From NCBI GenBank assembly GCA_000697355.1, contig JNEN01001249.1, forward strand, positions 248,001 to 312,000: a DNA stretch of 64,000 bases, given 5' to 3'. The DNA comes from Syncephalastrum monosporum B8922 (taxonomy: Eukaryota; Mucoromycota; Mucoromycetes; Mucorales; Syncephalastraceae). Below, one piece after another: positions 1 through 64,000 of the stretch. The notes under the pieces are model-generated. The model saw only the letters and a list, made by a program, of their open reading frames with translations. It searched no databases and was not told the origin of the DNA. The stretch's first letter is position 1, and each line of letters begins with the position of its first letter. The translations under genes and the position numbers were made by a program.

Positions 1-1125
1 TGAAAAGAAAGGAAAAACTGTAAATATAGGTAGAGAAGAAAAAGGAAACAAAGAAGAAGAAAAAATCGAGGAACCATGCTAAGATGCAGTAATAAATGCT
101 TTGTCTATTTCTTCTTTTGCTCTCTCGGAGGAAGCGTGCCGTAGGCTATGACAGATTGATTTTTATCCATTTTTCATAATGCATGTATGCGACATGGTCT
201 ACAAGAATTAAAAAACGAGTCAAGGCAGGCCGGCATGAACCATTCTAATATCACCCGAGGCCTAACGGCTTTGATTTCATTTGTTCAAGTCATTTACTTT
301 TTTTATACAGACAAGTAAGCAAGCACAAGAACCGCAGCAGTAGATTCAGTGGTATCAGGATGGTGATATCTAGTACAATTTAATTCATGGATGGATAGTT
401 CCATCATTCCAGATTCTGATTCCACTGGTAGAGCTAGCCGTCCTATTTTGGCGAGTCCAACATAGGACTAGCAAAAGAGAGAGAATATGTATGTGTCTGC
501 CCACTCGGGAACGCAGTAATGCTCCAACGTTTTCTGTACATTATCTTGGGCTTATCATCTGCTTCTTTTCTACTCCTGCATCTTGACTCCAATGAATCAT
601 ACCTGATGTCGGTGAAAGAAAAAAGCAGAAAATTTCAAGCAATCCAATGTCATGCTTTCGTATACTCTTTCTCCCTATTTGCGCAGCAAGCTTCTTGCAT
701 GAATATCCGCGATCGCATAAAAATCACCACTGATATCGCCATATCGGTCGTTGTTGTGTGGACCGGGTTCATCATCCATGATGTGGGAACACCGTCTGTC
801 CGAGGAACTGGATACGCCAGTCTGGATTGAGCACACTCGGCGGGCATTCTCGAATGCGCGAAGAGTATACCATACTGGTTTCTTAGGCAGAACAACTTCG
901 GTAGAGGACGTCCATGCCAGTCCGGCGATGTCATTCTGCAGCTGAAAGGTTGATATGCAAGTGATGACGCCCTTCTCACCGGTACAAACAGGGCAGAGCT
1001 CTATGTGGAAGCAAGCAAAAAATAGTTTATAGAAAAAATGCGTGCGGAAAACGGAATTTGTTACAGAAAGTGCGTAAAAAAAATGTAGAAAATATGACAA
1101 CAAATGGCAATGCTAGAGGGGGGAT
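1..1125. other. Intergenic stretch, no gene seen
   Basis: No reading frame here shows a recognisable domain, a spliced extension or coding-like composition. The stretch is AT-rich with A-rich runs near the left edge and at 1021-1100. It probably holds the 3' untranslated region of the CBF5 gene that ends at 1126 and the flank of a gene to the left of the window. Confidence 0.6.
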
Positions 1126-2698
1126 TTAATCCTTGCTCTTCTTCTTCTTATCCTTCTTCTCCTTCTTCTCCTTCTTGGCCTTTTTGGCGGGTGCTGCCGA
1201 AGTCTCGGTCTCTTCTTCTGCCGGTCGCTTGGCAGACGCGGGCTCCTCCGCGGCGGCCTTCTTGCCGCCGAGGACGAATTGTGCGGGAGTGATGGTGGGC
1301 TTCATACCGGCGGCCTCGACGACGGTGGCGGAGGGAATGTTGAAGGCGGGCTTGACGTCCTTGCCCTCGGGGTTGTTGTTGTAGTCGATGTAGGCATCCT
1401 TCCAGGCCTGGGGCGTGTCATCGTTCATGCGGCCGAATTTGTCGAGCTTGCCGTCATCCTTGAGCTTCTTCTTGGCGAGGGCGACGGGGCCCAGACCCCA
1501 CTTGCGCGGGTATGTGTCACGCTCCATGATGACGCGCTTCACCTTGGCAACGACGCCGTGGTCGCAGGTAGCCATGACGGTGGTGGGCATCTGGGCATAA
1601 GCGATGGCGATGGCCTCACCCTTGGTGGTCATGAGCACGATTTCCTCGTTGAGCTCGATACCACTCTCGTAACGCAGGAGACCGGGGATCATGAGCTTGG
1701 CACCGTAGCAGATGGCGTTGACGGCGCTGTCCTTGACGACGATGCGCTTGTAGCCGGTCAGGAGAGCCTCCAGGGGACGGACGACGCGGCGCAGGTACGA
1801 CTCGTCGCGCTGGTTGTCGTAGACCCACTGGGCATCCATCACGTCGTGCATCGTCACAATCTCGTCGTTCTCGGACATGGCACCGGAGCGGACACGACGC
1901 AGTTCCTGCATGTGGCCGCCGACACCGAGCAAGAGACCGAGATGGACGCAGAGCGTACGCATGTAGGTACCGGCCTCGCAGCTCACCCACAGAGCACCGA
2001 GGTTGCGCTCCTTGTCGAACTCGATGAGCTTGCTCTCGTGGATGGTGCGCACACGCAGCTGGCGCTTGACGGCAGAGATCAGCGGGGGACGCTGGAACAG
2101 GGCGCCCTGGAGGGTCTCGACCGCTTGGGCGAGCTTCTTCTCAGAGTCGATGGCGTTGTGGAGGCGTAACAAGCAGAGGTACTCTTTACCGGCACCCTGC
2201 TGCGACTTGACCAGACGAGTGGCACGGTCAATGCAGACAATCAGACAACCGGTGACCTTGGGATCGAGCGTACCGCTGTGACCCGTCTTTTCGACACGCA
2301 GAATACGCTTCACCCAAGCAACAACCTCGTGCGACGAGGGGTTCGACGGCTAGAGAAGGTGAAAAAAAAGATTTTGACATGTCAGCAAAGAATGGGGTCC
2401 AACGCGGAAACTGACTGACCTTGTCGAGGTTAATGAAACCGTAGCGAATGTATTCTTGAAGGGGACGGTTCAGGGGAGAGCAGCCGGTAGGAATGGGTGT
2501 GTAGTGGCTGGTGCGAACATTGAGCTGATCGTAGTTCTACGATAGATTGTAATATGCCCGAGTCAATATCATGCCATAGGAGCGCCACTCTCGTAATGTC
2601 AGCTATGAAGAAAAGACACATACCTTGAGAAGAAGGGGCCACTCGGAAGTGTTGACAGAGGCGCCCGAGGCGTCTGGCTTAATAACGTGATCAGCCAT
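1126..2698 (-). CDS. CBF5: Dyskerin, H/ACA snoRNP pseudouridine synthase
   Basis: Catalytic subunit of H/ACA snoRNPs: it isomerises uridine to pseudouridine in rRNA and snRNA in the nucleolus. Three exons, 2698-2624, 2536-2420 and 2349-1126, give 471 residues without internal stops. The N-terminal dyskerin segment ([16 protein letters not shown]) precedes the TruB catalytic domain, whose [14 protein letters not shown] motif carries the catalytic aspartate near residue 100. A PUA domain follows at about residues 270-345. The tail is lysine-rich ([16 protein letters not shown]), as usual for nucleolar targeting in this family. The start is the first ATG of exon 1 and gives the expected short N-terminus. 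The two introns are 87 and 70 bp with GT-AG ends. Identification is firm; the long plus-strand open frame opposite is a shadow. Confidence 0.96.
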
Positions 2699-2934
2699 GA
2701 GTGGAGTGGAAATGCAAGAGAGAGGGCACTCGTCTGACGGCTGTCAATGCCAAAATTTCTCGTCCTCCAAGCCACACACAATTTCCCCTCTTCGCAACCC
2801 AATTTCTTTTTCCCATTTTGGATTGGAAAGGGAGGCTTTTTTTCTTTGTGGGTAAATTTGATAGGTCATCGACCCTATGCTACTATATGTCCTACTGCGG
2901 TGGAGGGTATTTACGGGAGAACGCAAGAGATGAC

Positions 2935-4526
2935 CTAAGGAGTAGGGTTAGAAACATGGGTTCGTGCTGGATATGACTCTACGTACATCTTGGAACCGCT
3001 GTTGAAATTAGAGAGGAAGGCGTCTTCCAAGGCTGACTGCGTGATGGAAGAGTCCAAGGAGTCTACCATAAATATTCCATTTGAGCCCAATTGTGTGTCT
3101 TACAGTCCCATGACCATGACTTACCCGCCAGATGGGTTGTGCTTTGCGAGGGACGCGCCATATCCGCTTGTCTCGCCGGCATGGTCCTGCTTAAAAAGGC
3201 AGGCTGGGAGGATCCGCGGGGCTCCTGTGACACAGGCGGCGTCCTGCTAGCCGCACTTGCGGCGGTATCTGTTGCTGTCGTCGAGGACTGGCGTATATCG
3301 CTGCTGGCTTCCAGGATGCGCGATCGTATCGTCTCTAGCCGGTCCTCTTTCTGTTGCTGTGCGAATCCCTCCGTCGACTGCTGTGTAGGTTGCCATGGTG
3401 ATTGTGACTCATAGGCACTGCCCATCGACACTTCTGCTGCCGGAGCCTGTTTGCCTTTCCCCTTATCCAGGCTTCCGCTATGACTCCGGTGCAGCGACGG
3501 CAGGAGTCGAGACGATTGTCTCGATTTGCTAGGCAGAAAAGCGGGCTCTTCATCCTGTTGAAGCAGATGCAAGGAAGCCATCTGGCTGGTGACACTGGAG
3601 GGTGTTGGGTCTTGCTGGCGTGATGGGGGTCGAGAGGCAGGGGAGGGAGAGTGAGACGAAGACTGATCCATAGCGCGTTGAGACTGTCGTGGCGTAATGC
3701 TCGATTGGGGTCGAAGAAAGGAGCTTTTGTGGAGGGAAGAGGAAGCAGAAGAACCGGAGGGATGAAGCTGCGAGGACTGTGAGGAGGAGCCGGAGAAAGG
3801 TGAGTTGGCCCTGATAGGCGTGTTGGTTGCAGGCGACTCGCGTGGTGCAATGTTGGAGATGGCCGAGAGCATCATGGATGAAGCCGAGTCTTCGGGCCCG
3901 GCCGTCTCGAGAGGTGCTGCTGGTGGAGGAGTGTTGTTGCGGAACGAAGTAGTAGGAGCTATTTAGTGGAATACGACGTCGATAGGTAAGGTTCGAGATA
4001 GAGTAGAATGGAGATACCGATGCGTGATCCTTACTTTGACGATTGCTGCTGGATCTGCTCGTGGATATAGTGCGACGCTGGCTGAGTGGGGGAGTGTTTG
4101 CTGCGGATGAGGGTGCCTTGCTGACTTCACTTAGACGCAGCTGCTGCTGAATGCCACGAAGCTGAGTTTCGTACAGAAATGCAGCGTGTCGAACGAGATA
4201 CGGGGTGGGGACTCCCAACTGCTCAGCAATGAAGTTCCCTGAAGCCATTCTCTTTGTCATTATACACATTTACTTCCACTTTATATAGTTATTCTACTCA
4301 CAGTCTGTATTCTTTTGGCTCATGTACTGCCATAACCGCATTTCCATCTCGTCCGTCCACAAAATCTAACAAGACATGCATGTCAGTCCATCCCGACTGG
4401 ATCGAACCGGAAGCATCTCAAAGCTTTGTCAATAGCACAACATACCGGTGGAGGCTCGACAAAGTTTTCTGGTCGCTTGAAAGGCAAGCGGACAACAACA
4501 TGCAAGGTATCTTTATCGAGAGGCAT
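2935..4526 (-). CDS. ATG29: Autophagy scaffold protein Atg29
   Basis: Atg29 works with Atg17 and Atg31 (or the Atg101/Atg13 set) to organise the phagophore assembly site. Five exons (4526-4446, 4365-4302, 4238-4035, 3958-3125, 3062-2935) sum to 437 codons including the stop. The N-terminal Atg29 domain is clear: VVVRLPFKRPENFVEPPP, then WTDEMEMRLWQYMSQ, then a W residue split by an intron and GVPTPYLVRHAAFLYETQLR. After it comes a long Ser/Pro/Gln-rich disordered middle. The last exon restores a conserved Atg29 C-terminal SxxQSALEDAFLSNF element. The protein is about twice the length of the budding-yeast one, mostly because of the disordered part. The ends of the reading frame would be missed without the short exons 1, 2 and 5. 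The assignment rests on the two conserved ends. Confidence 0.85.
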
Positions 4527-4831
4527 TGTTCACAGTGGAGAAAAAGAAGGCAGGAAACAAGGACTCACGCGCGCACAGGTCGTTTTTGTATCACATTAGG
4601 GTGATTGGCTGAGCACATGGACCGCCTGTTTCCCGCATGGGTCGCATAATCATACAATAATGGTACGCATACAGTAACACCACCAGTATCGGTCAGTATC
4701 AGTACTCACCTGTACTTGTCATATTGTATGTCATGTGATGCACTGTATGATGTCTCGAGAAAGAAGCAAATAAACTACAAAACATGCATTTTCGTTCGCG
4801 TCGTTTTCATTCTTCATGATTTCTTCACAAA

Positions 4832-5168
4832 ATGGATCAAAAGAGCACCTCCTCCTCTCAACAACACAGGCTAGCACAAGGCGACAGCAGCGCTAGCAGT
4901 AGAATTGCACGGTCCGATCAGCCGAAAGCACACCATCGAAGTGAGATATTCCATGCGCATTATGATGGCTCTTACAGCATCAACCTCAATAAGCAACAGA
5001 ACACCACACGCATCCTGTCCGAGGTAAGCAGTGACAACGCAAATACCACATACGCCTTACATCTACACTCCTTCTCTCAAAAAGGACAGTAGCGATACAA
5101 TCTCGAAGGAGAAAGAAACGGGTGAAACATACACTGCACGAAAACCAGCATCGTCTAGACCAACATAG
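4832..5168 (+). CDS. Small spliced Ser/Thr-rich protein, unknown
   Basis: Two exons, 4832-5023 and 5085-5168, joined by a 61-bp intron with a GTAAGC donor and an AAAAG acceptor, give a 91-residue polar protein. The intron falls in phase 0 and removes a frame that would otherwise run on only briefly. The product is rich in Ser, Thr, Gln and Lys with no membrane segment, signal peptide or recognised domain; the middle holds a more ordered-looking stretch (IFHAHYDGSYSINLNK). An AATAAA-like signal lies at about 5222. It is divergent from ATG29 (305 bp between starts). I do not recognise it. It could be a real small gene or a chance frame with plausible splice sites. Confidence 0.45.
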
Positions 5169-5485
5169 CAAATGGTCTGCATTGTGTGTAGACAGGCAAG
5201 GAAGTCACCACATGTATAAGCAATAAAAATCAGCTGTGCTATCGGCAGTATTTCAATGCGGTTTAGTGGCAGCGTGACGAATAGCTTTTCAAGTATACTC
5301 TGCGTTGAGCTCGATCATGCTTCTAAGAACGCATATCAATCGTGAAGGCAGGTCTAGGCCAAAACTTTCCTGTTTGCTCAAGGCCAATGACCATTCTGAT
5401 GGCATTGGCATTTGCCGTTATGCCCCATCCCGTCGTATCTGTGCGTTCACCCCGATCGTAGCCGAGTATTTATGCGCACGCACAA

Positions 5486-5492
5486 TATAAAG
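5486..5492 (+). promoter_or_regulatory. TATA-like box before acyl-CoA synthetase
   Basis: TATAAAG lies 69 bp upstream of the start codon at 5561, a reasonable place for a TATA element. Inference from sequence only. Confidence 0.35.
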
Positions 5493-5560
5493 CATGAAGA
5501 GGATTGCAGACCTTGTTGTTTTACGTTCACCGCCCCACTTTCTCCCTTCCACCTCTTTGA

Positions 5561-7624
5561 ATGCTTTCTGCAAGTGATCCATCCGTTGACGACTTTGCGA
5601 AACTCTCCATCTATGAAGTGCTGTTCCAGCCAAAAGACGGATGCAGTGAAGATACCGCGATCCTAGTAGATGCTTCACAGCCTTGCCGTTTTTATAACAT
5701 GGCAACTCTCCGCGAACGCGTTCTGAAATTAGGTGGCCTTTTACAGCAGCAATATCAGTGGCAAGCTGGGGACATGTTGGCCATTTGCGCTGAAAATGAC
5801 GCAAGTATCAGAAAACTGCTCTGAAATACCACTATTAAGACAATACTTATGCGGCCACCTCACTTATTACATACATTAAGATCGACTATCCTGTTGCTTT
5901 ACATGCGTCCGTAACCATAGGTAACGGAAAATCTTAGCTCAAACCCAATGCGTGGATAGACTCATGCTACAGGAAAATACCAGGCGGTATTAGCGCAACC
6001 ATTGATCAGCACTACCCTGCCAGCGAGATTGCCGACGACTTGCAGCTTGTTCAGGCTAAGCTAGTTATCACAGACGAGCAGACGCGCGACAAGGCTGTTG
6101 TAGCGGCAACAATAAGCAACGTACCGTATGGCGTGGTTACTTTTCAAGAGCTCGATAAGATGTTGCAAGACGACATCCATCTTGCCGAACCTGTCCATTA
6201 CACTCCAGAGCAGCTTGTGAAGACACCCGCCTACATCTATTTTACATCGGGAACAACTGGAAGAAAGAAAGGGGCCATCCACACCCAACGCACTATGACA
6301 GCTGCCATGCAGTATATGGCTGAATTAATACCAGATGGCTCACGTGGTCTCACCTATACTGAGTTCCACCATGTAAGCCAACTCATCGCTTCTTGCCATC
6401 TTGCCATTCAGCGCGGGGTAACCTGTTACATCATGAAAACGCGCCCCGAGCCGATGGAACCCCGCCGTATCTGTGAAGCGATTCAATTGTTCAAGATTGA
6501 TACCATGGTTACTCAGCCCTTCATTATAAACGTGCTCGCAAAAGAGGCCTGGGTGAGCGCGTTTGACCTGTCCACGCTGAAGAACGTCTTTTGTGGTGGT
6601 GCTGCGCCTGATGCCAAAGTCCTCGACACAGTTTACCAGCGTCTCGGTGTAAAATTTGTTAATCATTACGGGATGACCGAGAGTATGTTTATGATGGCTC
6701 CTAGCTGGGAATCATCCAGAGCAGGTACGATGACCGTCCCGTAGCTTGATAGGCACTTAGGATACTCAATGTACCGTTTCACAGGAAGTTCAGGCGTAGA
6801 TTACCATAGAGTCACCCTGAAGATTGTTGATGATGACGGGAACGGTACGTATGCTTGGTTCACGCACAGGATGCAAGTCTACTAAGCACTTTAACCTTAT
6901 AAACCCAGATATACGGTCTACTGGGCAACCGGGTGAGCTTTGTGTCAAGTCTGAGGCATGCATACCGGTATGATGTGATTCGGGTAGCTTGCACGCACCG
7001 GATCCTAATTCTTTGCTGTATTTAGGGCTATTGGAGAAATGCAGAGGCAACGCATGCTTTATACGATGCAGAAGGCTTCATACGCACAGGTGACATTTTT
7101 CAATACAGAGATGGCCAATATTATTTTGTATCGCGAAAGAAAGAGATGTTCAAGTATTTGCTTCATCATGTACGTCTTTGTATAGCACAGCAGCAAGTTT
7201 GTGCGGGCTCATTGTGTATGTCATCATCTTTCTAGATATATCCAAGCGATATAGAAAATGTTCTGGTAAGTTATATATTGCGCTCAGTTATAGAAACTGC
7301 AAGCGAAAAGACATTGCTGACAGAATGCTATGAGTAAAGACACAGCATGCGGCTGTCAGGGAAGCGTGCGTACTAGGAAAATATTCAGAGGAAGAAGCAA
7401 CTGAGCATCCGACGGCATTCGTAGTACTGGATAAGGAGTATAGAGCTTCTGCCTTTGAAGATTTGGAGCGTACAGCGTTGGAAATCCGATCGTTCGTGGA
7501 CGACTGCGTTCCTGACCCACGGCGCCTGCGAGGAGGTGTCTTTATTGTGGAATCTTTTCCCAGGACGCCATTTGGCAAAATCAAGCGAGCTGAGGTTTAC
7601 AAACAGTATATTGGCCGCACATAA
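5561..7624 (+). CDS. AMP-dependent acyl-CoA synthetase / 4-coumarate-CoA ligase-like
   Basis: An adenylate-forming enzyme that activates a carboxylic acid as acyl-AMP and transfers it to CoA. Eight exons (5561-5800, 5881-5920, 5984-6724, 6785-6844, 6909-6967, 7026-7169, 7236-7265, 7346-7624) give 530 residues. The P-loop-like signature TSGTTGRKKG lies near residue 180, the YGMTES motif near 317, the GYWRN and FIRTGD motifs after that, and PRTPFGKIKR with the catalytic lysine at the C-terminus. All are in the order expected for the ANL superfamily. The first intron begins with GCAAGT, a strong GC-AG donor; the join restores AENDIDYPVALHASVTIGG, a family-like stretch. The substrate cannot be read from sequence. 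The C-terminus is not an obvious peroxisomal SKL signal, although it ends YIGRT. Confidence 0.9.
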
Positions 7625-9657
7625 AGTAGCTTCCAAGCGAATCACCGAGAAGAATATTAAAGGCTAGCAGCCTTGTACCAACAGTACTGCGGCTTTGTAT
7701 GAAATTTTTCGTGAATTTCTACCATTTACAAACACTTAAGGATCTGGCAGACTGTCAACATTGGATGACATGCATACCTTTCCCAAAAGCAAATATATAT
7801 GTTAAACATTACGTGATATCATTAGAATTCTATGAAAAATGGCGTTACGTCTAGCGTTAGAGGGTTTCTTTGCGTTTCTTTGTGTGAACAATATGCGCAA
7901 CTGGGATAGTCACTGGTTGACGACAAATTTCTTCGGAGTGTCAGAGAAGATCGGTTTTCGGTACTGCATCACATGCACTCGGCTCACAACGACGGAATAC
8001 ACGTCCAGGCAGAGATCACTATCTTTGGTGAAGCTCTAGGTCATAATGACCCAATGCAGGGCTACTTTTAGTTTACTGGAGCATCTCGGTAGCCAATGAG
8101 AACGCGTTCCAACCACCCGGCAAGAGCAAATAAACTTTTTCCCCACACGTTTTGGAGCTTACTCACGCACGACAACCAAATTCATCCGGAAACAGCTTCC
8201 CACACCCGGCATACACAGTGTATCTCTGCCTTTATGCCTTTAATAGACTGACTTGTATGAACCTATAGGATCAATATCCCTCTCTTTTATTTCGGCACGT
8301 TATAGCCGATAATGGGACCATGTCCCGGTATGTGGTGTGCACACTGGTTTGATATATAATCTTGTTGTCTGTTGCCTGCTGAATTTGCACAAATGGTATA
8401 TTGTAACGAGCCGTATACTCTACATTCGACTTTCTTTGTGAACGCTATCCATGCAGAATTAGGCTAAGGCCTGTATGAAATGATAAACCTTTGCTTTGGA
8501 AGACCTACGTTTTGTTCTTGACACTCGCACAGCACATGACCCTCCGGGACGTTTAGATTCGATTTATAACAGAAGGAAAATGAGCTGTGATGATGCATGC
8601 GCACGCATGTAGGGTACGCCGGACTGCCATCCGTTTGGTGCGGGTGATTTGTTACGTATGAATCAATGAAAAAGAAATACAAAGGCGCAACTTTCCCATG
8701 CGAATCCATGATATACATTTATATATGTGCTATTTCATCCACCCGAGATATGAATACCCTGCATATTATTCAAGGTGCCATGAGCCAAGAGATAGATCGA
8801 AACGTTACTAATGAACTAGATAAAGTCGTTTTTCCTTTGCTTGTGTGTACAGTCTGGTATATGTATAACGTGTGTGTTGCGCCAATGTACAGCAAGTATT
8901 GACATAATAGGGGAGTCGATTGCAGCCAATGAAGCCTGTCGATGTTGCCACGTAACACGAATACACTTTGTGTGTGTGTACGCTGGCATTCCCAAATAGG
9001 CCTCCGTGTGAAATCCGAGAAGCTGCCTTCATCTCAATTTCCCCACATCCATCGTTTACCCCGCATTCGGTGCTAGGATGAGTTGTTTGTCATCCAGTTG
9101 AATGTGAGATTGATATTTATGAAATCCAAGCCATAGTATGTCAATATCTTCTTGATTACAAATGCATTAGATTGCCCGCTGTGCATCCTGCATGATGCTG
9201 CAGAATGCCCGGTATCGTACATTAAAAATTTTTGATCTGATTTTTTTTTATCCATGTAGTATATTTCGCGTATTACTAAATGGACAGCAAATCCACAGAA
9301 AGACAATACCATGTGTCTGGCGCTGTCTGCCGTTGTCTGCTCATGTCTTTTGCTGCGAAAGCACACGAAAATGCCCGGAATTTATCACGATTGGCTCATG
9401 CGCGTTGGGAAACGGCTCTACATCTAAAACTTTATTTTTATTATGCGAACTGCGGTTTTTAAAAAGGGTATAAAACCACGGTCAGTGGGAGGGAGTAGAT
9501 CATTTTTTTTTTTTCATATTTTATTTTCTCACTTCTCCCTTCGTCGTCTACACGTATTGTACATATACATTACTTTTACTACATAATTACTGGGACCTTA
9601 TACATATATACTACATTCAACCCCGGACCTTAATTAACATTATCCACACAAATTATC
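7625..9657. other. 2-kb AT-rich stretch, no supported gene
   Basis: Short open frames on both strands lack domain similarity and plausible splice partners. The stretch contains TA-rich runs (about 8705-8730) and a T-run with pyrimidine-rich leader just before the MFS gene. The last few hundred bases are presumably the MFS promoter. I see no tRNA B-box, inverted repeat or transposase remnant that I can defend. Confidence 0.5.
9469..9475 (+). promoter_or_regulatory. TATA box of MFS transporter gene
   Basis: TATAAAA lies about 190 bp before the start codon, followed by a pyrimidine-rich leader, a common arrangement for an inducible permease gene. Sequence inference only. Confidence 0.4.
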
Positions 9658-11330
9658 ATGTCGACGGACGACAAGCATCAATTGGAGGTGATCCAAGACG
9701 ACCCGGAGGAGAACGCTGGAGTCCAAAAAGATTACAATTATGTCGAGGCAACACCGAAAGAATGGCGACGTCTATTATGGAAGCTCGATCGACGCATCAT
9801 CCCCTACGTGGGTCTGCTCTACCTCTGTTCGTTCCTGGACCGATCCAACATCGGCAACGCCAAGCTGGCTGGCATCATTGAAGATCTCGACATGTCCCAG
9901 AGCGACTACAATATTGCCCTATCCATCTTTTTTGTCGGTTATGTAAGTCGAAATGACAAAAATGACACGCTTTCAACAATGTATGACTGACGCATCAATA
10001 TAGATTATCTTTGAAGTCCCGTCCAACATGATGCTCAAAATAGTGGGCCCCAGTATATGGATTCCCCTCGTCATGATTGCATGGGGTGTCGTCATGATGG
10101 CGATGGCCGCAGTCACGAATGGGCCTGGTTTGCTGGCAAGCCGGTTCTTCCTTGGTATTGCTGAAGCGGGTTTGTTTCCTGGTGTGATCTTCTATCTCAG
10201 CATGTGGTACACTCGGCGGACCCAAGCCTCGCGCATCTCCATCTTTTTTGGCTGTTCTACTCTGGCTGGTGTAAGTCCGAGAACCTCCCTAACAAAACGC
10301 CAAACATTGAGCGTGTCACATGCTAATACTAATGCATATCAAACAATTAGGCCTTTGGCGGTGTGCTTGCATATGGCATCATGCAGATGGACGGCATCCG
10401 CAACCTGCACGGCTGGCAATGGATTTTCATCATTGAAGCGATTCCTACCATCCTTTTGGCCGTTGGCACCTATTTCATTTTGCCCGATTTCCCCGAGAAC
10501 TCCAAATGTAGGTTGCAAGCCTAGTTAAATCTGACTGTGTCTGACCCCTTATTCCTGTTCCCATAGTCCTGAACGAGCGTGAGCGCGAGGTCCTGATCCA
10601 CACGCTCAAGAAGGACGCGGGCCCGGCTACGGAGACGCATTTCTCGTGGTATCAGCTGCGCGCGGCTTTCCTGGACTGGAAGGTGTGGACCCACTCGCTG
10701 ATCTATATTTGCGGCTCAATCCCCTTATACAGCCTGTCCTTGTTCTTGCCGAGCATCATCAGCGGCATGGGTTTTTCGAATCTGGCGGCCCAGGCCATGA
10801 GCGCGCCGCCGTATGCCATTGCGTGCTTTTTCACCATTGCCGTCGCGATCGATGCCGATCGACGCGGCGAGCGCGGTTTCCACGTGGCCGGACCGGCCTT
10901 TCTGGGCATGATTGGCTACATCCTGCTGGTGACTTTACGCGACAAGGGCAACGTGGCGCTCTACATCGCGTCATGCATCACGGTGACGGGCGTATTTGGC
11001 CACGCGCCCGCCATGCTGTCCTGGTTCTCAAACAACATTGGCGGTCACACCAAGCGAGGCGTCGCGTCCGCCATTATCATCTCAATTGGTAACGTCGGCG
11101 GTGCGATTGGCGGCCAGATCTACCGTGCCAGCGATGCACCCCACTATGTCAACGGCCACACCGCCTGTGCGTGTCTCCTGGCGGCCAATGTCATAGTCTC
11201 GCTGAGCTTCAAGTATGCCCTGAAGCGAATCAACAAGAAGCGTGAAAATCTGACGCGCGAAGAGTACTTGAAGGCGTGTGAGGGCAAAGAGCTGTGTGAT
11301 CTGCATCCCGACTTTAGATACTATACCTAA
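9658..11330 (+). CDS. MFS transporter, anion:cation symporter family (Dal5/Tna1-like)
   Basis: A plasma-membrane major-facilitator carrier. Four exons (9658-9942, 10004-10270, 10351-10507, 10567-11330) give 490 residues. The N-terminus is acidic and cytoplasmic. The first helices carry RRIIPYVGLLYLCSFLDRSNIGNAK, which is typical of the ACS family (allantoate, nicotinate, vitamin and related anion permeases). About twelve hydrophobic segments follow, with a central loop after PDFPEN. The C-terminal tail (TREEYLKACEGKELCDLHPDFRYYT) has the common ACS ending with a DxxPxFRY-like element. Substrate is undetermined; Dal5-like and Tna1-like members both share these features. The start is the first ATG of the open frame and is preceded by a TATA box. 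Confidence 0.92.
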
Positions 11331-11457
11331 TTTTTTGTGTTCTCTGTATAATTCCCGTGTTATTCTGACAAAAAAAAAAAAAAAAAAAAGAAAGAAAGGG
11401 ATCACCCTATTCACTATGATACACAAGAGGTTTTCCTTTTCTTTATATAGATTATGT

Positions 11458-14400
11458 TTATGCAATTTTAACGTTCGCGAACAGACGCGACAGATCCACG
11501 TGGCGATAGCCGGACTGCTCGAGGTACTTGTCAGCCGTTCCCTTGATGCGCAGCATCGTGCTATGATGGCGGTTCAGAATAGATTCGAGAAGGACGCAGT
11601 TGACGGTGTCGGCTTGGGCCTTCTGCCTGGCCTTGGCCGGGTCAAAAGAGAACGAATAGTACAAGAGTTGGGTATAGAGCTGCTTGTCGGTGTATTCGCG
11701 GCGCATGCGGCCCAGACAGTTTTCACGCAGGCAGCGGTGGCCATAGACAGACATGTGGCGCGTCCGTGAGCCGCACGTTGTCTCGTCGCACACGAGCCAG
11801 CACGCATAGTATCGCTGGATGTGCTGCCGGATCTGGACCGTCATCTGGTTCTGTACACTGGCGATGCTGTAGTGGGTCTTGCACTGCTGGCACTGCAGGC
11901 CCGAGAGCGCACGCGACGCGTCCTTTTCATCGAGGTAGGCCACACCCTCGAAGGTGTGCACAGCGCGGCATTGGCCGCATGTGATTTGGAGCTTCTCGAC
12001 CTCTTTGAACCGCTCCTCATCCGAGATCTGGGTTTCGAGGGGCTGGTACGCGTCGTCCTCGGGCTCCTCGACAGTGATGGAGCGGAACTTGGTCTTGTCC
12101 AGGCCCAGACACTCGGCGAGGCGGCCGGGGTCGGTGCCTTCGATGGGGGAGCACAGACGCACGATAGGCGGCAGGACCTGTTGATTGAGGTACCATTCAA
12201 TGTCGACAGCCATGTTGTGTCGCATAAAATCTTCGGGGTGGTACGCCTTTTCGGCAAAGCCGGCCTTGGCACCGTCCGGCAGGTGGTCGACACTGCAAAT
12301 GACGTAGGGGATGGTATCGCCAGCCTTAGCGCTCTTACCGGCCTGGCGCATCCGGATCGCGACCTGAACGTGAGGCTGGCTCTTGGCATCCGCGTATTCT
12401 TCCGGGTTCTTGGTCAGTTGCTTGTGAATCGTGTATTTGTCCAGGGACACCTCTTGCCCACGGATCTTGGTGTTCATCTCGGTTAGGTAGTCGTGAATCA
12501 GCTCCACAACATCGTCGCGCTCCTTGTCGGACAAGATGTAGTCCAGGACCTGGGATGACATATCGTGCGAGAGGTCACACCAGTCGCGACGCACCAGATC
12601 AAGACCCTTGGTCTCCACCGATTCTTGGAGCGTACCGTCGCTCTTTTCCACCACGAGGCGTGCAGCGTACTTTTTCTTTTTAAGGAGGAGCATGTGGCGG
12701 AAAAAGCCATCAATGTCGATCTCAAGAAGGCGGTAGCGCTCGTTGACCTTGCGCTTAAGCAGGGTGCCCATCTCCTTGACACGCTCGAGCTCGCGCTCGT
12801 TGGTGTAAACCATGATGGAATCCGTATCACCGTAGATGACATTGAGGCCGAGTGTGCCGGCAAGGTCGACCGTGTTTTGCAGAATCTCACGGCCCTTGTA
12901 AGTGATGAGCATAGCAAGCGGCTTGGCAAAGAAACGCGAGTGTGAGAAACCGAGACAACCGTACATACTGTTGGCGGTCAGCTTGAGCGCCATCTGGCGA
13001 ATGTCAAACTGCATCCGCTCCGCTTCGGACAGCTTAGGGTCTTTCATGAGCTTCTTGACCTGGCGACGACGCTCAACGAGGGTCTTGAGCAGCCGCGGCA
13101 ACATGCCCTGCTCGACTTCGCTGTCAGGGATGTCGGGCACGACGTCCTTACCGTCGTCGGTCGCCTCTGGCAGGTTGTGCCGCTCCACCGTCGTGAAACA
13201 CACATTGTATTCTTGGATAATGGACGGGTACAAACTGTTGAAATCGAGGAGGAGGACGTACTTGTCATAGAAGCCCTTTTTAGGTTCGAGGACAAGACCG
13301 CCCGTGAAGGCAGGTTTCCGCCGTGACTTGGCGTTGCGTTTCGGCTCGGCCGGCTCATCGTCGTTGTCGCCGTGCTCAACCGCGTCGACGGCGGCCGCTG
13401 AGGCCTTGATGATCGTCTTATCGGGGCAAATGTATTTTTGGCGATGGAACTCGTGCAGGAGGAGGTATTCATTACGCTCGGCGCGTGCACCGGTCATGGT
13501 GCGCGACCACATATTGCCGGCCAGGTTGGTGAGCTGTTTGGTGAGCGGCAGGATCTGGAGCTTAAACATGAGGGCCTGGGACAGATAGGCGTCAAAGGCA
13601 CAGTGCTGGATCATGTTGAGGAGCTCTTCGCTGCTTTCGTAGCAGAGCGCCACCTTGTCAAACTCGAGTTCCTGGCGCTGGATCTTGAGCTGCGAGTCGG
13701 CCAGGTCCGTCAGGCGATAGGACTTGCTCCGGATCAGATCCTTGGCAGCGAGGTAGGTGTCGCACACCAGTCGGCCGGTCATGACCATCCGTTCCTGGAA
13801 GGAGGATTCACCCGCACCACCGGCGCCGCGCTGCAATTTCGGCATGCTAAGGAATGCGACTCAATTTTATGCGCTTCGAATGGTGAGGGTTGCCTTACCG
13901 CTTACGCCGCATTCGGCCCAGTCTATGCCAATCGTTTGTACCCAGCGCCTCCATCCGATGCAGGAGCACGTCGAGATCAAAACCGGCGAAATTGTGGCCG
14001 ATAATCACATCGGGATCCGCTTTTTGGAGATACGCTACAGGAACGACCCCAGTGTCAATCGTAAAAAAATGAAATGGTGAACATTCTGGGTTTACCTAAA
14101 AGACACCGAAGCAAAGCATGTTCGTTTGTTTCGACCGAGATGGGAACGTAGCTCGGGTCGTTTCTCTTGTTTTTGACCTGTTCCTGGAATTCGGAAGGAT
14201 AAGGTGTTTTGTTGAGAGGCCGAACGATCGCAAATCGCCGTCTGGTCTGTTGTTCGATGGGAGTAGGTTCGTCGATCTGGACCTGGTTGCAGACATAGAC
14301 GCTTGCGGCGACGATTTCGTTGACTTTCTTTTCTGGATTGTGCACGGTGCGCAGGCTGATGGACATGAGGGTCAAGGGCGGGAGATGACTGGGCGGGTTG

Positions 14401-16246
14401 CCCGAGGCGTCGCGCAGTGGGTTGATGGTCTTGGGATCCGCGACGGTGGCTTCTATTTTACTCCATGTTGCCTGATACCAGCATCAATACCTACTTTGCT
14501 TTTCCCCCACTAGGTACTTACATAGACGGTATCATGGATCTGCGGGTTTTCAATCTTGAGCCAGCACGGACCCATAATGTTGCGCTTGATTAAAAAGTGC
14601 TCGAGGGGGCCAGTATTCGCGCCAAAGAGATGGCTGAACGTCCGGCCGGTGAGGTCCTCGGGCAGTTGTGGCACTAGGAAATGAAGAAGACGCGGTATCA
14701 GCGCCTGGATTTTCCTTTCCCCAGATCTCACTCACGTTTATAGTCATAGGTCATTTTGAAGTATTCAGCTTCGGCAGGAACACCTGGCAGTTCAAAAGCG
14801 TACTTGCGGTGGACCATCTTGGACTTGAAGGGCAGGATGCCACGGTCAGCACAGATCGTGCCGATTTCCTCATGCAGGTCGTTGACGGTCACAGGCTTAT
14901 CGGTGACAGCACGATTCGCGTCGAGAAGACGAGGGCGAGGTAGCGCAAACAGGCAGCGCTGGATATTTTTGACAATAACGCAACAGCTTTTGTAGTCCTT
15001 GTTGGCCTTGTCATATACCTAGCAACGCACCACAAACCAATCAATCTCATGCCAACCGACGCACACCGTCTGCCTTCAGACTTACTTTGCCAAAGAGATA
15101 GATCATGCCGTTCTCACGTCGCTCATAGGCATCGTACCACCACATGTGCAGACTGTTGTCGGGTTCGAGGATCTTTGCCTCTACTTTGCCGTCATGGGTA
15201 CCCGTGCCATTGCTGGGAAGATCATACAAAGCCTCATCCACCTTTTTCCAGTCTTGCAGATCGGGGCGTTCCTCCTTGTATTTCATCGTCTGGGGTTCCT
15301 GGACCGACAGATTTTCGACCTGGCGCTGCTGTAGATCGACTTGCATGTCATCTAAGGTAGGTTCTTTTACCTCACGCTTGGGTGTCACTAAATCGATCTG
15401 GCTGGGCTCCTCTTTTTCAGGCATCTGGAAGGTAACAGACTTTTCCTTTTCAATTTTAGGTGCGGCGGGTGCAGGTGCACGCACAGGCGACGAAGCCGAA
15501 GGAGAGGCGGAGGAAGGGAACGAAGCACGGGTTGCGGAAATGGTTGGCTTGGGGTTGCGTTCGGCTGCGACACGCTTGGGTGGAGGTGGGGCGGCCTGGT
15601 CGTCGAGGTCAGCCAGGATGGATGACATGAAATCATCTGTTTCGGCCGTCGTCTATCATTGAATAATGAGCAAGGTAGAAAAAAAACCAGAGAGCGAGAG
15701 GTTAAGAGGTAAGAAAATGCAATCACATACGGGAGGCGGTGGGGCCCTGGTCTTTTTCGGGTTCTGCGCCGCACGTTGAAACATGCTTTGGATGTTTTTG
15801 CCTTGGGGAACAGGCGGTGCACGCTCAGGAGACGCCTTTCGCTTTCGTTTTTGCTCTGTTCAGGTACAATGGCAACAACAAGAAAAAGGATAAATAGACC
15901 GAAACAAGACCCTCTGCTCCGTTCTTTCTTACGTTTTTTCCGTTCGAGGCGCTGTCGTTCTTTTTCGTCCTCTTCGTCAGAGAGGTACGGTTCTGGATCG
16001 TCAGATTCATTGCCGGCATAGCCTGCATTGTCGTCGTCTTCGACAAAGTCGTCGCTCTCATACTGATCCTCACCGACCTCGTCATACATTGTTGCGTCCT
16101 CGTCTTCGTGCTCATTCTACGGCTCTGTGTCAACCCTGGCGAGGTTCCATTCAGGTCATGTCTACCTTGTAATCTTTGGCACGTGAGCGGTTGAGCCTGG
16201 CATCGCGCAGGGCCTGCAACCGTGCTTTTCGGTCGGCCGATGACAT
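11458..16246 (-). CDS. POL1: DNA polymerase alpha catalytic subunit
   Basis: The B-family polymerase of the primase complex, which extends RNA primers at origins and on the lagging strand. Nine exons (16246-16166, 16116-15933, 15855-15731, 15652-15086, 15018-14736, 14673-14522, 14471-14096, 14034-13899, 13846-11458) give 1430 residues. The N-terminus is disordered and acidic. The exonuclease-like domain includes [18 protein letters not shown]. Motif A ([14 protein letters not shown], near residue 835), motif B ([13 protein letters not shown]) and motif C (YGDTDSIM) are intact. The C-terminal domain holds two Cys-rich metal sites: CGQC...CQQC, then C...C...C...C. The N-terminal [13 protein letters not shown] looks like the short Ctf4-binding type of motif (inference). 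The start is 142 bp from the divergent ASNSD1-like start. Confidence 0.96.
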
Positions 16247-16388
16247 GCTTGGCAAGAGACAAAAAGGAAAGAGAAATAGAGACAGACGCGTCTTGAAAAA
16301 AAGGGCGCAACAAATTTTTCCACACCTGCTACGGGACGCGACGGCGACGCGACTCAGAGCGAAAAGCGGTTTCGCGTTCGTTTTCCTA

Positions 16389-18110
16389 ATGTGCGGCATC
16401 CTTTTCCATTGTTCAGACACGCCTTGCACGTCTGAGGCCTGGGATACGCTTGCTGAGATCAACACCCATCGGGGCCCTGATGCGCAGCAGACGCACGGTC
16501 TTCACGTCGGCGATCGCCATTTGCAGTTCTTTTCGTCGGTGCTGCATCTGCGCGGGCCAGACACAGTCGCACAGCCGCTCTGCAGTCAAGGCAATGTCTT
16601 GTGCTTCAACGGCGAGATCTTCAGTGGCCTGCCGATGACCCTCCAGCAGAACGACACGGAGGTCCTATTCAACGAAATTCAGTCGCATGGCGTGCTGCAG
16701 ACGTTCGCAAAAGCCGAGGGCCCGTATGCTTTTGTATATTACGAAGCCCAGACGCAGTCGGTGTGGTACGGCCGCGACTGCCTCGGTCGACGGTCGCTCC
16801 TGATCGACGACAGTAACGGGCTTTGGCTCAGCTCGGTGGCCGACCCGCAGCGCGCATGGAGGGAGCTCCCAGCCGATGGCATCTACCAGCTCTGCCTGAC
16901 CGGGCCTGCCCTCACCACGCACAAGCATACCTGGGGAGGCGCCTTGGTAAGGCTCATTTTTAGAGATACGCTGACGGGTCACTCATCGCCGACGATAGCC
17001 CGCGCCCTTCCCGCCTCTGAACACGGCTCTGCCGGAGACACTGGACGAGGAGCAGCATGAGCAAGCCTTGGCAGGACTGACGGCGGCGCTGGAGGAAGCC
17101 GTCCGCCTGCGCGTGCAAGATATACCCCATCACACGGCAGCCGAGACCGGTGACGTGCGAGTAGCCATCCTGTTCTCGGGCGGCGTCGACTGCATCACGC
17201 TGGCGGCATTGGCCCACCGACACCTGCCACCGGACGAACCTGTCGACCTCTTGAACGTCGCCTTTGATAACCCCCGCACAGGCACTGCCGCCTTCGACAC
17301 ACCCGACCGACGCACCGGGCACGCCGGTCTACGCGAATTGCAAGAACACTGCCCACGTCCATGGCGCTTCGTCGAGATCAACGTGCCGTTCTCGGAGGCG
17401 CAGGAGCACCGCCAGACCATCATTGACCGCATGTATCCCCTCGACACCGTTATGGATCTGGTAAGCTACTCAAAAAAGGGTGCCCGTCTCTTCTTCTCTT
17501 TCTTCCTTTTCTCTGATGTGTGAACAGAGCATCGCCATGGCGCTCTGGTTTGCTGCACGTGGCCAAGGCTCGCTCAATGACACGCCCTACACAAGCCGTG
17601 CGCGCGTGCTGATCTCGGGACTCGGCGCCGACGAGCAATTGGGCGGATATTCGCGGCACCGCGAAGCGTTTCGGCACGGCGGCTGGACCCGTCTCGTGCA
17701 AGAGGTAAGAATATCCAAGACACTTAGAAAAACAGAGAAGAAAAAAAAACGCAAATTAGCAGCAGGAGAACTGATGGAAGCAGACGCAACTGGATGTGGA
17801 CCGCATTGCGACGCGCAACTTGGGCCGCGACGACCGCATCATTTCTGACCATGGCAAGGAAGCCCGCTTCCCGTTCCTGAGCACGCACGTGATCACGTAC
17901 CTGTGTGGCCTGCCGATCGCACTCAAAATGGACATGACGCTGGAGCGCGGCGTTGGCGAAAAGCGCCTGCTGCGACGCTTGGCGCATCGACTCGGTCTGG
18001 TCCAGGCAAGTCAGCAGTGGAAGCGTGCAATTCAGTTTGGAGCCAAGACGGCCAAGATGACCGGTGCCACGCGCGCAGAAAAGGGTCAGCATAAACTCTC
18101 CTCTGCCTAA
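16389..18110 (+). CDS. Asparagine synthetase domain protein (ASNSD1-like)
   Basis: Four exons (16389-16946, 16999-17460, 17528-17704, 17784-18110) give 507 residues. The start is chosen so that MCGI places Cys2 as the nucleophile of a class-II glutaminase domain; HRGPD and NGEIF follow as in asparagine synthetase. The C-terminal ATP-pyrophosphatase domain has a P-loop SGGVDC, then SGLGADEQLGGY and DHGKEARFPFLS. The small size and overall order fit the ASNSD1 family (yeast YML096W type) better than a housekeeping asparagine synthetase. The P-loop ends in Cys where asparagine synthetases usually have Ser, so amide synthesis is not assured. The exact reaction of the family is not settled. It shares a 142-bp divergent promoter region with POL1. 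Confidence 0.88.
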
Positions 18111-18131
18111 CCGTTCGATGTGTACATTTGT

Positions 18132-18215
18132 GATATCTATATATATATATATGCAGATATATAGGCTATAATATAGATATATCTATTTATTAACCGATCT
18201 ATCTATCTATCAAAT
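18132..18215. repeat. TA / TATC low-complexity repeat
   Basis: A run of (TA)n followed by imperfect TAGATA and TATC units lies between two convergent genes. It looks like a degenerate microsatellite in 3' flanking DNA. Confidence 0.8.
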
Positions 18216-18241
18216 ATAGGGTGTCGTCAGGGCTTTATTCG

Positions 18242-19589
18242 TCACAGTATTTGCACTGCATCTTGGTAGATGGCCTTGCGGACCTCTTGCCGCAACATTT
18301 CGATCGTCTCCGAACGTTTCGTGAACGTAACCGGACTACAAGGGAAGGCGATGTGAGTGCCTATGGAGACTTAGCCCACGCTGAGTACATACCTTCCATC
18401 CTTGATGTGGATAGTCTCGATCGGCAGGAGTAGTCGGGAAGTACCTTAAACATGAGCTGCTGAGTGCCAGAGATCCACAGGAGACGAGGAAATGGGGACT
18501 TACTTGTCAGGAAGCAGCCTTCCCAGATGCCTGCACGTGCGTCTGACAATTTGGGGAAGACCCACTCGATGGGTATCTTTTCTCGCTCGCACACAGTCAT
18601 GACGATTTTCATGACGGTGCCGAGCAAGATATGATTGAGCGGAGCACACACGAGTCGCGTCGGGTGGTCACACACCGCAAAAAAGTTGGACGCCATGCCC
18701 TCATAAATGTGGCCATCCGCGTCCGTCAGAATGACTTCGTTGATATCGGTCGATTTGGCGCGTTCGAGGCCAGCACGGTCTCTGTGTATGTCTTAGTGCC
18801 TTGCCATGAATGGAACAAGGATGATATCATACGTACCTAACCCATTGGGAGTCCTTGACAACCGGCGATGCGCGGGCTTTTTCCTCGGTAGCAACGTGCA
18901 CGTAAGCATCTGGCGGAGGAGCATGGAGCGGGCTGAGATGCGCCCAGCAACGCGGCATGTTGATCTTTTTTTTTTTTTCGTTTAAAGTTTAATACTCTTT
19001 CTGTTGGGACGACAACCCTATTCGTTTGCTTGCCTTGAAATCATAGGCAATGAGCACGGAAACCTTGGCTTCCTGGTCGGGGTAGCGTTGAAGAAAAGCG
19101 TGCAGGCCATTACGTAGCAGGTCCTTGAGGGTGCGGGCGAGGGTGTCTGTGTCACGAAAAGGCGCGAGTTGGTCGGTGACGTCGGCTGACTCGGCAGCGT
19201 GCGCGGGAAAGGTCATGAGCGACAGGGACGTCGTCAGCCGCTTCACATGAGACGAGAAGGCGACAATGGAGGTTCGGTCGAGGGTGCGCATGCCCGTGTA
19301 GGCACCTAAACAGAAAAGCGTGTATCAGCACTACAAGCCCCTCTCTTCTTGCAAGGAGACACACACACACACACACACACACACAGAGGGTGTATGTGTA
19401 TGTGTTTATCTGTGTTTATGTGTGTATGTACCGCGAGGTCGCTGGAGGAGGAATTGGTTGGAATCGGTGTCGGTGTCATTGAGCAGAGGAGGATGGGAGG
19501 AGTCGGAGGGCAGCTCGACCGTCACTGACAGACAGAGTGAGTTAGAGTTACAGTTGGGACATGCTACAGAAAGACATACGATTGGCCAT
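18242..19589 (-). CDS. PLP-dependent class-IV aminotransferase-like protein
   Basis: Seven exons (19589-19580, 19524-19432, 19305-19034, 18964-18837, 18781-18504, 18444-18393, 18335-18242) give 308 residues. Domain pieces in order: GMRTLDRTSIVAFSSHVKRL; PVVKDSQWVRDRAGLERAK (the lysine is the likely Schiff-base residue); NEVILTDADGHIYEGMASNFF; CAPLNHILLGTVMKIVMTVC; and WEGCFLTSTSRLLLPI. These fit the fold-type IV family that includes D-amino-acid and branched-chain aminotransferases and aminodeoxychorismate lyase; I cannot choose the substrate. The first coding exon is only 10 nt (ATG GCC AAT C). Intron 3 appears to be GC-AG (GCAAGC). The fourth exon begins after an A-rich acceptor. Each junction restores family-like sequence, so the model is solid apart from the exact start. 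Confidence 0.85.
19359..19384. repeat. (AC)n microsatellite in intron
   Basis: An uninterrupted AC run sits in intron 2 of the class-IV aminotransferase gene. Confidence 0.9.
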
Positions 19590-20133
19590 AGGATGATATG
19601 AATGATGCAGACGGTAATAGAGGCGGAGGTGTTTATTATGTCCAAGAAGGGGTCCTTGGGGTCGTTTGAGGAGAGGAGGGCGCGGTAAAAGCATCCAAAA
19701 AGGTGCACAAGCTGAAATCATGCTGTGTTGCCTTTGAAGAGGGGCAAACTCCCATCTGTTTCAGAAAGCGTATTATCCGTATTACTTTGCTCTCCTTTTC
19801 TCTTTTCCCGTTCTCTCTCTTTACTTTTTTGCTTTTTACTTCCTGTCCACAAATTAATATCTTTTTTTTTCTTTTCCTCGCTCTCGCTCCCTTTTTCCTT
19901 TTTCTGCACCTCTTCCAGAAGAGAAGAACGAACAACAAAAGACGAAGAAAAAAGAAAGACAGACAGAAAGAATACACACAGCCATATTCCTTCCCTTCGA
20001 TTCTTCGCGCCCTTTCCTTTCCCTCTCTGCTCGATTTCCGTTTTTGATTTTCGTTCTCACACAGTTCCTACTACACATATACACGTCCTCTCTTTCTCCC
20101 TCACTTTCTCTGCTCATTGACATCATCTCCATC
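19590..20133. other. Divergent promoter region
   Basis: Lies between the starts of the aminotransferase (minus) and the F-box gene (plus). It is pyrimidine-rich toward the F-box gene, with TTTTTCTTTTCC-type tracts common in fungal promoters. No gene is supported. Confidence 0.5.
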
Positions 20134-22006
20134 ATGAACAACATCTCCTTGTCACCCGACGATATGCAGCTCCAAAAGACAACACGACCCGCGCCTACCT
20201 CTCCAGGACGGGTCAAGAAGCGAACAGTCCGACGCCGTCTGACTACCGTCGCCTCTACCGCGCCGAATCTTTCAGCAACAACTGCAGCACCTACCGCTTC
20301 TCATACTGCTACTGCCACTATATCTAATGATGCGACTGCCACGGCTGCAGCGACTGCGGCTGCCACGGCTACTGCTGCTCCTGCTACTGCTACTGCTACT
20401 GCTATTGCTGTCACATCCAATCCCACTCATACTTATACCAATGTCAATGCCATCGCCAATACCAACATTAATACCACGATGACTACACCTAGTAACATCT
20501 CTACTCCATCCACACCTAATACGACCGCCGCCTCTAATATTAATTCAAGCACAAATACCACTCGATCTGCACTCCATCACCCCGCTCATCCTATCACGAC
20601 AGGTAAAAAAAAAATCAATTTCCGGAGGATCAGCAAAACGACGCAGGGCATGCATAATTTATTTATTTATTTTCTTTTTCTTTTTTTTTGTTTCTAGATT
20701 TTTTAACATGTCTGCCTTATGAGCTAGCGTCGCACATTTTGTATTTTATGGACCTAAAGACACTCGTGAGCATGTCAGGCGTGTGTCGCGCGTGGTACAT
20801 GCTGTCGCGGAGCAGTGACGTCTGGCGCCGACGCTATAGCGACATGCACTGGCGCGTCGTGTCACCGCTGATGGCCGATTGGCATTATGTGTACAAGCAA
20901 CGCCACCAACTCGAGAAACGATGGTCTCACGGCCAAGTCATCACGCACTATCTGCTCGGCCATGCTGATGGCGTCTACTGCCTCCAGTTCGACGAAGATC
21001 TGATCGTCACCGGCTCGCGCGACCACACCATCAAATGCTGGAGCATGGCTACCTACGAGTGTGTCCGGACTTTACGCGGTCACACCGCCAGCGTGCTCGC
21101 GCTGCAGTACAACTATCCCACTTTGGTTTCAGGCTCCTCCGACACGACCATCCTTGTCTGGGACATGCGTCTCTGTCAACCCGTCCGGCAGCTCCTGGTA
21201 AGTCATCTGACTTTTGTGTCATTCTGCATACTCAAAGTCGGCTTTCAGGGCCATACCGCAGGCGTGTTGGACGTGGCGTTTGACGCGCGCCATATTGTCT
21301 CGTGCTCCAAGGATCAGACGGTGCGCGTGTGGGACATGGAATCTGGGGCCTTGCTGCGCACGATCGCGGCTCACACTGGGCCGGTCAATGCGATTCAACT
21401 CCAGGGCGACCACATTGTCTCGGCATCCAGCGACCAGCTGATTAAGATGTGGGATGTACACACTGGCCGGTTGCTGCGCGAATTCCGCGGCCACACCGGC
21501 GGATTGGCATGCGTCCAGTACGACGGCTCCCGCATTGTCAGCGGATCGAGTGACAAGAGCATCAAAATTTGGGACGCCCAGACGGGTCAATGCGTCATGA
21601 CGTGCACCGGCCACGAAGCCCTGGTCCGGACCCTCCACTTTAATGACGACAAAATTGTGAGCGCCAGCTACGACCAAAGCATTAAAGTCTGGGACATGAG
21701 GTAAAAAGAAATAGACGAAATGGCCCCACATAAAAGAGACAGGCTCCACTCACACATGCTCGTACGCACACTCTCTACCTGTGTTGTGATAGGTCTGGGC
21801 AATGCCTTCTCAATTTCCCAAGTGGGCATACCAGCTGGGTATTTGACGTGCGGTTTGACAAGAATCGCATTGTCAGGTAAGCTCTTATGCGCATAAAAAG
21901 TCATTTGACATGGATGCTCACCCTTTCTTTATGTAGTGCCAGCCAGGATAACAGTGTGCTGGTGATGGACTTTTCGACAGGGTTGGACACCCGGTACTTT
22001 TCATAG
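20134..22006 (+). CDS. F-box / WD40 repeat protein (SCF substrate adaptor)
   Basis: Five exons (20134-20602, 20698-21197, 21249-21700, 21793-21876, 21937-22006) give 524 residues. The N-terminal 155 residues are Thr/Ala/Asn-rich and disordered, beginning with a basic patch (RVKKRTVRRRL). An F-box follows (LTCLPYELASHILYFMDLKT ... CRAWYML) that should bind Skp1. Then come seven WD repeats starting at HYLLGHADGVYCLQF and ending with SQDNSVLVMD, enough for one propeller. This is the architecture of Cdc4, Met30 and Pop1, which deliver phosphorylated substrates for ubiquitination. The particular orthologue cannot be named, because the first repeat and the propeller top residues need alignment. The last two exons code the seventh blade and would be missed in a naive single-frame reading. 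Confidence 0.93.
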
Positions 22007-22885
22007 AAAACAGCCCCATCATGATTTTATACATAGCCACCTGGACTGATTCATTTCCGCCCCTTCCCCCAAGATTCGCTGACACGAACACACATCTCAC
22101 CCCCGCCCGGATCTCCTTGTCTGAATTTATTCGTAATCCATCCAAAGTACACAACACATACAACACACACACACACACATAGGCACTAGCAAATACTTTT
22201 ACACCGTTACAACCTGCTCACGCGCTCAACAGCACACCGGATACCCTTACCCCTTTGAAGTTTTCCCTTTTTATCGCTCTTATTATGCATCGTTGATCCT
22301 GTTTTTCTTTTCAGCTGTTCATTTTTTTTTCCTTCTAATAATCCTAATACTAATAACACGCACGGGCCCTCTCTCCACTGCACACATGTATTCCAAAGCA
22401 TGTGAGACATATATACTTTCGGCTGGCAGAAAGGCACATCAAGCACAATGACGAAATCAAATACCGAGACAGATCCGTCAAAAGGTGATCCCTATCAACT
22501 TGACATCGGTACTCTCTGTCACAGAGCACACCCAACCAGTTGTTTTTTTTTCTTTTTTACTTTTTTGATCATCCCATTGTCCACTCCTCGGCTCAAATCA
22601 TCACTCCCCTTTTTTCTTTTTTCCTCTATTTTCCGCGTTTGGAGCCGGATGTTGTTTCGGTAACCTAACCACGTCGCTGACACTAGACGAAAAGGGCTTC
22701 TCTTTTCCTTTGTCATCGATACTAGAGCTTTATCACGTTGCGCGCGACCCCCCCCCCTGCCCGTTACTATTTCTTCCCTTCTTCCTTCGTTGACGAGAAA
22801 AAATACCTTTTTTTCGCTTACCTCTCTCTTTTACATTCTTTTTTCACAATACTACTTCTCCTCCGTTAGTCTTTCCTTTACATCA
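22007..22885. other. Intergenic, includes promoter of Rua1-type gene
   Basis: CT-rich tracts, a short (AC)n run at about 22163-22179 and a C-run near 22750 are present. Small open frames on both strands lack supporting features. Confidence 0.5.
22163..22179. repeat. (AC)n microsatellite
   Basis: A short uninterrupted AC run downstream of the F-box gene. Confidence 0.8.
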
Positions 22886-24180
22886 ATGTATCAGCAGGAT
22901 CTCTTGGCGCTCCTTGCCATTCAACAGCCCAGCTCGGATGAGGTAGTCTGGCCCTCATCGCCCACGCCCTCGTCATCCACCAGTGCCGCGGCCGCCGCTG
23001 CCGCCGCTGCTGCTGCGGCTGCGGCTGCACATCACCATCATCAAGTGCACCCGCCCCAGCATCAGCATCAGCATCAGCAGCAAGGACAAGGAGGTCATGA
23101 ACTGGATATGATGCTGAACAAACAAATGTATGATCCTCGGTCACCGACATTCCTTTACAACAATAACGGTGGCTCTTCCTCGTCTTCGTCGTCCACTATC
23201 AGCAGTGCGACACATCCCAACTCGTGGGCGCGCACACAGGCGCAGGTCGCCTCGTCCGCTGTCTCTTCCGCCTCGCCCACCACCGCCGCTACCAGTGCCA
23301 CCCCAACCACTGCCACCACCGCAGCTGACTCCGTGGTGATGAGCTACGAAGGTACTAACGAACAAACAAAACGAAATTATAAAAAAAAGGGTCGGCTCAT
23401 ATCAGGATAGCAGATTTCTTAAATGGTTACTTGAATAACTATCAGGACCGCTATCCAGTGATGGAAAACCGGCGCCACTCGGTGCCAAACGTAATGATGC
23501 AGCACCCTCATCCCTCTTCTCTCCAGCATCAACAACAACAGCAACCGCAACAGCATGCCCCGGCGCAGGCGCCGTCAGGCTCGCCTTACCCGTCGCCACA
23601 CGAAGCGGCATACCCACCTCGCCAGCACCGTCAGTCGCTGCCGACGACCTTACACAACACGCTGCGCGTTCCATCTGCCACGAACACCAAGAAACGGATG
23701 ATCAGTGACACCCATGACGACGACGACCTCCTCGACGATGACCGGCTCGCGTATCCGGCCCCTCCCCGCCTTGACACGGACGACCCAAGCGCCGTGCCCC
23801 GTCGCCAGCGAGGGCGCTACGACGGCGACGAGTACACGCCGCGCTGGGCGCGGTATCAGGGCCAGCTCAAGGAAGGCTACTGCAACCACTGCCGCCCTGG
23901 CAAATGGCTCCAGCTCAAAAACTCGGCGTACTGGTACCATAAGCAGTTCTTCCATGGTATCTCGAGCGTGAGCGGCCAGCGGTTCCTCGAGCCGCTTGAG
24001 CAGCGCGCCGGTGAGGGAGGCGTCGTCGAAGGCCTGTGCCACCAGTGTCGCCAGTTTGTGCCCATCTGCAATGCCAAGCGCAAGACGTCCGTGCTGTGGT
24101 ACCGTCATGCTCACAAGTGCCACATTTACGACAAACCCAGGCCGCAACAGCAACAGCAACACCCTAATCAACAACATCAA

Positions 24181-24218
<38 letters not shown>

Positions 24219-24255
24219 CAGACCGATCAAGCGGATGAAAAAGTACGCGTCTTAA
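22886..24255 (+). CDS. Rua1-type transcription regulator, Cys-rich C-terminal domain
   Basis: Two exons (22886-23351 and 23414-24255) give 435 residues. The C-terminal domain matches the fungal Rua1_C family in pattern: YTPRWARYQGQLKEGYCNHC, then GKWLQLKNSAYWYHKQFFHGIS, then EGLCHQCRQFVPICNAKRKT and WYRHAHKCH. The paired CxxC and the final HxxxC/H probably bind zinc. The N-terminal half is low complexity: a polyalanine run of about 15, His/Gln runs, Ser runs, and Thr/Ala repeats, all typical of activation domains. A polyQ block sits at the very end, after the domain. Rua1 of a smut fungus activates a glycolipid gene; that role should not be transferred here. The start MYQQDLLALLAIQ is preferred over an upstream in-frame ATG with a hydrophobic leader. 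Confidence 0.85.
24181..24216. repeat. CAG/CAA trinucleotide repeat (polyQ)
   Basis: An in-frame CAG/CAA run codes the C-terminal polyglutamine of the Rua1-type regulator. Such pure CAG tracts are prone to length change. Confidence 0.9.
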
Positions 24256-24604
24256 ATCCATGAACGCGTGTCCTACTTGCTTTCGTCTGTTTGTTTCATG
24301 ACCTATAGGTCACTGATTTGCTTTTGCCACTTTCTATCTTGTTGTTATGCCTACGATACAGACTCCAGATTCCCTATCTTTGCAATGATATCTTCCTTTT
24401 TTTTTCCTGGGACAAAATATTTTTTTTTTCAAAAAAAAAAATTAAAACCGATAATACACAAGAGATTTGAATCTTATATTACACGGAATGGCGGGTTAGC
24501 ATAAGCAGAACGAGGGAGAGGCTGGGATGTACGGGGAGAGATGCGGGGGTCAGCGGGTGGGTGTTTTACGATGTGGGCAAAGCATTTTTTTTTACTTTCA
24601 ATTT
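24256..24604. other. Convergent 3' flank between two genes
   Basis: AT-rich with T and A runs (about 24396-24442) and a GC-rich patch. It holds two 3' ends and no gene. Confidence 0.5.
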
Positions 24605-26394
24605 TTATACGGCGATGGCGGGTGCCTGGGTAACGGGCTGAGCCACGGTAGGCGGCTCGTCAAAGACATGGGTAAAGAAAGGGTGGCGCAGGGCCTCGTG
24701 GGCAGTGATCCGTTTGGCCGGGTCGTGGACAAACATGCAGCGCAGGAGGGCGAGGAGGTGCTTGTTGAAGAGTGAGACGTTTGGGTCGAGGAGGCGCTGG
24801 AGCGGGGTGATGAGGTGGCGCGGGGCAGGGTAGAGCAAAGTGCCGTCCGCCCGAAACAGGCTCTGGATATCGTGCTTGGCGTTGCGGATGAGGCGGGGGG
24901 GCATGGTTTTGCCGAGGGCATACTGCATCAGCGCCAGATGCTCTTGGTTCTCATGGGTCTGAAAGTACGCTTCGCCGGTCACGAACTCGACGAGCACACA
25001 GGCAACCGACCAAATATCGCAGGGGAAAGACCAGCCAATGCCGAGGATGATCTCGGGCGCGCGGTAATGCCGGGTCGATACCACGGTTGAGTGGTACTCG
25101 CTCTCGAACGTTGCTGAGCCGAAATCAATGAGCTGAATCGACGTGTTTTCGAGCCGTAAGCCGCCCCCGCTGCTGGGCCGGCTGCGATTGTCCATCAGCA
25201 TCAGATTTTCGGGCTTGATGTCGGTATGAATCAGGTTCTGGTCGTGCAAAACTAAAAGAGGAAAAGGCGCACACACACACAAAAAAAAAAAAAAAAGGGC
25301 GGGTCAGTCCTTCCTTTTAAGCTTCTACTTTTTTTTTTTCATCGTTTTCTTACATGCAACACTCGTCAGCAGTTGCTGAGCCATGTGTTGAACATGGGCG
25401 TGCGGAAACCCTCGAAAGTCGTTATTTTTCAGAAAGTCAAAGACAGACGCCTTTAAAAGGTCAAACACCATGCAGACATGGTCCCGTTCCGTGAAGGCAT
25501 GTCGCATCTGAATGCATTTGCTGAAAAAGAAGAGGGTTGCCTGTTAGTAAAAGGGACTTGCACCTTATTTCAGTAATTACTAGAGGTTGGTGGGGTCTCT
25601 TTCTTTGAGTCTTTGCAGAACGCGGATCTCCACCTTGCCGGCTTCCTTATATTTTGGTACGGCACGAATGATCTTGACGGCATAGCGGGTATGGGTAAAC
25701 ACGTCGTGGCATTCGAGGACCTTGCCAAAGGTGCCTTTGCCCAGTTCCTTGACTGTGAGGTCTGAAAATAGCAAGTCAGTTCCATATTATATGTAACATA
25801 TGTGTGCGAGTCCCAAGGAATGGAAGGTTCACTTACATCGGTTGCATAACTTGTCGTTGGGTTTGAAAACATAATGGCCATCTTTATCCACCCGTTTCAC
25901 GGCAGCGGACGAAGAGGAGGAGGCTGATTTGTTGTGCCGCCCACTTGCGGATGTGTCATCATCCACGCGAGCAGGATCATCTGTAGAAAATGAACGACGC
26001 AATGGGGCGGGGTGGGGTGGGGGGGTGCGCAAATCATTGTCAGCTCCCTCAACATGTGGTAAAACTGTATCGACTTACTTTTGCGCCGCTTGGCTCGTTG
26101 CGGATGATTTACAGATTTGGCTTCTTGCTTCCGCTTTGCCCTTGCATTCGGCGCAGCGTTCTCTTCCACCGCAGGCGAGTCTTCAATCACAATGACTTCG
26201 GCAGGATACCCGTTCTTGTAGAAGTCGGCTTGCCAGTCCGTCGCTCGCGGCCGGCGGGGCGTCGGTCTTGCGGGATGTTCTGCAGTGGTTATTGTTGCCG
26301 CGGTGGTCGTTGTTGCTGTAGCGGCCATGGCTCGTGGGACAATAGGAGCGGTAATAGCAGTGGTAGTGGTGGTAGCAGTGGGGGGTGCGCACAT
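24605..26394 (-). CDS. CLK/LAMMER-type dual-specificity protein kinase
   Basis: Five exons (26394-26079, 25980-25837, 25761-25581, 25520-25354, 25251-24605) give 484 residues. After a disordered Ser/Thr/basic N-terminus (about 150 residues) the kinase domain begins at [21 protein letters not shown]-like Lys is in YAVKII. The catalytic loop is [20 protein letters not shown] is the DFG motif, and the activation segment [24 protein letters not shown] is the one that marks CLK/LAMMER kinases. The signature EHLAxMER is here [11 protein letters not shown], so the LAMMER motif itself is degenerate. Family members (yeast Kns1, fission yeast Lkh1) phosphorylate SR-type proteins and regulators of TORC1 output. 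Function inferred from family. Confidence 0.92.
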
Positions 26395-27570
26395 AGAAAG
26401 TGACGACAACGCGAGCTTATAAGAGACGGGGACAAGGGTATGTCAGTGTTTTCCTCTTTCTCTTTGTGTGTGGGTGTCTCTTGCGATCACGCAAGATGAA
26501 TGGCGGAAAGGGCGATGAGCAAGACCGGAAGGAAAAGGTCTGACGAGACAAAAGCTGAGAAGAGAGAAAAGAAAATGAAAAGAGAGGGAGAGGGAAAAAG
26601 ATAAAGCAAAAGAAAAACGAAAGGCGAACCTTTTTGGAGTGCGAAGGGAAAGCTAGAAAAAAATATGCGTCCATCTTTTGGTGTTCCCCCAAACCCTCAC
26701 ACACGCACTCACACACAAACCCCCCTTCCTTGTCAAAAGACGGTTATGTGGGTGCGCGGGTGCGGTGCGTTGTGAGAAAAAAAAAGGAAGATCCCAGGCC
26801 AGCTTGCGATAAGCTTGGCTTTGGAGGATATGGCTTTATTTACCATCCGCAGGCCGGGTGGGAGAAAAAAAAATTACTTCTGGCAAGGAGGAGACGGTGA
26901 AAAGGAAACCTGATTATTATGAGACGATGAAGAGCGAAGGGAGGTTGCTTTTGGGGGTTCTACAGACGAGACGCGCGGGAAGCTGTTTCAATGAATTCGT
27001 TTGCGTATTTTTCCTTTTTCTTTCTTTTCATATAAACAACAGGAGAAGAACAGCTTCTTTTCATCTCGCCCCAAGCGGACCCCTACACGCAACTGTGGAA
27101 AAAAAAGTTCCCTTTTTCCTCCTTCACGCAAGCATGTAATATGGGTAACGTGTATGTGTATGCGTATGTGGATAGGGTTCATGGGTACGTAAGGTTCCCG
27201 CGTGCACGCGCACAAGTGAAAGGATAGGCAAGCGGCGGACCAATAGGCAAAGGCAACGACGACGCACGTCCTTCATCATTACCCTCTTCATTGACCCTTG
27301 CTATTGGCCCCAGCACTCAGAAACGGCTGCACCTCGTTTAAATCTGGCCAACCTCAACAATGGACTAAAAAGTGAAAGCGCATGCAGCCTTGTTGTTGTT
27401 GTTTGGCCTGCTACTGCTGCTGGCGTGGAAGAGGATGGGGCTGCTAAATGCGAATTCTACGTATCAGCACACCTATTACTGTGTTCTGATAATGGAATAA
27501 ATCTCCGTGTTTACTCCTTGCTTTTATCATTTTTTTTTTCCTCTCATTTCTCTGATCATTTTCGAGTATC
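26395..27570. other. Long divergent promoter region
   Basis: Between the kinase start (minus) and the ABC protein start (plus). It contains purine-rich and A-rich runs, plus a CA-rich patch near 26690-26720. No reading frame is convincing. Confidence 0.5.
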
Positions 27571-28449
27571 ATGGTGCATCTATTCGAAGCCCATGGTGTC
27601 TCTATGCGATTGCCCGAAGGCCGCTGGCTGTTTCGGGATATCGACATCCGACTCGACAAGGGCGAAGTGCTCGTGCTCCAAGGCGCGAGTGGCACAGGGT
27701 ACACCCCCCCCCACGATCCGGCACCGTACCCAGTGACATGGTTTTACGTAGGCTCATACCCAGTTTAGGAAAACCACACTACTCAAGTGTCTTTCTGAGC
27801 TGATTCCTTATACCGCGGGTGAGTGTCTGCTGCGGGGCAAACCGCCTGCCGAGTATGGCATCCCGCGCTGGCGGGCCAAAGTCATGTATGTGCCGCAACG
27901 GCCGACGGCTCACCCTGGCACGCCGCTCGACCTGTTTCGGACTGTCCGCAAGTTTTCGAGTCAAAAGGAGAAAAAGCACATCGGAAACCCGGTGGAGATT
28001 GGCATGCAATGGAACCTGTCCGAGTCCCACTTCAATGAAAAGTGGGCCAATTTATCCGGCGGCGAGATGCAGCGCTGTGCGCTGGCCGTCGCCGTCGCAT
28101 TTCATCCTGAAGTACTTTTACTCGATGGTCCGTGCGCGCAGACGTCGATTTCCTTCCGGGATAGGGATGCTGACACTTTTCATTTCGTCTATGTTCTATA
28201 GAACCTACGTCCGCACTCGACCAGGACTCGGCCGAAAAAGTCGAGCATGACTTGAAGAAATATGCCTGCATCTGGATCACACATGACGACGAGCAAGCTC
28301 GGCGCGTCGAGACACGGCGGATTAGTCTAAAACGGCACCCAGCTCCAAACGAGGAAGGATATGACGAAGAGCAAGAGCAATACGCCAATCACGATAACGA
28401 GGACCAGCGTATCAGTATGAACAATAACCGCAACAGCAGCGATAATTAA
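27571..28449 (+). CDS. Stand-alone ABC ATPase, YbbL/STAR1-like
   Basis: Three exons (27571-27698, 27769-28127, 28202-28449) give 244 residues. The intron before GKTT splits the Walker A loop, which is restored as GASGTGKTTLL. The Q-loop is in VMYVPQRP, the ABC signature is LSGGEMQRCALA, and Walker B reads LLLDEPTSALD across the second intron. A switch histidine is in ITHDDEQ. There is a single nucleotide-binding domain and no membrane segment; a polar Asn/Glu/Gln-rich tail ends the protein. The size and sequence resemble bacterial YbbL (FetA) and plant STAR1, whose partners are separate UPF0014-type permeases. I see no such permease gene nearby. Confidence 0.82.
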
Positions 28450-30791
28450 ATTAGACGGGCAGACGATCTGTAACAGATGGTCGGCGAAAAAAATTTCGGC
28501 CACTAATACGGATGTGGCCAGATACCACTGTGTAATGAAGTAATTACGTGTAAACCACATACTTAGCGTCATCCATCGACTTTCGAGACGTTAACTTGCG
28601 CACATGGAATCCCGCCACTATCTATCTATTTGTGAAGACATTATAAGGAGTTCCACCATTCCAATGTATTGACTTATACAATTACTAGATGGGCGCCCCA
28701 TAAGCTACGTATAAGCTATAGCACGGTTTCGATATACTCTTTACATGTGGAAGTTATTGATACAATGGGGTAAATGCACGCAAGACCAAGGCAAATCAAG
28801 GGCTTTCAGCTGAGTCTCATGTTGACGACCCCAGCCCAATTATACAGTATAAGCTTCTCACGGATATACTTGATAAGAGTGCTGCTTTTTGGGATCGTCA
28901 GGGCCGGGTGGCGGCTGATGTTGTATCCTTGAATACGGATAGATAAAACCCCCTCTTTATCTTTTTAGGAGGTGCTTTTCATAAGAATTCTATCTTCTCT
29001 TTTCTCCTGAAAGCACAAGTATGAACGTTGATGGTAAACTATCTGTGCAAAGTAAATATTAAGAAAACAGCGAGAGAAACTTCGAATCCGGAATGCTGCC
29101 GTCGCGCTCACCGTCGCCCACGATATTCTTGGATTTTTTTTTAGCGCCACGATATTTGAAGGATCGAGATTTTCTAAAGGAAGGCGATTTTGGAAAAAGA
29201 GCCAAGTGAAGGGCTTCTCGCCTAACAGGCATAGAGTCAGAAAAGAGCTTGAATTATTGAAGGTCCTGGCGATAAAGAAACTGCTGTGTGCTTTTGTATT
29301 GTAGTACCAACATGGAGATAGATTCTCAGAATCACGGACAGATATCAGCATATGTATAAAGGCTAATTATTCTACAGTATCAATGTCCCAAGTACGGATA
29401 TTCTTGTCGTGAACGATAAAGGAGTTATCATCATCATACGTACATAAATGAGGATACACTTTCATATATGAAGCTTATTTATACTGCTATGAGCCTAGAA
29501 GCACTTTCTTTCTGCTCCTTTGCTCCCCCTCCATACCAAATGAAATGTTATACACCTGTAATACTCAGTATACGAAGGGTATTGTGCCATACCGGTTATA
29601 TTATGGGTGTGGGACATAGTGCGTCGAATACGCTGCCGCACCTGCAGAAGAAATAAGTACATTATCACATAAGAATTATTTTCCTCAAAGAAGCTATCAT
29701 ATAGTATAGCCGCGAAAACAAATGGTGGGAGGTCAGTGATATTGATGTCCACTTGTGCACTTCCAGTGATGTCGTTTGGGAAGGAGTCGAACGGGTCAGG
29801 CGGGCGAATAATATGCGAAGAGGGTGATCGATGTTCTGTTTATCACTATGGCACAGTGTAGATCTTTTTGTCATTGAACGTCTTTTTAGTGGCACCTTTA
29901 ACAGAGTACACAGATAGGGTGTGATGCGGTTCGCATTCGTCGGCGCGACAGGCGTTTTGCTGCACATGATCCTTTCGCAGTTTCTTTGCGCTCTTCAGGT
30001 GCCAGTTGACGGCCACCACAGTAAAGCCGACGCACATGACTGCCACGGTATCTTTTCTACAGTCCTTTTCACAACACGACGCTCTCATACAGTGATTTTC
30101 TGATAGATTTGTCGCGTCTTGAGCGCGCATGGGTACAGCATTCGCTTACTTCGGTTGATGATTAGTCAGGGATTGAGTGGCAGCTTGTATTGCTAAGTCG
30201 AAATCAAGCGATACGAGATATAACCATAAATACAAAAGTGATTGATATACCCACGTTTGGATGAAGCTGTCAAACACTGGTAATGTTTGATGCGACTTGT
30301 GCCACTATACCCCTAAGAAACCTGACCCCATTGCAACTACATACGTACCGAGGCCCTTAACCATCCAAAGATGAGTTACAGCAGTATTTCGTTCTCATCC
30401 TGTGATCTTTTCTTAGCATGAATTTGGCATCTTGTTATGTAAGCAAAGGACAAAGGTCACTTTCACCTTGCAGTCTCCCTCGGCTGAATGGGTCAGGTCC
30501 CCAAGGGGTTGCTGTATATAAAACGTATAATAGCCATTTGTTCAACGTACAATGCTCTAAAACCCGTAGAAACTAAGTTGCAATGTCAATAAAGTATGTG
30601 ACCACTGTCAACGCGTGCGCAGGACATGTGCAACCATTTGGTTACACTTTCATATGACTCAGCCGATCATATTAAGGATGGCAGGAAACGCAACGAATGA
30701 GCGGATGGCCAACATACCACAGTAATAGCCGCACAAATGCGGCCTACAATGACAGACATGATTTCTAGCACAAAAGAATGAGACGATATAT
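28450..30791. other. 2.3-kb gene-poor stretch
   Basis: AT-rich sequence with many stops. Frames on both strands (for example around 29050-29320 and 29846-30130) lack domains, good start context and splice partners. I found no tRNA, simple repeat or element terminus I would defend. Confidence 0.5.
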
Positions 30792-31500
30792 TTATTCCTC
30801 GCTTTCGATATCGTTGTCGCGTTCAAGAGCGGGACGCAACAACTTGAAATGGCCTAAAAGAAAAAGGAGTGAGACAAGCGTAAAGGCTAGTTTTGAGCCT
30901 GCTTACTCTGGGTGATCTCAGCCTTGGTGCGCTGGATACCCTCACGGTCGGTAAAGTCGTTGTAGCGAAGCTGACCCTCGACATAGACAAGGTCACTAGC
31001 AAAGTGTGAGTCACTGGAGAAGAGACCCTCACGATAGACTCACCCCTTCTTGACCTTGCTGGGGAGCCATTCGGCCGAGTTCCACGACGAGATGCGGTGC
31101 CATTGCGTACGCTTGATCAGGTTACCTGTGTATATAAAAGGCACAAGTGAATAAGGAGACACGGTGGCAGGGGGTTGCGCGTCGTACCCTCTTTGTCAGG
31201 GCGGGTTTCGGAGGTGGCGACGGTGTAGTTGACGACACGACGATCGTTACCAACGTCAGTCACGCTGGGATCGGCGCCAACGCGACCAATCAGCTGGATC
31301 TTGTTGACTAGAGAAAGAGTCAGTCAATCATTCATTATTCTGTCATGGCAATTCAAGGAGACGTACGATCCAAGCGCGCAGCCGAGCTGGAAAAGCACTA
31401 CTCATAAAGTCAGGCAACGGAGTCATAGCAAAGGGTGTGTATGCAAAGGAGCAGTGCTTACGCGCTTGGTGCCAGTGTTAAGAGCAAGTGTGCGAAGCAT
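30792..31500 (-). CDS. RIM1: Mitochondrial single-stranded DNA-binding protein
   Basis: Six exons (31500-31462, 31397-31367, 31307-31188, 31125-31044, 30995-30907, 30853-30792) give 140 residues. The N-terminus MLRTLALNTGTKRCFSSSAARLD is positively charged with Ser/Ala, typical of a mitochondrial presequence. The OB-fold of bacterial-type SSB follows: LNKIQLIGRVGADPSVTDVG, VVNYTVATSE, TQWHRISSWNSAEW and GDLVYVEGQLRYNDFTDREG. The C-terminus is short and acidic (ERDNDIESEE) and lacks the DDDIPF tail of bacterial SSB, as in other fungal mitochondrial forms. The protein binds mtDNA single strands during replication. The gene name follows yeast usage. A gene this small in six exons is easily missed. 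Confidence 0.93.
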
Positions 31501-32274
31501 TTGAGAGAGGAAAGAACAAATAAAGAGAGTGGATTAGGCGTCCCCGCGCTTTGAGGAAAGACCACAAAAATTTGGCACCCGTTACGCGTAAGCTCAGCCA
31601 ACCAAGCAGATGGACATGTCACCCTGCATTGCTTTACAGGCGACACAATATTTTCGCTGATTATGTATGTCGATTTGCATGCGTCTTTATGGGCTAATGT
31701 ATCTCTGTACTGTATACTGTATGTATAGTATGGCATCAGCTCCAGGTGAGTACCATGGGATATACTCTATCAGGGTTTTTTTTATAGCACATCATCATTG
31801 TACTCCTTGTTTGTTAAAAATAAAAAAAAAGCCATTGTATACACAGCCATGCTGGACTGCTCAGGTACCCATTGCGCGCCATAATTACATATGTGTGGCA
31901 TGCACAGAGCTTACTATCTATAAGCAGGATGATAGCAGAAAACGCCCATAAGCATCGAGCGGCTGAGCTATTATGGTACGATCACCTTCGGCTGTAAGAA
32001 CATATGTAATATGAGTGTGGTTAATAGCTCACAGTGCCACCTCCGCGTTGGAATTGGATATTAGAAGCATGTATCAGTACTTCTGGTATGCGGTAGCTAT
32101 ATCATTACAACAGATAGGAACGCGGAACAGGCTTCAGAAAGCAGAGCTGACAAGAGAAAACAGGAAAAACAACAAAGCAGAGAATTTGCAGTGAAATCGC
32201 ATTCAGCTGGCACGCACGAATTTCAATCCCCGTCGAACAAGAGCCCTTCTCTCTTTCTTTGCTCTCAAGTAATC
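31501..32274. other. Divergent promoter region (SSB / TAF1)
   Basis: AT-rich with an A-run at about 31823 and T-runs. No gene is supported. Confidence 0.5.
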
Positions 32275-35200
32275 ATGTCATTAGCCGGCTACTTGTTCGG
32301 CAACGTAGACGAGCAAGGTCGTCTCGACACCGACCTCGACGAGGCACGTTGCTCTCTTTCCAGAAAAGTATACCAATGGCTGAACTGACCCGTCTCGTTT
32401 TATTTTGTTATAGGAATTGCGCGAATCGTTGCAGCAGGTCGATTCGGGTGTCTTTTCCAAGATCTTTAATACGGATACGTTTGGACTTGCGCAGTCAGCC
32501 GAAGACGACCTCGACGACGAGAAACAGCCGCAAAAACTACAAGCGCAGCAGCAACCCACGGTACATGCGTCCGATGCGATCGATTACTCGGATTTCAACG
32601 AAGCCGTGCCCGATGACCAGATATTCTCTGAAAAGTACTACCGGCGTGGCATGTCTGCGATGCAGACCCAGGCCACGCCTCGTTCTCGGCTCCGTTTTGT
32701 GAGCGATAATTATGACGATGAAGAGGAAGAAGAACCAGTCGACGAGACACAAAAAGCACAAGCACAAGCGCAAGCACAAGCACAAGCGCAAGCACCCTCG
32801 GTGCAACTGCCGTCCAACATACCCCCGAGCATGCTCGCCATGTTTCCTCCACAACAACAGCAGCCGCAACAACCGCCCGCACCAGCCAAACCAGTCCATG
32901 TGAAGGAGCTCTTTCCCGCCTTTGAGCGGGACAAGATTCTCAAGTTCTCCGATATCTTCACGACTCATTTGAAGCGGCCACCCAAGTTGCAACCTCACAA
33001 GCGGATCATCTTTGGCGACGGCTACGAGTACGAAGTCGAGCGTGATGACAAGGTGGCCTTCTCCAAGGCAAAAAAACTCGACCGGATTCGGTGGGATGCG
33101 AACCGCGCACAGACGAAGCGACGGCGCTTGGATATCCAGGAAGAACGCATGGAAAGCGAGAGTGAGAGCGAAGGCTCCGTCTACTCCTACCATGACGAGG
33201 AGGATAAAGTAAGTTCAGTTACAAAGCAGATTTCCGGGTCACTGAGCAGGGACTAGGTGGATGTTCGCACCCCGCCACGCGCCGTGAGTGATGATCGCCT
33301 GTACCATTCGGTCATGCTGGAGCACTGGGAAGATCAGATCGACTGGGGCGGTCCGTCCGAGGATGAAAACATGAGTAGCGATGGTGAAGTCGTGCTTTGC
33401 CATACAAATCAGGAACTGGATAATGGAGACTGGCTCGACGCTGTCATCTGGGACCGAGAGAAGCCGTCGCAGTCGTACATGAAGATCTCCTTGGACCTGA
33501 ACGACCCTCACATGTTGTTTGACTGTGAGGAAGTGGAAGCTACCAAAGCACAGATGGTCGAAGCGAAGCAAGTCAAGAAGGGCCGCAAGCCCCTTCCCAA
33601 GCCCTTACCCAAGGTGGGTTCATGTGTGGCTCTCAAAGAAAAAATGGGTTATAACATCGATCATGTCTGGTTTAGATTCCCATCATTTACAGCACGGACG
33701 ATGAGCCGCACAACAAGCTGCCTCTCAACCGCTTCAATCTGTCAAACGACAAATTTTACGACTCGCATTACACAGGCCGATTGGTCCGTGTGCGCCAAAC
33801 GTTTGGCCAACTCGTGGTTCAACATGCGCTGCCTGCCCTGCGGTTGCATCCACAATTGGTAAGTCCAGATGGAAAGAAAGGTAAAAAAAAGTCATAGACA
33901 GCTCATACGATGCCTAGTACAAAACTCGGCTCTCCAAAGCCGAACTGCGATCCTTCCACCGGCCTTTGTTCCAAATCCCGGTTAATACCGATATCCACTT
34001 CTCACGCGTCAAGATTAGCAAGAAGAAGAAGAAAGACAAGAAAAAGGGCTACGTGGACGCGATGCGTAGTACCAAAGATCTCAGTCTTAAAGACAATGCG
34101 CCGTTTGTCCTGCTCGAATACTCAGAGGAGCACCCGCCCATTATCTCAAACGTCGGTATGGGCACCCTCATTATCAACTACTACCGTAAAACAGAGCCCA
34201 AGGATGAGCACGTGCCCTCGGTAAGTTTCAAAGGCAGAAGGCGTGTCTCGGCTTTTACTCATTGCATATTCTAGAGCGATATTGGTGAGCCGTTTGTGCT
34301 GGATATAGGCGACACATCACCGTTTATGAACTTTGGCAACGTCGAGCCCGGAATGACCATACCCGTTCTGTACAATAATCTGATCCGAGCCCCCCTATTC
34401 CGCCAGGACGTGCACCCCACCGACTTTTTGCTCGTCAAGAGCACCTACAAGGGCACCACAAAATACTACATCCGCGAGATCCCTGCCATCTTTGTTGTCG
34501 GCCAGACCTACCCTGTCCAGGAAGTGCCCGGCCCGCATTCGCGAAAGGTCACCACGACCATCAAAAACCGTCTGCAGGTCGCCGCCTACCGCATCATCAA
34601 GAAGAACCCGTTGTACCGTCTCAAGATGAGTAAGCTCGCGGCCAAGTTCCCCGAGTACTCGGATATCCAAATCCGCCAGCGTCTCAAGGAGTTTTTGGAA
34701 TTCCACCGTCGCAGCAAGGATGGTGGCGGCGGCTACTGGAAGACGCGGGGCGGTGGCGAACCGCCGAGCGAAGAGGACTTGCGCAAGATGGTCACGCCCG
34801 AGATGGTGTGTCTCTACGAGAGCATGCTCGTCGGCGAGCGGCACTTGCAGGATTTAGGTTACGGCGATGTGAACGACGATGAGGAAACGGGCGAGGGCGA
34901 CTCCAAACTCGAAGTGGAGCAGCAGCTCGCACCGTGGTTTGCGACGCGCAACTTTATCAATGCCACGCAAGGCAAGGCCATGCTGAAGCTCTATGGCGCA
35001 GGTGATCCGACGGGTCGCGGTGAAGGTTTCAGTTTCATTCGTGTCTCGATGAAGGATATCTTCTTGCGCGCCGGCGAATCGGCCGAGGAGAAACTTGCCC
35101 AGATCGAGGCCCGGCCCAAGAGTGCCCATCGCTACAATGTGGCCGAGCAGCAACAGATCTACCGGGAGGAGATTGCGCGTATCTGGAAAGCTCAGTTCGA

Positions 35201-36026
35201 TGCGCTCTCGAGCAAGACCGAGCCGGAATTATCCGACCACGAAGGCGAGGGCGAGGAGGGTGATGATTTGTCGCGCGACGTCGATCATGCCGACAGTCCT
35301 TCCACGGTAAAAGCAATTTGTTAATTTTTGTGGCTCCTGAGTGAACCCAACTCCCCCCCCCCTTTGTTTTTTGTCTAGATCGCCTCGCCTGCGCCCTACG
35401 GTCGACGCTATGATCGAGCCATGTCGGTGGACGACGACGAGGTCTCCGTGACAGGCAGTCTCAGCTCCCGAACGAGTTACCATCTCAACAACCCCAACAA
35501 GTATCTCGTCATCCGACGCCTGATTCGACAAAAGAATGGCGAAAAGACGTGGCAGCAGGACGTCGTGCGCGACCCGGTCGTCATCAAGTCGTACCTGCGG
35601 CAGCGCCAGATGATTGAGGAAGAAGCGACGAGTGCTGAAGCGCTGGAGCCGACGGATGATGTGGAAAAGAACGCGCGCATGAAGAAGCGTATCCAAGACC
35701 AGCTCGCCAAGCTCAAGCGGAACGCGGAGCGGCGACGTCAACGGCAGTTGGCCAAGCAGGCTGCTCTGGCCGAGAACCCGGTGCTGGGTCTGATCCGTGG
35801 CAAACGCGAAGGCGCGATGCGACGCTGCGGCAACTGCGGTCAGCTCGGCCACATGAAGACCAACAAGAACTGTCCAATGTTCCATGTCATGAACAACCTC
35901 AACAAAGAGAAGGAGGCCAAGGAAAAAGAAGCGGCTCAAAACGGAAAGGAGAAGGAAAAAGACAACACCAGCAATGGCGACACTGCAGGTGCAAGCGCGA
36001 CCGGCAGCGAGACGCCGGTGGAGTAG
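32275..36026 (+). CDS. TAF1: TFIID subunit TAF1
   Basis: Largest TFIID subunit, which organises promoter recognition in the nucleus. Seven exons (32275-32343, 32414-33208, 33257-33613, 33676-33858, 33918-34220, 34275-35306, 35379-36026) give 1128 residues. The N-terminus GNVDEQGRLDTDLDEEL is typical of the TBP-binding start. The conserved core carries FNLSNDKFYDSHYT, LRSFHRP, YYRKTEP, and MNFGNVEPGM. The winged-helix-like region follows (FPEYSDIQIRQRLKEF). A CCHC zinc knuckle (CGNCGQLGHMKTNKNC) lies near the C-terminus, followed by a charged Lys/Glu tail. There are no bromodomains, as in yeast TAF1. Intron 1 is best read as GC-AG (GCACGT donor). An alternative GT donor at 32368 would add nine residues to exon 1. 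Confidence 0.95.
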
Positions 36027-36149
36027 GAGACTCCTCTCGTTCTCTCAGCATGGTAGTATATAGTAGCACACATCTATATGCGTTATCCAGCATGACATAT
36101 CCCCATTGGTGTTTTGCAGATGTACCGCTATGTATAGTTGGATCACAAA

Positions 36150-36195
36150 ACACACACACACTTACACACACACACACACACACGCACGCACGCAC
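36150..36195. repeat. (CA)n / (GCAC)n compound repeat
   Basis: A CA run interrupted once and followed by GCAC units lies just after the TAF1 stop. Confidence 0.85.
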
Positions 36196-36804
36196 ATATA
36201 TTAAAAAGCATGTTACTCTAGCCCTTTCTCGTTTTCTTTACCTCTCTACGTTGTGTATGACTGGACGTGTATATATTACAGTTTTCTATAAATCTATAAA
36301 TCTAGGAAACCGGGAAGTAGGTTTAGTGGTGCGGATATTTCTTAAGAGTGTGGAAAAGCTTTGGAAAATAAAGACGCCCTGAATTATCCTGTCTTTTGTC
36401 TCATTGGAGAGGATATTGTAATCATTGGAGTTCCTTCTTTCTTTTGCGCATTTGAATCTGAGCTTCGTTTGCTGACTCAGTGGCAGCAAGTGAAATGCGT
36501 CAAAAAGTAGCCGGGACTTCAAATTTCACTAACAAGGTTTCCGTCTAGGGTATGGGTAAATTTTTTATGACATCCAGATTTTCGTCATGGCACAGGAAGG
36601 AGGACAGTTTTTTTTTTTTCATTACGAGAGTTGGGATAAACAGGTCCTCGGTGGAGAAATGTCTGCGTCACGCGAGATAGAGAAAAGTGACTCGAATACA
36701 ATCGCGCTATTGTCAGTAATAAAGCACAGATGGATGTGTGTGGAGAAAGGGGTTCATCCGATTGGCGGGGATGACAAATGGGGTTGCCTTTTTCCCACAA
36801 TGCA

Positions 36805-36811
36805 TATAAAA
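36805..36811 (+). promoter_or_regulatory. TATA box of class-III aminotransferase
   Basis: TATAAAA lies 79 bp before the start codon, followed by a pyrimidine-rich leader. Confidence 0.5.
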
Positions 36812-36889
36812 GCGATCCACGGGTTCACAAAGACGTCACTTGCATCTTTTTCGTTTCTTCTTTTCTTTCTTGTCAGAAAAAAAAAAAAC

Positions 36890-38321
36890 ATGTCGACGTC
36901 GCAGAAGCTCGTTCAGTTTGGCAAACAGCACATCGCCCGTGGTATCGGCCGTAGCACCGAGCTCGTCATCGAGCGCGGTCAAGGTTCGTATATCTACACC
37001 GTCGAGGGCAAGAAATACCTCGACCTCACCACTGGTAAGTCATAGAAAGGAATCTATAAAAGACGCGTTCGGATAAACTCATAGGCACATAGGTATTGGT
37101 GTCACCAACACGGGCCATTGCCATCCCAAGGTCGTCAAGGCTGTGCAGGACCAGGCTGCGACGCTGACCCACGGTCAGGTCAACCTCTTCTTCCAGAAGC
37201 CCCTGCTGGATCTCGTTGAGCGTCTGAAGCCCAAGATGCCCAGCAAGGAGCTCGATACCTTCTTCTTCTGGAACAGTGGCTCCGAGGCTGTTGAGGCTGC
37301 TGTCAAGCTCGCCCGTCACGCCACCAAGCGCCAGAACATCATCGTGTTCCAGGGATCGTACCACGGCCGTACGTTCGGCACCATGGCGCTGACGACCTCC
37401 AAGACGATCTACAGCGCCGGTTACAACCCGCTCATGCCCGGTGTCCACGTTGCGCCCTTCCCGTACTACCAGCAGTGGGCCGCGTACCGCGCCGACCCTA
37501 CCCGCTTCACGCCGGAATGGTGCTCCGAGGAGGCCCTCCACCAGGTCGAGCTTCTGCTCAAGCAGCGCTCTGCGCCCGAGGACACCGCCGCCGTCCTGAT
37601 CGAGCCCGTCCAGGGCGAGGGTGGCTACGTCGCTCCCCCTGCCAGTAAGTGAAAAGGAAAAAAGACAACTGGGAAAATGGAGGCTAAAGAGAGCCGGTAC
37701 GTAGGTTTCCTCAAGGGTCTCCGCGCTCTGTGCGATAAGCACGGCATCCTGATGATCTGCGACGAGGTCCAGTCCGGCTTTGGCCGCACCGGCAAGTTCT
37801 TTGCCGTCGAGCACTTTGGCGTCACGCCCGATATCCTGGTCATGGCCAAGGGCATCGCGTCCGGCTACCCTCTCTCGGCCATCGTGTCGCGCAAGGAGAT
37901 CATGGACAAGCAGCCCCCAGGATCGATGGGTGGTACCTACTCTGGTAACGCCGTCGCCTGTGCCGCCGCCAAGGCCACCCTCGACGTCTTTGACGAGGAG
38001 AAGGTCATCGAGAACTGCAATGCCCGTTCCGAGGAGTTCTACTCTGCTTTCCGCGCCAAGCTGCCCGGCATGTTGCCCAAGGGCGTCTCCGTCGACATTC
38101 GCGGTCTGGGTCTCATGATCGGTATCGAGTTCCTCGGTGTGCCTGCCGGTTTCGCCAACCAGGTCGCCCAGGAGGCGTTCAAGCGTGATGCCCTCGTCTT
38201 GACCACCTCCATCTACGAGACCCTCCGTCTCATTCCCCCGCTCAACATCTCCAAGGAGGACACTGACCTTGCCATCCAGGTTGTCCTTGAGAGTGTTGCG
38301 GCCGCTGCCAAGACCCTCTAA
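36890..38321 (+). CDS. Class-III PLP aminotransferase (4-aminobutyrate aminotransferase-like)
   Basis: Three exons (36890-37034, 37093-37644, 37705-38321) give 437 residues. Motifs: DLTTGIGVTNTGHCHP near the N-terminus, FFFWNSGSEAVEAAVKLAR, FQGSYHGRTFGT, LIEPVQGEGGY, the cofactor aspartate in ICDEVQSGFGRTGKFF, and the PLP lysine in VMAKGIASGYPLSA. GGTYSGNAVACAAA and a C-terminal small domain complete it. No mitochondrial presequence is evident, unlike acetylornithine aminotransferase, so a cytosolic GABA-type enzyme is more likely. Substrate remains inferred. Codon use is strongly biased toward C-ending codons, suggesting high expression. The TATA box and A-rich Kozak region fit that. Confidence 0.9.
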
Positions 38322-38503
38322 ATGATCCACGCCATCATTTCTTCCCTGTTTGCTTTTTCTGCGTTTACCCCACCTTGTATCATCTTTTTCCTTGCCCATT
38401 TTTCTTTCCTGTATAATAAAAGCGTGTTGTAATAAAAAATCATTACAGTCAACTAATGTAAGGTTGCTTATGTTGTTAAAGTAAGAGAAAATATAGTAGC
38501 GTG

Positions 38504-38520
38504 GTGTGTGTGTGTGTGTG
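38504..38520. repeat. (GT)n microsatellite
   Basis: A short GT run lies between convergent genes. Confidence 0.8.
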
Positions 38521-38544
38521 TTATTCGGGTGTATGTATGTCTAT

Positions 38545-40120
38545 TTACATGCGGTGTAGAATATTATCCCGTTCGGCAGCCCAAATCGCGAGCATGTCAT
38601 CCTCCCATTCCTCCTTAGTCACGTGCTCACCAAGATAGGCGTCCGCCCGGAGCCGGTCCGGCACGTCGCCCCATCGCAAGTGCGACCAATCTTCCTCGTA
38701 TCGATTGACAGGCGAGGAATCATGAAGCCACAATCCGCTGCGTTTCTGCAGCGCCAGGGCCGGGTATCGTGCCTCGAGTTCGCCTGCGCGGGCCACGGTT
38801 TGCTCCACGTCCAGCGTGCGTGGTACACGGGTAATGAGTGAGTGTAATATATCCGCATCGGCCTTGAGAAGCTCGTCGCGCCTTAACAAGGTGATCTGAA
38901 GCTGCATGTGAGCGCATGTAGCCAAATGTATTTCGTGACATTTACCGCGCTCGAGACGTAGATGGGCATGAGGGGTGTGCTCGAGATGAACAAGTCAAAA
39001 AGACGTGCGACTTTGTCGAAGCATGCAATATCATGACTGAACCAGGTGAGGACCCAACTCAACGCGTAATAAGGCATGAGGTTGCATCTGGAATTAAAAA
39101 ATTACTACTTGCGCGCCTTTTTTTTTTCCTCGCTTTGGTTTGTTTGTTTGTTTACATACCTTTCAAGGTGCGCCGTCAGCTCGGGATCCTCGTATTGGAC
39201 AATGGAACTCATCAGGCGCAGCTGCTTGGATATTGGATCAAAGGAGTCGAGCATGCCATCTGTGTAACCATGGTCAAGGATAGATACAAACGAACGCTAT
39301 TCATGTGAGGCTAAGAGCATGAACCAAAGAAATAAACAAAAAAGGATATCTCAAAAAAAAGAGCGCGACGTTTTCGGCAGCAGGGATAGCGTCTTTCTTT
39401 CCGAGGACAAGCAGAAAGCAGCTGCAGATGTCATGAAACCCCTTCCAAGTCCACGTGAGCCGAGTCATCCTCCCTCTCTCCTGTCTTTTTGCCTTCTTTT
39501 GTCCTTACCTGATAGTACTTTAGTGTAGGGTTTCGCCAGAGCACCTCCACAATCATCTGGTGCAGTTCTTGTTGCATATGTGCCTTCAATATAGGAGACA
39601 CACCTGCCATCGTCTATGAGCTCGTTTTCATTTGTTCTTCTCTGTGAATACCTCTAGGATAATAATAGAGTGATCTTTCAACGTCCTTGGATATTTGGCT
39701 CGGATCTGCCAGATCCTTTTCTACAGCGTATTCATGTGGGTGACTCATTACGTGAATGGAGTGCGTTGTGCGTACCACTGCCTTTCTCATCGACGTAACA
39801 GCCGTGTTGGGTATGTAAAAGGACAGGCCTGGCATGCGTTGAATGAGCATACGCAGTGCAAGTTCTATTTTCCGTACCAAGCTAATCGTCGAAGGCGGTC
39901 GAGCATGAATCCGCCGGGAGCACGAGCCAAATTGCGGAGGGCGTCGAGATCCTTTCTGGCAATGGCCGCAAGGATTTGCTCCGCTCGGCGAGTACGTTGC
40001 CAGGAAGCGGCTGCGTGTATCAATAACGATAAGGTAGCGTATGAAAGGTGTTAATGCCAAAGCATCTGGTGCTTTTTTTGCATTCGTGTTACCGATGGAG
40101 CCCATCACACCGTCATGCAT
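38545..40120 (-). CDS. Rab GTPase-activating TBC-domain protein, Gyp8/TBC1D20-like
   Basis: Nine exons (40120-40093, 40010-39878, 39828-39776, 39720-39652, 39603-39509, 39441-39350, 39261-39160, 39087-38946, 38895-38545) give 354 residues. TBC motifs are in order: LDRLRRLAWPVLL, SKDVERSLYYYPRG, NPTLKYYQGFHDICSCFLLV, PAAENVALFFLRDGMLDSF, MPYYALSWVLTWFSHDI and VARLFDLFISSTPLMPIYVS. The catalytic Arg finger is the first R in SKDVERSLYYYP (the family's IxxDxxR motif), and the Gln finger is in YYQG. This order and the wording fit the TBC1D20/Gyp8 subfamily, which acts on Rab1/Ypt1-type GTPases at the ER-Golgi step. A C-terminal membrane anchor is not seen. The sixth intron is AT-AC type (see separate entry). 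The start could be 40120 or an in-frame ATG five codons on. Confidence 0.88.
39262..39349 (-). other. U12-type AT-AC intron in the TBC-domain gene
   Basis: On the minus strand the exon ends TTG AG and the intron begins ATATCCTTTTTTG, a perfect U12 5' splice site. It ends TCCTTGACC ATGGTTACAC, where TCCTTGAC matches the U12 branch consensus TCCTTRAC with the branch A 12 nt before the 3' end. Removing the 88 bp restores the family sequence ALFFLRDGMLDSF in frame. No GT-AG alternative gives that frame: using the nearby CAG acceptor would shift it. Confidence 0.92.
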
Positions 40121-41919
40121 AAAGATGGAGTACACAATAAAAGGGCGACAAAAGGAAATCAAAGCGGCACGGGTAGCATAGGTGAAGATTGAACAGCCAA
40201 TGAAAAGCTCGAATTATTGACGATGTTTGTCCAACAGTGCTGCTGCCTGGATAGTAAAAGATTCTGCTTTTGTATCCGCATTAATATCATACTAGGTATA
40301 AAGCTAAAACATGCACGTTGCCAAGGAAAATGATAAAGTATGATGAACTTTGAAAGTTTTACTTTTCGATGGTAATCACATCTACTAAGAAGGCCCATAG
40401 CGTAGCTTCCGAATGCAATGTTCCAAGTTAAGGCAAGTATAGGACCATTTGAAAGTGAGCAAATAATAAAGACATATTGGGTTTGGACGAACTGAACCCG
40501 GCATTTCTTTGTCTTGTTCGACAAAAGCGGGGCCGTACAACAGTCTATCAATGAAATAGATACAGCGCTTAATGGGACGCCTTTAGCTGAGCTAGCAAAT
40601 ATAGCCGGTAACATACGGAGCCATGCGACGAGAAGAGTCACTTCTTAATGTTTACTCCATTGCGTCCCATTAAAGAGCCTTCAGGAACAGTAACGCGGAC
40701 CATTATACATGCCGACATTCAATAGCATGTTTCGATGGGATGAGAAAGAACTTGATGTGGCTGCATCTTCTAGATAGAAAGCGACGTATCATCAGACACA
40801 CATCCGAGCTTTAAAAGGAATGACAACATCAGCAGCATGCATTAGGTGATAAGAGACGAAAGTCATCGATGAATAAGCGCAGATAACGGGGTATTCGGAT
40901 GGAAACAGTGCCGCGCGACATGCACCCATCCGAATTCTGTAAAAGTACCTTGTCGCGTGACCAGCTTTCGGGCTGGCGTCACTCGGTTTTCAGGAGAACC
41001 AGCCATGCTCTCGGCCCGTCCCAACCGTCCGCAGGCCCCCCTTCAATCTCGCCAATTGTTGGATCCAGAGCTAATGCCAATAAAAGTCTATGTTTCATTC
41101 TTGGAGGACATTAATTCACTTCGCGTCTACACAATCATAAGTGCTTCAGAGGGAAGAAGGTGCACAGTGTATTTACGCAGATCGGTGATGCATTCCATGC
41201 CCTTCGCGGACAATGACTTTCTGGGTCGTCAGCTTCGTTGGCCAAGCTCAGAATGACCGATGAACGTGGTTGATGTAATCATTTCATAAAAGGAAGAAGA
41301 GCTTTAGGTAATGGGAGAGAAAAAACGCAAAGGTTATTTAGAAAAGCCGAGGAGTCCCCAAACGGTAAAGGCCAGAGACGCCTTCAATGAAACTGAGCCG
41401 ATCCACCGCGCGCGGGCCCGCAACCAATGAATTTCTGCTGTTTGACTCACTTCGGGCAATGGAAAACCGACCCGACTGCCGGCCACGGATGACTCAGTCC
41501 TATCACTTTTGTCTCATCTGGATCACCCGGGCGGCGGCGGCGGCGATGGTGGTGGTGGTGCTGGTCATTCCTACAGCCACGCCGCCGCGTATCCTCTTTG
41601 AGCCACCGCACATAAGACATATGTAATCGTATAGCACATTAGTGGATTTTGGGGTTGAGTTAATCTTGGCAAGGTGTGAATGTGGCAAGCACGCTGTGTG
41701 CCACGTTTGGGAACCCAAATAGAAATTTTTAGTATCAGGCTGCTCCATTGTCTTGAAAATGAATCAGCGCCCGCCTGTCACCATGGTGACAACCCTCCAA
41801 ATACGGCAAGCCAATGACACGCAAGCCGAACGGACGCTCGCTCGCTTATAAATTGGGAGCCCCTTCCTCGCATAACAGAAAAAAAATAATTTACTTTTTC
41901 TCTTCTTTACTTTTCCCCA
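40121..41919. other. 1.8-kb stretch with coding-like shreds but no supported gene
   Basis: Most frames are short. A plus-strand stretch at about 40507-40648 and another at about 41050-41256 read like protein (for example PIKVYVSFLEDINSLRV) but have no start, splice partner or known domain. The last 100 bases hold the promoter of the C2H2 gene. Confidence 0.45.
41847..41853 (+). promoter_or_regulatory. TATA box of C2H2 gene
   Basis: TATAAAT lies 67 bp before the start codon. Confidence 0.5.
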
Positions 41920-42972
41920 ATGAACTACGAGGAGCCACAGCAGCAAGAGCAACAGCCTCTTTTTTATTCGCCTCTGCCGTTTCTTTCGCCTGATGTGGCC
42001 ACCGCCTCGCTGAGCGGCTCACCCGCACTCAATACGCCTGCAGCGTCGACCGCTAATGGCATGTATCCGTCGCCTGTCCAGCACACCAACACAAACACTG
42101 CTCTCAATCAAGTGAGCTGGCAGATGCACAAGAATGATTTTGATCTGCTTATGGACCCGGCCCTCTACTTTGACGGTAATCCTATCTCTGTCCTTCTTGA
42201 CAAGAGCCGCGCTGTGCCTGAGGCCACGACGTACCCACACGAGCAAGTCTTTAACGTCGATTCTCTCAAGGCACATTATCACCAGCCTCTCGACTTTGCC
42301 TACACTCCCGAGACGACCATGGACGGCCCTGCCTCTGTGAGCATGCAGGACAGCCCGGCGATCCAGATCCCAGCCAGCGATGATACACCGATGATTCCGC
42401 AGCATCAGCAGCTGACATTTTATGGCGGCGGCGGCGGCGTTGAGTACGACAATGCACACACCATCCAAACACCTTATCTCGAGGAGCATCACTTCTCTTC
42501 GACAGGCAACTCTTATCATCATGACAACTACGCCCAAAACCACGACACATCCAGCCTTTTTCCACCGTTGCCAAGCGATGAGGTTGAGTTCCAGGAAGAA
42601 CGACCCGTACAAGGCGAGGTGAAGGAAGAAGAGGCACAGGATGAGCAAGAAGAAAAAGAAGAAGTTGTCCAAGAGACTCGGCATGCCAAGAAGCCAAGGC
42701 GCAAGGCACCCAAATTCCATCCTTGCCCAGAGTGCCACCGCACCTTCGATCGCAAGTACAACATGACCACCCATCTTCGCACGCATGACAAGGCTCGCAA
42801 GAAGCCATTCCAGTGCCGCGTGGGCTGCAAGAAGTCGTTTGATCGCAAACACGATCGCGAGCGCCACGAAGCGTCTGTCCACCGCCAGGAGCGTCTTTAT
42901 ACGTGTGGACAGTGCCGTGCTTCGTTTGCACGCCGTGATGCCCTCCACAAACATACAGATATGTGCTGCTAA
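41920..42972 (+). CDS. C2H2 zinc-finger transcription factor
   Basis: An intronless frame gives 350 residues. The first 240 are low complexity (Gln, Pro, Ser, His; then an acidic run EEEAQDEQEEKEE). Three C2H2 fingers close the protein: FHPCPECHRTFDRKYNMTTH, FQCRVGCKKSFDRKHDRERH and YTCGQCRASFARRDALHKH. A basic segment KKPRRKAPK before the first finger is a likely nuclear signal. Finger helices RKYNMTTHLR, RKHDRERHEA and RRDALHKH suggest DNA binding in the Egr/Msn-like style, but targets cannot be named. The compact TATA-driven promoter suggests regulated expression. Confidence 0.9.
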   Translation: MNYEEPQQQEQQPLFYSPLPFLSPDVATASLSGSPALNTPAASTANGMYPSPVQHTNTNTALNQVSWQMHKNDFDLLMDPALYFDGNPISVLLDKSRAVPEATTYPHEQVFNVDSLKAHYHQPLDFAYTPETTMDGPASVSMQDSPAIQIPASDDTPMIPQHQQLTFYGGGGGVEYDNAHTIQTPYLEEHHFSSTGNSYHHDNYAQNHDTSSLFPPLPSDEVEFQEERPVQGEVKEEEAQDEQEEKEEVVQETRHAKKPRRKAPKFHPCPECHRTFDRKYNMTTHLRTHDKARKKPFQCRVGCKKSFDRKHDRERHEASVHRQERLYTCGQCRASFARRDALHKHTDMCC

Positions 42973-44151
42973 GCCAATCCCACTTATGCCAATCCATACC
43001 CCTCTCCTCTCTCTCTCTCTCTCCCCATTCTGTCGTATCATTTTCATTATCTCCATTGCGTTTTTACCTTTGTTGTCTGTATATATCCCCAAAAATTCAT
43101 TATCGCATTCTCACACCCTTTTCCTTCATGCTCTCTTCTGTCTTTTTTATGTCATTCCCCTATCTTTTTGCATACTGTAATCCTTATAATCAAAGTAAAA
43201 GAATACTATCTTTTTTTTTCTCCCACTATGCCAAAGAAAAAAACAATCACTGGATCGAATTTATGTAGTGTAGTGATAGAGTCATATCATTTAAAAGGTG
43301 CTGCTTGCGCGAGGGCAGGTGGGGGTAACGCCAAGAAGAGACAACACCCGTGAGCCTGACTTGGCAGTCTTTGAGTCACCTTACCAAGGTTCGGCGTGCG
43401 CATGCCAGAAACCTTATGCGGGGAAGAGGGGAAGCACAAAACGCTCAAATCATGTGTGTGATCAGCTCGATAAGATTTATAATACACGTAGGTCGCTACC
43501 TATGCAGCAGCCATTGCTATTCACTATAAAGTTTGCATGCATTCATTGCTTATTTTTCTCCTATGGAAAAGTTTATATACACTATGGCTGGGGCACTTCT
43601 GCATCTAAAAGGTGTCTTACATGTTTGAAGTTGGGGTATCTGAGCTGGACAGAGACACCCCCAATGACGGCTCAGCGGGAAGGTAATAGATCGTCTGCAT
43701 AAAGAAAGTGATGGAAATTTACGGAAAACTTCCTTTCCTGCTGCAATTACTCATCCCGGGAGTAGGCAAATATTTTAAACAACGTGGTCCGTGCCCCATC
43801 GGCTCCTGTCGTGCCTGGATGAGTAATCACAGCTCATTCGTCAGTTCACGTGTGCACTGCTCAGCTACCAGTGAGCAAAAAGATCACGGCGGTTACGCCA
43901 TCCAATCCTGTACCCTCGTTGTTATACCGATCGGGTCTCATGATCGTCGATTGCCGTCGAGCTTGGTTATTAATAATTATCTGATCTGCAAAGCTTATTG
44001 GCAAACAGGGCAATCTGCAAATTATTCGTTGCGTGTCAATTTTTTTTTATTTCAAAGCAATGTATCGTCAATTTTATTGGGCAATGCGTTTATCATGTAA
44101 AACTGTAACTGTGTAAAGATCAAAAGTTCGAGAGAGAAAGAAAAATCGAGA
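42973..44151. other. Convergent intergenic stretch
   Basis: CT-rich 3' flank of the C2H2 gene, then AT-rich DNA to the FEN1 stop. A 130-codon plus frame at 43708-44100 and one at 43298-43702 have no domain similarity. Nothing supported. Confidence 0.5.
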
Positions 44152-45712
44152 CTATTTCTTTTTGCCGCCACGTGTGGACTTTTTGGCCTTGGTGTCCTTC
44201 TTGTCCTAAAGAGGTCCGTTAAAATACGAGCCTACTCGAAAAAAAATAAAGGTCTCTACTTACATCCACCTTTCTTCGCTTTGGCGCCGTAGCGGGATCA
44301 GCGGCCTTGAAAAAGTCGCTCATGCGGCTCTGTGTTGCAGCCTTGAGGTTCTTGGTCAATTTTTCGGCCGATTTACGGATACGGTCCTCGCTAGATAAAA
44401 GTTGAATGTCAGAGTCTCCAATTTTTCCCCTTTTCATGCAAAAAAAAAAGTCTTACTTGAAGCCTTTTTCCCGCACCATATAATCAACGAGATTCTCCAC
44501 GTCGGGTGCATCCCACTTGAGCTATAATGATATGTGAGCGGTTACTTCTTTCCATCCTCGTATCCAGGCGGCTTACGTCGATTTGGCTGCCCGGTTGCAC
44601 GTCTGGCTTGAGGAATAACTCGCGTGCGTCCTGGAAGGGCCAATTCTCGGGCACGTTCGCCTTGAGCTTTTCAGGCAAGTTTTCGAGGATTTTTTCAATG
44701 GACTTGTGCTCCTTCATCATGGAGAAGGCGCGTGTGGGACCCACACCCTTGATGCTTTCGACATAATCACATCCGAGCAGGATACACAGATCCACAAACT
44801 GTGTCGGATTTTGTTCATCAGTCTTTCCTCTGTTCTCCCACATTTTCCTGCATTTTCAGTTTGTACCTGTTCATAGGGCATATCCAGACCGGTGAGCGCC
44901 TTTTCCAGGTTCACTTCGTCAATGGGCATCTTGCGCGCTTCGGAGAAGGTCAAATGGCGTAACAGAGTAGGGGAGCGGAAGGTCAAGGTATCCATGTCTT
45001 CCGAGGCAGCAGCATACACCTTGCCGGTACGGGCGAGTTCGGCACATTGAGCTTCGGCTTCGCAGGGCGCTTCGACGTAGGGTATGCCCATCAGCTTCAG
45101 GAGCTTCTTGCACTCGTCGTTGTGTTCTTGCGTGACCCGCACCGTGCGTTTCGTGAAACGTGCCACCTCCTCCGCAGTACCTAACCATACATCTGTCAGT
45201 AACAGAGGTGGCGCTCACGAGGCTGTGTCTGGCCGTACCCGTCTCGTTGGCCTCTTCGAGACTCGCCTTGGCTTCATCTTTGCGCGCTTTTCGCTTTGCA
45301 AGCTGGAGTGAAAGAAGCGTGTCAGGAAAAGAAGAGACATGGCAAAATTTTCGCGTACCTCGCCTGATTTGAGTGTCGGCGGTTTGCCGTCAAAGACATA
45401 GACAGGCTTTATGCCATTGTCGACCATGCGCACAGTTCGGTAGAACATGCCCATCAAATGACTGGCGCAGTCGAGATCGGTATGTGTGAGCACCCCTTGA
45501 TAGGATAACGATTGACTGATCTACCTTGTTGTTTCGCCTTGTTCGTTTGTGAGCATTTGGCCGTCTTGTTGTCTTACTGCGATCATGAACTGGTAAATGC
45601 TCATGGAAGCGTCGATAGCTACCTTTCGGCCAAAGTAATTGCTGATCTCATAGCTCCTGATAGCGTCTGGCGCGTGTTCAGCGATCAACTTGGTGAGGCC
45701 GTGAATACCCAT
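44152..45712 (-). CDS. RAD27: Flap endonuclease 1
   Basis: Structure-specific nuclease that removes 5' flaps in Okazaki-fragment maturation and long-patch repair. Eight exons (45712-45525, 45461-45359, 45302-45239, 45180-44867, 44798-44577, 44521-44457, 44390-44264, 44205-44152) give 378 residues. [15 protein letters not shown] starts with the glycine needed after Met removal. Metal ligands lie in [44 protein letters not shown], and [16 protein letters not shown] (the last also holds the helix-hairpin-helix). The C-terminal PIP box QSRMSDFF should bind PCNA, and the last exon codes a basic tail ([10 protein letters not shown]). Length equals human and yeast FEN1. The gene name follows yeast usage. 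Confidence 0.96.
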
Positions 45713-46716
45713 GGTGAGTGTCAAAAAGTGGTAGAGAAAAAAGAAATGTAACCCAAAGGCGCGTCTTGAATGCAGGAAATTACTGTAATTACGCGAACTT
45801 TACACATTTTTATACAGTGTCTGGGTCATAGGATGCATTTCTGGTGAAACAGGTATCACTTTCATCACTGTGTATATGATTAGATGTATATATATACATA
45901 TATATCACATGGTATCATCATGATAAAGTGTTTTGAATAATCAGTCCTGGTCTACGCGACACAGTCTAACAAATGAAACTCGCCAGAAATACACTATGGC
46001 TCTTTATTCCTCTTTTCTAAGTTATACGCTCTCCTTTTTAAAAACGTTCATAACATGGGAAATAAACACTGAGTCAACACACAATGTACGCACAGCTTCA
46101 TAGTGCCCTGCTTATATCTTTGTCCCATAATGGCCGACTCTATATGACTACTCTAACCATGATCCTTTCTTCTCACCCTCCAAGGAGGTCCATACGATCA
46201 TTCTACGATATGCGATGACTAGATTTGTTTGATCCATCCATTGATACTCTCTTTTGCGACTGGCTACGCTTCCTCTCTCATGCTTGTCCTATGTGACAAA
46301 TGCAGATACCTACAAACCCATCGTATCGATTAGGTGCACTCCCATGTGAGATTGAAGCTCGTATTTTACGTGGAATGATAAATGGCTGTCAAGTAGCTTC
46401 AATCCGGCTCTTATCCTGTATCCGCATGTATTTAGACGTCTCCTTTATTTCAATGATGGCCCGCCCTCCTTGAAGCGTACTCCATAATGAAAATGCAGGA
46501 TGATCTCTTGCGCCGATGGCCATGTCCGAACGCAATACAAAGGCGCTGTCCGATCCTTTATTATTTATTTTCTTTTTGAGGCGATGGGCACTCAGTTCTC
46601 GACGGACAATGCTGAATTCTAGTTTCCCTTGTTCTTAAACTTGCTATAAATCAAAAAGGTCGACCATTCCTGCCAAGATAAAAACAGACACTGCCCTCGC
46701 CTATTCACTTTGTACC
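45713..46716. other. Intergenic, promoter of HMG gene
   Basis: AT-rich with a TATATATA run near 45888-45906. No gene seen. Confidence 0.55.
46645..46651 (+). promoter_or_regulatory. TATA box of HMG-box gene
   Basis: TATAAAT lies 66 bp before the start codon, the same spacing as in the C2H2 gene. Confidence 0.5.
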
Positions 46717-47433
46717 ATGACCACCCCCGACCGCCCGTCACGCCCTTTAAACTGCTTCATGATCTACCGTCTGGAGAAGCAAAAGGAAGTCGCAGCCGCG
46801 CACCCCGGTCTGCGTGTTGGTCAAATATCCTGCCTTCTCGCTTCGCGGTGGTATCAGCTCTCCGAGGCCGATAAAGAGCCGTACCGTCAAATCGCCGAGA
46901 GAAACAAACGGGAATATGCCAAACGGTACCCGAAATACAAGTACAAACCACGCAAGACCGCAAGGCCACGCAAGTATGGCAAAACGACGGCACTCGAGGA
47001 CATCAGGCGGTACTTCCCGCGGCTGACTTTGCGCTCCATTGAAAAGTCGGCACCCGCCACCGCACCGTCTCTACCGACCTCGGTCCCACCGCCTGCTACG
47101 AGCAACATCGAGCCCGAGGACGCCATGGTGGCTATCAAAGCGGAACCCAAAGACGAGGAGCACGACTTTGAAAGCCTCCTCTGCGTGCGGCCCTGCTCCA
47201 TGCCCAGGCCGATCTGCGCTGTGTGCACCCAGTCAGTTGCTTTGTTGTGTCACCAGCCTCCTGTGCCGCTTGCCATGTATTCATGCAGCCATCAGCCACC
47301 TGTGAGCCGGTCCCAAGGCACCGTCCTTCTGCTGCCGCCCATTGTCGTCAAAAGTTCACCGCATCCGTACCAATTGCATGGCGCGCAACCCAGAGTTAGT
47401 AACCAACATATTACCCAAACATTTACACTATGA
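46717..47433 (+). CDS. HMG-box (MATA-HMG type) DNA-binding protein
   Basis: An intronless frame gives 238 residues. The HMG box spans about residues 6-80: RPLNCFMIYRLEKQKEVAA, QISCLLASRWYQLSEADK, PYRQIAERNKREYAKRYP and YKYKPRK. The core order is that of sequence-specific fungal HMG proteins of the MATA-HMG group, which include mating regulators. After the box comes Pro/Ser/Thr-rich sequence and a Cys/His-rich tail with no clear zinc pattern. The neighbours are FEN1 and a tandem-PH gene, not the transporter and RNA helicase that flank sexM/sexP in Mucorales, so this is probably not the sex-locus gene. Confidence 0.85.
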   Translation: MTTPDRPSRPLNCFMIYRLEKQKEVAAAHPGLRVGQISCLLASRWYQLSEADKEPYRQIAERNKREYAKRYPKYKYKPRKTARPRKYGKTTALEDIRRYFPRLTLRSIEKSAPATAPSLPTSVPPPATSNIEPEDAMVAIKAEPKDEEHDFESLLCVRPCSMPRPICAVCTQSVALLCHQPPVPLAMYSCSHQPPVSRSQGTVLLLPPIVVKSSPHPYQLHGAQPRVSNQHITQTFTL

Positions 47434-47862
47434 AAGCGGTTGTACGTATCCGTATATAGCCATTGATTTCACGTTTTCGTTGGCATCACCCTGAATACAA
47501 TTGCTCATTCTATCCTTTCTGTCCCTTCTTCAAGTCGGGAATATACGGACAGGGTTCAGTTTAAATACGACATTTGCATTGGATCCATTTTGTATGTACG
47601 ACGGTGGCTCGCATGATATATATATAAAGACCTGAAAAACGCGCTATGCAGTGTGGAAGTAGTGGCCGCCAATAATAGACATGTGTGGGCGGGTGTATAT
47701 ATATATTATGTAAGTAGTTTCAAGAGAGCGAAAAAGCGAGAGAAAGGTACTAACTAGGCAGAGAAAAAGTTATAGGGAGAAGGGGTGGTATCGTTATTAC
47801 GGGGGGCAGGGGGCGGGTGGGATAAAGTGTAGTATTTTTTTTTTTCCTTTAAAAAACGATTT
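47434..47862. other. Convergent 3' flanks
   Basis: AT-rich with TATATATA runs at about 47617-47625 and 47696-47705. No gene seen. Confidence 0.6.
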
Positions 47863-49647
47863 TTACTTGGCACGGCCGAGCTTTTGCTGTGCCGCAGCCG
47901 CGTGCGAGTGATGATGCGGATGGGTACGACCGGGCAAGGCCCCACCCGCGCCGCCCATGGCGCCGGCCCCGCTGACACCCGAGATATGACTCGTGTTCTC
48001 AAACGAGTCGACGGAGGAGCCGGTCGCAATCTTTTGCAGCTGCGGTGCATTGGCAGGTGGTCCTACGGATGTGGAGGCGGCATGGGTCGGGTCAGGGTGG
48101 GTATTGTGTTCGTCCTTTTTGGCGCGGCGGACGGCAACGCTGAGCGCATTCAGCCAGCCCTCGAGTTCGTCCTCGGAGCTAGCGCAGAGAACGTAGCTCC
48201 GTTTGGGAATGACGATCTTGAAGCAGTAGCGCTTGTTGCGGCTCATGGGGTCGATTTCAAGCGAGTCAATGATGTGGGTGAGCGGGATGATGCGGTGCGG
48301 CGCATATTCTTTGTCGTCCTCATAATAGGCGAGTGTGTCGGTCCGCAACACGAACCAACGTTTCCGCCAGCCCTACCAGTCCTGTCTAAGTCCCCTGTAG
48401 AGAGCCTTTCTGTTCAAGAGACTTACCTTGTTGCGGCCGAGCTTGAGCAGATAGCCATCAATGAGGACACGGTTGCGAGTCTCTTCGTGGTGGACATTGA
48501 GTTCGTCTGTAAAGGAGTACTCCTCGTCGTCGTCGGAGCTCGCGAGACCGTCCACGTGGAGTTGGCCTTGGTCAGACAGTGGTGACAAGGGGTAGGTATG
48601 GCTGGTCGAGTATGAGCTCAGGCCTTCTTCGGCTGCACGTGCTTTTGGAATATCGACGGGCGGCACGTGTTTCCTGGGAGGGTAGGACTCTCCTTGCTCG
48701 GCTGAAGGAGAGGCAGGCTGCTGTGCTTGCTGGTGAGGAAGAGGGTGAGAGTACTGGTGCTGCGAGGTCGTGGCCGAACCGCCCGCCGAGGAACGCCTCC
48801 GCTGGTGTTGGTGGTGATTGTGCTTGTACGAGGTCACCACGTCCTTGGCAAAGGCTTGGTCACGGTTGACCGAGCTCTGATCGTCCTCGGCGTCGTACAG
48901 GAGGAGGTCACTCTTGGCCCGCTCAATGGCAAGGATCCAGGCGTCCATGTCCTGCTGATTGTCGGCCTGGACATAGAACATGCGTTTGGGCGTGCTGATG
49001 GCAAACATGTACTTGTATTTGTCTTTGGAGGTGACATGCACGACGCTGTGGATCTCATGCAGATCGATGATGCGCAGAAGCTTATATTCCTGCCATATTT
49101 GTTTGGGAAATGAATGACCTGCTCACGCGCCCTGATGGATATCCTGGTTACCTTGCTGTCTTTGTACATGGCCAGTTTTGTCGTTCTCAGCACAAACCAT
49201 CGCTTTTTCCAGGTCTGCCATTGAACAAGAAAAACAAGGGTATGCATTAATGACGAGACTTCCTCAGAAAAGGGCTCCTTCTAGAATACAAGCACAAGCA
49301 ACGTACCCGTCGTTTCTCGCCTTTCTTCAAGAGGTAGCCAGACTTGAGGACTTTCTCCGTTTGCAGGAGCTCGATCGCTTGGGTTGACATGGGCAGACCG
49401 GTGCCATCCTCGTCATCCCCGTCTGACAGGCGGTAGTCTTCGTCGTCGTCTTCGCTCACCACGATCCGCGCTGTCCGCCCTGGCGTGAGTGAGGTCGTCT
49501 TTTCTAGAGATGATCCTGCTTGGGTCGAACGCGCAGTGTTCTACACACGCACAAACTGTCAATGGGCGTCATCGATGTGTCTGTCAGTCAAAGACGTACG
49601 CTGTTCTTCAGGATAGACACAGGCTCTGTGCGTTGTGGTGAGGTCAT
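47863..49647 (-). CDS. Tandem PH-domain protein
   Basis: Five exons (49647-49600, 49540-49307, 49214-49152, 49089-48427, 48372-47863) give 505 residues. Two pleckstrin-homology domains: the first runs from VLKSGYLLKKGEKRRTWKKRW (near residue 80) to MDAWILAIERAK; the second from IDGYLLKLGRNKGWRKRW (near residue 325) to LEGWLNALSVAV. Each has the conserved C-terminal Trp. Between and around them is disordered sequence with basic, His/Gln and acidic patches. Fungal tandem-PH proteins bind phosphoinositides at membranes and act as adaptors. The first strand of each PH domain carries a KxnKxRxx-like basic motif (KGEKRRTWKKRWFVLR), which favours phosphoinositide binding. The partner or lipid cannot be read from sequence. 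Confidence 0.9.
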
Positions 49648-49966
49648 TTTAATAGCGAATCGGTTGCTGATGGAGGTATGGAATGAATAGGAGAAAAGAA
49701 CAAGACAAAGGGTGTGAGTGCGTTAGTGTGTAGAAACACACAGGAAAGAGCTGAAATAATGTTTAAAAAGTGAAGGTTATTTTTTTTTTCTTTTTTGTTT
49801 TGCAACAAAAAAAGGAAACAAGAAAAAAAAAGTGAGTGTATGTATGTGGAGAGTGTGTGAGAGAGAGAGAGTGTGTGTGTGCGTATATATATAAGGGAGT
49901 GAAAAAAAAAAAAAAAGAGTGGGTGATCCCCACTAATAGCGAATTCGTGTAACACGAATGTTATTT

Positions 49967-52086
49967 TCACAGCTCTTCGTGCACCACCTTGTGCTGTTGT
50001 TGCTCTTGTTGATGCGGCGGAGATACCTCTTGCGGGAGCGGACATACCGCGGGTGATTTGAGCCTGTAGAGGTACTCGCACTTCTCTACCTCGGACACCT
50101 CCAGCAGTTCATTCTCCTTTCCACATTCAAACGTCGCCTGCACGCTGCGCTCTGGTCCATTCCAGCACTTGGTCCCGTGCGTATACGCCTGTTGCAGGTG
50201 ATCCACCTTGCCTTCTTCGTCCTGACCAAACCGCTCGAATCGTCTAGGCCGGCCGCATGCCATTAATATCCAATATCCAGTATCCAATATTACCGATCCA
50301 ACCCGTCGACTTACCCGAGGTTCACGCGTGCTCCGTCCCTGTTGGACTTTTGATAAGCTGTGCCAAAGAAACAAATAGAGTATACGTATCTAAAATAACA
50401 AATGAATAGGTTGCAGTTAGGCACTCTAGGATACGTACTCGCCCGCATCTTTTTCGATGCAAACGTCCTTGAGTTTGAGCCACTCGTGCTGCGCACCGTA
50501 GTCCTTGCTGAGGTCATCGTTGATGGCATTCAAACGCTGTTCGTCTTGGCGGATCTCTTCCTCCACGTCGTTGCGTGCCTTGCGTGCCGCTTGGAGCGCT
50601 GTAAATTCGAAAAAAAGAGGCACTATGAGTATTTTTTTTCTCCTACTTTCATTGTGTCCCGCTGACTAATATGAAAATCGTGCCTGCATCTTTGGTGGGG
50701 CTCTTTTCTTTGTTGAAGGGAAGCCATGACTTGACCGCAGACGGGAGGCTTGATTCAATTTTCTCAAGAATCGCTGATTTACCTTTTGGGTCGTCCAGAG
50801 AAACAAACACAGAAAGAGATAGACAAGAAAAAACCATGCATGAGGTCGACTGGGGGGGGGGGGATGGATGCTCTCTTTCGTGTCTTTTCTTACCTTGACC
50901 TTCCCCCGACTCATCGTCAGCCACATCCTCTTCGTCGTCTTCCTCCGTCTCCGAAACGTCGGGGGATGCCTCGTCCTCGTCGGGGATGTCAAGTTGGGCA
51001 AGATCGTCATTGATCTCCTTTTTGGTATCTTCGTAGGTGGTCATGAACTCGTCATAGCCGACAATGGCCGCTTTGACGGCCATATCGTGGAAGTTGTGGT
51101 TGTGGTCACGTTTCATGGTGGACAGGATCGACACGAGCTCATCAAGCTCACTTTGCAGCGATTCAACGTGATCGCGCAGGGTCACGAGGTCCGTGCGGCG
51201 GCTGTTGCAGGGCGGGCACTTTTTCTTGCTTGTCTTTTGGACGCCTTTGACTTCCTTTTCAAGGCTATCCACCTCACCTAACCAAACAAAGCGTCAGTGA
51301 TCGTGTGAGCAACAGCAGCCCGCAGTCATACTCTGACGACGCATTAATTCGGCCCGTTTGATGGCGAGCGCATCCTCGAGCCGCGCCTTCTCTTCCTGCC
51401 ACTCGGTCACGGTCTTCTCGGCCTCATCAATCAGCTTCTGCTTTGCGGCTGCGCCCTCGGACTGAATCAGATGAAGGGCGGCCTGTTCCTTGGCATACAC
51501 AGCCGCCACCTCAGCGCAGCGGTCCGGGCACACCGCCAGCCCGCTCGTCTCGTCCGATCCATCACAGCACGCTTCGTCTAGCATCCAGAAAGGGCATGAA
51601 TGGTCCATCCAACACGATGAGATATCGGCTTGGCTTACCGCAGACACCGTCATTGACGGACCACGATTTGATGTACGCCGGGATATGACCCCTGTTTTTG
51701 CAGTAGAACCGGCCGTTCGGACACGCAGCCGTGCCTGGTCCGCGTTGGGTCAATACGAGAGCGTCGCGTGCTTCGCTTCAAGGATGAGCTCACCTGGTTC
51801 ATCGGAGCCATCGGGGCAGTCACAATAGTCGTCGTTGACAGCTGCATAAGGAATGGTCTTGGAGCCGTCGAGACACGTCCATTGCCCGCTGCTCTTGAAC
51901 TTGTCCGAAGCATACAGGGAATGTTCTATTGCAAAGGAACAAAAAAAAAAAGGTGAATGGGCATCGATGGAGTCCACGCAGGAACGTACGTTCAGGAGAG
52001 ACGCCGCGTGTGACAGCCTCGAAGATGTCCTCTGAGCTGAGAACAAGTGTCGCGGCTGCCAAGATGAACGGTGCCTTCAATAACAT
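49967..52086 (-). CDS. GTB1: Glucosidase II beta subunit
   Basis: Non-catalytic ER subunit that retains and guides glucosidase II during N-glycan trimming. Nine exons (52086-51990, 51925-51794, 51734-51639, 51577-51332, 51277-50894, 50773-50684, 50598-50439, 50389-50315, 50243-49967) give 518 residues. A signal peptide ([18 protein letters not shown]) precedes a Cys-rich N-terminal domain with two LDLa-like modules ([29 protein letters not shown]). An acidic coiled-coil middle follows. The C-terminal MRH (mannose-6-phosphate receptor-like) domain has [37 protein letters not shown] and FECGKEN. The last four residues are HEEL, near HDEL, which would retain it in the ER. One intron (50599-50683) is best read as GC-AG. 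Confidence 0.94.
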
Positions 52087-52420
52087 CGTGTACGCGTGCA
52101 ATAATAGAAAGAGACAAGAACCTTCGATCTCACGCCCGCTGGGCGGCGATTTAATTTGCACATTTCCATACTGCTGCCATTACCTGGACAACGCATGATT
52201 CGCCGCCACACCTTCCAGCTTGTCATTTAAAATCTCTCTTTACATGCAAAAATAAAATAAAAAAGGTGGATAGGAGGGGAAATACAGATTTCATTGAGGT
52301 ATAAGTAGATATATACATACTCGGTACAAGCATATGTCTATAACGCAAACAGAAAGTTTGCTTCTAAAAATGGAGAAAAAGCAATTTGCTTCTCTCTCTT
52401 CTTTTTCTTTTTCTTTTTCG

Positions 52421-55400
52421 TTACTGTTCGGCCTGGAGACTCTGCAAGAGGTTCTCAGCCATGCGGTCCGCGTCCGCCATCGCAATCGGCGGCGCCGCCG
52501 TGTGGTTGTTCCGTCGTCGACGCGCACGCAAGGTCGACGTCGTCTCGCCCGCGTCACCCGAGCGCAGCTTGGCCAAGAGATTGTCCATCATGCGACGGTC
52601 GTCCTCAGACTGGCCCTCGCCGCTCAAATCGACGTTCTCAATGTTCGAGTCATTCGTCAACGGCTGCGCCTCAGCCTCGGTCCGCTTGGCCTTCAAGCGC
52701 TCCTTGCGCTGCTCCTCCTCGTGCTTGCGCCGCTCTTCGCGCTCCTGCTTTTGAGCCTGCTTTTCTTCGGCCAGCGCCGCGTCCTTCCAGCTCACGACGA
52801 AGCGGGCAAACACGCCAAAGAAGTCGTCGGGCCGCATGACCTTTGGATTCTCGCCAAAGTACAGCATGACCTCCTTCCACTTGGCGTCCATATTGAGATA
52901 CAAGGTCTGGAGGTCCTCAAACTTGACGCTGGCATGGTCACGGAGTTCGGTCATGATCGTCGGGAATCGGTCGCCTTCTTCGAGCTCCACATCCTCCCAC
53001 TGCGTGTCGAGCTCGAGATGAAGGTCCTTGAGCGTTTGTCGCATGTCCGTGTACTGCTGCACCATATCATTGATGCTTGCCATGACTGAGTGGGAGAAGA
53101 GTGAGAAAACGAGGCTTCATTTTTAGCCAAAGGAGTACTTACTGCGCGCGGCTTGACCGGCATCTCGCAGATCATGCAGGAACTCCAGCAGATGCGGGAA
53201 AAGGCGGCGTGTGACACCCGCAATGACGTGCAGCAGCGTCAGCGATGACACATTGGATGCTTTGGTATCCGAAAGCTACAGGACAAAGAAAAAAGGGTCA
53301 CCCAAAAGAACCACACTTGATCGCAAAAAACGAACCTTGGTTAAACTAGTGACGCGCATACCGAATGCACCGCCTTGAAGACTTGACGCATTCATGTAGT
53401 TACCAACAAGAAGGATAAGCTGTACATTGATATCAGTACTGTATCCAGGAAAATGACAGATGAAACTTACTCCTAACAGTTCATGTAGCGCCTTCGAGTT
53501 TCTTAGTGCATCCGACACTTCGAGCACCACTGTCATGTTCTAGATAGCATGACTTTAGCATCCTCCCGCTATATCATGCGTATTTTGTCTTGACATACCT
53601 TTAAGAGCTGATCGTAGCGCTCTGTGAACTGGGTGCGGAAGAGCATAAACTGGAGACGCGCCTCGTAGCGATAGATTGTGACGACCTCGACCGTAAAGTG
53701 CTCCGGGTCATTGAGCTCGGCCTTTTCCTCTTCAGACGCGTTGAGATACTTTTCCATCGTCTTGAGGTCGTCGTCCTTGTTGGGCAGGTACGTAATCAAG
53801 TTGCTCACAAACGTCTCGGTGCAAAGGTCGTCGTCTATCTCCAAAATCTTTTGCCGGGCTTCCTTGTACGTCAAATGCTTAATCTTGGGCAAGACGGCGA
53901 TATCTAAACCAAAAGCATGAGCCGTACCATTCTTCATCGTCTTTTTTTTTCTTCGTTCACCGTCATGTGTACTCGAACTTACTGATACTGTGACCCTTTT
54001 CCTTGGTCAAGAATTTGATTGCGTCCTGCCGCTCCTGGACCTTGGCTTTGAGGCGCTTCTCAAAGAACAGGTTGACCTTGGCAGGGAAGAGGTTCTCGAT
54101 CTTGGTAAACACACCCTTCTCATCCAGATAATCCTCCATCGCATCCTCGTCCACGCCGTTCAGTACCCAAACCGTCTTGTCAACGCCACGTGCGTCGATC
54201 TTTTGCCACTGGAAGTTCTTGAGCTTCTGGTGCGGATAGTGGCGCAGTTCTTTCCGCAGCGGGCCAGCGAGCGGTGCGTTGGGTGCGTTGGGGCCCTTGG
54301 CACCCGGCGGGGGCGGAGGTGGGGGAGGTCCGCCTAAAAGAGAGAGGTTTAGCACATAGAAACGAAATCGAAAGACGTTGAATGGTCTTACCGCCGGGCG
54401 GGGGTGGAGGCGGGGGCGGGGGCGGTCCACCTAGATTCAGCGTTTAGTAACAAGAAAAACTACAACGGTGGATAGACTTACCTCCAGGCGGGGGCGGGGG
54501 TGGAGGTGGTGGAGGAGCACCGCCTACGCAGAGTGAGACACATGTTCCTTCGTTTATCATTGATTCTTACCTGGCGGTGGCGGTGGTGGCGGTGGCGGTG
54601 GCGGTGGCGGAGGAGGAGGTCCTAACAGGCATCATTAGATATTTGTATGCCAATGCAACGCAACGCAAATACTTACCAGCTGTAGAAGGCGGTGGTGGCG
54701 GAGGCGGTGGCGGCGGTGGAGGAGCAGGCGCGGAAGGTGTCTCATCTTTTGTCTCCGTTTCTGGCTTCACTTCTGCTTCTGGCGCGGCATCCATTCCAGT
54801 ATTTTCTTCTGCGGACGGTTCGGCCGTCGGACGCGGCGAAGACGGCGCCTCCGTCTCTTCCTTTGAAGATACAGTGCCAGGCACCACAAACCCACCTGGG
54901 CCAATGTTTTGACCCTGGTGGTGGGGAGTCGCCACGGGTATCGGCGACACAGGTGGCTATAAGAAAAGGATGTATGTCAGAAATGCATATGTGCAACCCC
55001 GTCTCGGTTATCTACATACCATGGACGACGTAGTCGTTGGATTCTGAGGCTGCTGACGACCCGACATCTTCCACTGATTGCCCAGGACGATGCTAGGCGG
55101 GCGACTGTCGTCCTCTGATTCATCTTCCCTTTTGCCCAGCTGTTCTTGGAGGCTGGCAATTGTATTGCGCGAGGTCTTGAGCAGCGCGCGCAGTGAGACG
55201 ATCTCCATTTTCATATTAGAGACAGATTCTATAAGGAAATAAAGTGAGACGGTCTTCAGCCAGGGTGCGTGGTCTGCACTTACTTCGGGAGGCGTTGCGA
55301 CCGCTGTCGCCCATCGATGCCTCGGGCGGTGCGCCACCTTTGCTTCGCCAATGTTCGAGCTCGAGTTGCATTTCCTTGTTTTCGGCCGAGAGCCGGAGGA

Positions 55401-57573
55401 GGCGTTCTCGGTTCTCAGTCACCTCTTCCTCGAGCTGCTGGAGGCGGTCGAGATCGCTGAACTTTTGGATGAGGTTACCCACCGATACGCCATACGTCGA
55501 GCTAAAGTCGGCCGAGGCGACGCTGGTGCGGCGGTCCATGACGATCTGGTTGACGAGTTCACTGATCATGCGGTGGTAGTGGGCTCTGAAAAAGACAGAT
55601 CAGTCCCAGGTATTTCGTATAAAAAAAAAAGAGAGGTACTGACTTGTTCTCTGGGTCGCCCTTGATGAGCAACATGCCGCGCAAGGTCGATACCAAATGA
55701 TCTTGAGCACGCGGTGACTCGGCAATGCTGTCCAGGACGAGCTCAAACAACTCGTTGGGGTGGGACACATCCGAATAGACAGAGAGCTCGTCGCCAAACG
55801 CGTCCTCGAGATCGTTCTCGGACGCAATTTTGTAGGCCTCGATCTGCAAGTTGAGCAGGTGATAGTCGAGTGCTTCGAGTTTGGGGAGGATGCGCATCAT
55901 GCCGGCTGCACTGAGCTGGCTCCGGAGATGGATACGCTCATGCACGTCGTCTGGAACTTGGGTGACGACGTTGACGAGCATCATGTTGGAGAGCTACATT
56001 GAAGTATGAGGCAAAAGTCCAGATAGCTGTCATGATGTCTTACCGCATATTCCATGAGATGGCTGTCGGGCGCGTTGAAGACGCCGATGCGTTTGAGGTC
56101 CTCGCTTGCGCCGACGAGAGATCCCATCTTGCCGCGGCCATCAATGGTATGCTCGAGGTCTTTCAGCCAGGCGCTGAAGCAGCACAAGTCTTCACGGGCG
56201 GCTTGGAGGGCCTCGAAGCCTTTCAGGACATGGCCGTGACCGCTTGGGACTTCACAGTGGCACAAAAAGAACAGAATATCGCAGACGATCTTGCGGGCTT
56301 GCCAGTGCGGACAGACGAGCGAAAAGGTAATGGCTTCCACATAGCTGGGGTTGGCAATAACTTCACGGACACCCCACTACACATGGATTGAGTGGTGAGT
56401 TTAAAACTAGGGAGCCAAGTGGGGTAATTCTACCTTTGTGTTGACCAAGACTTTGATGCACTTTACGATTTCCAGCTCGAGTTCGAGCACAGCTTCCTTC
56501 CTGCGACATCTTTAGTCATCTCCCATAAGACCGCACTCTATCGACATACCTTTCTATTTTGTGATTGATGCGACTCAGGCCGTTACAGAGGACGTAGATG
56601 CCCTTGAGATCAATAAACTTGATGACCCAGCTACAAAGCGCGGTGAGATATACAAACAAACAAGAAAAAAAAACATTCGTAGAGCACTTACTCGATAGGG
56701 CGAGTACGTAGATTGACCTCGAGATGGCCGGCCAAGGAAGGCGTGACCGCCCTGAGATCCGCTTCCATGAATTTCCGTATAAAGAACTCGGGCGAGTAGC
56801 GGTCGGGCAGCGCCTGATTTTCCTGCTGCAGGACGGCCATTTGCTGTGCGGCCGTCGCCGTCGAAGTCGTGGTATTTGTGCTTGTCGAAGGGCTCACAGT
56901 CCCGGTAAACGCGGAAAGGCGATGCGGGTTGGCCTGGCGTTGCTGCTGATGCTTCTCAAAGCGACGGGCACCGGCATCGCGCGTGGCAGACCACATTTCA
57001 CCTGCTTTTTCTGCCAAGATATTGATGAGGGGCGGGGGCGCATCCGGGTCGGTATCGTCGAGGGCCGTCTTTCGACCCGAGGCGAGCTGCTCGGCCTGTC
57101 GGTCCTGGTTGAGCATCAGCCATTTCTTTTCGGCGTCCCAGGCGAGCATGGCTTCCTTTTGGCGTTCGTCGCGTATGCCGCGTCGGGCCAGCATGTGCTC
57201 AAACATGTCATTGATCTGCTCGACGGGTGGAAGCGCATCCACGGTGGGAGGGTTCAGGTCTAATGAGGTCCGATTCGTGGTCATGCCGTAAGCGGAGCCG
57301 CGTCGACTGCTATCGGAAGGACTGTGGCTGGCTGCGAAGGCGTGAGCAGGGAAGAAACAGAGGCAAAAGGAAGCGAGAAGTGGTACCTGGAGAAGAGGCC
57401 ATATACTCCGAAGCACTGCGCCTGGCCGAGGAGGAGGAGGCAGTAATGTTGCTGTTGTTGTGGTTGGATGAGGAAGAGGAAGAGGATGATGGTGCGGGCT
57501 GGGGAGAAGACGAGCTCCCCAGCGAGGGCACCTTGGATTTCCTTCTATTGAATCTATCAAAGAAATCAGACAT
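52421..57573 (-). CDS. Diaphanous-type formin
   Basis: Nucleates and elongates unbranched actin filaments at growing tips or cytokinetic rings. Eighteen exons, from 57573-57387 and 57331-56692 down to 53275-53143 and 53085-52421, give 1395 residues with phases consistent throughout. The GTPase-binding/FH3 region spans about 90-600 (LNPPTVDALPPVEQIND, WVIKFIDLKGIYVLC, CDILFFLC). Coiled coils lie at about 600-720. The FH1 runs from about 800 to 880 as polyproline blocks. The FH2 begins near LRKELRHYPHQKLKNFQWQK; GNYMNASSLQGGAFGMRV is its diagnostic core. The C-terminal DAD has MMDNLLAKL followed by a basic RARRRR patch, so it is probably autoinhibited and released by a Rho GTPase. Exon coordinates for the FH1 part: 54956-54677, 54621-54571, 54523-54482, 54430-54392, 54333-53983. 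Confidence 0.94.
54392..54621 (-). other. Cassette of three polyproline mini-exons (FH1)
   Basis: Exons of 51, 42 and 39 nt on the minus strand each begin and end in phase 1, so any of them can be skipped without changing the frame. Each codes a Gly-flanked proline run of about nine to sixteen residues. The introns between them are 47 and 51 bp. Confidence 0.8.
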
Positions 57574-57824
57574 GACTATGCATGCTTTCAGAAAACGAAT
57601 CAAGCATATATGTATCAGGCGAAAAATATGGTTTTATTCTTTGTCTTGAGTGGACGACAAATTCGCCTTCCGCTAAAGTTCGTGTCGCCACACGCACATC
57701 TACACGTAGACCCTTTCTCTTCTACTTTTTTTCTGAAAAAAACTTCTGGTGTGTGTGTCTTCCCTTTAGCTCATCTTTGTCTGCTGACCATCTCGACAGT
57801 CCTTGTAAAGAAAAAAAGACAGGG

Positions 57825-60800
57825 ATGGCGAAGAAGCTCAATGAAATCCATCGGGCCGCCACCTTTGCGTGGAGCCCCGGCCAGCAGCTGCCTCTCATCG
57901 CAGCAGGAACCGTTTCGGGTGCGCTCGACGACTCCTTCTCAAACGCGTCCGAACTCGAACTCTTCCGCCTCGACTTGTCCAAAGCGAACGAGGGCCTTGC
58001 TCCCGTCGGCAAAGTCAGCACCACTGCCAGGTAAACGTGTTCAATCGCCAATCGCGCGTTTGCCAAGATGCTCATCCTCCGCTCTAAGATTCAATACGCT
58101 TGGATGGGGTCACGTCACTGCCGACAAGCCGAACGGTATTATTGCGGGCGGTATGGAGAACGGCGAACTCGAGCTTTGGAATCCGTCTGCCATCCTCGAC
58201 AACAAAGGGTAAGTCTTGGTCGTCATCTTTCTCCTTGCCCATTCACGTTTCATCCTCGACTTAGGGAAGAAGAGGCTCTTATTGTGCGCAATTCCGTCCA
58301 CACCGGCCCGCTCCGTAGCATCGACTTCAACTCATTCCAGTCCAACCTGCTCGCCTCTGCAGGCGCCAACAGCGAAGTATGAACAAATAGGGGGGGGATC
58401 GGGGGAGACGCGTTCCGAACAATGCGACTCATATCTGGGGTAGGTATATATCTGGGACCTGACGAACCCAAACAAACCGTACACGCCCGGCGCACGTTCC
58501 AGCAAACTGGACGACATCTCGAGCGTAGCATGGAACTGTCAAGTACAACACATTCTGGCGACGTCGTCCGGCACAGGCTACACCGTTGTCTGGGATTTGC
58601 GCGCCCGAAAGGAAATCATGACGCTCGTCAACCAAAATGTCGGCGGAATGGGTTCCGGTCGTCGTGGTATCTCTTCCGTCGCATGGCACCCCGATATTGT
58701 AAGCATGCGCCGTTTTTTTTTTTCTTGACTATTTCCTCATTCTTTTCTCTCTAGGCAACCCAAATTGTGACCGGCTCTGAGGACGACAATAACCCGGTGA
58801 TCACGTTGTGGGACTTGCGACATGCGCACTCGCCTGAAAAGACCTTGGCTGGCCACCAAAAGGGTGTCATGGGTCTGTCCTGGTGCCGTCAAGACTCGGA
58901 TCTGCTCATGTCCTGCGGTAAGGATTGCCGCACTTTGTGCTGGAACCCGCGCTCGGGCGAGCTCTTGGGCGAACTGTCTCAATCGACCAACTGGACCTTT
59001 GAGGTCGACTGGTGCCCCCGCAACCCGGATCTACTTGCATCCGCCTCGTTTGATGGCAAGGTAACGCTGACAATCACGTTTTTCTTAGACGAGGGGCTCA
59101 CACATGGGGTTTTAGATCAACGTATACTCGATTCAAGGTGCCGGCGACGAGCCCAACGAGACGCAGGCACAGCCTGTTCATGCAGACGACCCGTTCTCGG
59201 CCGCCATTTTGGCCGCCGCGCCTCCGACCCAACGCTTTGCATTGAAGCAGCCTCCCAAATGGCTCCGCAGACCCGTCGGCGCCTCGTTCAGCTTCAGCGG
59301 CAAGCTCGTCACTTTCAACAACAAGGCTGGCCAGGCCGCGGCCCAGGTGGCGGCCGGATTGCCGCCCGGATCCGTCCCTGCACCTCAGACCATCCCGCGC
59401 AACGTCAAAATCGCCACCGTCGCGACCGACCCCGTCCTCGTCCAACGCGCCGAGCAACTCGAACAGGCCGCCGACCCCCAGTCGCTCGCACAGCTGATCG
59501 AGGAACGCCGCACCCAGACCTCGGCCGATGCGGATGACCAGCAGAGCTGGGAGATCCTGCGCACGCTGTTTGCGGAGGACGCGCGCGAGCAGCTGATGCG
59601 CTACCTCGGCTACAAGAAGGAGGATGTCCTCGCAGCTGCGCGTACCATCACCGGCGTACCGGCAGAAGAGGAGAAGAAGGAGGTCGTGGAAGAGGAGCCC
59701 AAGGCGGAGGTGGTAGAGCCCTCGGCCGAAGGGACCGAAGCCAAGGAAGAAGTTGCCGCCGAGCCCACCACCACCGCAACGCCCGACTCCGTTTCGGCCG
59801 CGCTGTCTGCCCTGAACCTGCAGGAACCTCTCGATTTATTCCCCTCAACGGGCTCTGATACCGACACGTTAATCACGCGCGCTATCATTGTCGGCGACTT
59901 TGACACGGCTGTGCAGCTCTGCCTGACGTCCGATCGCCTCTCGGATGCACTGTTGCTTGCGTTCTGCGGTGGCAACGAGCTGTTTGCCAAGACCCAAAAA
60001 ACGTACTTTGAGCGCCAGGCTAAGCAGACCTCCTACCTGCGTTTGCTGCAGAACATTGTCGACCAGGACTTGGCCAGCCTGGTGCGCAACACGAACCTCG
60101 ACGAATGGGCATCCGTCGTTGTCGCGTTATGCACATTTGCGCGCTCTGAGGACTTTGGCGCGCTCTGCGAGAGCCTCGGCAGCCGTCTCGAGGACGCTGC
60201 CACAACCGCGTTCAACAACGTCGAGATTGAAAAGGGCAAGGACTACCGCCGCCACGCGACGCTGTGCTATCTCGCCGCGGGCAACCTCGAAAAGGTCGCC
60301 AACATTTGGATTTCCGAGCAAGAAGACGACAAGAAGCACCAGGACGAGGCCGAGTACGGCGTGCGTCTGCAGAATCTGGTGGAGAAGGTGACCATTTTCC
60401 GCAAAGCGATCGAGTACGACGACCCTGTCTTGCTCGAGCAGGAGGAAAAGGAGAGCTATACCTTGGCGGCCTTGTACGACAAGTACTGCGAGTATGCTGA
60501 GCTCATGGCCACCCAGGGCCAGCTCGACGTGGCCCTGAAATACCTCAGCCTGACTCCGGCCTATTACCGCCAGAGCGGCCGTCCCTCCATTATCCGCGAC
60601 CGCGTCTACCGCTCTTGCGCAAGCGCGAGCTCGGTCGGGCAGTACCAGGCCCCGGCCTTCCCATTTGTGGAACAGCCGATCGGCGGTCAGCCCGCCGCGC
60701 AGCCCATGGACACCCTGACGGGCGGCGCGCCCGCGTACGGCCTTCCTGCTGCGGGCGCACCTACACAGCAGCAACAGCCGATGCCCATGCAGCACGCCAA

Positions 60801-61815
60801 CGCGTACGAACCCAAGCCTGTGATGGCGCCTCTCCAACAGCAGCCGCTGCAGCAGCACCCCCCCATGCCTGCACAGCACCCCCCGCCACAACAGCAGCAG
60901 ACCTGGCAACCGTATGTGCCACAGCCGACGGCTGCGATCGACTCGATCCAGCAAGCAACCCCGAATCTGTATGACCCCAGACAACAAGCACAACAGCAAC
61001 AGCCTTCTGCACCACCACCACAACAGCCTACGTGGCAGCCACAACAACAACAGCCACAACAACAGCAGGCACCCTATTCGCCCAACCATGGTACGTCCAC
61101 AAGCGGCGCATGGAACGACCCGGCCGCCATCTTTGCCAACCAGCCTGCGCCTGTACGGAGTCCAGCCGTGGCGGCAGCCCAAGCCGCCCCGCGACGCGTG
61201 ACCTCGCCCTTCCCCAACATGCCCGCCCCCCCCACGTTTGCGCCACAGCCACAGCAGCCGCAACAGCCACAGCAGCCGTACATGCAGCCCCCGCCTGGCG
61301 GTCCAACCGCGAGTCCGCTGCCCCCACCGCCCAAGAACGCGGTCGCGCCTACCCCGCTGATGCGCCAGCAGCAGCAGTACAAGCCGTCGACGCCGCCCCC
61401 ACAGCAGCGGGCCACGCCGCCCCCGGCTGGTCCTCCGATGAATATGGGTGCTCCTATGGGCGCTCCCCCGATGGGCGCTTCCCCCATGGGTGCTCCCCCA
61501 ATGGGCGGTCCTCCGATGGGTGCTCCTCCGATGGGCGGTCCTCCGATGGGCGGTCCTCCCAAGGCCAGTCCGGCACCCCCGCCCATGAACATGAACGGCC
61601 CGCCCATGGCATCGCCTGCGACCGGCCCGCCGCCGATGGCGGGTCCTCCTATGGGAGGCGCGTATGCCCCACAGAACAACATGGCCGGCCCGCCCCGCGC
61701 AGGCCCGCCCCCGATGGGCGGTCCTCCCATGGGTGGTCCTCCCATGAACCAGCCAACGCACATGAACGCGAGCGCGCCTCCTATGGGCGGCCCACCACCG
61801 ATGGGCGGTCGTTAA
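57825..61815 (+). CDS. SEC31: COPII outer-coat subunit Sec31
   Basis: Assembles with Sec13 to form the outer cage of COPII vesicles at ER exit sites. Six exons (57825-58030, 58089-58208, 58265-58376, 58444-58698, 58755-59060, 59116-61815) give 1232 residues. The first 340 residues form the WD40 propeller: start MAKKLNEIHRAATFAWSPG, then IAGGMENGELELWNP, LASAGANSEVYIWDL, ITLWDLRHA and CGKDCRTLCWNP. The propeller-insert and alpha-solenoid region follows (about 370-840). The rest is Pro/Gln-rich, with a long block of PMGGPPMGA-type repeats right to the stop. Sec31 normally ends in a folded helical domain; none is seen. The propeller and solenoid make the assignment firm. The POT1 stop lies 100 bp away on the other strand. 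Confidence 0.95.
61436..61812 (+). repeat. Tandem MGGPP/MGAPP coding repeat in SEC31
   Basis: Short units coding PMGGPP, PMGAPP and PMGASP recur in the last exon of SEC31, interrupted by a less regular stretch near 61570-61700. The DNA units are near-identical 12-18-mers and could expand or shrink. Confidence 0.8.
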
Positions 61816-61915
61816 ACGTGACAAAAAGAGACTTGATATTATACACAGCAGATATTCTGAATAAACCCTTTCCCCGCTCGAAACGGAACGTTAAAAAAGT
61901 CAAAGCAAATAGGCC

Positions 61916-63695
61916 CTATTTTGACAGCATGAACTCCGTGTCTACCAAAAGGTAGTACTGCTCTTGATCTTTGCCTGTGTAGGGCAGAATGCCAAAATCG
62001 TGGTAGGTGGGGCCCTGGGGCCCGCGGCGCATCATGAGCTTGAGGGTGGACTGGAGTGCTTGAACGTGTTCTTCGGTCGGTCTATTGATAGAAGGTGTTA
62101 TTCCACATGGATTAATGGCAATGGCAACTTACGGGCCAATCTGGATATGTGGAAAGTGCTTTCGCTGCATGAAAAAAAAAAAAAAAAAAAAACGAAGGTT
62201 GAGTACCTCTTGGGATTCAGAAAGGCTCAACGAACCGAAGATGCACCGGTAACGGTGACGATAAGCCGTCGGTCGTGCTCATCCATCAATCTGAGAAAGC
62301 CTTGGTATATAAAGGTCCGGGACCGTTGGTGACATGAGTGGCATTCCTCGCCTGGAGACCTATGATAAAATGAGACGAGGGAGCCCCAATGGATGTATCC
62401 AACTCACGGTGAACGGCAAGTAGGGCACCAGGTTTGGATCCAAGCCCGGGCAGTTGGAGGGTGGCAGTCGATGACATGTGCACGAACCTTGCATTTGACA
62501 GGGTGTGGTTGCAGTGGTCGATCTACCAACTCTTCGATGCGCCTGTAGGCACCCTTTAGGGTGGTTGTGGACAGCAGTGGTCCCAGAGGTGCTTCTGGTA
62601 CATGCTGTGTGTCGCCTTTTTGCATCCAGTACGCATTTTCTCGCCTACCAGTAGCATGGTGTTAGCAACCCAGTGACGCGACCTTATCTAGACTTACTCG
62701 ATGAGTTCCCGACCCTCTGGGCTTTCCAGGCTGATGGGAACAACACGCGGCGCGTTTCTCACCTGGCGTGCATCGCCTCGGATGGCGATTTCTTGCGCCC
62801 GCCTGACGCTCGTCTTGCGCACGCAGTTCTTGAGCATCACTAGGGATTCCGGTTGGAGGTCTGCGCCTGCCTGCGCGTTTTCGTCCCAAAGGGTCACTTG
62901 CATGATGTACTGAAAGTCGATGGTTGACTTGGTGGAAAAGGTGCGGAGGGGCTGGGCGTTCACGGTAAAATCGGTCACGAGCAGGACGCGTCGATTGTGC
63001 GCCTGCAGCGCGTTGGCCACGACCCGGCAGGCGTAGTCGAAAAAGGGGGCACAGCCTTCCTTGATGTCTTCGGTGCGTAATCGTGGGCGACCTGAGCGTA
63101 GCCCTTGCTCTGCAGAGACGGCCCCCTGCGACTCCTGCTCATCCTGCCACTGCTTCAGCAAGCGCGCGATGTGCCAGTCCCTCTCCGTCAGGTTAAAGCC
63201 ACGCAGACAGGGATATTCGGCAAGCGTGCTTCTGTTCAACGCGACCCAAACGCCTTGCGTGGCACGTCCGATCGCCTGCGGTCGCTCGCCAAAGTAGCCA
63301 GGTATCCGGTTGACAGACACGCCATGTAAAATGACGATATCACCCTTTTGCAAATCCCCCCAAAGGCCGCCGTAGCTGCCGTCGAACAGGTTGACCGTGA
63401 CTTCATTGCGTGGAGTGCTCGACGGATCGCACAGGCGAATGTTCTGCATATAGTCCCCTGATGTCAGCTACAGAGTCAGTGAAATGGTGTACGTAAGGAT
63501 TGGACTATGGTGTACCGAATCGCGTCTTTTTAATGGGGTTTACGGTCGTAACAACTCCATAGACGTTGCTCATATTGGAAGTGAGCTCCTTGATCACGTC
63601 GACTTGCAGCGCCTGAACCATCCATGAGACACTCTCGTTTAAATCAAAGCCATATAATATACCTTGAGCTTCTCAATGTATTCTTCGTCTGTCAT
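61916..63695 (-). CDS. POT1: Telomere single-strand binding protein Pot1
   Basis: Seven exons (63695-63663, 63612-63516, 63457-62698, 62644-62408, 62359-62236, 62164-62133, 62081-61916) give 482 residues. The first OB fold begins VYGVVTTVNPIKKTRFGDYMQNIRLCDPS, the typical Telo_bind start; GDIVILHGVSVNRIPGYFG continues it. The second half has HVIDCHPPTARAW followed by CPTC and CHSC, a four-cysteine site that fits a zinc-bearing C-terminal OB fold. FIYQGFLRLMDEHDRRLIVTVTG closes that fold. Exon 6 is only 32 nt and the donor before it (GTTCGT) is weak, so the region between 62236 and 62081 is less certain. Pot1 caps the telomeric overhang within the shelterin complex. It is divergent from the partial gene at the right edge. 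Confidence 0.86.
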
Positions 63696-63850
63696 CGTGT
63701 TCACCAATAAGCATAGGCTGAAGCGTGTCTGATAGCAACATAAATGAGAGGAGTTTCGTTTTTCTTTCCTTCTCTCTTCCCTTCGCACTTTTGGTCCGCC
63801 CTCCTCCGTCCTGTTTTGGTTCCTCCACTCCTTCTTCTTTTTTTTGAGCG

Positions 63851-64000
63851 ATGGTCCACTTTGACAACTTCACTAAGAAGATGCAAGACGCCGTGACGGC
63901 CTGTCTGCAAGCAACACAGCAACAACAACCAGCGCAACTCGACGGGATCAAAGAACTCGCGACAACGCATGTCGGACCCTACGCAGGGTCTGAAAATGCC
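63851..64000 (+). CDS. Start of an unidentified gene (runs off the window)
   Basis: The ATG at 63851 opens 50 codons with no stop before the window ends: a hydrophilic, slightly basic start, then Gln-rich sequence (QATQQQQPAQ). The codon use resembles neighbours. Upstream is a pyrimidine-rich promoter-like tract shared with POT1. It was not long enough to recognise; nothing about its function can be said. Confidence 0.5.
   Translation, partial: MVHFDNFTKKMQDAVTACLQATQQQQPAQLDGIKELATTHVGPYAGSENA

What the first reader, a model, noticed from the sequence alone, without database searches (positions are those of the whole stretch)
39262..39349. U12-type AT-AC intron in a fungal TBC/Rab-GAP gene
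The 5' end ATATCCTTT, the branch element TCCTTGAC and the AC 3' end all match the U12 consensus, with the branch A 12 nt from the splice site. Splicing restores ALFFLRDGMLDSF exactly in frame. U12 introns are lost from most Dikarya, so this indicates that the organism keeps a minor spliceosome. This is also the reason a naive gene caller would break or truncate this gene.
Basis: partly seen in the sequence, partly recalled or inferred. Interest (0 to 1): 0.85.

Follow-up and report, generated by a model that had tools for sequence, protein, structure and literature searches.

The report
Minor-spliceosome intron in a Mucorales gene
A rare kind of intron, cut out by the cell's second, minor splicing machine, sits in a membrane-traffic gene of a Syncephalastrum-like mould; the intron is of a known kind, and it appears to trip gene-finding software in several related fungi.

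Summary
On the minus strand, 39349-39262 is an 88-nt AT-AC intron (ATATCCTTT ... TCCTTGAC, 12 nt, AC) in a 9-exon TBC1D20/Gyp8 gene. Splicing gives ALFFLRDGMLDSF, which aligns without a gap at the junction to human TBC1D20 and to 16 fungal orthologues. None of 9 frame-keeping GT-AG alternatives restores it. The motif pair occurs once in the window and in 0 of 100 shuffles.

The organism is not Dikarya but a Mucorales fungus, 96% identical to Syncephalastrum racemosum at a neighbouring protein. U12 introns and minor snRNAs are already published for Mucorales. The genome carries U11 and U6atac above Rfam cut-offs and eight further AT-AC U12-type candidates, four with a family match spanning the junction. 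A U12 snRNA candidate is only suggestive; U4atac was not found.

Modestly new: 14 of the 62 closest protein models are misread at this junction, one reading FLRYPFL as if translating the intron's 5' end. So the intron looks old in Mucoromycotina and damages annotations. Verdict: real, a new member of a known kind.

The parts
39262..39349 (-). AT-AC U12-type intron (intron 6 of 8), 88 nt, phase 2
   Evidence: protein continuity
39341..39349 (-). U12-type 5' splice site ATATCCTTT; complementary to the U11 5' end AAAAAGG and to U6atac AAAGGA
39273..39280 (-). branch element TCCTTGAC, branch A at 39274, 12 nt before the exon
39262..39263 (-). 3' splice site AC (...GTTACAC|AGATGG)
39350..39441 (-). 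exon 6 (GFHDICSCF...ALFFLR)
39160..39261 (-). exon 7 (DGMLDSFDPIS...HLER)
40093..40105 (-). exon 1, 13 nt with proposed start codon (start is inferred)
39878..40010 (-). exon 2
39776..39828 (-). exon 3
39652..39720 (-). exon 4 (holds the IxxDxxR arginine motif ISKDVER)
39509..39603 (-). exon 5 (ends in the YYQ motif)
38946..39087 (-). exon 8
38545..38901 (-). exon 9 with stop codon; relatives favour a start 6 nt further in, at 38895 (tandem acceptors)

Best explanation
This is a genuine U12-type (minor spliceosome) intron of the AT-AC subtype in the TBC1D20/Gyp8 Rab-GAP gene of a Syncephalastrum-like Mucorales fungus. The U11 snRNA 5' end (AAAAAGG) and then U6atac (AAAGGA) would pair with AUAUCCUUU. 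U12 would pair with UCCUUGAC and bulge the branch A, and the intron would leave as a lariat, joining ALFFL-R-DGML. Shown: sequence match, frame, protein continuity, presence of U11 and U6atac genes and their complementarity. Inferred: actual splicing, use of U12, presence of U4atac, and conservation of the intron in other Mucoromycotina (from how their gene models are misread).
For: Element-by-element match; 1 hit in the window against 0 of 100 shuffles; alignment without a gap at the junction to human TBC1D20 4hl4, E=3.6e-48, and to 16 fungal orthologues chosen from the 111 hits, with R152, D153 and M155 invariant; no GT-AG alternative restores this; U6atac and U11 above Rfam cut-offs, re-identified by cmscan; eight further AT-AC candidates, four with a family match spanning the junction; U11 and U6atac words pair with all 9 AT-AC 5' ends (-5.8 to -6.8 kcal/mol), while the 7 major introns of the same gene reach at best -4.2 with U11 and -1.2 with U6atac; published U12 introns in Rhizopus and Phycomyces (passages).
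Against: No RNA reads. U4atac was not found: the only RF00618 hit at E<=10 is the major U4, and a pattern predicted from the U6atac sequence gave 5 hits (control 1), none followed by a clear Sm site in the 110 bases printed. RF00007 finds no U12 (42 of 1191 first-look candidates were scored). The U12 candidate L066 has no Rfam match, its search pattern was not enriched over control (15 vs 19), its upstream part pairs with U6atac less well than 10 of the other 14 hits, and an antisense stop-to-stop frame of 120 codons crosses it. U4 does not pair with U6atac above shuffles, so it gives no stand-in for U4atac.
Confidence: 0.96

Rival explanations
1. The region is a U2-type GT-AG (or GC-AG) intron with different borders and the AT-AC look is chance.
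For: The gene has seven ordinary GT-AG introns, and four relatives' gene models show Y for D at this place, as an AG two bases past the AC would give.
Against: All 9 frame-keeping GT-AG combinations delete or add conserved residues. In the 17 aligned sequences R152, D153 and M155 are invariant. Four motif parts would have to coincide at the junction.
Confidence: 0.02
2. It is an AT-AC intron removed by the major (U2-type) spliceosome, as rare U2-type AT-AC introns are elsewhere (recalled).
For: Not all U12 machinery was found (U4atac none, U12 candidate only).
Against: It has the full U12 5' and branch consensus, complementarity to U11 and U6atac, and U11 and U6atac genes exist.
Confidence: 0.02
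3. The gene is a pseudogene or an assembly error, so the break is not an intron.
For: Nothing specific seen.
Against: The nine exons join into one open frame with normal borders elsewhere, 61-71% identical to the 22 best hits; other AT-AC candidates share the layout.
Confidence: 0.01

Closest known systems
U12-type AT-AC introns of Mucorales (Rhizopus oryzae, Phycomyces blakesleeanus; PMC2846911, passages seen)
   Same: AT-AC ends, RTATCCTT 5' site, order Mucorales
   Different: This gene was not found with minor/U12 introns in the library under the terms tried; the strong candidates here are all AT-AC, while Phycomyces had 8-9 AT-AC and 8-12 GT-AG, and R. oryzae 1 and 2-3
Minor spliceosome RNAs of Lichtheimia corymbifera (PMC4133162, passages seen)
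   Same: U11 and a divergent U6atac present; U4atac not found; U12 altered
   Different: A U12 was identified there; here only a candidate (L066)
Minor introns of Rhizophagus irregularis (205) and Basidiobolus meristosporus (249) (PMC10639083, passages seen)
   Same: Retained minor splicing in fungi outside Dikarya
   Different: Far more introns than the nine candidates found here by pattern, which is not a full census
TBC1D20/Gyp8 Rab-GAP family (4hl4, 4hlq)
   Same: TBC domain aligned over residues 23-280, E=3.6e-48
   Different: C-terminal membrane anchor not examined

Membership tests
U12-type intron, AT-AC subtype | 5' splice site RTATCCTT | tested here: met
   ATATCCTTT at 39349-39341
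U12-type intron, AT-AC subtype | branch element TCCTTRAC close to the 3' end | tested here: met
   TCCTTGAC, 12 nt after the branch A
U12-type intron, AT-AC subtype | AC 3' end with exact exon continuity | tested here: met
U12-type intron, AT-AC subtype | U11 snRNA in the genome | tested here: met
   C183:461390-461530, 77 bits vs 39
U12-type intron, AT-AC subtype | U6atac snRNA in the genome | tested here: met
   C173:105472-105600, 54.2 bits vs 33
U12-type intron, AT-AC subtype | U12 snRNA in the genome | tested here: inconclusive
   No Rfam hit. Candidate C58:94026-94086(-): ATGAGTAAGGATGATA, hairpin, AATTTTTT; best of 15 pattern hits at pairing with the introns' branch extensions, 33 of 45 cells vs 30 for the next; worse than 10 of the other 14 at U6atac pairing
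U12-type intron, AT-AC subtype | U4atac snRNA in the genome | tested here: inconclusive
   Not found; the search is not sensitive to divergent forms. Also reported as not detected in Lichtheimia and Apophysomyces
U12-type intron, AT-AC subtype | U11/U12-specific proteins | not tested
U12-type intron, AT-AC subtype | splicing seen in RNA | not testable with these tools
   no reads on hand
TBC1D20/Gyp8 Rab-GAP | TBC domain | tested here: met
   PF00566 4.7e-24, 85.7 bits vs 25.2
TBC1D20/Gyp8 Rab-GAP | closest to TBC1D20 among solved proteins | tested here: met
   4hl4/4hlq 3.6e-48 and 4.3e-48; next TBC1D14 1.6e-6
TBC1D20/Gyp8 Rab-GAP | catalytic IxxDxxR and YxQ residues (motifs recalled) | tested here: met
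   ISKDVER and YYQ; D79, R82, Y119, Q121 invariant in the 17 sequences aligned
TBC1D20/Gyp8 Rab-GAP | C-terminal membrane anchor (recalled for the human protein) | not tested
   -

The most novel reading that the evidence does not exclude
In the Syncephalastrum/Lichtheimia branch of Mucorales the minor spliceosome has become a small, specialised AT-AC machine: a shrunken U12 pairs with a lengthened branch signal (TATCATCCTTRAC against GUAAGGAUGAUA), nearly all surviving minor introns are AT-AC, and U4atac is lost or changed beyond recognition. The TBC1D20 intron is one of its ancient, shared targets across Mucoromycotina.
Probability: 0.2. Interest if true: 0.55.

Novelty: new member of a known kind. 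Interest (0 to 1): 0.36.

Why it matters
It adds a Syncephalastrum-like Mucorales genome to the fungi that keep minor splicing and gives a set of AT-AC introns that can be tested. The TBC1D20 intron shows how one AT-AC intron goes with wrong gene models in several genera, so surveys that start from annotated introns may miss such introns. If the AT-AC bias, the reduced U12 and the missing U4atac hold up, this lineage would let one ask how far a minor spliceosome can shrink.

Tried and rejected
Dikarya origin: rejected by the relatives.

GT-AG reading of the same interval: rejected. My first gene model had wrong borders at some exons and two stops; it was corrected.

U12 by Rfam, E<=0.001 and E<=10: nothing; 42 of 1191 first-look candidates scored each time. 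U12 by a human-like 28-mer with 3 mismatches: nothing. U12 by AGTAAGGA...ATTTTTG: 6 hits vs 11 control, none convincing. U12 by GTAAGGA...AATTTTT: 15 hits vs 19 control; L066 kept as a candidate on its details only. Results against L066: no Rfam match; U6atac pairing of -6.4 kcal/mol, weaker than 10 of the other 14 hits; an antisense stop-to-stop frame of 120 codons and a sense one of 60 codons cross it (not searched for relatives). Its mid hairpin had z -1.57 against mononucleotide shuffles, second of 15. A shared promoter word among U4, U11 and L066 was looked for; U4-L066 and U11-L066 share one 8-mer each, U4-U11 none.

U4atac: the RF00618 hit is the major U4; the compensatory pattern gave 5 hits vs 1 control, none followed by a clear Sm site in the 110 bases printed, judged by eye. 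U4 as a stand-in for U4atac: U6atac-U4 -17.4 kcal/mol against shuffled mean -18.8, while the control U6-U4 gives -32.3 against -19.0: not supported.

GT-AG U12 introns: 11 relaxed hits vs 4 control. I judged none convincing; part of the printout that tested them was cut, so this rests on the rows shown and on the matched sequences.

Candidates L015, L023 and L063 have no support beyond motif and an open frame (L015, L023 no Pfam hit; L063 not submitted); L014 matches only below cut-offs (best Zn_ribbon_RlmA 3.4e-05, zf-TFIIIC 0.015). An open frame across short exons is weak evidence by itself.

Full report
The feature. The finding lies on the minus strand of a gene of nine exons (40105 to 38545; 351 codons as modelled). 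Intron 6, 39349-39262, begins ATATCCTTT, carries TCCTTGAC with 12 bases after the branch A, and ends in AC. The other seven introns are GT-AG, 44-82 nt. The pattern ATATCCTT...CCTTRAC occurs once in the window and in 0 of 100 shuffles.

The protein. The spliced product is a TBC1D20/Gyp8 Rab-GAP: PF00566 at 4.7e-24, human TBC1D20 structures 4hl4/4hlq at 3.6e-48 and 4.3e-48 with no gap at the junction (LFFLRDGML against THHLRDFMD). In an alignment with 16 of the 111 homologues found, the junction residues R152, D153 and M155 are invariant. I enumerated 35 frame-keeping, stop-free splices of the interval, this one included; 9 are GT-AG, and only the AT-AC one at 39349/39262 gives the orthologue sequence. 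Relatives read SA-ITLLRR where my model reads SALQITLLRR, so intron 8 probably uses the second of two AGs six bases apart and the protein would have 349 residues; this does not touch the finding.

The organism. The closest named TBC1D20 relatives are Mucorales: Rhizomucor pusillus 71%, Fennellomyces 71%, Circinella 70%, Phycomyces 66%. A neighbouring aminotransferase is 96% identical to Syncephalastrum racemosum, the next hit being 81%; Syncephalastrum is in Mucorales, Mucoromycota. So it is probably a Syncephalastrum species or close kin, not Dikarya. The genome held has 27.5 Mb in 198 contigs.

The machinery. U6atac is at C173:105472-105600 (54.2 bits, cut-off 33) and U11 at C183:461390-461530 (77 bits, cut-off 39); both keep these names in a scan of their loci against Rfam. 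U4atac was not found: the one weak hit is the major U4, 102.8 bits, and a pattern built from the complement of this U6atac gave 5 hits against 1 control, none with a clear Sm site. RF00007 found no U12. A pattern for the branch-binding word and an Sm site gave 15 hits, not above its control of 19. One of them, L066 (C58:94026-94086, minus), reads ATGAGTAAGGATGATA, then a hairpin with a UUGACG loop, then AATTTTTT. Of the 15 hits it pairs best with the bases upstream of the branch element in the nine introns (33 of 45 Watson-Crick; next 30 and 25; recalled human U12 18). ATGAGTAAGGA equals the human U12 word (recalled). Against it: no Rfam match, U6atac pairing worse than 10 of the other 14 hits, open frames of 120 codons (antisense) and 60 codons (sense) across it, and a GT start and an AG further on that could make it an ordinary intron. 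I hold it as a candidate only. These gaps resemble published work: U12 reduced and U4atac undetected in Lichtheimia (passages of PMC4133162), U12 and U4atac not found in Apophysomyces (passage of PMC5604411).

Other introns. TATCCTT...TCCTTRAC gave 15 genome matches against 4 for the reversed pattern. Eight of the 15 begin ATATCCTTTT and can be spliced in frame at an AC 10-19 bases after the branch A: L014, L015, L019, L021, L022, L023, L024 and L025, the last being this intron. In L022 the frame-keeping ACs lie 4 and 19 bases away; I used 19. A relaxed search gave 16 against 3 and added L063. Family matches spanning the junction support four of the eight others: PME-1 (L021, 1.4e-13; two extra residues in the human protein just before the junction), importin-9 (L024, 3.6e-5, and PF03810 above its cut-off), an ion-transport protein (L019, PF00520 1.4e-6, above its cut-off; weak PDB match 0.0013) and Vps3 (L022, 1.9e-5; with a three-residue gap near the junction). 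L014 has only sub-threshold zinc-ribbon matches, L015 and L023 none, and L063 was not submitted. The same relaxed search with G at position 1 gave 11 against 4, and I judged none of the 11 a convincing intron (the latter's printout partly cut). So among strong-consensus candidates AT-AC is 9 and GT-AG 0; a survey with weaker consensus could change that. For comparison Phycomyces had 8-9 AT-AC and 8-12 GT-AG (PMC2846911), and about 26% of human minor introns are AT-AC (PMC10639083).

Mechanism. The 5' end of U11 (AAAAAGG) and the U6atac word AAAGGA pair with all nine AT-AC 5' ends at -5.8 to -6.8 kcal/mol, while the seven major introns of this gene reach at best -4.2 with U11 and -1.2 with U6atac. 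The steps of recognition and lariat formation are inferred from established knowledge of the minor spliceosome.

Age and effect on annotation. Of the 62 best protein hits (P0001-P0062; some unnamed), 48 read cleanly through the junction by a motif test and 14 do not. Four show Y in place of D before AMLDSF (Spinellus, Chlamydoabsidia, one of two Phycomyces models, Cunninghamella), as an AG two bases past the AC would give. Two start at the methionine just after the junction (Absidia glauca, Umbelopsis nana). Four enter exon 7 through ...TD[AG]ML (Jimgerdemannia, Endogone, Umbelopsis vinacea, Funneliformis), one through LSDAML (Umbelopsis vinacea). Two skip the exon (Endogone, Jimgerdemannia). 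One Jimgerdemannia model reads ALFFLRYPFL, letter for letter what this window would give if the intron's first bases AG|ATATCCTTTTTTG were translated. I did not see the DNA of those species, so a shared AT-AC intron is an inference, strongest for Jimgerdemannia. The remaining 49 hits (P0063-P0111) and P0153-P0155 are more distant or fragments; I drew nothing from the motif test for them.

Novelty. U12 introns and minor snRNAs in Mucorales are known. Searches of the held library for TBC1D20 with minor intron and for Gyp8 with U12 intron gave 0 papers each, and Syncephalastrum with genome and spliceosom gave only the Lichtheimia paper. The case is a new member of a known kind, with a useful lesson about annotation and an open question about the AT-AC bias, U12 and U4atac.

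Noticed in passing
window 38896-38945: Intron 8 (before exon 9) has tandem acceptors six bases apart (GCAG|CTTCAG|ATC); orthologues favour the second.
   Followed up: partly
window 40093-40105: The proposed first coding exon is only 13 nt (ATGGGCTCCATCG).
   Followed up: no
window 36890-38321 (+): Class III aminotransferase (4-aminobutyrate transaminase-like), 96% to Syncephalastrum racemosum; neighbours the TBC gene. In Rhizomucor and one Apophysomyces the names of the two relatives are consecutive (VTP01DRAFT_6630/6631; DFQ28_009260/009259), suggesting a conserved pair.
   Followed up: partly
window 35379-36026 (+): Open frame with a CGNCGQLGHMKTNKNCP zinc knuckle, looks like the C-terminal part of TAF1 (recalled resemblance).
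   Followed up: no
window 41890-42972 (+): Open frame with C2H2 zinc-finger motifs and an acidic stretch.
   Followed up: no
L001 1501-1629: U6atac differs from the Rfam consensus at AAGGUUAGC (here AUCUUUGGC) and in the 3' stem-loop; a matching U4atac was not found.
   Followed up: partly
L002, L003, L004, L005: Four major U6 gene copies with the same core and two kinds of upstream region.
   Followed up: no
L019 about 1500: An ion-transport (voltage-gated channel type) gene carries one of the AT-AC candidates; the abstract of PMC6865273 in the listing names voltage-gated channels among gene families enriched in minor introns.
   Followed up: partly
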